Source: Deltaproteobacteria bacterium (GTDB taxonomy: Bacteria; Desulfobacterota; Dissulfuribacteria; Dissulfuribacterales; UBA3076). From it: a DNA stretch of 41,443 bases. The DNA lies in NCBI GenBank assembly GCA_003194485.1, contig PQXD01000001.1:53780-95222 (forward strand). The letters are read 5' to 3'. The stretch's first letter is position 1. The number at the start of each line of letters is the position of its first letter. The translations under genes and the position numbers were made by a program. The notes beneath the pieces were generated by a model, which worked only from the letters and a program-made list of their open reading frames with translations, did not search any database and was not told the origin of the DNA. This document shows positions 1 to 41,443 of the stretch, in pieces.

Positions 1-126
1 CTCAATCCTGGCTATGGTGGTATTTTTACCCATAGCTTGAGAAAAGACGATCACAGCTTGCCTCTGAAGGCTCAAAAGAGCCTCCTGTGCTGCGTCACAA
101 AATTCGCCTGCGCTTATATGAAATAT
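1..126 (-). other. Possible partial coding stretch running off the left edge
   Basis: On the minus strand one frame stays open from a TAG at 129-127 to the window edge, reading roughly ISAGEFCDAAQEALLSLQRQ and onward. The amino-acid mix looks protein-like. I see no ATG near the upstream end of the open frame (the first is about 80 bases in) and do not recognise a family. It could be the decayed 5' part of a gene lying mostly outside the window. Confidence 0.2.
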
Positions 127-288
127 CTAGTTGGGTAAAGCGTGTGCCCGGTTCAACCTGTACTCATTTAATTCGTTTCCGGCCAGCGTGAAATCGCGTG
201 CCTCCGGCAGGCGGCTCAGGATGAAATGGGCGATGCGCCGGCGGCATATTTTTGCCAATAACACAATGTCGCTGGTATCGCAATTCAT
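127..288 (-). other. Small minus-strand ORF of 53 codons, possibly a gene relic
   Basis: An ATG at 288 opens a 53-codon frame that ends at TAG 129-127 and is continuous in frame with the open stretch reaching the left edge. It contains a basic helical part (ICRRRIAHFILSRLPEARDF). Together the two pieces could be one degraded minus-strand gene broken by a stop codon. I cannot name a family. The rest of 1-398 holds no convincing plus-strand gene; the plus-strand frame at 131-397 overlaps a sigma-54 promoter and has no family features. Confidence 0.2.
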
Positions 289-323
289 TGATAAGTGCTT
301 TCAAATAAAGGCCTTATATATAG

Positions 324-339
324 TGGCATATGACTTGCT
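324..339 (+). promoter_or_regulatory. Sigma-54 (RpoN) promoter for the CBS-domain gene
   Basis: TGGCATATGACTTGCT matches the -24/-12 consensus TGGCAYRNNNNTTGCW at every defined position, with the required 10 bases between the GG and GC pairs. Transcription would start near 351, about 48 bases before the ATG at 399 and 96 before the ATG at 447. Sigma-54 promoters need an enhancer-binding activator; none is encoded in this window. Confidence 0.75.
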
Positions 340-398
340 GACAGAATTTTATACGCTTTACCTATATTTGGATATCGGAGAAGAAAAAGTCTCCTGAC

Positions 399-929
399 AT
401 GGAAAAGGCTACGGGAAATACGGAGAACCCGCACAGCAGGGATACAATGCGCGAAAAACGTGTAAAGGATTTAATGCTTGACCTGGGTACCCTTGAACAT
501 ATCTCGCCGGAGACAAAAGTGGCGGAAGCGGTGAGGATGCTCAGAGAGAAATGGCAGAGTCTTTGCCCTGCCTTTCTGCTTGTGGTGGACGAGATACGCA
601 ATAAAGAAGAGATCCTTGGTGTGCTTTCAATGGATGATATTCTAAGTCATATGCAACCTTCTACGGAGCCTATGGAAGAGCTTCCGATTTTTTGGCAGGG
701 TCAGTTCCATGAGGAATGTGAGGCAATATTAGAGAAGCAGGCCGGTGAAGTTATGTTGCAGGTAACCCATGTGATTCATCAGAGCGGCACCCTCATGGAG
801 GCTCTCCATCTCACGAATTCCGGAAAGGTCGATTGGCTTCCCGTGGTAGAGAAGGGAGAGGTCGTGGGTATACTTATTAAGGAGGATCTCTTTAAAGAGG
901 TCGTGGCAATGGCCGAGAGATCCGGGTGA
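399..929 (+). CDS. CBS-domain pair protein
   Basis: A 176-residue soluble protein made almost entirely of two CBS motifs (about residues 21-85 and 115-172). Each has the usual end, ILGVLSMDDIL in the first and VVGILIKEDLF in the second. CBS pairs (Bateman modules) bind adenine nucleotides or SAM and usually act as sensors for a partner; no output domain is fused here. The start is uncertain. ATG 399 sits just after a small hairpin (GGAGA/TCTCC, 378-395) and has no well-spaced Shine-Dalgarno. ATG 447 (MREKRVKDLML) has GGGA nearby and matches the usual family start, giving 160 residues. The gene follows a sigma-54 promoter and lies about 400 bases before an Mrp antiporter operon with its own sigma-54 promoter, so shared regulation is likely. 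The molecular partner is unknown. Confidence 0.85.
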   Translation: MEKATGNTENPHSRDTMREKRVKDLMLDLGTLEHISPETKVAEAVRMLREKWQSLCPAFLLVVDEIRNKEEILGVLSMDDILSHMQPSTEPMEELPIFWQGQFHEECEAILEKQAGEVMLQVTHVIHQSGTLMEALHLTNSGKVDWLPVVEKGEVVGILIKEDLFKEVVAMAERSG

Positions 930-1152
930 CTTGGCAATGTTGCATCAATCACAGACATGGGTTGAGCATATCTGTTTGCCGGGTAACTTCCTGATCTATT
1001 CATATCAAAATCGGCAAAAAAATGTCAATATTTCTTTATTTGTTAGATTAACGGCATAAATATGCCGATCTTTGAAACCCGGCTTGCGGGAAACCAGAGA
1101 ACAAATATTATAAAATCAAAGTGTTAACCACAATATAACAGCCATTTCATTT

Positions 1153-1168
1153 TGGCACATCACTTGCT
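1153..1168 (+). promoter_or_regulatory. Sigma-54 (RpoN) promoter for the Mrp operon
   Basis: TGGCACATCACTTGCT is a full match to the sigma-54 consensus TGGCACRNNNNTTGCW, including the less conserved C and R positions, with GG-to-GC spacing of 10. The expected start is near 1180, about 160 bases before mrpE. It is the second perfect RpoN site within 850 bases. Confidence 0.8.
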
Positions 1169-1222
1169 GAACTAATAAATAATAATGATATAAATATCTT
1201 TGCCTTGCCAGGGCAGGACGTA

Positions 1223-1244
1223 ACGGGTTCACCGAAATATTTAC
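1223..1244 (-). repeat. Solo terminal repeat of the intergenic repeat family (decayed copy)
   Basis: ACGGGTTCACCGAAATATTT followed by AC is the right-hand terminal repeat of the family seen complete at 15100-15295, with one extra A. It is preceded by GGGCAGGACGTA, which resembles the GGCAGGATATA that precedes the same end at 9961. A stretch near 1070 resembles the element interior, but no left end is visible. Confidence 0.6.
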
Positions 1245-1278
1245 TTATTAATCATCGCACATGAGGAGGGAGCGTCAA

Positions 1279-1329
1279 GTGGAGAAAGAGTCAAAATCTG
1301 GAAAATCCGGACGACAAGACTTCCCCTGA
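1279..1329 (+). CDS. Possible 16-residue leader peptide upstream of mrpE
   Basis: GTG at 1279 lies 8 bases after GAGGAGGG (1263-1270), the strongest Shine-Dalgarno sequence in the leader. The frame encodes 16 residues (VEKESKSGKSGRQDFP) and stops at TGA 1327-1329, 10 bases before the mrpE ATG in a different frame. It may couple translation into mrpE or act as a leader peptide. Alternatively the original gene began here and a one-base indel, real or a sequencing error, broke the frame. Confidence 0.4.
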   Translation: MEKESKSGKSGRQDFP

Positions 1330-1339
1330 GGTTAACGGT

Positions 1340-1861
1340 ATGCCCTCTGCCAGCCGGTCTCCCCGCAAAAGAAGGCTCTTCTTTCATCCCTTTGCCCTTA
1401 CCTTTATCATTATGTTCGGCCTCTGGGTCGTGCTCTCGGGCCGTTTTGACTCTTTTCATCTCAGTCTCGGGCTCATCTCCTCTGCCATCGTGGCTTACCT
1501 TTCGTCCGACCTGTTGAGTCCTTCCGTGAGGGGTCTTTTGATTCTGCTGACCCGATGGATACCTTATCTCCCGTGGCTGATGAAGGAGATAATCAAGGCG
1601 AACCTCCATGTTACATATCTGGTCTTCCATCCAAGGATGATGGAACTGATTGACCCGAGAATCATCAAGTTTCGAAGCAGGCTTAAGAGTGATCTGGCCC
1701 TGGTAACATTTGCGAACTCAATCACTCTCACCCCTGGCACCATTACCGTCTACATATCTCTTGATGGTGACTTCAAGGTACATGCCATCGACAAGGCGTC
1801 CGGTGAGCCCTTGCCTGGCGAGATGGAGGCCAGGATTGCCAGGGCATTTGGGGAAGACTGA
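1340..1861 (+). CDS. mrpE: Na+/H+ antiporter subunit E (MrpE/MnhE)
   Basis: A 173-residue inner-membrane protein with a basic N-terminus, two or three hydrophobic segments (about residues 16-75) and the conserved family part around WIPYLPWLMKEIIKANLHVT and ANSITLTPGTITVYI. MrpE is a small accessory subunit of the multi-subunit cation/proton antiporter that exchanges Na+ or K+ for H+. ATG 1340 has GAGG at 1328-1331 and is the only conventional start in frame after the stop at 1262. The gene overlaps mrpF by one base and opens a tightly packed operon. The stronger ribosome-binding site lies upstream in another frame (see 1279). Confidence 0.92.
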   Translation: MPSASRSPRKRRLFFHPFALTFIIMFGLWVVLSGRFDSFHLSLGLISSAIVAYLSSDLLSPSVRGLLILLTRWIPYLPWLMKEIIKANLHVTYLVFHPRMMELIDPRIIKFRSRLKSDLALVTFANSITLTPGTITVYISLDGDFKVHAIDKASGEPLPGEMEARIARAFGED

Positions 1862-2148
1862 TGGATAGCATCTTTTTATATTCGGGTCTTTACCTGGCCT
1901 TTTTGATGCTCCTCACTCTGTACCGCGCTGTGGTTGGGCCCACGGTTGTGGACCGTATGATCGGCGTCAATGCCATTGGGAGCAAGACCGTCGTATTGCT
2001 GATCCTGATCGGCCTTATCTATCATAGGGTGGATATGTTCGTCGACATTGCCCTGGCTTATGCGATGTTGAACTTTATTGCGGTGCTGGCGGCCTCAAGA
2101 TACTTTCAAAAGCGCAAGGGATTGTATGACGAGTCCCCATATGGGTAG
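1861..2148 (+). CDS. mrpF: Na+/H+ antiporter subunit F (MrpF/MnhF)
   Basis: A 95-residue hydrophobic protein with three predicted membrane helices. The family signature RAVVGPTVVDRMIGVNAIG follows the first helix, and VDIALAYAMLNFIA lies in the third. It is a small, essential subunit of Mrp-type antiporters. The TGATG junction with mrpE implies translational coupling. Length and gene order (E-F-G) are typical. Confidence 0.93.
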   Translation: MDSIFLYSGLYLAFLMLLTLYRAVVGPTVVDRMIGVNAIGSKTVVLLILIGLIYHRVDMFVDIALAYAMLNFIAVLAASRYFQKRKGLYDESPYG

Positions 2149-2175
2149 GGGACAGACCTGGGAGATTCTAAATAA

Positions 2176-2508
2176 ATGGATATAATGGATATTATTGTAT
2201 GTCTGCTTCTGTTTACCGGCCTGTTTTTCTTTACCGGCGGCGCGGTGGGAATTCTGCGCTTTCCTGATTTCTATTCCCGGCTCCATCCGGCAGGAAAGCT
2301 CGACACCCTCGGCTCCTTTCTGGCCATGATAGCCCTTGCCCTGTTTAACCTGCACCATTTTTCTCTGGGCACCTTGCTGACCGGTCTCAAGATTATGTTG
2401 ATCCTGGTCTTTGTCTTTCTGGCCAGTCCCACGGCGACCCATGCCATTGTCGATGCTGGCGTGAGGGCCGGTCTGGCCCCATGGACAAAAGGGGAGAAAA
2501 GGAGATAG
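2176..2508 (+). CDS. mrpG: Na+/H+ antiporter subunit G (MrpG/MnhG)
   Basis: A 110-residue membrane protein with three hydrophobic segments and the family core GILRFPDFYSRLHPAGKLDT (about residues 25-44), then SPTATHAI. MrpG completes the E-F-G trio of small subunits. A second ATG lies three codons downstream at 2185, but 2176 is taken as the start. Three bases separate its stop from the next gene. Confidence 0.93.
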   Translation: MDIMDIIVCLLLFTGLFFFTGGAVGILRFPDFYSRLHPAGKLDTLGSFLAMIALALFNLHHFSLGTLLTGLKIMLILVFVFLASPTATHAIVDAGVRAGLAPWTKGEKRR

Positions 2509-2511
2509 CCG

Positions 2512-2757
2512 ATGCCCTGGCAGCTGGATTTGGCAATTCTTACGCTGGTCGTCATAGTCGGCATCGGCGCCATCACGGTGAAGGATCTGCTGGGGGCCGC
2601 TATCATGTTCGGTGCATACAGCTTTATGATGTGTCTCCTGTGGTCCATCATGGGGGCGGTTGATGTGGCCTTTACCGAGGCCTCGGTGGGGGCCGGGGTG
2701 AGCACCGTCTTTTTCGTCGCGGCGGTGTTCCGTACCACAAGGAGGACAAAGGATTGA
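2512..2757 (+). CDS. MbhD/DUF4040-type antiporter subunit
   Basis: An 81-residue membrane protein with the family core DLLGAAIMFGAYSFMMCLLW and VDVAFTEASVGAGVSTVFF. This small subunit corresponds to a C-terminal piece of the large MrpA subunit in other bacteria, and to MbhD/MbxD of membrane-bound hydrogenase-type complexes. Here it is a separate gene. Its TGA overlaps the TTG start of the next gene, in line with MrpA parts being encoded as consecutive small genes. Confidence 0.85.
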   Translation: MPWQLDLAILTLVVIVGIGAITVKDLLGAAIMFGAYSFMMCLLWSIMGAVDVAFTEASVGAGVSTVFFVAAVFRTTRRTKD

Positions 2758-3581
2758 AGATTACAGGATTGATTATAGCAGTCCTGGCAGGTGCACTGTT
2801 GATGTACGCCACAGTTGACTTCCCTCCGTTTGGTGACCCTTATTCTCCTGCCAGTATGCATGTTTCTCCCCGGTATATTGAAAAGACAATGGAGGAAACC
2901 GATGTCCCCAACATGGTGACCTCTGTCCTGGCCGACTATCGTGGTTATGACACCATGTATGAAACCACGGTGATTTTTTCAGCCGGTGTCGCCTGCTTTT
3001 TCCTTCTGCGGATCTTCCGGCGAAAGGAGCCTGGGGAAAGGCTCTACCGGCATGTGCTTACCGGCGTGACTATCCACGTGAAGAAAGGCGCGAAGCTGCC
3101 GCCCTCTGACGACTTCGAAAGGATCGACACCGCGTGGATCCCACACGACCTGATCATCGAGACAGGGTGTAGATTACTGATCCCCTTTATCCAGCTCTTC
3201 GCCCTATATGTGATCGCCCATGGACACCACAGCCCTGGCGGCGGATTTCAGGGCGGCGTCATGCTCGGAGCCAGTGTCATTTTGCTGGCCATATCGCAGG
3301 ACCTCAGAACGGCGGTAAGACGTTTCTCTGAAAAGGTAGACGCGCTACTGTGTGCTATGGGCGTCTTTATCTATGCCGGCACCGGGGCATTGTGTCTGCT
3401 GTTGGGTGCCAATTTCCTGGATTACAGCGCCCTTGCTCCATTGCTGCATACCGATCCGGTCATGGCGCGGTCTCATGGCATCTTTATTGTGGAGATCGGT
3501 GTGGGAATCGCCGTCATGGCCACCATGATCTGGATCTATTGCAACGTCTCATCAAAGGGCGAATATGAGGAGGGGTTATAA
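2754..3581 (+). CDS. mrpB: Na+/H+ antiporter subunit B with MbhE-like N-terminal part
   Basis: A 275-residue membrane protein with two parts. Residues 1-95 resemble MbhE or the C-terminal end of MrpA: a signal-anchor-like first helix, a polar periplasmic loop, then TMYETTVIFSAGVACFFLLR. Residues 125-270 are a complete MnhB/MrpB domain with the hallmark HGHHSPGGGFQGGVMLGASV and EIGVGIAVMATM near the end. The TTG start at 2754 overlaps the upstream TGA and has AGGAGG at 2740, so the start is well supported. Such MbhE-MnhB joining is seen in Mrp-related complexes lacking a full-length MrpA. Confidence 0.88.
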   Translation: MKITGLIIAVLAGALLMYATVDFPPFGDPYSPASMHVSPRYIEKTMEETDVPNMVTSVLADYRGYDTMYETTVIFSAGVACFFLLRIFRRKEPGERLYRHVLTGVTIHVKKGAKLPPSDDFERIDTAWIPHDLIIETGCRLLIPFIQLFALYVIAHGHHSPGGGFQGGVMLGASVILLAISQDLRTAVRRFSEKVDALLCAMGVFIYAGTGALCLLLGANFLDYSALAPLLHTDPVMARSHGIFIVEIGVGIAVMATMIWIYCNVSSKGEYEEGL

Positions 3582-3980
3582 GTGATGGGTGATTTAGTTC
3601 AGGTGGTCATCGCAAAGTACAACTACTGGATCTATATTACCCTCATGATGATCGGCCTGTATGCCATGATCGCCAAGAACAACCTGATCAAGAAGATCGT
3701 GGGCATGAACATCTTCCAGACGGCCATTATCCTGTTTTACATATCTATAGGCATGAAAAAAGGGGGCACCCTGCCGATAGTAGAGCACGGTCATGGAGCA
3801 CACCACCACGCGGTCCATGCCGCTGACTATATAAACCCGTTGCCTCACGTCCTGATGCTGACCGCCATCGTTGTGTCCGTGGCCACCCTCGGAGTGGCCC
3901 TTGCCCTGGGTGTCAAAGTCTATAACCGGTATAATACCCTGGAAGAAGATGAAATCCTGGCACAGATAAGGAAAAAATGA
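3582..3980 (+). CDS. mrpC: Na+/H+ antiporter subunit C (MrpC/MnhC), NuoK-like
   Basis: A 132-residue membrane protein, homologous to NuoK, with three helices. The core is IGLYAMIAKNNLIKKIVGMNI, FQTAIILFYISIGM, then LPHVLMLTAIVVSVATLGVA. Between helices 2 and 3 is a histidine-rich loop (HGHGAHHHAVH, about residues 69-79). The start is GTG 3582 or the adjacent ATG 3585; GAGGAGGGG upstream serves either. The stop overlaps the next gene by 4 bases (ATGA). Confidence 0.92.
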   Translation: MMGDLVQVVIAKYNYWIYITLMMIGLYAMIAKNNLIKKIVGMNIFQTAIILFYISIGMKKGGTLPIVEHGHGAHHHAVHAADYINPLPHVLMLTAIVVSVATLGVALALGVKVYNRYNTLEEDEILAQIRKK

Positions 3981-5470
3981 GCCAAGACTATCCTGCACTC
4001 CTTGTCATAGTTCCGCTTCTTTCGGCCTTTATTATCAGTGCCGCCGGATGGGTCAATAAGAGACTCTGCTTTCCCCTTTCGGTTGCTGCCCTGAGTGTGT
4101 CGGCCTATTCGTGCATCGGCTTGCTGCTCCGGGTATTGAATGAGGGGGTGGTCCATTACCGGTTGGGTGGATGGCCGCCGCCATGGGGCATCGCCTATTA
4201 TGTGGATTACTTAAACGGGCTGGTTCTATGCGTGGTGTCCGTGGCAGCCCTCATTAATTTGATAGCCACAAAGAAAAGCATCGAGCAGGAGTTCCCGGAA
4301 AAAACCGGGCCATTCTATACATTATATGTCCTCTTTGTTACAGGGATGCTGGGTATCACGGTAACCGGCGATGCCTTTAATCTCTATGTCTTGCTGGAGA
4401 TAGGATCCATTACGGGCTACGCCCTCCTTGCCATGGGCGACGAGGACCGTGCCCCCCTGGCGAGCCTCAATTATCTGTATATGGGTACCATCGGGGCCTG
4501 CTTTTATCTCCTCGGTGTGGGGTACCTGTATATCGTCACCGGTTCACTGAATATGGTGGATATTGCCCATATCCTGCCCGGCCTCTACCAGTCCAAGGCG
4601 GTTACGGCCGCCTTTATCATCTGCATGGTGGGCGTGTGGATCAAGATGGCCTTTTTCCCGCTGCATGCCTGGCTGCCCAATGCCTATACATTTGCTCCCT
4701 CTGCGGCCAGCAGCTTGATTGCCCCGTTAATGACCAAGGTGATGATCTACGTGATGATTCGCCTCATCCTGACTGTCTTTACCCCTGCGTTTGCCTTTAC
4801 TACCCTGGCCGTAAGTCACTACATCGTCTGGCTTGCCTGTATCGCCATTGTAATGGGCGCCATCCTTGCCCTGGCACAGCATGACTTAAAGAAGATGTTG
4901 ACCTACATCATTGTGGCAGAGGTGGGATATATGGTTGGCGGTGCATGGCTCGGAAACCGTGCCGGAATGACAGGGGCAGTCCTCCATATTGTAAACGACG
5001 CCCTCATGACTCTCTGCGCCTTTCTCGTAGTGTGTAACATAGTTTACAAGGTAAGAGGATATGCCTTTGCAGACCTGAAAGGGTTGTTTGCCAAAATGCC
5101 CTTTACCATGGGTGCCTTTGTGATCGGGGCACTATCCATCATCGGGGTGCCTCCGACGTGCGGTTTTTTCAGCAAGTGGTATCTCATCCTGGGGGCCATC
5201 CAGGCGCACCATTACGATTTTATGGTCGCACTGCTCTTCAGCAGTCTGATCAATGTGGTGCTCTTTTTCAGGGTCTTTGAGATCGGCTTTTATGAGCCCT
5301 TCAGCGACCATGAGGGGCACGAACATCATTCGGCGGTGATGGCCGAGGCCCCGCTCAGCATGCTGATCCCCCTTTATATAGTTACTGCAGGCCTGATCCT
5401 GGTCGGTCTCTACACCGGTGACATCGTAAACCACATAATCCGGTTTGTCATACCAGAGGGCTTTATATGA
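3977..5470 (+). CDS. mrpD: Na+/H+ antiporter subunit D, first copy (MrpD/MnhD)
   Basis: A 497-residue polytopic protein of the NuoL/M/N antiporter-like family, about 14 helices. Ion-path residues expected for the family are visible: the Glu in YVLLEIGSITGYALL, a Lys in GVWIKMAFFPLHAWLPNAYT, another in LMTKVMIYV, and LKKMLTYIIVAEVGYM. It is the membrane channel subunit for proton/cation exchange. A short His-rich stretch (EGHEHHSAV) lies in the late cytoplasmic loop. It overlaps mrpC by 4 bases. Confidence 0.93.
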   Translation: MSQDYPALLVIVPLLSAFIISAAGWVNKRLCFPLSVAALSVSAYSCIGLLLRVLNEGVVHYRLGGWPPPWGIAYYVDYLNGLVLCVVSVAALINLIATKKSIEQEFPEKTGPFYTLYVLFVTGMLGITVTGDAFNLYVLLEIGSITGYALLAMGDEDRAPLASLNYLYMGTIGACFYLLGVGYLYIVTGSLNMVDIAHILPGLYQSKAVTAAFIICMVGVWIKMAFFPLHAWLPNAYTFAPSAASSLIAPLMTKVMIYVMIRLILTVFTPAFAFTTLAVSHYIVWLACIAIVMGAILALAQHDLKKMLTYIIVAEVGYMVGGAWLGNRAGMTGAVLHIVNDALMTLCAFLVVCNIVYKVRGYAFADLKGLFAKMPFTMGAFVIGALSIIGVPPTCGFFSKWYLILGAIQAHHYDFMVALLFSSLINVVLFFRVFEIGFYEPFSDHEGHEHHSAVMAEAPLSMLIPLYIVTAGLILVGLYTGDIVNHIIRFVIPEGFI

Positions 5471-5503
5471 CGGTTTATATGACGGAGATAAAATAGGGAT
5501 CGA

Positions 5504-6988
5504 ATGGAAACGATTACGTCAATAAGGCCCCTGCTTGCCGTTCTGGTCTCTCTCCTGATTACTCCCTTGCTGGTGGTCTCGGGAAGGAAGCCGAATGTCC
5601 GTGAGGCATGGACCTTTGTGGCGGCCGTTGCAAAGTTTCTGATCGTCCTGTCCATGTTACCGGCGGTCCTGCACGGGACCGAGATCGTATATACGGTAGT
5701 TCAGTTCATGCCGGGGGCGGCGATCAAGTTCAGGGTTGATGCCCTGGGAATGCTCTTTGCGCTCGTGTCTTCGTCCCTGTGGATCATCACGTCTGCATAC
5801 TCGATCGGTTATATGAGAGGGCTGAAAGAGCACGGGCAGACCCGGTATTTCTGCTACTTTGCCATCTGTCTTTCAGCAACCATTGGTGCGGCCTTCTCAG
5901 CGAATCTCTTGACCCTGTATCTCTTCTACGAGATACTCTCCCTTGCCACCTATCCACTGGTCACACACCATCAGGATATGGAGGCGCGAAGCTCAGGCAG
6001 AAAATATCTCCTTTATGTCGTAGGCGCGTCCATCGGCCTCGTGCTGCCGGCCATGCTTATATGTTATGACCTGGCAGGCACCCTCGAGTTCAGCAGACAC
6101 GGCATCTTGGCAGGGACCGCCGCATCCCGCCCCATGCTCTTTGCCTTGTTGTTCATGTTTGTCTTCGGGTTCGCCAAGGCGGCTATTATGCCCATGCACT
6201 CATGGCTTCCGGCGGCCATGGTGGCACCTACGCCGGTCAGCGCCCTGCTGCATGCGGTGGCGGTTGTGAAGGTGGGTGTCTTCAGCATCGTTCGTATCTT
6301 GACCGGTGTCTTTGGGATTCAACTCTTATCCTTTTTCCATTTCGGGACGGCAGTATGTTATGTCGCCGCATTCACCATTCTGGTCGGCTCATTCATTGCC
6401 CTTTCCCAGGACGGCCTGAAGCGGCGTCTTGCCTTTTCAACGATCAGCCAGCTCTCTTATATCGTGCTTGGGGTAGCACTCCTTTCCCCGAAGGGGATGA
6501 TCGGCGGCATGCTCCATATCGCCATGCACGCCTTTGGGAAGATCACCTTATTTTTTTGTGCCGGGGCAATCTTCGTGGCCACAGGCAGGAAGAACATCAG
6601 CGAGATGGTCGGGATCGGCAGGCGGATGCCGGTGACCATGGCGGCCTTTTTTATCGCATCATTGAGTATCATCGGAGTCCCGCCCTGCGGCGGGTTCATA
6701 AGTAAATGGTATCTCGCGTTAGGAGCCCTTCAGGCCCACCAGATAGGCTTTCTGATAGTCTTGCTCTTTAGTTCCTTTCTGAATGCCTGCTACTTTATAC
6801 CCATTACCTATACGGCATTCTTCTGCAGGCCGGAAGAGGCCATGTTTGAAAACAAGGTGCAAGAGGCCCCTCTTTTCTGTGTGGTCCCCTTGGTTATTAC
6901 AGCGATAATTTCCGTGATTCTGCTTTTTTATCCACAACCTTTTTTCAGGTTGGCCAGTATGATGGTAGAAAATATAACAGGGATGTAA
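5504..6988 (+). CDS. Na+/H+ antiporter subunit D, second copy (NuoM/MrpD-like)
   Basis: A 494-residue polytopic membrane protein of the same family as its upstream neighbour but clearly distinct. Key residues are the Glu in LYLFYEILSLATYPLV, Lys in FGFAKAAIMPMHSWLPAAMV, the APTPVSALLHAVAVVKVGVF signature, and LKRRLAFSTISQLSYIVLG. This version is closer to NuoL/M and MrpA-type sequences than the first copy (APTPVSALLHA motif intact). It starts 33 bases after mrpD. Having several such subunits resembles hydrogenase-related or complex-I-like Mrp assemblies. Confidence 0.9.
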   Translation: METITSIRPLLAVLVSLLITPLLVVSGRKPNVREAWTFVAAVAKFLIVLSMLPAVLHGTEIVYTVVQFMPGAAIKFRVDALGMLFALVSSSLWIITSAYSIGYMRGLKEHGQTRYFCYFAICLSATIGAAFSANLLTLYLFYEILSLATYPLVTHHQDMEARSSGRKYLLYVVGASIGLVLPAMLICYDLAGTLEFSRHGILAGTAASRPMLFALLFMFVFGFAKAAIMPMHSWLPAAMVAPTPVSALLHAVAVVKVGVFSIVRILTGVFGIQLLSFFHFGTAVCYVAAFTILVGSFIALSQDGLKRRLAFSTISQLSYIVLGVALLSPKGMIGGMLHIAMHAFGKITLFFCAGAIFVATGRKNISEMVGIGRRMPVTMAAFFIASLSIIGVPPCGGFISKWYLALGALQAHQIGFLIVLLFSSFLNACYFIPITYTAFFCRPEEAMFENKVQEAPLFCVVPLVITAIISVILLFYPQPFFRLASMMVENITGM

Positions 6989-6991
6989 GCC

Positions 6992-7132
6992 ATGGGCGAG
7001 GAAAGAAGTGATGAAATAGAAGGGAAGATGGAACTCAGTCACGAGCCCATTCCCCCGTATAGGACTGTTTTTTTCATAGTGACTATAATAGCTACGTTAT
7101 ACCTGGGTCTTATTTTCGTGAGTACTTTTTAA
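6992..7132 (+). CDS. Small single-pass membrane protein of the Mrp operon (46 aa)
   Basis: A 46-residue protein with an acidic N-terminal half, then PIPPYRTVFFIVTIIATLYL as the start of one membrane helix. It starts 3 bases after the stop of the second D subunit and lies in the operon orientation. No named family is recognised. The acidic head, a proline-containing PPYR turn and one helix suggest an accessory subunit of the antiporter complex. Position and one-helix shape are the only evidence of function. Confidence 0.65.
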   Translation: MGEERSDEIEGKMELSHEPIPPYRTVFFIVTIIATLYLGLIFVSTF

Positions 7133-7149
7133 GACTTGAGGAAATTGCC

Positions 7150-7410
7150 ATGAAAGAAGAGACAGGCGAAGAAAAAAAGTATTTCTTTGACAGGCCGAGA
7201 AACTTTAAAACAGTTTTTGGGTGCTTTTTATCTGTGCTGACCGGTCTGCTTGTCGCTGAATTCTTTATCCACAAACATGCCCATTTTTCTTGGGAAGAGT
7301 GGCCGGAGTTTTATGCCGTCTTTGGATTTGTAGTCCTGGTATTGATCGTACTTGCCGCAAAATACATCCTGCGGCCGATAGTGGAAAGACGAGAGGATTA
7401 TTATGATTAG
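7150..7410 (+). CDS. Small two-helix membrane protein of the Mrp operon (86 aa)
   Basis: An 86-residue protein with a charged N-terminus, a first helix (about residues 24-42), the loop HKHAHFSWEEWPEFYAVFGF, a second helix (about 56-74) and a charged tail. The EEWPEFYAVFGF loop looks typical of small conserved proteins in antiporter clusters, but I cannot give it a family name. It overlaps the next gene by 8 bases, which supports co-translation and a role as an accessory subunit. Confidence 0.75.
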   Translation: MKEETGEEKKYFFDRPRNFKTVFGCFLSVLTGLLVAEFFIHKHAHFSWEEWPEFYAVFGFVVLVLIVLAAKYILRPIVERREDYYD

Positions 7411-9178
7411 CACGGTCCCGCCAGCAGTCATATTTATCACTGGGGGATTATTGGTTCCCTTTATCAAGGGAAAATGGAAAAGTGCCTTCTTGCTGCTCAT
7501 CCCTGTGGTCGGCTTCATAAACCTGATCAGTATCCCTGAGGGGACCCACTGGGTCTTCCGGTTTCTCGGTTATGACCTTGTCTTCGGCAAAATGGACAGG
7601 CTGAGCCTCCTTTTTGGCTATATTTACCATATAATAACTTTTATTGCCCTGCTGTATTCCCTTCACGTAAAGGACAATCTCCAGCATCTGGCCGGGCTGA
7701 TTTACTCCGGCAGCGCTCTCGGGGTCGTCTTTGCAGGAGATCTGCTGTCTTTGTTTATCTTCTGGGAATTGCTCACCATCAGCTCTGTTATGTTGATCTG
7801 GAGCCGGAGGACAAGGGCATCGCTTTACGCCGGCTTCAGGTATTTTCTGGTTCATGCCGCCGGAGGTCTGTGCCTTTTGGCAGGCATCGTGCTTTACGTG
7901 CAGGAGACGGGAAGTATTGAATTCGGACATATCGGATTACATAGCCTGGCCTCTTTATTGATATTTCTTGGCTTTGGCGTAAATTCCGCCTGGCCTATTC
8001 TCCATCCGTGGTTGCCGGATGCCTATCCGGAGGCCACTCCCACTGGAACGGTATTCCTGAGTGTGTATACGTCGAAGACCGCTGTCTATGTCCTGGCCAG
8101 GGGATTTGCGGGTACAGAGATCTTGATCTGGATCGGGGCAATTATGACGGTGTTTCCCGTCTTCTTTGCGGTCATTGAAAATAACTTAAGAAGAGTCCTG
8201 AGCTACAGCCTGATCAATCAGGTGGGCTATATGGTGTGCGGCGTTGGCATAGGAACGCAGTTGGCCATTAATGGCGCAATTTCCCATGTCTTTGCCCATA
8301 TCATTTACAAGGCCCTCCTTTTTATGTCTATGGGAGCTGTCCTGCATCGCACGGGAAAGATTAATTGCACGGCCCTGGGGGGACTTTACAGGACAATGCC
8401 TTTTACTGCTATATGTTGCATAATTGCGGCTGCATCAATCTCCGGCTTTCCGTTTACGAGCGGGTTTGTCACTAAATCCATGACGATAACCGCGGCTGCT
8501 GCCAATAATAATTTGACGATCATTTGGTTCCTTTTGATGATTGCCTCAGTCGGAGTGCTGGAACATGCAGGTATCAAGGTGCCTTATTTCGCGTTTTTTG
8601 GTCATGACTCGGGCCTGCGTCCGAAAGAAGCCCCTCTGAATATGTGTCTTGCCATGGGTATTTCGGCCTTCCTGTGTATTGCCATAGGTCTGTTCCCCGG
8701 TTATTTATATAAGCTGCTTCCTTACCCGGTCGATTTTGTTCCGTACACAGCCTCCCATGTAGTCGGTATGGCCCAGCTCCTTTTGTTTGCTACCCTGGCC
8801 TTTGTGTTTTTAGTACTTTCCGGTGTCTATCCGTCCGAGAAAAGGTGCGTCAACCTCGATGTCGATTGGTTCTACCGCAAGGGTGGCCGGCTCTTTTACT
8901 CTATCATGGACAAGGGCCTGAACGGTATAAACGCCGCATCAGAAAAGATCTTTGTGGGTGGCCTGGCCGGTTATCTTGGCCGCATCTCAAGGGATGCTCC
9001 GACAAGGGCTGCGCTCTCGGTGATGGTGCCCATATGGGTGATAAGCGGTACAACAGGAGAAAAACTGGCCTGCAAAAAGGCCGGTCTCCGCGCAGCATTA
9101 GAGACAGGCAGCTCCCCCATCGGGGTAAGCGCTGCCATAGCCACCATTTTTCTTGTAGTCATATTTCTCTTAATGTGA
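7403..9178 (+). CDS. Na+/H+ antiporter subunit D, third copy (NuoL/MrpD-like, long form)
   Basis: A 591-residue NuoL/M/N-family membrane protein. Helix 5 Glu is present in LFIFWELLTISSVML. In the helix 7 region the sequence is GVNSAWPILHPWLPDAYPEA, where the lysine before PLHxWLPDA, present in the two other copies, is absent; the later Lys in VYTSKTAVYVLARGF is kept. LRRVLSYSLINQVGYMVCG follows. A C-terminal extension (about residues 480-590) ends in a last hydrophobic segment. The PEATPTGTVFLS form is typical of one sub-type annotated as antiporter subunit D. It would be the third channel-like subunit of the complex. Confidence 0.88.
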   Translation: MISTVPPAVIFITGGLLVPFIKGKWKSAFLLLIPVVGFINLISIPEGTHWVFRFLGYDLVFGKMDRLSLLFGYIYHIITFIALLYSLHVKDNLQHLAGLIYSGSALGVVFAGDLLSLFIFWELLTISSVMLIWSRRTRASLYAGFRYFLVHAAGGLCLLAGIVLYVQETGSIEFGHIGLHSLASLLIFLGFGVNSAWPILHPWLPDAYPEATPTGTVFLSVYTSKTAVYVLARGFAGTEILIWIGAIMTVFPVFFAVIENNLRRVLSYSLINQVGYMVCGVGIGTQLAINGAISHVFAHIIYKALLFMSMGAVLHRTGKINCTALGGLYRTMPFTAICCIIAAASISGFPFTSGFVTKSMTITAAAANNNLTIIWFLLMIASVGVLEHAGIKVPYFAFFGHDSGLRPKEAPLNMCLAMGISAFLCIAIGLFPGYLYKLLPYPVDFVPYTASHVVGMAQLLLFATLAFVFLVLSGVYPSEKRCVNLDVDWFYRKGGRLFYSIMDKGLNGINAASEKIFVGGLAGYLGRISRDAPTRAALSVMVPIWVISGTTGEKLACKKAGLRAALETGSSPIGVSAAIATIFLVVIFLLM

Positions 9179-9201
9179 TATAGACGGAAAGGGAGATATA
9201 A

Positions 9202-9684
9202 ATGGTTTCCATAGAAGACTTGAGAAGGGTCGTATTGTTTGGAGGTCTGACGGACCAGATGCTTGAGGAATTGGCTCCGATGGTTCAAACGGAGTCTATC
9301 GGGGAACGACAGGTCATTTACGAACCAGGCAGCAAGGCGGACCATTTTTACTCACTCAAACGCGGCAAGGTGTTGCTCGAGGCAGAGCTTGCCCCGACCC
9401 TTATTATCTCTCTCAGTGCCATAAAGCCGGGGTATTCTTTTGGCTGGTCCGCCCTTCTTCCATCGGCGACTCACACATCTTATGCCGCGTCTGTCGAGCC
9501 CTCTGAAATATTGGTTATCCCCGGGGCCGGTTTTCTGGCCGTCCTCGATAAGGACCAGGCTATGGGATATGCTGTTATGCAGAAAATAGTACAAATACTG
9601 GAAAACCGCCTGGAACATCGCACCGCCCAGTTCCTGAGGGTCATAAGCAAGCATCCTGAGATAGGAGCACTTTTGGGCATGTAG
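9202..9684 (+). CDS. Cyclic-nucleotide-binding-domain protein (Crp-like sensor without DNA-binding domain)
   Basis: A 160-residue soluble protein consisting of one cNMP-binding beta-barrel: FGGLTDQMLEELAPMVQTES, RQVIYEPGSKADHFYSLKRG, then the cassette-like GYSFGWSALLPSATHTSYAA (about residues 73-92) and the C-helix. No winged-helix DNA-binding part follows, so it is probably a sensor or partner protein and not a transcription factor. The canonical GE...R phosphate-binding pair is not intact, so ligand identity is open. It starts 23 bases after the last antiporter subunit with GGGAG upstream, so it is probably the last gene of the Mrp operon. Confidence 0.85.
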   Translation: MVSIEDLRRVVLFGGLTDQMLEELAPMVQTESIGERQVIYEPGSKADHFYSLKRGKVLLEAELAPTLIISLSAIKPGYSFGWSALLPSATHTSYAASVEPSEILVIPGAGFLAVLDKDQAMGYAVMQKIVQILENRLEHRTAQFLRVISKHPEIGALLGM

Positions 9685-9732
9685 GATGCATCTCAGCGGG
9701 CCTTTCCTCATCATCAAGAATTGTGCTGGACC

Positions 9733-9762
9733 TTGACACGATCAGCAGCAAGATGGTATGTA
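9733..9762 (+). promoter_or_regulatory. Possible sigma-70 promoter for the receiver gene
   Basis: TTGACA at 9733-9738 and TATGTA at 9757-9762 are separated by 18 bases. The start would be near 9769, so the repeat element at 9799-9992 would be transcribed as part of the 5' leader of the receiver gene at 10065. The match is imperfect and is not otherwise supported. Confidence 0.35.
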
Positions 9763-9798
9763 ACTTCTCAATAAGTCAGGGTTTATATGTATTTGCTG

Positions 9799-9992
9799 GT
9801 GAATATTCGGTGAACCCGTGGTCCACTTGGAAATTGACATCCGTGCCCTGCCGCAGGAGCGGTTTGCCTTTTGCAGGGTTTCAACCGCGGGCCGGATTGC
9901 ATTGCCTCTCCGGTCTGCGATGAGTGAGCTTTGAAACCCGGAAAAAGGTAACCGCTCCAAGGCAGGATATAACGGGTTCACCGGATATTTAC
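9799..9992 (-). mobile_element. MITE-like element, arm type A, copy 1, with perfect 8-bp target duplication
   Basis: A 194-bp non-coding element with terminal inverted repeats of 21 bp: left GTGAATATTCGGTGAACCCG+T, right the complement of GTAAATATCCGGTGAACCCG+T. The two differ at two positions. It is flanked on both sides by ATTTGCTG (9791-9798 and 9993-10000), a perfect 8-bp direct repeat. Internal arms (GCGGTTTGCC.../...GGTAACCGCT) add further pairing, so a transcript would fold into one long hairpin. Its interior is a close match to the copies at 15100 and 33276, in opposite orientation. It lies in the 5' region of the receiver gene. Confidence 0.88.
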
Positions 9993-10064
9993 ATTTGCTG
10001 GACCATGGTTCGATGAACAGTCTGTGTGTGTCGGTTATCATCGAAGGAAGATAAGGAGGGGAAA

Positions 10065-10496
10065 ATGTCCAAGAAGATCTTAATCGTCGATGATGAGCCT
10101 GACATTATTACGTTTGTTGGTGCGGTTCTTGAGGAGAACGGCTACACAAGTATCAGTGCAAAGAACGGGGTTGAGGGCCTGGAGTTACTGCGAACGGAAA
10201 AACCGGATCTGGTACTCCTCGATTTGATGATGCCGAAGAAAAGCGGCATCACCATGTTCCAGGAATTGAGAAGTGATCCGGACATGAGCCATACTCCCGT
10301 AGTGGTGGTAACAGGTGTCTCTGAAGTAACAGGTGTTGATTTCAGAGATTTCATGTACAAGAAGCCGATGGCCGATGAGGAAAAGTTTGTGGAGACCACT
10401 GGGTTAACAAAGTATACTGTACCTGATGGTTATATTGAAAAACCGATTGACCCGGATGAGTTAATTAAGGCCATTAAGAATGCCTTAAAAGAATAA
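10065..10496 (+). CDS. Stand-alone response-regulator receiver protein
   Basis: A 143-residue single receiver domain. Acidic pocket D9-D10, phospho-acceptor D53 in LVLLDLMMP, Thr in VVVVTGVS and Lys in GYIEKPIDPDEL are all present. Between beta-4 and the final Lys there is an insertion of about 35 residues (DFRDFMYKKPMADEEKFVET...), so the protein is longer than the usual 120. There is no output domain, so it probably acts through protein-protein contact or phosphotransfer. ATG 10065 has GGAGGGG directly upstream; an in-frame ATG 13 codons earlier has no such site and falls outside the domain. No histidine kinase is encoded nearby. Confidence 0.9.
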   Translation: MSKKILIVDDEPDIITFVGAVLEENGYTSISAKNGVEGLELLRTEKPDLVLLDLMMPKKSGITMFQELRSDPDMSHTPVVVVTGVSEVTGVDFRDFMYKKPMADEEKFVETTGLTKYTVPDGYIEKPIDPDELIKAIKNALKE

Positions 10497-10551
10497 AACG
10501 GTTGTCCTGATCTTCCCTGTTAGCCTTATCATTTTTCGACACCGCCTGTTT

Positions 10552-10890
10552 TCAGGGGGCCGAACCATACTTTTTAATAATGGAATCAATCTTTTCCCTG
10601 GCACTGTCGCTAAGATCTTTGAATTTTACTCCCATGCCCCGCCTCTGGTCAGTGGACGTGAGTTTGGTCCGGCTCCACATCACCTCGGCCTTCACCCGGA
10701 TGGGATAATTATGCCCTGGCAGAAGAAACTCCAGGATCAACTGGGTCCCCGGTTCAAAAGGATTCATAGTTGCTATGAACATTCCTCCTGTACTCAGATC
10801 ATCAGCGAAGTCCCTGAGAAAGTTATCTACAGAATGATAATTTACTTGTATAGCTATTGGTGCTCTGGGTGTCTTTCTACGTTTGCTCAT
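10552..10890 (-). CDS. PilZ-domain protein
   Basis: A 112-residue PilZ domain of the short type common in myxobacteria and other delta-group bacteria. The c-di-GMP-binding pattern is RKTPR near the N-terminus (RxxxR) and DLSTGGMFI (DxSxxG) about 25 residues later. It probably binds cyclic di-GMP and alters a partner in motility, exopolysaccharide or adhesion control. It is convergent with the receiver gene (55-base gap) and divergent from rpmB. GGAG precedes the ATG with good spacing. Confidence 0.88.
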
Positions 10891-10967
10891 ACAGTTTCTC
10901 CGGTAAGCCTTGCAGTAATCCCGCAGTCGGGTTATATATCCTCCACCATAAGAGAGAGGTTCTGAAA

Positions 10968-11159
10968 ATGTCTAAGGTATGTGAAATATGTGGTAAACGC
11001 CCGGTCACCGGTTGCAACGTAAGTCATGCAAATAATCATACCCGTAGGCGCTGGCTGCCAAATCTGCAAAGGGTCAGGGCGGTTGTTAACGGGCAAATAA
11101 AACGCATTCGTGTCTGCACCCATTGTATTCGCTCCGGCAGAGTAATAAAACCCTCATAA
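10968..11159 (+). CDS. rpmB: 50S ribosomal protein L28
   Basis: A 63-residue bL28 protein of the zinc-ribbon type: CEICGK at residues 5-10 and CTHCIRSG near the C-terminus give a four-cysteine metal site. The family pattern [15 protein letters not shown] is in between. The start is ATG 10968 with GAGAGAGG upstream; an in-frame ATG at 10857 lies in the divergent promoter region and is rejected. It is a lone gene between the PilZ and rel genes. Confidence 0.96.
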
Positions 11160-11231
11160 GCCCCGATTTATCTTTAATCTCTTTCCTCTATATTATCGTA
11201 TAAAAAGCAGAGATCCTAAAATCGAGCCCCC

Positions 11232-13373
11232 TTATCCTGGAGAAGTGCGCTCAGCAAGCTTTACACCCTCAAGCTTCCTTATGCTTGAGAGGATTTTCCT
11301 CAGTTGCATCCGGTTTTTCACCGCAATGACAAAGTCAAGAACGGCAGCATAATCCGGAGTCGTGGCAACCTTTGCCTCCAGGATATTTGCCTCTCCGGCA
11401 CTTATTGCATTACTGACTGCGGCCAGCATGCCTTTTTGGTCGACCGTACTGACCCGGATCCCGGCAGGATAAGTGGCTCCATCAGCATATGCCCATGTAA
11501 TCTCTACACGCCTGTCTGAATCCAGGTTACGGATATTAGAGCAATTTTCTCTATGGACTGTAACTCCTCTTCCCCTTGTTATATAGCCGACAACCTCGTC
11601 TCCCGGAACCGGTGTGCAGCATTTGCCCAGGTGGATCATGATATCATCAAGACCATGAATCAGGATGCCCTGCGGCTCTGTCTTGTCGGTAAATTTCTTT
11701 ACCCTTGATTCCTTTTCTTCCGGTTTATATTCTTCAGGTTGTCCTGCCCGCAGCTTTCTGATTATCTGAGAAGGGGCAATCTTGCCGTATCCGGCTGCAA
11801 TAAACATATCCTCCGGGGTCTTGAAAGACAGCGCCTTGGCAACTTCAGCACTTTTGGTCTTTATAAAATCGCTGAAGTCCAACCCGTGCCTCTTGAATTC
11901 CCTGGCACAAAGGTCCCTTCCCAGGGCAAGGCTCTTTCCCTTTTCTTCTGTTTTTATCCACTGGCGGATCTTTGCCCGGGCCCTGCTGGTCTTGGCAAAC
12001 TTAAGCCAATCCCTGTTGGGGAAGTGCTTATCGGATGTAATTATCTCTACCATTTCCCCGTTATGGAATTGATATTTCAAGGGCACGATTCTGCCGTTTA
12101 CCTTGGCCCCTGCACAATGGTTCCCTATCTCGGTATGGATTGCATAGGCAAAGTCTATCGGAGTGGCTCCCCGGGGAAACTCCTTAACCTCTCCTTTTGG
12201 AGTGAACACATATACTTCGTTGGGAAAGAGATCCATCTTCACCGACTCAATGAATTCCCTTGGATCATCCAGCTCCTTCTGCCACTCTATGAGCTGAAAA
12301 AGCCAGTCGAACTGGCGTGCCTTTTCCTTGCTGACTATTGTCCCCTCTTTATACAGCCAGTGGGCGGCAATGCCTTCATTCGCCACAATGTCCATCTCCT
12401 CGGTGCGGATCTGGATCTCCATTCTCTCGCCATAGGGACCTATAACAGTGGTGTGGAGGGATTGATACATGTTGGTCTTTGGAAGACTGATGTAATCTTT
12501 GAAACGTCCCGGAATCGGTTTCCAGAGCGAATGAACGATTCCAAGGGCCTCATAGCACTCCTTGGCACTTTTCATAATGATCCTGAAGGCTATCAGATCA
12601 TAGATCTCTTCAAGGGGTATTTTTCTTGTACGCATCTTCCGGAAGATACTATAGAGGTGTTTGGGTCTTCCGAGTACCTTGCATGAAAGACCGAAATCAG
12701 CCATCTTCCCGGCTATGAGATCCTTGACTTCATCCACATAGGCCTTTCTCCTGCTCAGGCGGGCCTCTACTTCTTTTTGGAGCCTTTGGTATTCTTCAGG
12801 ATAGATATTCAGAAAGGCCAGATCCTCAAGTTCGCTTTTGATCCAGCCGATCCCGAGACGACCTGCCAGGGGGGCATAGATATCCAGGGTCTCCCTGGCG
12901 ATCTTGACTCTTTTATGCTCCTTCTGATACTCCAGGGTGCGCATGTTATGGAGCCTGTCGGCAAGCTTTACCAGCAGGACCCGGATGTCCTTTGAAATGG
13001 CAAGGATCATCTTGCGGGTGTTTTCCGCCTGCTTTTGGATCTGGCTCTCGAACCGGATTTTGCTGAGCTTTGTAACCCCATCCACGATCTGGGCCACGTC
13101 TTTGCCGAACATCTCCTCCAGTTCCTCAAAAGAGGTAAGGGTATCTTCTAATGTGTCATGCAGGAGACCGGCTGCTATGCTGGCCAGGTCCAGATGCAAG
13201 CGTGTCAGAATATAGGCCGTTGCCAGCGGATGCGAGAGATAGGGTTCGCCGGAAAGCCTTGTCTGCCCGGCATGGACCTTGGCGGAATATACATAGGCCT
13301 TTTCTACCAGACTGGTGTCTGCATCCGGGAGGTAGGAATGGATCCCGTCAAGTATGTCGTTGAGACGGATCAC
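11232..13373 (-). CDS. rel: Bifunctional (p)ppGpp synthetase/hydrolase Rel (RelA/SpoT family)
   Basis: A 713-residue cytoplasmic enzyme that makes and degrades the alarmone (p)ppGpp. The hydrolase part has the HD motif at residues 72-73 ([10 protein letters not shown]). The synthetase part follows ([42 protein letters not shown]...EGIAAHW). Then come a TGS domain ([20 protein letters not shown]), a helical/zinc-finger-like stretch with [12 protein letters not shown], and a C-terminal ACT domain (about 645-710). An intact HD box and synthetase box suggest both activities. The GTG start overlaps the proS stop by 4 bases (GTGA), so it is the last gene of ispG-proS-rel. Confidence 0.95.
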
Positions 13374-15079
13374 TTGAGTAATTCAACAGCCCTTTTCACG
13401 GCTTCGTTCTTTTTTACTGAGATAGTCTCACCTGTGGCGCGACCCCTGATTTCCACCTCATCTTTTTCTTTAAATCGCTTGCCCACAACAATTCTCAACG
13501 GAATCCCCAACAGGTCAGCATCCTTGAACTTCACACCGGGACGCTCCCTGCGGTCATCAAGCAGGACCTCCAGACCCTGGGCCATCAATCCGTTGTAGAG
13601 TTTTTCGGCAGCCTCTGACATCACAGTATCTCTGGTATCTAGCAGGGAGATTATTACCTCAAAGGGGGCAAGCGGTACTGGAAATATAATACCGTTTTCA
13701 TCGTGATTCTGCTCTATGGCCGCCGCCACGGTCCGTCCCACGCCGATACCGTAACATCCCATGACGGTGAGCCGTTTCTTTCCGTTGGCGTCCAGAAATG
13801 TGGCCCCCAGGGCCTCGCTGTATTTGGTCCCGAGCTTGAAAATGTGTCCGACCTCTATGCCGCGTTTAAGTTCTATCTTCCCCTTGCATCTGGGGCACGG
13901 GTCTCCTTCGCAAATAACCCTGATATCGGCAAGTTCCGGCATGGAAACGTCTCTGCCCCAGTTTACACCGGTAAAATGGGCATCAACTTCATTGCCGCCT
14001 GTTACGAAATTCCTGAGCAGGGAAACGTCTTGATCAGCCACTACCTTAAAGTTCTCGTGAAGGCCGACCGGTCCTGCAAACCCGGCAGGTGCCCCTGTAA
14101 CCTTCTGGACCGTGACCTCGTCGGCAAAATCGAGACGCTCCGCTCCCAAGAGACGCTTCAGCTTCAGGTCGTTCAGCTCGTGATCGCCCCTTATGAGAGC
14201 CACAACGGGTTTATCATCAGCCATCACTATGAGGGTCTTGACAAGGCGGCCGGCAGGCACCCCAAGGAAATCCGTTACTTCCTCTATTGAGCGTTTTCCC
14301 GGTGTATGGACCTTCTTACACTCAGCAAGGGACTCATTCGTGATTTGGTGATCTGGTGAATGAATTACAGGAGCAAGTTCAACATTTGCCGCATAATCAC
14401 AGGATGTGCAGCATGCTATCCGGTCTTCTCCCGAATCCGCCATGACCATGAATTCATGGGAGGCGTGCCCCCCGATGCTGCCGGTATCTGCCTCAACAGG
14501 CCTGAAATCAAGGCCGCAGCGCTCGAATATCCGGCAATAGACCCTGTACATAACCTGGTAGGTCTCCTCGAGGGCCTCGGCATCCACGTCAAAGCTGTAG
14601 GCGTCTTTCATAATGAACTCCCTGCCCCGCATGAGCCCGAAGCGGGGCCGGATCTCATCACGAAATTTTGTCTGGATCTGATACAGATTCAGCGGAAGAT
14701 CCCGGTACGATCTGATCTCCTTTCGCACGATATCCGTGATTACCTCTTCATGGGTAGGACCGAGGCAACTGGCCCTGCCGTGCCTGTCTTCAAAACGCAG
14801 GAGTTCCTTTCCGTAGCGCTCCCACCTGCCGCTTTCCCGCCAGAGCTCTGAAGGCTGGACCATGGGCAGGAGTACTTCCTGGGCACCGGCACGGTTCATC
14901 TCCTCCCTGATTATCTTTTCTACCTTGCGAAGGGATCTCAGGCCCATGGGCAGATACGAATAGAGGCCGGAGGCCAGCTTCCGGATCATTCCGGCCCTCA
15001 GCATCAATTTGTGGGATATAACCTCTGCCTCTGCAGGAACCTCCTTTAAGGTAGGTAAAAAAAACCTGGAGTATCTCAT
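13370..15079 (-). CDS. proS: Prolyl-tRNA synthetase
   Basis: A 569-residue class II aminoacyl-tRNA synthetase of the bacterial type with an editing insertion. Motif 1 lies around [20 protein letters not shown], followed by [18 protein letters not shown]. Motif 2 is [20 protein letters not shown], the INS editing domain spans about residues 225-380, motif 3 is [20 protein letters not shown], and a C-terminal anticodon-binding domain follows. It charges tRNA-Pro; a tRNA-Pro gene lies at 17859-17935. The start is 21 bases from a MITE-like element that separates it from ispG. Confidence 0.96.
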
Positions 15080-15099
15080 TATCCTTTGCCCTAATTTTC

Positions 15100-15295
15100 G
15101 TAAATATCCGGTGAACCCGTTATATCCTGCCTTGAAGCGGTTACCTTTTTCCGGGTTTCAAAGCTCACTCATCGCAGACCGGAGAGGCAGTGCAATCCGG
15201 CCCGCGGTTGAAACCCTGCAAAAGGCAAACCGCTCCTGCGGCAGGGCACGGACGGCAACCTTCCGCAGTGGACCACGGGTTCACCGGATATTTAC
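15100..15295 (+). mobile_element. MITE-like element, arm type A, copy 2, forming the end of ispG
   Basis: A 196-bp non-coding element with perfect 21-bp terminal inverted repeats, GTAAATATCCGGTGAACCCG+T (15100-15120) and its complement (15275-15295). Flanks are TAATTTTC (15092-15099) and TGATTTTC (15296-15303), an 8-bp duplication with one mismatch. Interior sequence such as TTTCAAAGCTCACTCATCGC and GGAGAGGCAGTGCAAT is shared almost unchanged with copies 1, 3 and 4. The ispG stop codon (15294-15292) lies inside the terminal repeat. It is the reference copy for the family here. Confidence 0.92.
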
Positions 15296-16410
15296 TGATT
15301 TTCCCTATCTTCGACCTTACGTCTTTCGATCTCCGCCAACTGTTCTACCTCTTCCCAAAACGTTTCCAGCAGTTCCTGCTCAGGTACCTTTTTCAAGAGG
15401 CGATCTCCTTTAAAGATAAGGCCGACGCCCTTTCCGCCGGCAAGGCCGATATCTGCTTCCCTGGCTTCTCCGGGTCCGTTTACTATGCATCCCATTACAG
15501 CCAGCTTCAATGGATACGGAATCCGTTGCGCCCTGCGTTCTACCTCGGAAGCCAGAGAAAAGAGGTCTATTTCACATCGCCCGCACGTGGGACATGAAAT
15601 TATTTCCGGACCACGCTGTCTTATTCTCAGTGCCCGAAGGATCTCGTATGCGACCCGGACCTCTTCTGCAGGATCTCTGGTCAGCGAAACCCTCATAGTA
15701 TCGCCTATACCATCCATGAGAAGGGCTGCAAGGGCGATACTGCTCTTGACGGTTCCGGGGATAAGCCCTCCTGCTTCGGTTACACCAAGATGCAGAGGAA
15801 AATCCGTCTCCCGGGACAAACGACGGTAAGCATCCACTGTATCAAGGACGTCCGAAGATTTTATGGAGATCTTGATGGACTCGCAGCCCATATCAACTAT
15901 AAGGCCGATATTTCTGAGCGCGCTTTCCACCAGGGCTTCAGGTATTGGGCCGCCGAATTTTTTCCTGATGTCCTTTTCAAGGGAACCCGCATTGACCCCC
16001 ACCCTCATGGATATCCCGTATTCTTTGACCTTTTCTACTACTCGTGCCAGCCTCTTCCAGCTTCCGATATTTCCGGGATTAATCCTTATGCAGTCGGCAC
16101 CGGCTTCGATCGAGGCCACAGCCAGACGCCAATCAAAGTGTATATCTGCAATAACGGGTATGGAAATTGATTTTTTAATCTTAGAAATTGCCTGAGCAGC
16201 AGCAATATCAGGCACTGCCACCCTTATAATCTCGCACCCGACTTCCTGCAGGCGGTGAATCTGTGCGACAGTGCCGGTGACATCCCTTGTATCCGTGTTG
16301 CTCATAGACTGAACCGCAATGGGATAATCGCCGCCGATGGCCACATCCCCGACATGAATGACGCGGGTAGCTCTGCGCGCCCGGACTATGTTAGAAAGAT
16401 TAGATTTCAT
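15292..16410 (-). CDS. ispG: 4-hydroxy-3-methylbut-2-enyl diphosphate synthase (GcpE)
   Basis: A 372-residue iron-sulfur enzyme of the MEP isoprenoid pathway, converting methylerythritol cyclodiphosphate to HMBPP. The [4Fe-4S] ligands are visible as C273 and C276 (SCPTCGRCE) and C308 with the following Glu in GCIVNGPGEA. The N-terminal TIM barrel starts at VGDVAIGGDYPIAVQSMSNT. The last codons are GAA AAT CAG TAA; the G of CAG and the TAA belong to the terminal repeat of the adjacent MITE-like element. Genes proS and rel follow in the same direction. Confidence 0.96.
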   Translation of the reverse strand: MKSNLSNIVRARRATRVIHVGDVAIGGDYPIAVQSMSNTDTRDVTGTVAQIHRLQEVGCEIIRVAVPDIAAAQAISKIKKSISIPVIADIHFDWRLAVASIEAGADCIRINPGNIGSWKRLARVVEKVKEYGISMRVGVNAGSLEKDIRKKFGGPIPEALVESALRNIGLIVDMGCESIKISIKSSDVLDTVDAYRRLSRETDFPLHLGVTEAGGLIPGTVKSSIALAALLMDGIGDTMRVSLTRDPAEEVRVAYEILRALRIRQRGPEIISCPTCGRCEIDLFSLASEVERRAQRIPYPLKLAVMGCIVNGPGEAREADIGLAGGKGVGLIFKGDRLLKKVPEQELLETFWEEVEQLAEIERRKVEDRENQ

Positions 16411-16636
16411 AATAATTTATAATAAATCAGAGTCGGAGATTGGGCAATGCAGAGGCCATAAAGCCGCATCAAGTACCCATTATAGTGGCTGATTAATTCA
16501 GGGTCTGAGAGATTAGAAAAAATAAATCAATAAGTAGTTTAAATCCCTGGATATTATCTTCCGCTTTCTGCTGAACCCGTTGAAGTTTACCGATAAGGGT
16601 ATTTACATCAATAAGATTTTTTGATTATATAAAAAA

Positions 16637-16996
16637 ATGGAAAAAATCAAAAAACGCCTGCTCGTTATCGAAGATGACCAGAAAATCCTTAGCGTACTAA
16701 AGGATTATCTGACTTATTTTGGCTATGATGTTGTTACAGCTAGTGACGGGCTGCAGGGCTTGGAGGAGATCAAGAAAGACTATGACCTCGTAATAACTGA
16801 CATAAGCATGCCTTATGTGAGCGGCATAGGGATCATCTCCGTTTTCAAACAAAATCATCCTGACACGCCTATAATTGCCATTACCGGTTACGGATACCAC
16901 CCTGAAAAACTACCTCATGGGAAGAAGGCCGACCACGTTATTCACAAGCCTTTTAAAATGCAAGAGCTGAGAGAAACGATAGAAAATTTAATCTGA
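16637..16996 (+). CDS. Stand-alone response-regulator receiver protein
   Basis: A 119-residue receiver domain of normal length. Acidic pocket D13-D14, phospho-acceptor D55 in LVITDISMP, Thr in IIAITGYG and Lys in VIHKPFKMQEL are all in place. No output domain or kinase partner is nearby. The first ATG follows an AT-rich stretch with no clear Shine-Dalgarno. It converges with the adenosyltransferase gene (14-base gap) and diverges from ispG. Confidence 0.88.
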   Translation: MEKIKKRLLVIEDDQKILSVLKDYLTYFGYDVVTASDGLQGLEEIKKDYDLVITDISMPYVSGIGIISVFKQNHPDTPIIAITGYGYHPEKLPHGKKADHVIHKPFKMQELRETIENLI

Positions 16997-17010
16997 GATT
17001 GCTGTTTATG

Positions 17011-17820
17011 CTATCCGTCCTGTTTTTGCGGTGTAATCTTTTTCGAGATAACAACCACTTTTTCACCGACACCGGCATCAAGCACTTCTGCTGCACTTCC
17101 CTGATTTACGGCCACTTCCAGAAAACCGGAACTGCCGATAAGGGCCAGGGGCTTACCTTTGGCCACATCCGAGTAAGTGCTGAGTAAGGGTAATTCCATC
17201 CCCTTGATATTGACCTCGAACATTTTGCCAACAGGTCCCCTTTGCTGGATGAGGTCAGCGGGTATGTTGAGAATCAGGCTTCCAAAGCCGTCCATGTATA
17301 TTACTTCGCCCCCAATGTATTGTTCCCTGATAACTGGTTCGGGCCATGGCAGCCGAACAGGATCCGGACAGAGAGGGCCAAAGGAGTGCGGTTCTGCTCC
17401 AAGGCTCAGATGAGCTGCAACAGGGGCAAATATATCCCTTCCGTGGAATGTATTGCTTACCGGATGCCTGAAATAGCGACTGTTCTTTATGCTGAAGCAT
17501 GTCACTTGTTCGGAATATCTGAACACCATGGTCAAGAGACCGTTGTCCGGCGCCAGAAAGATGTAACGCTTCGTAACGGCCAGAAGACCAGCTCTTGGGG
17601 ATCCGACACCGGGGTCAACTATAGCAAGAAAGCAGGTTCCGGGCGGGAATTCCCTGAAAGCAGATCCCAGCATAAAGGCCCCGCCCATGATATCCTGAGA
17701 GGTAACTTGGTGACTGATGTCCACGATATGCAGGGCTGGATTGATGCCAAGCATGACTGCCTTGACTATCCCCACATAGGGGTCCTTTAACCCGAAATCA
17801 CTCAGAAATGCCAGGATCAT
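17011..17820 (-). CDS. SAM hydroxide adenosyltransferase (DUF62 / SAM-dependent chlorinase-fluorinase family)
   Basis: A 269-residue protein of the family that cleaves S-adenosylmethionine with water or hydroxide, giving adenosine and methionine. Signatures are FLSDFGLKDPYVG at the N-terminus (Asp that binds the ribose), IVDPGVGSPRAGL, APDNGLLT, HGRDIFAPVAAHL, and the C-terminal barrel with IGSSGFLEVAVNQGSA. The start at 17820 (MILAFLSDFG) fits the family; an in-frame ATG 11 codons earlier adds a non-conserved tail. The gene lies 38 bases downstream of tRNA-Pro on the same strand. Its physiological role is not established. Confidence 0.88.
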   Translation of the reverse strand: MILAFLSDFGLKDPYVGIVKAVMLGINPALHIVDISHQVTSQDIMGGAFMLGSAFREFPPGTCFLAIVDPGVGSPRAGLLAVTKRYIFLAPDNGLLTMVFRYSEQVTCFSIKNSRYFRHPVSNTFHGRDIFAPVAAHLSLGAEPHSFGPLCPDPVRLPWPEPVIREQYIGGEVIYMDGFGSLILNIPADLIQQRGPVGKMFEVNIKGMELPLLSTYSDVAKGKPLALIGSSGFLEVAVNQGSAAEVLDAGVGEKVVVISKKITPQKQDG

Positions 17821-17858
17821 CAATGGACCTGCAAAAGCAGGCTGATATGACATGCAAA

Positions 17859-17935
<77 letters not shown>

Positions 17936-18084
17936 ACATACGACTGTCAATAAACTCAAGCATACTTCAGCTTGGCCCCGATACCATTTTTTTGAATATA
18001 CGTCAATGATTCTGAAGCCCGCTGTATTAAGCTGAGACCGATTATATTTCAGGGCTTTTGCAGTGTAAATAATATTTCGCGGAC

Positions 18085-18107
18085 ACCGGAAACCCGGTTT
18101 TTTTTCT
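18085..18107 (+). terminator. Possible intrinsic terminator
   Basis: ACCGG-AAAC-CCGGT is a 5-bp GC-rich stem directly followed by a run of eight Ts. It would act on plus-strand transcripts. The nearest plus-strand gene upstream ends at 16996, so its purpose is unclear. The palindromic element at 18109 appears to be inserted in this T-rich stretch. Confidence 0.35.
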
Positions 18108-18108
18108 T

Positions 18109-18376
18109 TATGACTATTGAGTTAGCTCCGCTTCGATATATAGTCTTTGATTATTGGGTAATCATCCCTTGTCCCTCCAATGCTTTCATCCCTTGTTTTC
18201 TGAGACTTTTGCAGCATGGGACCCTCCCTGTTCTCCTCCGCTTCGCTCCGGAGCCAGGGTTTCCCATACTGCAAAAGCCGAGAAAACTACGGGACTTCCG
18301 CAAGTCGCTCCAAGGGATGATTACCCAATAATCCGTTACAATTAGCATATGATGCGGAGCTAACTCAATAGTCATA
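18109..18376. mobile_element. MITE-like element, arm type C, with perfect ends and perfect 8-bp target duplication
   Basis: A 268-bp non-coding palindromic element. The 23-bp ends, beginning TATGACTATTGAGTTAGCTC, are perfect inverted repeats (18109-18131 and 18354-18376). The flanks TTTTTCTT (18101-18108 and 18377-18384) are an exact 8-bp direct duplication. A second perfect 23-bp inverted pair lies inside (18149-18171 and 18311-18333, starting GATTATTGGGTAATC). The centre (TTTTGCAGCATGGGA ... TCCCATACTGCAAAAG) resembles the core of the elements at 33693 and 35072. The ends differ from arm type A. Confidence 0.88.
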
Positions 18377-18422
18377 TTTTTCTTTTTAGCGCTGTCCTGA
18401 TCGCGATAAATATGATAATTTT

Positions 18423-19081
18423 GTAAATATTCTTATGAACCCGTTATATCCTGCCTTGGAGCGGTTACCTTTTTCCGGGTTTCAAAGCTCACTCATCGCA
18501 GACCGGAGAGGCAGTGCAATCCGGCCCGCGATCGAAACCCTGCAAAAGGCAAACCGCTCCAAGGCAGGGCGCGGACGGCAACCGTTCACGGGAGGGGGGA
18601 TATTTCTTTGAACAGTTTAACCCGAATTATGCAGCAGCCAAGTTTGCCAAAGATGCGAGGCGGAAGGCACGCAGACGTACTTTTGTACTTCAAGTGCCTG
18701 ACAACAAAGCAGATTTGGTAAAATTGGCTGCCCCTTGTGGCTTCAAATACCGAACAATTTTTAACTCCGGTGGAATGCACCTTTTGGGTGAACATTCCAA
18801 ACTGGACAATACACCATAACTTACTGATTTTTCTATTTGTTCCTTATTGTTCGGTGTTTGAAGTGCATAATTTGGGTTTAACGGAAGCCCCCGTAGTTTT
18901 CTCGGCTTTTGCTGTGGGGGAAACTGCATCGCCTTAAGCGCAGCGTAAGGCGAATGCAGAGGGGGCAGGACATCCCCCATGTCAAAAGCCTTAAGAAAAC
19001 AAGGGGCTGAAGTGTGAAGTGAAAAGAAATATCCCCTTCCAGTGAACGGTTGCTGGGACCACGGGTTCACCGGATATTTAC
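18423..19081 (+). mobile_element. Composite MITE-like element, arm type A, copy 3 with nested inserts
   Basis: A 659-bp element whose outer ends are type A: left GTAAATATTCTTATGAACCC+GT (variant), right the canonical end. The first 170 bases match the simple copies. An inner arm pair follows (GGCAACCGTTCACGGG...GATATTTCTTT against AAAGAAATATCCCC...GTGAACGGTTGC). Inside this is another inverted segment: AACCCGAATTATGCA (18619) with TGCATAATTTGGGTT (18864), 14/15 matches, and CTTCAAATACCGAACAAT (18741) with ATTGTTCGGTGTTTGAAG (18846), 17/18. The GCCTTAAGAAAACAAGGGGC core lies near 18988. The flanks ATAATTTT and AAAATTGT match at 6 of 8 positions, so a duplication is only suggestive. Confidence 0.75.
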
Positions 19082-19211
19082 AAAATTGTTGTAGCATGCC
19101 TTGCAAATGCGAACTTGATATAATTTTTTTTGCAGACTCGCGTCAGCCTGTTTCGATTCCCGGCTGGAAAGAGCTTATATTCCAAGTCGCTGAGAACTCT
19201 GGGTCAATATT

Positions 19212-20672
19212 ATGAACGATAAAGAAAACACAGACAGTCCGGAAAACCAGCATGAACAAGGTAGTCTTTCGAGCCGGTTCCGCCGGGCTTGTGGATCACT
19301 GGCAGCCTGGATATGGTCAGGGCCTGAACCTGACGGGCAAAGATGGCTGAAGTCACTGAAGATAGCCATGCGGATTCATCTTATAGTATTCCAGGAATTC
19401 CAGCGTGACCTCATAACCCTCAGGGCCAGTGCCCTGACCTATACGGTGGTCCTGTCTCTGGTCCCCATGCTCGCTTTGGGTACCGCTGTCTTAAAGGGCC
19501 TGGGCGCCGGAGGCCAGATGCGTGAGGCCGCTTATAAGTTTATTGACCAGCTTGAGCTGACCGTAACCCCTGCCGAAGAAAGTGGGGAACAAATCACATC
19601 GACTGCCGGCCCTGCTCCTGCCCAACAGACTGATAAGGAAAGATCAGCAGCGGCAGAACCGGTCCCAAAGGACCTTGCTGTCCACCTCCGGAGGGCAGTG
19701 GACCAGGTCTTTGATTATGTGGATCGCACCAACTTCGCCACATTGGGTGCCTTTGGGATTCTGGGGCTTGTAATTGCAGCAATTTTCGTCATGAGCAGCA
19801 TCGAGCAGGCCATGAATGTCATCTGGCAGGCAGAGAGCAGCCGGCCAATCGGCCGGAAGATAATGGACTATTTGGCCCTTATGATCCTGTTGCCTGTAAG
19901 CATAAATACGGTCATGGCCACAATGGCGACTCTTCATAGCCATGCCCTTCTGATCAGGCTTCAGGGCGTGATGCCGGCAACATGGCTGGGGCCTTTCCTC
20001 CTTAACATGGTACCGATAGTCCTGTTGGTAGCCACTTTTACTATATTGTACAGATTTCTTCCGAATGCCAAGGTAAAGATTTTCCCGGCCCTGGCAGGCG
20101 GAGTCTGCGGCGGGCTGGGCTGGCTCCTGATACAGGTCATCTACATAAAGCTTCAGATAGGTGTGGCTCGTTATAACGCCATCTACGGCTCCTTTGCCAC
20201 CTTGCCGCTCTTCCTGGTCTGGATGCAGATGGGCTGGGTGGTCTTTCTGGCAGGTGCGGAAATGGCCTTTGCAGTTCAGGTATGGCGTAGTTATCCCCGC
20301 AAAGGCGCCATACCGGATCCGAGCACCCGGCTGGCCCTTGCCTTTGACATCATGGAGACAACCCTGGCGGACTTCAGCGAAAGGAGGGTTACAGATCTGA
20401 CCGGCCTTGCTCGGCGTCTCAGGCAACCGGATGCCTGTGTTGCAGGCGTGATTGAAACTCTCTTAAGTAAAGGTCTGTTAAGGGAAGTTGATGGGGAAAA
20501 AGATCGATTCGTGCCAGCAGCACCGGCTGAAGAAATCAATCCTGCGGAAATTATCGATCTGATATGCGGCACGGAAGTACCGTCTTCTCCAGGAGGCCGC
20601 ATGGCTGAGGAGTGCCTGAAAGCGGCAAGGTCCTTTCTGGCCGGGAAAAAAATGATATACAGAAAACGATGA
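19212..20672 (+). CDS. YihY/BrkB-family inner-membrane protein
   Basis: A 486-residue membrane protein of the YihY family (once called ribonuclease BN). About six helices include LRASALTYTVVLSLVPMLAL (first conserved segment), FGILGLVIAAIFVMSSIEQA, FTILYRFLPNAKVKI, GGLGWLLIQVIYIKLQ and YGSFATLPLFLVWMQMGWVV. A loop of about 70 polar residues (about 115-160) separates the first two. The C-terminal about 120 residues look like a soluble winged-helix-type tail (LARRLRQPDACVAGVIETLL). The biochemical function of the family is unknown; transport has been suggested. Its stop overlaps the HAD gene (ATGA). Confidence 0.88.
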   Translation: MNDKENTDSPENQHEQGSLSSRFRRACGSLAAWIWSGPEPDGQRWLKSLKIAMRIHLIVFQEFQRDLITLRASALTYTVVLSLVPMLALGTAVLKGLGAGGQMREAAYKFIDQLELTVTPAEESGEQITSTAGPAPAQQTDKERSAAAEPVPKDLAVHLRRAVDQVFDYVDRTNFATLGAFGILGLVIAAIFVMSSIEQAMNVIWQAESSRPIGRKIMDYLALMILLPVSINTVMATMATLHSHALLIRLQGVMPATWLGPFLLNMVPIVLLVATFTILYRFLPNAKVKIFPALAGGVCGGLGWLLIQVIYIKLQIGVARYNAIYGSFATLPLFLVWMQMGWVVFLAGAEMAFAVQVWRSYPRKGAIPDPSTRLALAFDIMETTLADFSERRVTDLTGLARRLRQPDACVAGVIETLLSKGLLREVDGEKDRFVPAAPAEEINPAEIIDLICGTEVPSSPGGRMAEECLKAARSFLAGKKMIYRKR

Positions 20673-21319
20673 CCAGATCCGTATTGTTCGACATGGACGG
20701 GGTAATACTTGACAGCATGTCATATCATGTAAGGGCCTGGCAGGAGGCCCTGTCCGAGCACGGGTTTTCAGTATCTACTGAGCTACTTTATCTCCACGAG
20801 GGCGCAATTGAGCCGGATACGGCCGCGGCGATCTTTAATGACAGCGGGCGTTCTGTAGACGCCGACATGTTCCGTGATATACTGGATCGCCAGATGCAGA
20901 TATTCGCTGCCAGTTACCAGTCTATGGTCAAGCCGTTTCCTGAGGTGCCGCAGATGCTGGAGCGGCTCCGCAAAGCAGGGTGGCAACTTGCCCTGGTTAC
21001 AAGTTCTCATGCGGAAATCCTCAATAAGGTCCTGCCATCCGAGATCAGGAGTTGTATGGACCATATTGTCACCGGAGATCAGGTTAACAAGAGAAAACCA
21101 TTCCCGGATCCATTTCTGACCGCCCTTTCAGCTCTTGGGCAGGGGCCGGAGGCATGCTTTGCGGTGGAAAACTCCCCTGCCGGTATTATGGCCGCCAAGG
21201 CCGCGGGCCTTCACTGTGTTGCACTCACCACAACCCTTTCTGAAGAGCACCTGTCTGGTGCGGACATAGTGCTTAACTCTCATGCCGAGCTTATTGATTA
21301 TATCAATAGGGTGGAATAG
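20669..21319 (+). CDS. HAD-superfamily hydrolase (beta-phosphoglucomutase / phosphatase-like)
   Basis: A 216-residue haloacid-dehalogenase-type phosphohydrolase. Motif I is FDMDGVILDS (D8 nucleophile, D10 acid/base), motif II is ALVTSSH, motif III Lys is in GDQVNKRKPFPDPFL, and motif IV is FAVENSPAGIMAAKAAGLHC. A helical cap (about residues 15-85) places it in the subgroup acting on sugar phosphates or small phosphoesters; the substrate cannot be read from sequence. The start overlaps the yihY stop; a longer frame from 20612 runs inside yihY and is rejected. Confidence 0.9.
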   Translation: MTRSVLFDMDGVILDSMSYHVRAWQEALSEHGFSVSTELLYLHEGAIEPDTAAAIFNDSGRSVDADMFRDILDRQMQIFAASYQSMVKPFPEVPQMLERLRKAGWQLALVTSSHAEILNKVLPSEIRSCMDHIVTGDQVNKRKPFPDPFLTALSALGQGPEACFAVENSPAGIMAAKAAGLHCVALTTTLSEEHLSGADIVLNSHAELIDYINRVE

Positions 21320-21363
21320 GATCTTGGATTTACGGCGTTCTCTTGCCCGAGTATTTGGTGGCT

Positions 21364-22293
21364 ATGAACGAACATGATAAAGCCGGCGCCGGGCCTCCGG
21401 GCCTGTGTGATTATTCGGCCTTAGCGGAAAAATATCTGCACAGACCTGTGTCAGAGGCCCAGGCAGAAATATGGTCGCTGGTGCTCACTGCCCGTGATGT
21501 CCCTCACAAGATCCTTCAATCACTACAGGGGTACAGGATAGCAGTCCCTCCGGATCATGTAAATCTGGCTGTTGTAGAGCTTGAGGAATATGAAAGCGAG
21601 AACCGGGAATGGCCTTTGGCGCTTGAAGTTACTCCATGGTATCCGAATGCACGATCCACCTTTTGGATCATACTTATACTGACTGCCGTTTTCAGCGCTT
21701 CTTTTTCAGATGACTGGAGAGGGCGATTGATTGCAATTGGCAGCGGCAACGTGGACAGCATCCTTCATGACGGCCAGTGGTGGCGCCTGGTTACTGCCCT
21801 GACATTGCATGCAGACCCTCCTCATCTGCTTGGAAACATGATGATTGGGGGTTTAATGATGGTCTGCCTCTGCAGCCTTCTGGGTACCGGCCTGGGGTGG
21901 GGGATCGCCCTCCTGTCAGGTGTATCCGGCAACTTGATTAACGCCCTGGTTCACGGGGAGGCCCACAATTCAATCGGGTCTTCTACAGCCATTTTCGGTG
22001 CATTGGGTGCGATAATGGCGCTTCAGACACTCGGCGCACGGCGCCTTTCTCTCAGAAATAGCATAATTCCAATCGGGGCCGGCCTTGCACTTCTGGGGTT
22101 TCTGGACACCCATGGCAAGCACACGGATCTCGGGGCACACCTCTTCGGCTTCATATCAGGCATGATCCTGGGGCTGTCCGCAGGACAGCTATTGAAGGCC
22201 TCGGCCCTTCCCTGTCTCAGAACCGATCATGCTATAGGAATGATCACGTGCCTTGTGCCGATCCTGGCATGGCTGATAGCATTCCGATATTAA
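21364..22293 (+). CDS. Rhomboid-family intramembrane serine protease
   Basis: A 309-residue protein with a cytoplasmic N-terminal part of about 100 residues and a six- or seven-helix rhomboid domain. Motifs are GQWWRLVTALTLHADPPHLL (WR and the H...H..N region), the catalytic Ser in NSIGSSTAIFGALG and the catalytic His in HTDLGAHLFGFISG. It would cleave membrane protein substrates within the bilayer. The start is ATG 21364, or TTG 21343 giving 316 residues; neither has a strong ribosome-binding site. It follows the HAD gene by 44 bases and may share its transcript. Confidence 0.9.
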   Translation: MNEHDKAGAGPPGLCDYSALAEKYLHRPVSEAQAEIWSLVLTARDVPHKILQSLQGYRIAVPPDHVNLAVVELEEYESENREWPLALEVTPWYPNARSTFWIILILTAVFSASFSDDWRGRLIAIGSGNVDSILHDGQWWRLVTALTLHADPPHLLGNMMIGGLMMVCLCSLLGTGLGWGIALLSGVSGNLINALVHGEAHNSIGSSTAIFGALGAIMALQTLGARRLSLRNSIIPIGAGLALLGFLDTHGKHTDLGAHLFGFISGMILGLSAGQLLKASALPCLRTDHAIGMITCLVPILAWLIAFRY

Positions 22294-22423
22294 ACCCGGA
22301 TAGCGAAAAAAATGTAAATATTCGGTTTCGGCCGGTGGACATTTTCAACTATTTCAATCCATGTTTGAGGTAGGATTAAGGCTGGTGTATGATGGCCCGA
22401 AAATTAGGACAAAGGACTGAGCA

Positions 22424-25255
22424 ATGGACTACAAAAAGACACTAAGCCTTCCCAGGACACGCTTTCCGATGAAGGCAAATCTCGCCCAGCGGGAGCCTGA
22501 AATACTCAGGCGCTGGAAGGCCATGGACCTTTACGGACAAATGAGAGACCAGGGAAAGGGGCGTCCCCTTTTCATACTTCATGACGGTCCTCCATATGCA
22601 AATGGCCGCATACACCTGGGACATGCGATCAACAAGGTCCTGAAGGACATAATTGTAAAATCTTACCATATGATGGGATTTGACACCCCGTATGTACCGG
22701 GTTGGGACTGCCACGGGCTGCCCATTGAGCACAACGTTGAGAAAGACTTGGGATCCAAGAGGTTCGAGATGAGCAAGCTGGCCGTGCGCAAGGCGTGCCG
22801 GAAATATGCGGAAAGATTCGTACGCATACAGAAAGAAGAATTCTCAAGGCTGGGAGTATTGGGGGACTGGGACAACCCATATCTCACAATGTCCCATGAT
22901 TACGAGGCCTCCATCTGCAGAGAATTCTGCCGCATATTTATGGATGGCCGCATATTCAAGAGTAAAAAACCGGTCTATTGGTGTCCTGGCTGTATGACTG
23001 CCCTGGCAGAGGCTGAGGTAGAATACGCCCCCCACAGGTCTCCTTCCATTACGGTAAGATTTGCAGCCGGGGATAGCCTCAATCAGTGGCTTAAGGAGCG
23101 TTTTGGAATGCTCGCTGGTCCTGCCTTTGCACTCATCTGGACCACTACTCCCTGGACCCTGCCTGCCAACATGGCAGTGGCACTGCACCCTGACTATGAC
23201 TACGTGGTGGCTGAAGTCCGGGTTGGGGGAAAAAAAGAAGTCTGGATACTGGCTGAGGGAAGGCTGCTTTCCACCCTGCTTGCCGCCGGTCTTGAGCAGA
23301 AAGATGCCAGGGTCCTTGGTACATTCAGGGGCGGGGACATCGAAGGAATGCATGTGAAGCACCCATTCCTGGAAAAAGAAGGTCTCCTTATTGTCGCCAC
23401 GTATGTTACGCTGGATACGGGCACAGGTTGTGTTCATACAGCCCCGGGCCACGGAGCGGATGACTATGAAAGCGGTATCAGATATGGTCTTGATATCTAT
23501 TCCCCTGTAGACGACCACGGCAGGTTTACATCAGAGGTAAAGGAATTCGAAGGGGAAGACATATTTAATGCAAATGACAGGATCGTCGAAATGTTGAGGG
23601 ATAAGGGCAGCCTTGTGGCTCATGAGACCATTGAGCACAGTTATCCTCACTGCTGGCGCTGCAAAAAGCCTGTAATTTTCCGGGCGACTGCCCAATGGTT
23701 TATCTCCATGGATGCAGGGGCGCTGCGTGAAGAGGCCTTGCGCGCCATAGAGACGGTCAGATGGATACCGGATTGGGGAAAAGAGCGTATCTACGGAATG
23801 GTGGAGACCAGGCCTGATTGGTGCATTTCCAGACAGAGGGCCTGGGGCGTCCCTATAACGGTCATTATCTGTGAAGATTGCGAAGGACCTGTAATGGATC
23901 AGGCAATAGCGGACCGCATAGTAGAAATCTTTGAAAAAGAAGGCTCTGATACATGGTTCGCAAGGCAGGCAGAGGAATTCCTCCCTCCCGGAGCTGCTTG
24001 TCCTAAGTGCGGCGGCACGAGAGTCCGCAAGGAGACCGATATACTGGATGTCTGGTTCGATTCAGGAGTGAGCCATGCAGCGGTCCTGGAGACACGGAAA
24101 GGGCTTTCCTCTCCGGCCGCCCTTTATCTGGAAGGAAGTGACCAGCACAGGGGATGGTTCCAGAGCTCACTTCTCACCAGCGTGGCGACCAGGCACCAGG
24201 CACCTTATAAGGCAGTGCTTACCCATGGTTTTGTTGTGGACGGAGAGGGGAAGAAGATGTCCAAGTCAGTGGGGAATGTCATCCCGCCGGCTGATGTCAT
24301 CAAGAAATACGGAGCAGAGGTGCTGAGGCTCTGGGTCTCGGCAGAGGACTATCGGGATGACATAAAGATCTCTAACGAGATACTTCAGCGCCTGACTGAA
24401 GCGTATAGGAAGATCCGTAATACCATTCGTTACCTTCTCAGCAACCTGTCTGACTTCGACCCGGAAAAACATTCTTTGGATTTTGACCGGATGGAGGTCC
24501 TTGATCGCTGGGCACTGGTGAGACTTGGAGAAATCACTACAAGGGTCAGACATGCATACAAGGAGTTTAAGTTTCACGTCGTGTTCCGCCAGATACAACA
24601 GTTCTGTACAGTTGACCTGAGCGCCCTCTACCTGGATATCTTAAAAGACAGGCTCTATTGTGAATATCCGGAGGGCCGTATTCGTCGCTCCGCGCAGACA
24701 GCCATCTATCGTATTGTCCATGATGTATTGCTTCTCATGGCCCCGGTACTTTCATTTACCGCCGAGGAGGCCTGGGGCCACCTGCCCGGCGCCAGGACCG
24801 AGAGCGTTTTTCTGGCGGATTTACCCGATCCCCCGCCCGTATCCATTGATAAATCGTTTTATGCTGAATGGGAACTCCTATGGCGAATCCGGGGAGAAGT
24901 TACAAAGGCACTGGAGCTTGCCAGGAAGGAAAAACGGATAGGCCTTGCCCTGGATGCCAAGGTCCTGATAAAGCCTCCGGAAGATATGGCGGATTTTCTG
25001 GAGGGGCGCAGGGAACTATTAAGGACTATCACCATTGTCTCTCAGCTTGACTTGATGAGCGTGGAACCCGACCCGGGAGATAGCGCCGTATGGCAAAGCG
25101 ATGAGATTGAAGGGCTTGCTGTCAAGGTTATCCGGGCATCGGGTGAAAAGTGTGCCAGGTGTTGGACCTGGAGTGAAGATGTGGGCAAAGATCCTTCATG
25201 GCCTGATGTGTGCGGCCGGTGTGCGGGAGTACTCAGGAATTTGATGATTCAGTGA
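22424..25255 (+). CDS. ileS: Isoleucyl-tRNA synthetase
   Basis: A 943-residue class I synthetase. HLGH is at residues 64-67 (PPYANGRIHLGHAINK) and KMSKS at 611-615. The CP1 editing domain between them has LIWTTTPWTLPANMAVAL and GTGCVHTAPGHGADDYESG. The C-terminal zinc finger has EKCARCWTW and CGRCAGVL, so this is the bacterial zinc-containing type. It charges tRNA-Ile and edits Val. No lspA gene follows; a CDP-alcohol phosphatidyltransferase starts 12 bases downstream. Confidence 0.97.
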   Translation: MDYKKTLSLPRTRFPMKANLAQREPEILRRWKAMDLYGQMRDQGKGRPLFILHDGPPYANGRIHLGHAINKVLKDIIVKSYHMMGFDTPYVPGWDCHGLPIEHNVEKDLGSKRFEMSKLAVRKACRKYAERFVRIQKEEFSRLGVLGDWDNPYLTMSHDYEASICREFCRIFMDGRIFKSKKPVYWCPGCMTALAEAEVEYAPHRSPSITVRFAAGDSLNQWLKERFGMLAGPAFALIWTTTPWTLPANMAVALHPDYDYVVAEVRVGGKKEVWILAEGRLLSTLLAAGLEQKDARVLGTFRGGDIEGMHVKHPFLEKEGLLIVATYVTLDTGTGCVHTAPGHGADDYESGIRYGLDIYSPVDDHGRFTSEVKEFEGEDIFNANDRIVEMLRDKGSLVAHETIEHSYPHCWRCKKPVIFRATAQWFISMDAGALREEALRAIETVRWIPDWGKERIYGMVETRPDWCISRQRAWGVPITVIICEDCEGPVMDQAIADRIVEIFEKEGSDTWFARQAEEFLPPGAACPKCGGTRVRKETDILDVWFDSGVSHAAVLETRKGLSSPAALYLEGSDQHRGWFQSSLLTSVATRHQAPYKAVLTHGFVVDGEGKKMSKSVGNVIPPADVIKKYGAEVLRLWVSAEDYRDDIKISNEILQRLTEAYRKIRNTIRYLLSNLSDFDPEKHSLDFDRMEVLDRWALVRLGEITTRVRHAYKEFKFHVVFRQIQQFCTVDLSALYLDILKDRLYCEYPEGRIRRSAQTAIYRIVHDVLLLMAPVLSFTAEEAWGHLPGARTESVFLADLPDPPPVSIDKSFYAEWELLWRIRGEVTKALELARKEKRIGLALDAKVLIKPPEDMADFLEGRRELLRTITIVSQLDLMSVEPDPGDSAVWQSDEIEGLAVKVIRASGEKCARCWTWSEDVGKDPSWPDVCGRCAGVLRNLMIQ

Positions 25256-25267
25256 TTTGGTGCTTAA

Positions 25268-25864
25268 GTGATTAATTGGTCTTTCAGCGACTGGTGCCGT
25301 GACCGGTTCAAGCCCTATCTGCTTTCAGTGGCCCGTTTTTTGGGAGGGCTCGGCCTTTCTCCCAATATGGTCAGCATCATCGGGCTTATTGCCTATGGAG
25401 CAAGCGGCCTGGCACTCGGCATGGGGCATCCGGCGGTTGCCGGCTGGCTGCTTGCCGTATTCGGGCCCCTGGATGCTGTTGACGGAATGCTCGCCAGGGA
25501 GCAGGGACAAGTCAGCCCCTTTGGCGCCTTTCTTGACTCGACGGTGGACAGGTATGCCGAGTTCTTTCTCTTTTTGGGGCTGATGACCTATCTGATACTA
25601 CACAGGCAGGGCGGGTTGCTCGAAGCGGCCCTTGTGCTTTCCGCAATGACCGGGTCTCTCCTTGTCAGCTATACCAGGGCCAGGGCAGAGGCCCTGGGTT
25701 TTAACTGTAAGGTGGGAGTCCTTACCAGGTTTGAACGTCTGTTCCTCCTTGCCGTGGGCCTTATCTTCGGCTGGATTTATCCAATTCTGGTAATTCTTGC
25801 GGTCTTTACCCATATAACCGCCCTTCAGCGTATTATTCACGTATACAAACAATCAAGTGATTAA
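25268..25864 (+). CDS. CDP-alcohol phosphatidyltransferase family protein
   Basis: A 198-residue membrane enzyme with about six helices and the family signature DAVDGMLAREQGQVSPFG, completed by AFLDSTVDR (D-G-x2-A-R-x8-G-x3-D-x3-D, about residues 74-100). The family transfers a phosphatidyl group from a CDP-lipid to an alcohol; members include phosphatidylglycerophosphate and phosphatidylinositol-phosphate synthases. The acceptor cannot be told from sequence. The GTG start at 25268 closely follows ileS, and the gene overlaps rsmI by 8 bases. Confidence 0.9.
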   Translation: MINWSFSDWCRDRFKPYLLSVARFLGGLGLSPNMVSIIGLIAYGASGLALGMGHPAVAGWLLAVFGPLDAVDGMLAREQGQVSPFGAFLDSTVDRYAEFFLFLGLMTYLILHRQGGLLEAALVLSAMTGSLLVSYTRARAEALGFNCKVGVLTRFERLFLLAVGLIFGWIYPILVILAVFTHITALQRIIHVYKQSSD

Positions 25865-26747
25865 ATTACCAAATAAGGGTGCTCTTTACATAGTAGGCAC
25901 TCCCATTGGAAATCTTAAAGACATAAGTATAAGGGCCAAAGAGGTCCTTGGCCAGGTATCTCTTGTTGCGGCAGAAGATACGAGGAGTACCAGAAAGCTG
26001 CTCACTCATCTGGGCATCAGGGTCGGCCTCCTGAGCTGCCATAAGCACAATGAAAGGACCAGCGCCAAAAAGGTCATTACCTTGCTTGAAAAAGGAAAGG
26101 ATGTGGCTCTGGTATCAGAAGCCGGTACCCCTGCACTCTCAGACCCGGGCGCAGGCATGGTAAAATTCGTCAGGGAGGCCGGCTTCAGCATAATTCCGGT
26201 ACCGGGGGCATCCGCTATTGTCGCGGCACTGAGCGTGGCAGGCATGCCGGCAGGCTCCTTTTTTTTCGCCGGTTTTCTTCCGAGCAAGCAGGCTGAAAGA
26301 TGCAAGATCCTTGAGCAACTGGCAGAAATCCCGCACACGATCGTGCTCTTCGAGGCACCCCATCGCCTGCCTGATGCCCTGGAAGATATTCTGGGCATCT
26401 TAGGTGACAGGCAGATGGTAATGGCCAGGGAGCTCACAAAGATACACGAGACCGTGATATACGGCTCGGTATCAGGTATTATGGAGCAGGTTTCAAAGCA
26501 GAGCGTGAAGGGTGAGATTACATTGGTGATGGAAGGGGCGGAGGAGGGCGAATACAAAGAAAACTTCCAGGACCCGGAGGCGGTAAAAAAAGCGCTTCAA
26601 CACCTGATTTCAGGAAAGAGCTTGTCAGTCAGGGATAGCGTGGATCTTCTGGCCCGGCTTACCGGCATTACCAAAAGCCGGGTATACCCGCTCGCCCTGG
26701 AGATCAAGCAGAAAGACAGCCGGTCCAGGGGATTGCGGGGAGACTGA
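25857..26747 (+). CDS. rsmI: 16S rRNA (cytidine-1402 2'-O) methyltransferase
   Basis: A 296-residue SAM-dependent methyltransferase of the tetrapyrrole methylase fold. Signatures are LYIVGTPIGNLKDISIRA, AAEDTRSTRKLLTHLGI, VSEAGTPALSDPGAGMV and VPGASAIVAALSVAGMP, followed by FAGFLPSKQAER. The GTG start overlaps the upstream gene by 8 bases. The C-terminal helical extension (about residues 235-296) is normal for RsmI. Confidence 0.94.
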   Translation: MIKLPNKGALYIVGTPIGNLKDISIRAKEVLGQVSLVAAEDTRSTRKLLTHLGIRVGLLSCHKHNERTSAKKVITLLEKGKDVALVSEAGTPALSDPGAGMVKFVREAGFSIIPVPGASAIVAALSVAGMPAGSFFFAGFLPSKQAERCKILEQLAEIPHTIVLFEAPHRLPDALEDILGILGDRQMVMARELTKIHETVIYGSVSGIMEQVSKQSVKGEITLVMEGAEEGEYKENFQDPEAVKKALQHLISGKSLSVRDSVDLLARLTGITKSRVYPLALEIKQKDSRSRGLRGD

Positions 26748-26752
26748 TTACC

Positions 26753-27550
26753 ATGCAGAAAGCACATTACTGGAATCACCCCGATCACCCAGTCAAAGTG
26801 GTTGCCATAATCCCTGCACGTTTCGGCTCATCCAGATTTCCAGGGAAACCCCTTGCAGAGATTCATGGCAGACCCATGATTCTCCATGTGCATGAAAGGG
26901 CGCTGGAGGTCCCCGGAGTTGACCAGGTAGTAGTGGCAACTGATGATTCGAGGATTGCGGAGTGCGTGGAAACAGCCGGTGGAACGGTTTTTATGACAGA
27001 CCCCGGTCATCCTTCAGGGACCGACCGGATTGCAGAGGTGGCAAGGCTTATCGAGCTCTCGGACAATGATGTAGTGGTTAATATCCAGGGAGACCAGCCC
27101 CTGCTTGATCCGCAACCAGCAGTTGAGATAGTAAGGATGCTCCTTGATGTGCCTGAAGTTGCCATGACAACTCCTGCATGCCCTCTTGAGGCCCGGGAGG
27201 CCCTGAATCCCAACCGGGTCAAGGTGGTCGTGGACAATAACTGGAAGGCCCTCTACTTCTCCAGGGCCTTAATTCCATATTATAGAGACTCTGATACAGG
27301 GGAAGATCTGCCCGGGGGATCAGGTCATTACTATCTCAGGCACCTGGGTCTATACGCCTATAGACAGAATTTTTTACAGACCTTTGTTACTCTCCCTCCC
27401 GGGCAACTCGAACAGATAGAACGGCTGGAACAGCTCAGGGCCCTTGAAAACGGCTATTCGATCGGAGTAGTAAAGGTAGCAGAGGCTCCGCTGGAAGTAG
27501 ACACGCCGGAGGACCTGGATGCAGTCCGCTCAGCCCTGGCCGGGCAGTAA
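26753..27550 (+). CDS. kdsB: 3-deoxy-manno-octulosonate cytidylyltransferase (CMP-KDO synthetase)
   Basis: A 265-residue cytoplasmic enzyme that activates KDO with CTP for lipopolysaccharide core synthesis, so the host is Gram-negative. Motifs are IIPARFGSSRFPGKPLAEI, VVATDDSRI, NIQGDQPLLDP and HLGLYAYRQNFLQTF. The N-terminal 14 residues before the family start are extra. It follows rsmI by 5 bases. Confidence 0.95.
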   Translation: MQKAHYWNHPDHPVKVVAIIPARFGSSRFPGKPLAEIHGRPMILHVHERALEVPGVDQVVVATDDSRIAECVETAGGTVFMTDPGHPSGTDRIAEVARLIELSDNDVVVNIQGDQPLLDPQPAVEIVRMLLDVPEVAMTTPACPLEAREALNPNRVKVVVDNNWKALYFSRALIPYYRDSDTGEDLPGGSGHYYLRHLGLYAYRQNFLQTFVTLPPGQLEQIERLEQLRALENGYSIGVVKVAEAPLEVDTPEDLDAVRSALAGQ

Positions 27551-27703
27551 TGCCTGGGGACGATGAGCTGTAGTCAAATATATCCGAATGACTCCCCGTT
27601 CGGATAAGGCAAAGCCCGCAGCCCTATGACAACCCTCCGACTTATTGAGAGGTTACGATTCTTTGACGTATGAGCGTAATTTTGTTATTTATCTATAAAA
27701 ATT
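27551..27703. other. Spacer with one strong hairpin
   Basis: The spacer after kdsB contains a perfect 7-bp stem ATCCGAA/TTCGGAT with a 10-base loop (about 27581-27604), followed by AAGGCAAAGCCC. There is no T-run, so it is not a standard terminator. The GCAAAGCC stretch recalls one half of a c-di-GMP-I riboswitch, but the other half is missing. Confidence 0.4.
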
Positions 27704-27871
27704 ATGAACTACGCTGAACTTATCAGAAGCCTGACGAAACCCGGATGTTGTTTTAGACGTTATGCAAAAGGCGGCCACAAGATCTGGCGGCATCTCCAAT
27801 TGGAGCTGGAAGCAAAGACCGGCATACTCCGTGATCACTTGCCAAACAGGGCCTTAAGGACCTTAGTATGA
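27704..27871 (+). pseudogene. HicA-like toxin remnant
   Basis: A 55-codon frame starts MNYAELIRSLTKPGCCFRRY and continues AKGGHKIWRH. This is the pattern of the HicA mRNA-interferase fold (start, Leu-rich helix, Gly, Arg, GxH). The end (HLPNRALRTL) resembles the HicA end LPKGTLRSIL, but the usual middle beta-strand with the TVP.H motif is replaced by unrelated residues. The gene ends in ATGA shared with the next gene. No HicB antitoxin lies beside it, so it is probably an inactive relic or solo toxin. Identification is by eye only. Confidence 0.45.
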
Positions 27872-28671
27872 AATTCCGTCCGTGTATTGACCTCCATAAA
27901 GGCAAGGTTAAGCAGATTGTGGGTTCTACCCTCAATGAGGATAATCCCGAGACCCTCAAGGAAAATTTTGTCGCTGAGAGGTCTTCCTCTTATTATGCAA
28001 AGATTTTCAGGCGTGACGGCCTTACCGGCGGACACGTGATTATGCTGGGCCCCGGGAACGAGGCCGCAGCCGCAGAGGCCCTTTCGGCATGGCCGGGCGG
28101 TTTGCAGGTAGGCGGCGGGATCAATGCGGACAATGCGGGATACTGGCTGGATCAGGGGGCGGCGGCCGTTATAGTGACTTCATACGTCTTCAGGGATGGC
28201 GCCATAGATGAAGAACGGCTCAAGGCCCTGGCGGGGCTTGTAGGCAGGGACAGGTTGGTTCTGGATCTGAGCTGCAGGAAAAGGGGAGGGGACTACTACA
28301 TCGTCACTGACAGATGGCAGCGATTTACTGACGTGATAATTTCTTCTGAGACCCTTGATTATTTCTCAAAGTACTGCTTTGAGTTTTTGATTCATGCAGC
28401 AGACGTGGAGGGAAAATGCATGGGGGTAGAGGAGGATCTCGTGGAGCTGTTGGGCCGCTGGACACCAGTTCCTGCTACTTACGCCGGAGGCGCCTGCTCC
28501 ATGAAAGACCTTTACCTGGTGAAGGAACTCGGCCGGGATAGATTGGATATTACCATTGGAAGCGCGCTGGACATCTTTGGCGGCAAAGGGGTTTCCTATG
28601 TCGAGGTCGTAGCCTTTAATGCGAAGCAGCCAGATTCAGGATCGGGATTTGTTCATGAAGAGCCATTCTGA
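27868..28671 (+). CDS. hisA: Eukaryote-type phosphoribosylformimino-AICAR ribotide isomerase (HisA/HIS6-like)
   Basis: A 267-residue TIM-barrel isomerase for the fourth step of histidine synthesis. The sequence matches the plant/fungal His6 sub-type and not standard bacterial HisA: CIDLHKGKVKQIVG near the N-terminus, then SSYYAKIFRRDGLTGGHVIML, QVGGGINADN, VIVTSYVF, LDLSCRKRGGDYYIVTDRWQ, FLIHAADVEGKCMG, TYAGGACSMKDL and GSALDIFGG. The catalytic Asp of CIDLH and the Asp in HAADVEG are present. No other his gene is in the window. It overlaps the M28 peptidase gene. Confidence 0.9.
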   Translation: MKFRPCIDLHKGKVKQIVGSTLNEDNPETLKENFVAERSSSYYAKIFRRDGLTGGHVIMLGPGNEAAAAEALSAWPGGLQVGGGINADNAGYWLDQGAAAVIVTSYVFRDGAIDEERLKALAGLVGRDRLVLDLSCRKRGGDYYIVTDRWQRFTDVIISSETLDYFSKYCFEFLIHAADVEGKCMGVEEDLVELLGRWTPVPATYAGGACSMKDLYLVKELGRDRLDITIGSALDIFGGKGVSYVEVVAFNAKQPDSGSGFVHEEPF

Positions 28672-29563
28672 TGTTTCAGGAAGATCCGGGTCCCCATGCG
28701 CGGATCCAGATGAGATGCGCCGCTGGATAGAATACCTGGCCCTTGAAATCGGTCCCCGCCCGTATTATTCGCCAAGTCTTCTGAGAAATGTGGCTGATCG
28801 CCTTGCAGGAAATTTTAAAAGCTTAGGGTATAATGTGGATGAGCAGCTTTATTATTACAGAGGGGAGATATACTACAATATATGCGCTTCCCCGAAAGCC
28901 GGGAAGATGGAACAGGGATCCATGCCATTGCTTGTAGTGGGAGCCCACTATGATACGGTACCGCATTCTCCAGGGGCGGATGACAACGCAAGTGGAATAG
29001 CCGGTATCATGGAATTGGCCCGGTTGATTTCAAAAGATCCGCCACCCGGCGTGCGGCTCGTGGCCTTTGCCCTTGAAGAGCCACCTGTCTTCAGGACGCG
29101 ACACATGGGGAGTTTTGTGTATGCCAGCAGGCTGAAGAGCAATAAGGCCCATGTAAGAGGCATGATATGCCTCGATATGATAGGATATTTCAGTGATCGT
29201 CCCAAAAGCCAGTCGTTTCCTCTTTTCTTCATGGACCGTTTTTATCCCGATATCGGCAACTTCATCGCCCTCGTGGGCAATACGAAGTCCTCGAAATGGA
29301 CTAAAGAGGTCATACACGCCTTTTCAAGAGGCACGGACCTGCCGGCAGAGAGATTGAACGCCCCGATGATAGTTGTGGGCGTAGATTTTTCAGACCACTG
29401 GTCTTTTAATCACTTCGGTTATCCTGCCCTTTTGGTCACAGATACGGCCTTCTATCGGAATCGCAACTATCATCGTCCTTCTGATATGCCCAAGACACTG
29501 GATTTTCATAGGACGGCAAAGGTGATAGACGGTCTGGCTCATGTGGTCAGGACTTTGGCATAG
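28655..29563 (+). CDS. M28-family zinc peptidase (aminopeptidase-like)
   Basis: A 302-residue metallopeptidase. Zinc ligands and catalytic residues are visible: His and Asp in GAHYDTVPHSPGADDNASG, Glu in FALEEPPVF, Asp in CLDMIGYF, and the last His in RNYHRPSDMP. There is no clear signal peptide, so it may act in the cytoplasm; the substrate is unknown. ATG 28655 is favoured; an in-frame ATG at 28619 would give 12 more residues inside hisA. It overlaps hisA by 17 bases, so the two are probably co-transcribed. Confidence 0.88.
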   Translation: MKSHSDVSGRSGSPCADPDEMRRWIEYLALEIGPRPYYSPSLLRNVADRLAGNFKSLGYNVDEQLYYYRGEIYYNICASPKAGKMEQGSMPLLVVGAHYDTVPHSPGADDNASGIAGIMELARLISKDPPPGVRLVAFALEEPPVFRTRHMGSFVYASRLKSNKAHVRGMICLDMIGYFSDRPKSQSFPLFFMDRFYPDIGNFIALVGNTKSSKWTKEVIHAFSRGTDLPAERLNAPMIVVGVDFSDHWSFNHFGYPALLVTDTAFYRNRNYHRPSDMPKTLDFHRTAKVIDGLAHVVRTLA

Positions 29564-29586
29564 TGTGGAAGTGACTGGAGGCTTAA

Positions 29587-30441
29587 TTGAGTTTTGATGT
29601 AATAATAGTTAATTACAGTTGCCATGAGGCGCTGGGCAGGTGCCTTTCAGGGCTTGAGAGATGGGAGCGCTCAAAGCTCGATACAGTCTATGTGGTGGAC
29701 AACAGCCAGACCTCCCTTCCTGATGATCTGGTAAGACGGTTTCCCGGAGTAATCTGGCTGGCAAACAGTGAAAACGTCGGTTTTGCCAGGGCGGTCAACC
29801 AGGCCCTTGCCAAGGCCACTGCACCATACGTATGCCTCTTGAACCCGGATGCAGAAGTATCAGGACCTTTATGGGGTCCTCTTGAGGAATGGCTGGAAAG
29901 GAATTCCCGCGTGGGTATTGTAGGCCCGAGGATATTGAATACTGATGGCTCTATCCAAGGCTCTGCCAGGACCTTTCCCACACTGGCTACAGCTTTTTTC
30001 GGAAGGACCGCACTCATTTCACGTCTATTTCCGGATAACCCCTTTACCAAAACAAATATTTTGACATCCCGATCTATATGCGAGGCTACTGATGTGGATT
30101 GGGTCTCCGGGGCCTGCATGATCGTGAGGCGTTCGGCAGTGAAAGACGTCGGTCCCATGGACCAGAAGTTTTTTTTGTATTGGGAAGACTGTGACTGGTG
30201 TACCCGGTTTCGATCTGCAGGATGGAAGATAGTCTATCATCCAGGAGCAGGACCAGTGATCCACCACGTAGGCCAGGCCAGCAAAAATGCCAGGTGGCTT
30301 GCCCTTTACCACTTTCACAGGAGCGCGGTTCTTCTCTACTGGAAGTATGATCGTACACCGGCGAGAATCGGTTCTCTGATAGCCTTGGCGGGGGCAACAT
30401 TAAGGTGTGGTGTATTGGGTCTCAAGTTGGCATTGAGGTAG
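29587..30441 (+). CDS. Family 2 glycosyltransferase
   Basis: A 284-residue GT-A fold enzyme of the rhamnosyltransferase-like WbbL group. Motifs are DVIIVNYSCHEALGRCLSGL, VYVVDNSQ, NVGFARAVNQAL, the donor-binding LLNPDAEV, WVSGACMIVRRSA and FFLYWEDCDWCTRFRSAGW (acceptor-side WEDxD motif). It probably adds a sugar to a polysaccharide or lipopolysaccharide. It begins with TTG 24 bases after the peptidase gene. The sugar and acceptor cannot be read from sequence. Confidence 0.88.
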   Translation: MSFDVIIVNYSCHEALGRCLSGLERWERSKLDTVYVVDNSQTSLPDDLVRRFPGVIWLANSENVGFARAVNQALAKATAPYVCLLNPDAEVSGPLWGPLEEWLERNSRVGIVGPRILNTDGSIQGSARTFPTLATAFFGRTALISRLFPDNPFTKTNILTSRSICEATDVDWVSGACMIVRRSAVKDVGPMDQKFFLYWEDCDWCTRFRSAGWKIVYHPGAGPVIHHVGQASKNARWLALYHFHRSAVLLYWKYDRTPARIGSLIALAGATLRCGVLGLKLALR

Positions 30442-30505
30442 ATCGCATTCACTTTTCGTCCAAAGACAATCATCCTGGAACCTGAAAACTGCGTACAGAG
30501 TCAAG

Positions 30506-31843
30506 ATGGCAATTGTATTACCATTTCGCGGAATAAGATATAATACCGGTCGTGCCGGGGATATGGCCCAACTGGTAGCCCCGCCTTATGATGTAGTTGA
30601 TGATGAGAGACGAGATGAGCTTGTATCCAGAAATCAATACAACATCTTTTCCCTTGAATTATCCAAACCTGATTTTAACGGAATGCATAAGGTAGATAAA
30701 TATACCTGTGCAAAGAGGAGATTTGAGAGCTGGCTGTCAGGAAAAATCCTGGAGCAGAAAGATGAGCCTGCCATCTATCCCTATGACATCGGCTTTTCGT
30801 TCCGGGGTGGTGATTATTGCAGAAAGGGATTTGTGGCGTTGATACGCATAGAGGAATGGGAGAGTCGAATCGTACGCCCCCATGAGCAGACCTTCGACAG
30901 GGTGACGGAAGATCGATTTTGCCTGTTACAGGCCACAGAGGCCCAGTTCAGCCAGATTTTCATTCTTTATCGCCACAACCCTGATGTTGCTCGTATCTTG
31001 GGCGGATCAGAAAGGAAAGAGCTCTATACCGTAAAGGACGAGGCAAGTAATACCCATAGATTATGGAAAATAACTGATGTGGACAGGCTGAAATCTCTTC
31101 ATGAGTGTCTGCTGGAAACTGTTCTGTATATTGCCGACGGTCACCACCGCTACACCACTGCTATAAGATACCGAAACAAGATGCAAAAGGTTTATGGAAA
31201 AGACCCGTCAAGGCCTTATAACTACCTCATGGTTTATCTCGTAGATGCGGAAGATCCAGGCCTTGTAATCCTTCCGGTTCACAGGGTTGTTACCCTGCCG
31301 GAGGACCTGGATGTGAAGCTCGCAGAAATCACGGCATCTCAAGTGTTCGAAGTTGAAACAATCTCTCATGCCCAGAATATGGAGCCGGAGCAACTATGCA
31401 ACAACCTGATTCAATGCCTTGATAATAAACCGCAGAGACGAGGGGTCGGAGTGGTTTTTGGAAAGGGGAAAGCGGCACAGGTCTGGTGGCAAAAAGCAGC
31501 GGATCAAAGCAGATTATTGCCGCGCTTACACCCAGCCCTGTCAGAACTTGATGTGATCCTGGTGGAAGAGGCCGTTATTAAGAAAGTCTTTAAAATCAAT
31601 CCCCAGGGCCTGGAGGCGGGAAAGACCATGAAGTTCACAATAGATGCTCCAGGTGCCGTTGAGGCCTTAGGTGAAAGCGATGTGCTTTTTATCCTGCGGC
31701 CAACACCGGTTGATCATGTCCTGGATGTTGCCGATGCAGGACTTATCATGCCTCACAAATCAACCTACTTTACACCGAAGATCTTGACCGGCCTGGTAAT
31801 CAACTCGGTGGACAGGAATAAGCCGGTGTGGACGATTTCCTAA
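30506..31843 (+). CDS. DUF1015 family protein
   Basis: A 445-residue soluble protein of the DUF1015 family. Family marks are the N-terminal PFRGIRYN and LVAPPYDVVDDERRDELVSR, VRPHEQTFDRVTEDR, YIADGHHRYTTAIRYRN and VHRVV. The family is widespread in bacteria and archaea with no proven function; an HPr-kinase or serine-kinase-like link has been discussed. It ends 4 bases inside the end of the convergent sigma factor gene. Confidence 0.9.
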   Translation: MAIVLPFRGIRYNTGRAGDMAQLVAPPYDVVDDERRDELVSRNQYNIFSLELSKPDFNGMHKVDKYTCAKRRFESWLSGKILEQKDEPAIYPYDIGFSFRGGDYCRKGFVALIRIEEWESRIVRPHEQTFDRVTEDRFCLLQATEAQFSQIFILYRHNPDVARILGGSERKELYTVKDEASNTHRLWKITDVDRLKSLHECLLETVLYIADGHHRYTTAIRYRNKMQKVYGKDPSRPYNYLMVYLVDAEDPGLVILPVHRVVTLPEDLDVKLAEITASQVFEVETISHAQNMEPEQLCNNLIQCLDNKPQRRGVGVVFGKGKAAQVWWQKAADQSRLLPRLHPALSELDVILVEEAVIKKVFKINPQGLEAGKTMKFTIDAPGAVEALGESDVLFILRPTPVDHVLDVADAGLIMPHKSTYFTPKILTGLVINSVDRNKPVWTIS

Positions 31844-33231
31844 GCAAGGAAAAACTTCAGGCGTTCGCGGCGGCTCGAGTGCCTTAACCTGTTCAGGGCC
31901 TTCTTTTCTATCTGGCGGATACGCTCTCGTGACACGTTGAAGCGCTTTCCTATCTCCTCCAAGGTATATTCACTGTCTTCGCCTATACCAAAGCGGAGAC
32001 GAATGATCTTCTCTTCCCTTGGGCTGAGAGTGGCCAGAATGCCTTTTATGCGCTCTGTAAGCTCTCTTTCACGTACTGTTTCGTAGGGGGAGACAATATC
32101 CATGTTTTCAATAAAGTCGCCTAAGGTGCTGTCTTCATTTCCGACTGGCGTCTCCAAAGAGACCGGTTCCTTTGAGGCCTCCAGAATAGACAAGATTTTT
32201 TCCAGGGGCAGTCCCGTTCGCAGTGAGATCTCGGCAGGCGTAGGCTCCCGGCCAAGCTCCTTTAGCAGGGCGTAAAATGCCTTAAAGAACTGGCTACGGA
32301 GTTCCAGGAAATGCACTGGAAGGCGTATTGTGCGTGTCTTGTCCAGGATGGCCCTGGTAATAGCCTGACGTATCCACCAGCTGGCATAGGTAGAAAACTT
32401 GTTGCCCTTTGTGTAATCAAACCGGAAAACAGCTCTCATCAGACCGAGGTTGCCTTCCTGGATCAGGTCGGGCAGTGACAGCCCTTGATGCATATATCGT
32501 TTGGCAATGCTGACCACTAGACGGAGGTTGGCATTGATCATTTCATCCTTGGCCACCTCTATTTTTGCCCGGTGTCTATCGACAGCTACCCCGAGAGGTT
32601 TAAGGCTGTCATCCTCTGGGTAAATTTCCAAGATACTGGCAACTGCACTTATCAAATAATTTAATTGCTGTTTTTTGGGCTTAAGGGTGGGATCACGACG
32701 TCTCCATATACGAATCTGCTCTCTCAAGCCTTCCATTGCAGGCAGATCCGAGGGGTGTTCCATGATGGCCCTGATAATCCCGTTAAAGCCTTCTCTGATT
32801 GTGCGGCTGAGATCCCGCTCATTTTCTGGCGTAAGAAGTTCATATCTACCCATTTCTCGCAGATAGGTAGTAGTAATCTCCTCTGAATCGGTATGACCTC
32901 CGGCATCAAGAACCACTGCCGCATTCTTGGATTCAGTCTTCTCCTCAGGGGCATCGTCCGTTCCTTTTTCGGCCGGACATTTATTTTCTGCGAGTTCTTT
33001 TAACAACTTCTCTTTGGAAACGGTCACTAATTCGGGGCCATCAATGACTTCAATATTATTAAGGCACAGCAGATCAAATATCTCTTCAAGCCTTTCAAGA
33101 TCCTTTTCCTCATCAGGTATCAGCTCATTGAGCACCTGATAAGTAAGTGTACCTTTTTGGCCTGCCTCAATCAGACGATACAGATAATCATTGGATGACT
33201 CATTCTTTTTAGTAGGCACTTTTTCGGCCAT
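31840..33231 (-). CDS. rpoD: RNA polymerase sigma-70 family factor (RpoD/SigA type)
   Basis: A 463-residue sigma factor. Residues 8-75 look like region 1.1 (LYRLIEAGQKGTLTYQVLNE); an acidic linker follows; then region 1.2 (TTTYLREMGRYELLTPENER), region 2 (NLRLVVSIAKRYMHQGLSLP, DLIQEGNLGLMRAV), 2.4 (YASWWIRQAITRAI), region 3 and region 4.2 (TLEEIGKRFNVSRERIRQIE). Region 2.4 and 4.2 agree with recognition of -10 TATAAT and -35 TTGACA. The non-conserved insert between 1.2 and 2.1 is small, so the protein is shorter than many proteobacterial RpoD proteins; it could be the main factor or a close paralogue. A MITE-like element ends 44 bases upstream of the start. Confidence 0.9.
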   Translation of the reverse strand: MAEKVPTKKNESSNDYLYRLIEAGQKGTLTYQVLNELIPDEEKDLERLEEIFDLLCLNNIEVIDGPELVTVSKEKLLKELAENKCPAEKGTDDAPEEKTESKNAAVVLDAGGHTDSEEITTTYLREMGRYELLTPENERDLSRTIREGFNGIIRAIMEHPSDLPAMEGLREQIRIWRRRDPTLKPKKQQLNYLISAVASILEIYPEDDSLKPLGVAVDRHRAKIEVAKDEMINANLRLVVSIAKRYMHQGLSLPDLIQEGNLGLMRAVFRFDYTKGNKFSTYASWWIRQAITRAILDKTRTIRLPVHFLELRSQFFKAFYALLKELGREPTPAEISLRTGLPLEKILSILEASKEPVSLETPVGNEDSTLGDFIENMDIVSPYETVRERELTERIKGILATLSPREEKIIRLRFGIGEDSEYTLEEIGKRFNVSRERIRQIEKKALNRLRHSSRRERLKFFLA

Positions 33232-33275
33232 GGTTTCATCCAGAACAAACTTTGTTAATTATTGTTCATTATATT

Positions 33276-33470
33276 GTAAATATTTGGTGAACCCGTTATA
33301 TCCTGCCTTAAAGCGGTTACCTTTTTCCGGGTTTCAAAGCTCACTCATCGCAGACCGGAGAGGCAGTGCAACCCGGCCCGCGTTCGAAACCCTGCAAAAG
33401 GCAAGCCGCTCCTGCGGCAGGGCACGGATGGCAACTTCCACAGCGGACCACGGGTTCACCGAATACTTAC
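33276..33470 (+). mobile_element. MITE-like element, arm type A, copy 4, upstream of rpoD
   Basis: A 195-bp non-coding element. Left end GTAAATATTTGGTGAACCCG+T and right end the complement of GTAAGTATTCGGTGAACCCG+T have two mismatches. The flanks ATTATATT (33268-33275) and ATTATATG (33471-33478) match at 7 of 8 positions, an 8-bp target duplication. The interior matches copies 1 and 2 closely. Read toward rpoD, the duplicated flank creates TATAAT at 33273-33268, next to the element end. Confidence 0.9.
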
Positions 33471-33692
33471 ATTATATGTCAAACTGGACCTGGACATGGC
33501 TGATGCAGACCATGAGCAATTTTCCTGTTTGGCCAATTCTGGCCACAAGACAAACCTGAAATATAGACGATTACCTGTTTAATTGCAAATATTAATTAAA
33601 GAGTTTAGGTCCGATGACCTTGAATGTAAAGTGCTTAATAGAAAAAAAGACAATACAGGCAGCTCCCTGCCAAGGACCTTGGAGGCACTTTA

Positions 33693-33885
33693 TAACCGGT
33701 CACAGAGTGCTTCTTCCGGAAACGATTTGCGTCAGCCCTGTAGTTTTCTTGGTCTTTGCAGCATGGGAAACCCCCGGCTCCGGGCGCAGCGAAGGAGAAC
33801 GGGGGAGGGCCTCCCATGATGCGAAGGCCTTAAGAAAACAAGGGGCGAGAGCATGTTGGAAGAAGAAGCACTCTGTGACCGGTTA
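33693..33885. mobile_element. MITE-like palindrome, arm type B
   Basis: A 193-bp inverted-repeat unit with ends TAACCGGTCACAGAGTGCTT (left) and the complement of the same on the right. The centre holds GTTTTCTTGGTCTTTGCAGC ... GGCCTTAAGAAAACAAGGGG, shared with the elements at 18423 and 35072. The arms are also present, slightly altered, inside the 35072 element (AACCGGTCACACAGGGTGCT). Flanks are GCACTTTA and CGTCACTT; a CACTTT is shared but not at the exact edges, so a clean duplication is not shown. Confidence 0.65.
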
Positions 33886-34008
33886 CGTCACTTTTTTACT
33901 TTCCATATCGGCGGGGAAGATATCCGTGCCGTCTATATAGGTCCATGGCTGTTTCAAAATTGGAAAGCCAATCGCTTGCATCCGTTTCCCTTTTTGGTAT
34001 TTATGGTT

Positions 34009-34032
34009 ATATTGCAAAATGTTCTGCAATAT
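34009..34032. promoter_or_regulatory. Perfect palindrome upstream of greA (possible operator or leader hairpin)
   Basis: ATATTGCA-AAATGTTC-TGCAATAT is a perfect 8+8 inverted repeat with an 8-base spacer, ending 25 bases before the greA ATG. It has the shape of a dimeric-regulator operator or a small RNA hairpin. I do not recognise the regulator, and no repressor gene is adjacent. Confidence 0.5.
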
Positions 34033-34057
34033 GATTCCACATCTTGGAGTATAAACT

Positions 34058-34528
34058 ATGGAACGGACCCCATTTACAAAAGAGGGTTTCGAAAGGCTTA
34101 AAAAAGAACTTGATACCCTGGAGAGGGTGGAAAGATTTAAGGCAATCAAGGCTATTGAAGTAGCCAGGGCCCACGGTGACCTAAGTGAAAATGCCGAATA
34201 TCATGCTGCAAAGGAACGACAGGGTCAACTTGAAGCCCGCATTCGTTACCTTCACAGCAAACTCTTTGCAGCAGAAGTGATTGAAAATGAAAACCAGGAC
34301 TGTGACAGGGTTGTATTCGGGGTCAAGGTCAGGCTGGTAAATATGGATAGCGGAGATGAAGTTGTCTATAGACTGGTGGGTCCGGACGAATCCGATGTAC
34401 AAAAAGGAAATATTTCGGTTAAGTCCCCTCTCGGCCGGGCATTGATAGGCAAATATGAGGGAGATGATGTTAAAGTCAGCACACCGGCAGGGCTCAGGAA
34501 TTATGAAATACTGGAGATCTTTGTCTGA
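34058..34528 (+). CDS. greA: Transcription elongation factor GreA
   Basis: A 156-residue protein with an N-terminal coiled coil (about residues 1-75: PFTKEGFERLKKELDTLE, AHGDLSENAEYHAAKERQGQ) whose acidic tip DLSEN enters the RNA polymerase channel, and a C-terminal FKBP-like domain (SPLGRALIGKYEGDDVKVST). It rescues backtracked polymerase by stimulating transcript cleavage. GGAG with good spacing precedes the ATG. It converges with the universal stress protein gene (9-base gap). Confidence 0.95.
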   Translation: MERTPFTKEGFERLKKELDTLERVERFKAIKAIEVARAHGDLSENAEYHAAKERQGQLEARIRYLHSKLFAAEVIENENQDCDRVVFGVKVRLVNMDSGDEVVYRLVGPDESDVQKGNISVKSPLGRALIGKYEGDDVKVSTPAGLRNYEILEIFV

Positions 34529-34537
34529 CGTGCTGCC

Positions 34538-35005
34538 TTAAATATTCTCGGTGGGCCATCCCATGGGTACGCATAGCACAGGGCAGGGGAGAAGGCGAAC
34601 CACTTTTTCCACTGTGCCGCCGAAAAATATCTCGTCGATCTGTCCCTTTCCCTTACTTCCGTAGCCGCCCATTAAAATAAGGTCGGCTTGAAGTTCCCTT
34701 GCCTTTATGGCAATTTCCTGAAATGGGGAGCCATAAGATACGATAGTATCTTTTATCAGGATATCACTGTTCCAATTATTCAAAAGATGCCGAAATTCCT
34801 GTTTGGCCTGGTTCGTAAGCCGTTCTTTTACATTCTCAATCGTTTCTTTGGTATAATTAGCGATTCGTGAAACCTCACTCGAATTTACTACATGAATGAG
34901 CAATAATTCCGCTTTCCATGAAGAAACTATTTTTCTCGCATACCTTATTGCATTTGCTGAACAATCTGAAAAATCCACAGGCACCAGCACCAAAGATATT
35001 TCCAT
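34538..35005 (-). CDS. Universal stress protein (UspA family)
   Basis: A 155-residue alpha/beta protein. The N-terminal strand and loop are VLVPVDFSDCSANAIRYARK. The C-terminal nucleotide-binding pattern is LILMGGYGSKGKGQIDEIFF followed by GGTVEKVVRLLPCPVLCV (G-2x-G-9x-G-S/T). This suggests an ATP-binding subgroup. The start at ATG 35005 is favoured by a GGAGG 11 bases upstream; ATG 35014 is too close to it, and the longer frame to 35248 runs into the repeat element and is rejected. Confidence 0.9.
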   Translation of the reverse strand: MEISLVLVPVDFSDCSANAIRYARKIVSSWKAELLLIHVVNSSEVSRIANYTKETIENVKERLTNQAKQEFRHLLNNWNSDILIKDTIVSYGSPFQEIAIKARELQADLILMGGYGSKGKGQIDEIFFGGTVEKVVRLLPCPVLCVPMGWPTENI

Positions 35006-35356
35006 TCTGTACATAACCTCCAAATTTTCATTTACATTACAAGAAAAAACAACAAATAAGAAGACCCGCTTGTAAATATTCTTATGAACCCGTCCGTGGT
35101 CCACTGGCAACCGGTCACACAGGGTGCTCCTTCTTCCAACATGCTCTCGCCCCTTGTTTTCTTTAAGGCTTTTGACATGGTGGATGTCCTGCACCCTCTG
35201 CATTCGCCTGCGCTGCGCTCCGGAGCCGGGGGAGGGTCTCCCTCCCATGCTTACGAAGGCCTTAAGAAAATAAGGGGCTGAAGTGTGAAGTGAAAAGAAA
35301 TATCCCCTGCCAGTGAACGGTTACGTGGGACCACGGGTTCATAAGAAATTTACGAC
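35006..35356. other. Gene-free gap filled by a repeat element
   Basis: Between the universal stress protein start and the peptidase stop there is only an AT-rich leader and the composite element at 35072-35353. No gene is supported here. Confidence 0.75.
35072..35353 (+). mobile_element. Composite MITE-like element, arm type A ends with a type B core
   Basis: A 282-bp element with variant type A ends: left GTAAATATTCTTATGAACCC+GT, right the complement of GTAAATTTCTTATGAACCCG+T (one-base length difference). Inside, the left arm is type B (AACCGGTCACACAGGGTGCT, CCAACATGCTCTCGCCCCTT) but the right arm is the one used by the composite at 18423 (GGGGCTGAAGTGTGAAGTGA, AAGAAATATCCCC). The core is GGAGCCGGGGGAGGGTCTCC. 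No convincing 8-bp duplication flanks it. It ends three bases before the peptidase stop codon. Confidence 0.75.
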
Positions 35357-36706
35357 TCACTGCACAGACAAATTGTTCAGGATGTGGTCCTGAATCCATT
35401 TCTGATCCCACCACTCTAAGGGATTAACAAATACCCCCTGGACCATCATTCCGAAGTGCAAATGGTCTCCACCCGCCAGACCGGTCATGCCGGTTGTCCC
35501 TATCTTTTCCCCACGTTTCACCTTATCACCTGCTGATACCCGGATTTCGCTGAGGTGGGAATACATACTGAAAAGGCCGAGGCCGTGATCCAGGATTACT
35601 GTATTTCCATATATCCCAAGGTAGTCTGCAAACACTACAAGGCCCGTATTTCCTGCCGGGACCGGAGCATGAGAAACTGACGCAAGGTCTGAACCCATGT
35701 GATAAGACCGGCCGATTTCCTTGCCCTTGTAATAGTAATGACGCTCATCCCCAAAACCTGCCCTGAAGGCCGAATTAGGAAGGCAAACAAAGCTTCCGTG
35801 CCAGAGGATTTCGGGAACGCTTTCCTTGCAGTAACTCTCGATTTCCTTATTGCTGCGGCGCCTCAATTCACTGTTTATTTCGAGAAATACTTCAGGGTAT
35901 GAACCTTTTAATTCAGGGTATCTGGCCATGAAGTCCGGTATTTTCTGCTCAAGGAACCAGTCAGTTATATTTATCTTGTCCACCTTTGGAGGTTTGCGAA
36001 GGATGCGATAAGGAAAGCCGGCCCTGGCAATGTTTCCAGCCTGGTCTACCGCCTCGATGAGCACCTTCTTCGGCTTACTGACATTGAAGGGAACCGCCAC
36101 CATAGCCACGTACATATCCTCTGCCCCTCCAGGCATTGGATAACCCCGGAAAAATCTTTCGCCTATCCAGACTCCCGTCTTACTGGGTAATTCACTTACC
36201 CTATAAGATACAAGGCCGGTACCTCCTGTCCTTATATTATGAACAGTACTTTTCACTGCTATTCGGGGCGGTGTCATGTCTATTGAAACTTCTGTCTCCC
36301 AGGTCTGCTCATTGCCTTTGAGACCGTTCCGCCACGAAGAGTCCCTTGCTGTGATCAGGAGGAGGGCTTTGCCATCGGCCATACCCGACTCGAACGGCTT
36401 AATGACCCAGGAGACCGTCTCGTCCTTTACGCCGGATCCCCTCCACCACTCCTTTACCTTGTGAATCCTTGGATCAAGTTCAAGGACCTTATCACCCTGG
36501 CTCAGGACGGCAGAAATCGACCTTATTCCGCTACGGGCGTCTTTAACCTTAACCGTGAGCGTGTACTCCCTTCCCATTGTCTCCGGGATCTGGACTACCT
36601 GCAGATCCGGAGGGCTTCCTTCCAGAAGAAAATATCCAAGAAAGCATCCGGCAGCTATAAGGCCTGCAAGGACTATTAATGCAGTGTAACCAAAAAACTT
36701 GCCCAT
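35357..36706 (-). CDS. M23-family metallopeptidase (LytM/peptidoglycan hydrolase-like)
   Basis: A 449-residue protein with an N-terminal membrane anchor (about residues 5-28), an Ig-like periplasmic region with Lys/Gly-rich strands, and a C-terminal M23 domain. Zinc ligands are His and Asp in SYHMGSDLAS and the HLHFG motif in GGDHLHFGMMVQG; NTVILDHGLGLFSMYSHLSE supplies the other catalytic His. It would cut peptidoglycan cross-bridges or activate amidases in the periplasm. GAGGAGGAG precedes the ATG. It is the last gene of the prs-rplY-pth group. Confidence 0.92.
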   Translation of the reverse strand: MGKFFGYTALIVLAGLIAAGCFLGYFLLEGSPPDLQVVQIPETMGREYTLTVKVKDARSGIRSISAVLSQGDKVLELDPRIHKVKEWWRGSGVKDETVSWVIKPFESGMADGKALLLITARDSSWRNGLKGNEQTWETEVSIDMTPPRIAVKSTVHNIRTGGTGLVSYRVSELPSKTGVWIGERFFRGYPMPGGAEDMYVAMVAVPFNVSKPKKVLIEAVDQAGNIARAGFPYRILRKPPKVDKINITDWFLEQKIPDFMARYPELKGSYPEVFLEINSELRRRSNKEIESYCKESVPEILWHGSFVCLPNSAFRAGFGDERHYYYKGKEIGRSYHMGSDLASVSHAPVPAGNTGLVVFADYLGIYGNTVILDHGLGLFSMYSHLSEIRVSAGDKVKRGEKIGTTGMTGLAGGDHLHFGMMVQGVFVNPLEWWDQKWIQDHILNNLSVQ

Positions 36707-36726
36707 TTGCTCCTCCTCGAAAATCT

Positions 36727-37332
36727 CTAAGGGTCCTTTGCCGACCCTGCTTCTATCTTAAGGCCGTTAAATTCGTTCATAGCGGCTTCAATGCCCTTCT
36801 CCAGAAAACACACCAGACCCTTTGTGCCGATGCCGAGGATCTTATCAATTATCGGGACCTCTTCAGGCATGAAAGGTGATAGGACGTATCTGTCTATCGG
36901 CACAGGACTGCCAGGCCTTCCGATGCCGATCTTTAAACGCGGGAATTCCTTGCTGCCGACAGAACCTATAATGGATTCAACTCCTTTATGTCCCCCGGAT
37001 CCACCCCCCTGTGCGAACTTCAGCCTTCCCAGGGACAGGTCCAGATCGTCATGTACCACTATGAGCCTGTCCCGGGGGATTTTGTAAAAATCAAGGACTG
37101 AGGCTACTACCTCGCCACTTCTGTTCATGTAAGTGAGAGGCTTAAGCAGTATAACAGGAATGCCTGCTATAGAACCCGATACACTTTCATATAAGGGAAA
37201 TTTCTTATGCAGGATAAAATCAAGACCGAACTGAGAGGCCAGACTATCCAGGGCTGCAAACCCCACATTATGGCGTGAATTCCTATACTTGAGACCAGGA
37301 TTTCCGAGGCCTGCCAAGAGCATTCTGGACAA
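36727..37332 (-). CDS. pth: Peptidyl-tRNA hydrolase
   Basis: A 201-residue enzyme that frees peptides from stalled peptidyl-tRNA. The family pattern LLAGLGNPGLKYRNSRHNVG includes the catalytic His in RHNVGF; Asn is in YMNRSGEVV, and Asp in VVHDDLDLSLGRLK. The family normally starts at ATG 37323 (MLLAGLGNPG); TTG 37332 is three codons upstream and has AAAGGTG at better spacing. It lies between rplY and the M23 peptidase gene; rplY-pth pairing is common. Confidence 0.96.
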   Translation of the reverse strand: MSRMLLAGLGNPGLKYRNSRHNVGFAALDSLASQFGLDFILHKKFPLYESVSGSIAGIPVILLKPLTYMNRSGEVVASVLDFYKIPRDRLIVVHDDLDLSLGRLKFAQGGGSGGHKGVESIIGSVGSKEFPRLKIGIGRPGSPVPIDRYVLSPFMPEEVPIIDKILGIGTKGLVCFLEKGIEAAMNEFNGLKIEAGSAKDP

Positions 37333-37408
37333 GATCAGCTTTCACCTTTTATGCCTGCAAATAATGGCACTGAAATTGGATCACCCGCCCACGCAGTGAT
37401 CATGCCAT

Positions 37409-38041
37409 TTACTCGGATTCCTCTTTTTCCTCTTCCTCGATTTCTTCCTCTTTCTCCTCTTCAGGTTCCTCGGCTGCTGAAGTCACGACGGTCATCAAGG
37501 CCGTCTCGGGATCATCTAAAAGGCGGACTCCTTCCGGAGGTGTAATGTCCGCCACATGGACGGCGTCTCCCAGCCCGAGATCAGAAACATCGACCTGTAT
37601 TTCCCGCGGAATGGCCAAAGGAAGGCAGGATATCTTAACAGTTCGTTGGATGATTTCCAGGACACCCATATCTGTTTCGACACCCTTGGCCTTACCCACT
37701 GCTGCGATGGGCACCTCAACCTGCACCTCTTCGTCCATGAGGGCTTCGTAAAAATCCACATGGCATATTTGGTCATCCACCGGATGCAACTGCAGGTCCT
37801 TGATTAGGGCGGTATGACTATTGCTGTCTCCATTGCCCGTTAAATTCAGAGTGAAAAGCAGCGGCTCTCCACGTGCCGAATTCAGCAGTTTGTTGAATTC
37901 ATGAGAGTTTACAGAAAGAGGAATGGTCTCGCTCTTTGGCCCGTACAGTATCCCTGGGGTCTGCCCTGCATGGCGGAGCTTGCGGGCCACGCCTTTTCCG
38001 GCCTTTGTACGTACATGGGCCTCTATTGCCACATGTTTCAT
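37409..38041 (-). CDS. rplY: 50S ribosomal protein L25/general stress protein Ctc
   Basis: A 210-residue bL25 of the long CTC/TL5 type. The N-terminal 5S-rRNA-binding domain is about residues 1-95 (ARKLRHAGQTPGILYGPKSE, HTALIKDLQLHPVDDQICHV), followed by a C-terminal beta domain and a very acidic tail (EEPEEEKEEEIEEEEKEESE). It binds 5S rRNA in the large subunit. It lies 15 bases after prs, the usual order. Confidence 0.95.
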   Translation of the reverse strand: MKHVAIEAHVRTKAGKGVARKLRHAGQTPGILYGPKSETIPLSVNSHEFNKLLNSARGEPLLFTLNLTGNGDSNSHTALIKDLQLHPVDDQICHVDFYEALMDEEVQVEVPIAAVGKAKGVETDMGVLEIIQRTVKISCLPLAIPREIQVDVSDLGLGDAVHVADITPPEGVRLLDDPETALMTVVTSAAEEPEEEKEEEIEEEEKEESE

Positions 38042-38056
38042 TGTAAAAACTCCTTA

Positions 38057-39001
38057 TTAGACAAATAGTGAACTTACTGAATCGTCTTTATGTATGCGTC
38101 TTATGGCCTCCCCCAGAAGGTCGGACACGGACAGCACCTTGATCTTGTCAACCTTTTGGGCCTCTTCCCTCAGGGGAATAGTATTTGTAACCACCAAGGA
38201 CTTAAGTACCGATTCCCTGATGCGATTTACCGCCGGGCCTGAGAGTACCGGATGTGTAATACAGGCATGGACTTCATTGGCACCGTGTTCCTTGAGGGCC
38301 TCAGCCGCCTTGCAAAGGGTGCCGGCAGTATCCACCATATCGTCCAGTATGACAGCCGTCTTCCCTTTTACGTCGCCAATAATATTCATGACTTGCGTCT
38401 CGTTAGGCCGATCCCTGCGCTTGTCGATTATGGCCAATCCAGCCCCCAACCTCTTGGCAAAGGCCCTTGTCCGCTCAACTCCGCCTGCGTCAGGAGATAC
38501 CATCACCACTTCTTCCGGAAATCTATTTCTGAGATAATTGAGCAGTATCGGAGCTGCAAAAAGGTGATCCACAGGTATGCTGAAAAAACCCTGGATCTGG
38601 GTGGCATGGAGATCCATGGCAAGGACCCTCCTGGCACCCGCCGTGGTGATAATGTCCGCCACGAGCTTGGCGGAAATAGGGACTCTTGGAGCCGCCTTTC
38701 GATCCTGCCTGGCATAACCATAATATGGCAATACCGCCGTAATTCTCCTGGCTGACGCCCTTCTCAAGGCATCCACCATTATGAGAAGTTCCATCACATT
38801 ATGGTCTACAGGGGGGCAAGTGGGCTGGATCACAAATACATCCGCACCTCTTACGTTTTCCCCTATCTCCACAAACACCTCACCGTCGCTGAAGGTTCGC
38901 ACAGATGCCCTGCCAAGAGGCATGCTCAGGTAGTCACATATTTCCTGAGCCAGGGCAGGATGGGCATTTCCGGCAAAAATCATCATATGATCTATTGGCA
39001 T
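38057..39001 (-). CDS. prs: Ribose-phosphate pyrophosphokinase
   Basis: A 314-residue enzyme that makes PRPP from ribose 5-phosphate and ATP. Motifs are the N-terminal [60 protein letters not shown], the [17 protein letters not shown] loop and the PRPP-binding [13 protein letters not shown]. It feeds nucleotide and histidine synthesis. It follows tRNA-Gln by 33 bases on the same strand. Confidence 0.96.
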
Positions 39002-39034
39002 AGTAAAAAACCTTAATTTTTTTTAATTACATCA

Positions 39035-39109
39035 TGGCTGGGGTGGGAGGATTCGAACCTCCGAATGCGGGCTCCAAAAACCCGTGTCTTACCGCTTGAC
39101 GACACCCCA
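39035..39109 (-). tRNA. tRNA-Gln (anticodon TTG)
   Basis: On the minus strand the cloverleaf is complete: acceptor TGGGGTG/CACCCCA, D arm around GTCAAGCGGTAAGAC, anticodon stem CGGGT/GCCCG with loop TTTTGGA (anticodon TTG), and T arm GGAGG-TTCGAAT-CCTCC. The discriminator is G and CCA is encoded. The gene lies between ispE and prs, a known location for tRNA-Gln in this gene group. Confidence 0.96.
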
Positions 39110-39124
39110 ATGGTCCCATTTCAA

Positions 39125-39964
39125 CTATAAACTCTCTGCCAAAAAAGTGTGAAGGCCCTTTCTGGCTTTGAGGCTGGAAGCTGCCCTGTGGGCTTCCTCC
39201 TGCGATATGAAGGATCCGATGACTGTCGATCCACTCCCTGACATCATGGCCGTCTCGGCTCCAAGTGCCATAAGATCGGCCTTGATCAGGCCTATTTCTG
39301 GATATCTGGCCATAACTACCTTCTCCAGATCATTCCGCCACATGGCGGCTCGAATAGCCTCACCGGAGTCAAAAATAGTGTCCTCCTTCTGCCCTGTCAA
39401 TACGCAATTCTCATAAGCCCATCGAGTATTTACGCTAAAACCGGGATAGACCAATACATAACATCCATGAGGGGCATCAACGACTTCAAGCTCAGTGCCT
39501 ATCCCCCTTCCCACTGCTGCAGGCGCCTCAAGAAGGAAAAACGGCACGTCTGCCCCGAGACTGCAGCCGAGAAAATGGAGAGACGCCCCATTAAACGGAA
39601 AGCCGGTCAGCTTGTTCATGCCTTTCAGCACGGACGCCGCATCACTGCTGCCGCCTCCCAGACCTCCGCCTATGGGAATCCTCTTTCTCAAAAGAATTTC
39701 AACCGCGAGGTCCAGACCGGATTTTTCCAGGAACAGTCTGGCCGCCCTGTATGCCAGGTTATCCGGGCCCGAGGCCAGGTTGCTGCCAGGACATTCCAGA
39801 TAAATCCCTCCCCCTTTTTTCTGGTTCACAGAAATTTCAATCTCATCCCAAAGAGAAACCTTTTGGAATATTGTAAAAATGAGGTGATATCCATCCGGAC
39901 GGCGGCCGTTAATCAGCAGAAACAGATTTATTTTGGCAGGGGCCAAAAGGCTCAAAGAACTCAT
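39125..39964 (-). CDS. ispE: 4-diphosphocytidyl-2-C-methyl-D-erythritol kinase
   Basis: A 279-residue GHMP kinase of the MEP isoprenoid pathway. The N-terminal LLAPAKINLFLLINGRRPDG carries the substrate Lys, the ATP loop is KRIPIGGGLGGGSSDAA (about residues 91-107), and MMSGSGSTVIGSF is the C-terminal glycine-rich motif. It sits in the order ispE, tRNA-Gln, prs, rplY, pth. With ispG it shows that the organism uses the non-mevalonate pathway. Confidence 0.96.
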   Translation of the reverse strand: MSSLSLLAPAKINLFLLINGRRPDGYHLIFTIFQKVSLWDEIEISVNQKKGGGIYLECPGSNLASGPDNLAYRAARLFLEKSGLDLAVEILLRKRIPIGGGLGGGSSDAASVLKGMNKLTGFPFNGASLHFLGCSLGADVPFFLLEAPAAVGRGIGTELEVVDAPHGCYVLVYPGFSVNTRWAYENCVLTGQKEDTIFDSGEAIRAAMWRNDLEKVVMARYPEIGLIKADLMALGAETAMMSGSGSTVIGSFISQEEAHRAASSLKARKGLHTFLAESL

Positions 39965-40016
39965 GCGATGGTCACTTTACTGGTAACCGTTATTGCTTCT
40001 TGCCTTAATTACATGA

Positions 40017-40388
40017 TCAGGACATAGCCTTGACATATCTCATTCGCAAATCGTAAAGTATGTGCTCCAAAAGGCCTTTTTCGTCTTCAACAAGATTTCC
40101 AGCCGTCTTTTCCTGGAGCATGGCCAGGGTGTCTATAGTGTGTTGAGCAAGAGTGAGATCCTTCTTTATCTCTCCTGAGCCGAACTCGGGGATTTCACCC
40201 AGATGGACCAGGGCTGACGTATTAAGAGAGAATATAAAGGTGGAAAAATTCACCTCAGGAAGTGGCACTGAATCAGGCCTTTCCGATTTAGTGGACCCGG
40301 AGTCTTTTGAATCTTTCTGATCTGAGACATTCTTGGCACCGTGCCTCTTGTCCGTGACCTTAAAGCCTTTCCCGTCATTGTGACTCAT
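40017..40388 (-). CDS. DUF1844 family protein
   Basis: A 123-residue soluble protein. The N-terminal 45 residues are charged and low in complexity. The C-terminal domain (about 48-120) has the family pattern VNFSTFIFSLNTSALVHLGE, then LAQHTIDTLAMLQEKTAGNL and LLEHILYDLRMRYV. Function is unknown. The gene lies 52 bases upstream of ispE on the same strand; the family is common in Desulfobacterota and near ispE. Confidence 0.88.
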   Translation of the reverse strand: MSHNDGKGFKVTDKRHGAKNVSDQKDSKDSGSTKSERPDSVPLPEVNFSTFIFSLNTSALVHLGEIPEFGSGEIKKDLTLAQHTIDTLAMLQEKTAGNLVEDEKGLLEHILYDLRMRYVKAMS

Positions 40389-40900
40389 TGCTATCTTCTC
40401 CTTGGATTTTGAGGTATTTTCAGCAGAATCATTTCTCTATTAAAAATTAGAACAGGAAATGCTTTTGAGCAAGTCCATATTAAACGAAATAAGTACAATC
40501 TGTGCTTTGGTATCGAATAGTACAGAACTGGATATTTCATATAAGATACAGGCAGCAAGCACCGGGTAGGCTGCTTGCCATACAATTACTGCCATTGGTC
40601 TGAAGATTCTTTCATAGAGCAACCATTTTTTGAGTCAACTCCTCAATTTTTCTAATTTTTTTTCACAAAACGAAAAATTTGTCCATGACGGTGATTTTCC
40701 GTCAATGTTATTTCCGTATCATTTAACGTGCCTGTGGCGGCGATAGCCGGGTGCTTGACGGTTAGTATATATCCCCTCCTATACCAAGGCCCAAAAGGCC
40801 GGCAGCGGCCAATGTAGGACGTCTTTTTTATCAAGAATATCAATAGGTTATATTGCATTCCCCTTTGACATCACCCGCCGTCTATGGTAGTTATAATTTT
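40389..40900. other. 512-bp AT-rich gap without a supported gene
   Basis: I find no recognisable gene here. Frames of 60-68 codons on the minus strand lack family features and good ribosome-binding sites. The stretch precedes the transposase-like gene at 40901 and may include the boundary of that insertion sequence, but no terminal inverted repeat could be fixed because the far end is outside the window. Confidence 0.5.
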
Positions 40901-41443
40901 ATGGGTTTAATCAATGATGCATCGCAAAATATAGCTGACCGCCTGACATGGCATACCGCCAACAGGGATCAGGCCGGCATAGCCAAAAATCTTGCCGACG
41001 GACAAGATATCCCCGAAGTCTATGGCCTTGGAGAGGCAGGGCTCTTCGATGAATTCTTTTACTTCCTCGACCATCTTGGTTTTAAGGATTTGTTTATGGG
41101 GCTTGATCCCAAGTCAAAAAAACGAGAAAGCAATGTGCCGTTCATGGCCATTATTTTCATCTACTTGATGCGTATTGTCGCAGGCCTCAAATTCTTCTGG
41201 CACATTGACCCTGTCATCCTTCATTGTCAATCTCTTATGAGGATTGTGGGATTCAACGGTAGACAGATTAGAGAAGGCACATGTAATCGGGGAAAGGAAA
41301 AAACTCCCTGCGATTCTGATGAGGAAGGCAGACAACCAACCAAAATACGAGGCCCTGTGTGTCCTAATTTCATTGCTTCTTCCATAGCAGCTATTACTGC
41401 ACCTGCCCTGGAAAGACTTTTTAACCGGGCAATAGTCCTCCTT
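40901..41443 (+). mobile_element. Transposase-like gene, 5' part (runs off right edge)
   Basis: An open frame of 181 codons from ATG 40901 to the window edge with no stop. It includes LGEAGLFDEFFYFLDHLGFK and DLFMGLDPKSKKRESNVPF, a helical stretch MAIIFIYLMRIVAGLKFFWH, then SLMRIVGFNGRQIREGTCNR and GPVCPNFIASSIA...ALERLFNRAI. This layout (basic helical head, LMRxVGFNGxQIREG, then a Pro-x-Phe-Ile segment) is typical of the N-terminal part of DDE-type insertion-sequence transposases. The catalytic domain lies outside the window, so family and integrity are unknown. Confidence 0.6.

Follow-up and report, generated by a model that had tools for sequence, protein, structure and literature searches.

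The 194-bp element at positions 9799-9992 of the window, the 41,443-nucleotide stretch of DNA that was analysed, is very probably (at close to nine chances in ten, judging from sequence comparison) one copy of a high-copy family of IS66-derived MITEs (miniature inverted-repeat transposable elements) that would be moved in trans by an IS66 transposase. The MITE family is new, whereas the kind of mobile DNA that it represents is known; what the family has in common with the IS is confined to its ends. The window is part of contig C1 of a draft genome of 2.55 Mb (87 contigs, 97.4% complete), and copies of the family were studied through genome searches, a contiguous 390-kb sample, and selected loci.

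The element of the window, copy 1, lies on the plus strand between a left terminal inverted repeat (TIR), GTGAATATTCGGTGAACCCGT, at 9799-9819 and a right TIR at 9972-9992 that is given as ACGGGTTCACCGGATATTTAC and corresponds to GTAAATATCCGGTGAACCCGT on the minus strand. The two ends are complementary at 19/21 positions, exactly at the coordinates and with the match reported in the preliminary description, which had also noted an exact 8-bp duplication at both borders; we find it as ATTTGCTG, without strand, at 9791-9798 and again at 9993-10000. The left end starts with GTGA, and the right end starts with GTAA, as does the family consensus, to which copy 1 is ~96% identical. Within the element, an imperfect inner hairpin of ~138 bp common to the family (module M1; 9834-9970, plus strand) takes up most of the length. 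No plausible gene was found inside copy 1, and the ORFs running across 9799-9992, 60-99 aa in length, are mechanical, in line with the earlier claim that the element has no coding frame of its own. Copy 1 therefore has the build of a MITE, being short, bounded by terminal inverted repeats, and devoid of a transposase gene.

Copy 1 is one of five family elements in the window, where the end motif has 7 matches compared with 0 in 100 shuffles. The four further elements, like the long hairpin interior, had gone unremarked in the preliminary description. All four lie on the minus strand: copy 2 (196 bp, 15100-15295; flanks TAATTTTC / TGATTTTC), the composite copy 3 (659 bp, 18423-19081; flanks ATAATTTT / AAAATTGT, with 2 mismatches), copy 4 (195 bp, 33276-33470; flanks ATTATATT / ATTATATG), and the degenerate copy 5 (282 bp, 35072-35353, i.e., contig C1 88851-89132), in which type-2 ends surround remnants of a second hairpin module, M2. 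The layout of copy 3 is a type 2 TIR, M1, an interrupted M2, and a type 1 TIR. At least two elements are broken up by what looks like a third, nested repeat, a stretch containing GACAACAAAGCAGATT... (G000 C1:72400-72654, window 18621-18875, and L087 8107-8561; G000 is the window genome).

Genome-wide, the search with the ends that the preliminary description had proposed reveals a high-copy family. The 18-bp type-1 end has 252 matches at ≤2 mismatches, against 0 for the reversed control, and the other end subtype, GTAAATATTCTTATGAACC, is matched 73 times, in the window genome alone of the eight genomes of the genus; the resulting total of 325 end matches corresponds to roughly 160 elements. 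A DNA search returned at least 41 near-full or partial copies, with 40 of 228 candidates scored. The terminal sequence of the copies is GTAAATATYCGGTGAACCCG or a variant thereof. Across 40 aligned copies the mean column identity is 92%, and since a typical copy is ~92-99% identical to the family consensus, the expansion appears to be fairly recent. The paired copies sampled are mostly 194-198 bp long and contain M1, within a full range of 178-659 bp, so that the family consists of dispersed multiple copies of similar length, as is characteristic of MITEs. In the sister genomes the only full MITE copy lies on G002:C196 (L074), and it was dropped as evidence of cross-species spread, because this contig matches the window species at 99.9% identity along 1.7 kb, right flank included, and is probably mis-binned or conspecific.

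Some size variants carry M2, a 208-bp hairpin (ACCGTTCAC...GTGAACGGT) that adjoins M1 in the 395-402-bp copies examined. The window genome contains at least 40 copies of M2 (e.g., G000:C8:29566-29773, L133:1501-1707, and L131:1501-1704), and outside it we observe 2 copies in G003 and 12 matches, mostly partial, in G007. Because the M2 copies examined in G003 and G007 occur without IS66-type ends, the simplest reading of M2 is that of an independent repeat captured by the MITE family. Several composite copies are flanked by perfect or near-perfect 8-bp duplications and have therefore moved as units, and 6/53 sampled copies carry one end of each subtype. A more elaborate picture, to be taken as tentative and on balance doubtful, is that of a rapidly expanded IS66-type MITE family in which the captured M2 moved as part of a composite and each of the two end subtypes (CGGTGA and CTTATGA) may track a transposase of its own.

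Among 53 paired copies, at loci partly picked by likeness to the window copy so that the proportions describe this sample rather than all copies of the genome, 27 are flanked by identical 8-mers and 12 more by 8-mers with one mismatch (39/53 together), compared with a mean of 0.8 and a maximum of 5 at ≤1 mismatch when the flanks were re-paired at random in 200 trials. The duplicated 8-mers vary between sites and have no consensus; each site thus bears its own duplication, which marks the copies as products of separate transposition events, each with an 8-bp stagger, and the constant-length target duplication at independent sites is again a property of MITEs. The preliminary description had held that copies lacking 8-bp direct repeats would speak against its reading, and the repeats are present in the proportions just given. 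Its proposal of cut-and-paste movement in trans is likewise supported, as far as sequence can tell, by numerous copies that share their ends and lie at different sites, each of which has a distinct 8-bp duplication. A joined-flank search of seven sister genomes yielded no true empty-site homologue of the window copy, because intergenic DNA is not conserved among them; it returned little beyond the neighbouring response-regulator gene at ~76% identity.

The link to IS66 comes from a sister genome. In a search of 60 related genomes, a small number of genus members carried the end motif, and in Deltaproteobacteria bacterium UBA3076 (G003) two such ends lie 2,736 bp apart (G003:C194:1887-4622). 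The element between them encodes an IS66 DDE transposase (PF03050, E 2.6e-58) as well as a DruA-domain protein (PF14236, E 3.2e-46). It is a full-length IS with the same ends and a transposase, of the kind that the preliminary description had suggested looking for, and it narrows the earlier list of families giving ~8-bp duplications (ISL3, IS66, ISAs1, and IS1595) by pointing to IS66. A second IS copy in G003 is about 94-95% identical to the first. AATTATTT flanks the tnpC side of the second copy and the druA side of the first, on two contigs, which would amount to an 8-bp duplication around the G003 IS if a single insertion had been divided between the two contigs or if exchange had occurred between the copies. 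No intact autonomous copy was seen among the two, since the transposase of the first is divided between two reading frames and a run of N breaks that of the second. The ends common to the MITE and the G003 IS66 element, which belong to the same genus, extend over 18-21 bp and are almost exact. Only these ~21-bp ends align, and the interior shares nothing; an origin of the MITE by internal deletion of the UBA3076 IS was rejected, as the two have no subterminal sequence in common.

Published IS66 elements agree with this assignment. ISPsko1 (IS66) has the ends GTAAGCGTCCGGCGAACTC... (PMC12888890), to which the family consensus end GTAAATATCCGGTGAACCC is identical at 14/19 positions, and two IS66 elements of Paracoccus, ISPpa5a and ISPpa7, have lengths of 2.7-2.8 kb and 8-bp duplications (PMC3281130). 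The family combines GTAA-starting ends, an 8-bp duplication, and a full-size relative with an IS66 transposase and the same ends, the features by which IS66 elements would be recognized, and its ends (GTAAATATYCGGTGAACC) are by their sequence IS66-type. As a plausible mechanism, an IS66 DDE transposase (TnpC), whose role as partner we infer only from the shared ends, would bind the MITE ends in trans, excise or copy the 195-bp element, and insert it at staggered cuts that host repair would turn into the 8-bp repeats, while the interior, made up of hairpin M1 and in some copies also of M2, would travel as passive cargo.

In the window genome itself, no intact IS66 transposase with the family ends was found, only two IS66 fragments (C34 and C59). 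The C34 fragment adjoins an intact DruA-domain gene, and the C59 fragment lies near a contig end without a matching TIR nearby. An IS66-like end beside the C34 DruA gene, with 4 mismatches, was not counted, being no better than chance matches of that quality. Draft assemblies lose multi-copy IS elements, and a MITE can outlive its partner. The partner IS66 may thus be unassembled, given that an 87-contig draft can lose repeats, or may have been lost after the expansion; since a MITE can persist without it, an intact partner in the same genome is not defining for an IS66 family. This missing partner, together with an interior that shares nothing with the IS66 element, would also suit a MITE of another 8-bp-duplicating DDE family (ISL3, ISAs1, or IS1595), the likeness to the sister IS66 ends then being convergent. 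We regard such an origin as improbable, because convergence would have to account both for an 18-21-bp end nearly identical to that of an IS66 element of the same genus and for a 5'-GTAA and CCGG.GAAC core that match a published IS66 end.

The IS66-derived reading also has to be weighed against one in which the hairpin interior, kept by selection as an RNA or a REP/BIME-like regulatory element, is the functional unit and mobility comes second. The interior of copy 1 is a long imperfect hairpin with a very stable predicted fold (-56.6 kcal/mol as DNA, z = -8.6; -105.4 kcal/mol as RNA, z = -9.7), the repeats are numerous and intergenic, and M2 is likewise a hairpin repeat found without IS66 ends in sister genomes. 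However, the element has no match to an Rfam family, and covariation over 40 copies contributes only -1.44 of -90 kcal/mol, with two-sided changes in 6/72 pairs, three of the six in the transposon ends. A structured RNA was rejected for the lack of an Rfam match and the weak covariation, and because the covariation is small and half of the two-sided changes (3/6) fall in the transposon ends, the hairpin is adequately explained as an inherited palindrome. The flanking 8-bp duplications, moreover, mark the whole TIR-to-TIR unit as the mover, which leaves a selected hairpin as primary unit with a very low probability, below that of another DDE family. A chance arrangement of the inverted ends and the ATTTGCTG repeat, for which we found nothing in favour, is excluded by the absence of end matches in the shuffled and reversed controls and by duplications in 39/53 pairs against 0.8.

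The insertions of the MITE family are biased towards intergenic DNA. In the 390-kb contiguous sample, where ORFs were called by a simple longest-first rule, 13/17 paired insertions are intergenic, though ORFs cover 88% of the sequence; three of the remaining four lie ≤20 bp from an ORF end, and one lies in a 108-aa, possibly spurious ORF. Purifying selection against copies that land in genes is the best explanation of this bias. Copy 1 itself lies between a cyclic-nucleotide-binding-like gene (9202-9684) and, downstream, a response-regulator-like gene (10065-10496, plus strand), whose ATG at 10065 is 72 bp past the element; both gene names come from reading of the sequence. Lying in the upstream region of the response-regulator-like gene, copy 1 might alter its expression. 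A paralogue of this gene at G000:C8:68281-68813 (L004, L126), 78% identical in DNA, also has a MITE ~100 bp upstream. That MITE has a different perfect 8-bp duplication and is for this reason apparently an independent insertion.

Compared with known systems, the family resembles IS66 elements (ISPsko1, ISPpa5a, and ISPpa7) in its 5'-GTAA ends with the CCGG.GAAC core and in its 8-bp duplication, and its full-size G003 relative likewise has a PF03050 transposase and a passenger gene. The window element differs from them in its length of 194 bp and in having no gene, and the G003 relative differs in leaving no room for separate tnpA/tnpB and in carrying a DruA-domain gene. Passenger-carrying IS66 elements are known as tIS66, such as ISPa75. 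MITECca01 of Cardinium, which is IS982-derived and has 169 copies (PMC9769881), is similar in its small size, IS association, inverted repeats, >100 copies, mostly intergenic placement, and restriction to one lineage, whereas the parent of the window family is IS66, its interior is unrelated to the known IS, and it includes composites that carry a second hairpin, as well as two subtypes of end. MITEPsy1 and MITEPsy2 (PMC3189936) are likewise small non-autonomous elements moved in trans, but with different or unknown transposase families and a much lower copy number. The same mode of movement, with different or unknown transposase families, applies to the Tn3-derived TIMEs (PMC4133298). REP, REPIN, and BIME sequences are also palindromic intergenic high-copy repeats, to which the window family adds transposon ends and an 8-bp duplication on whole units.

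A keyword search of the literature found no paper naming an IS66-type MITE, of which the present family would be a clear high-copy case. The family, at ~160 copies in the 2.55-Mb genome, is a prominent repeat there, supplying intergenic hairpins and possible regulatory changes, and it may explain some assembly breaks.

DruA-domain (PF14236, Druantia) genes adjoin IS66 transposases at two loci, L071 (G003:C194) 1966-2838 and L078 (G000:C34) 849-1730. The two proteins are 69% identical and belong to two different elements. A literature search found no papers joining IS66 with DUF4338 or DruA. At these loci the DruA-domain gene seems to be a passenger or accessory of IS66 rather than part of a Druantia defence locus, and its recurrent pairing with an IS66 transposase affects the scoring of such genes as defence genes. 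The window also contains two tRNA genes (Rfam RF00005) on the minus strand, at 17862-17935 and 39038-39109.
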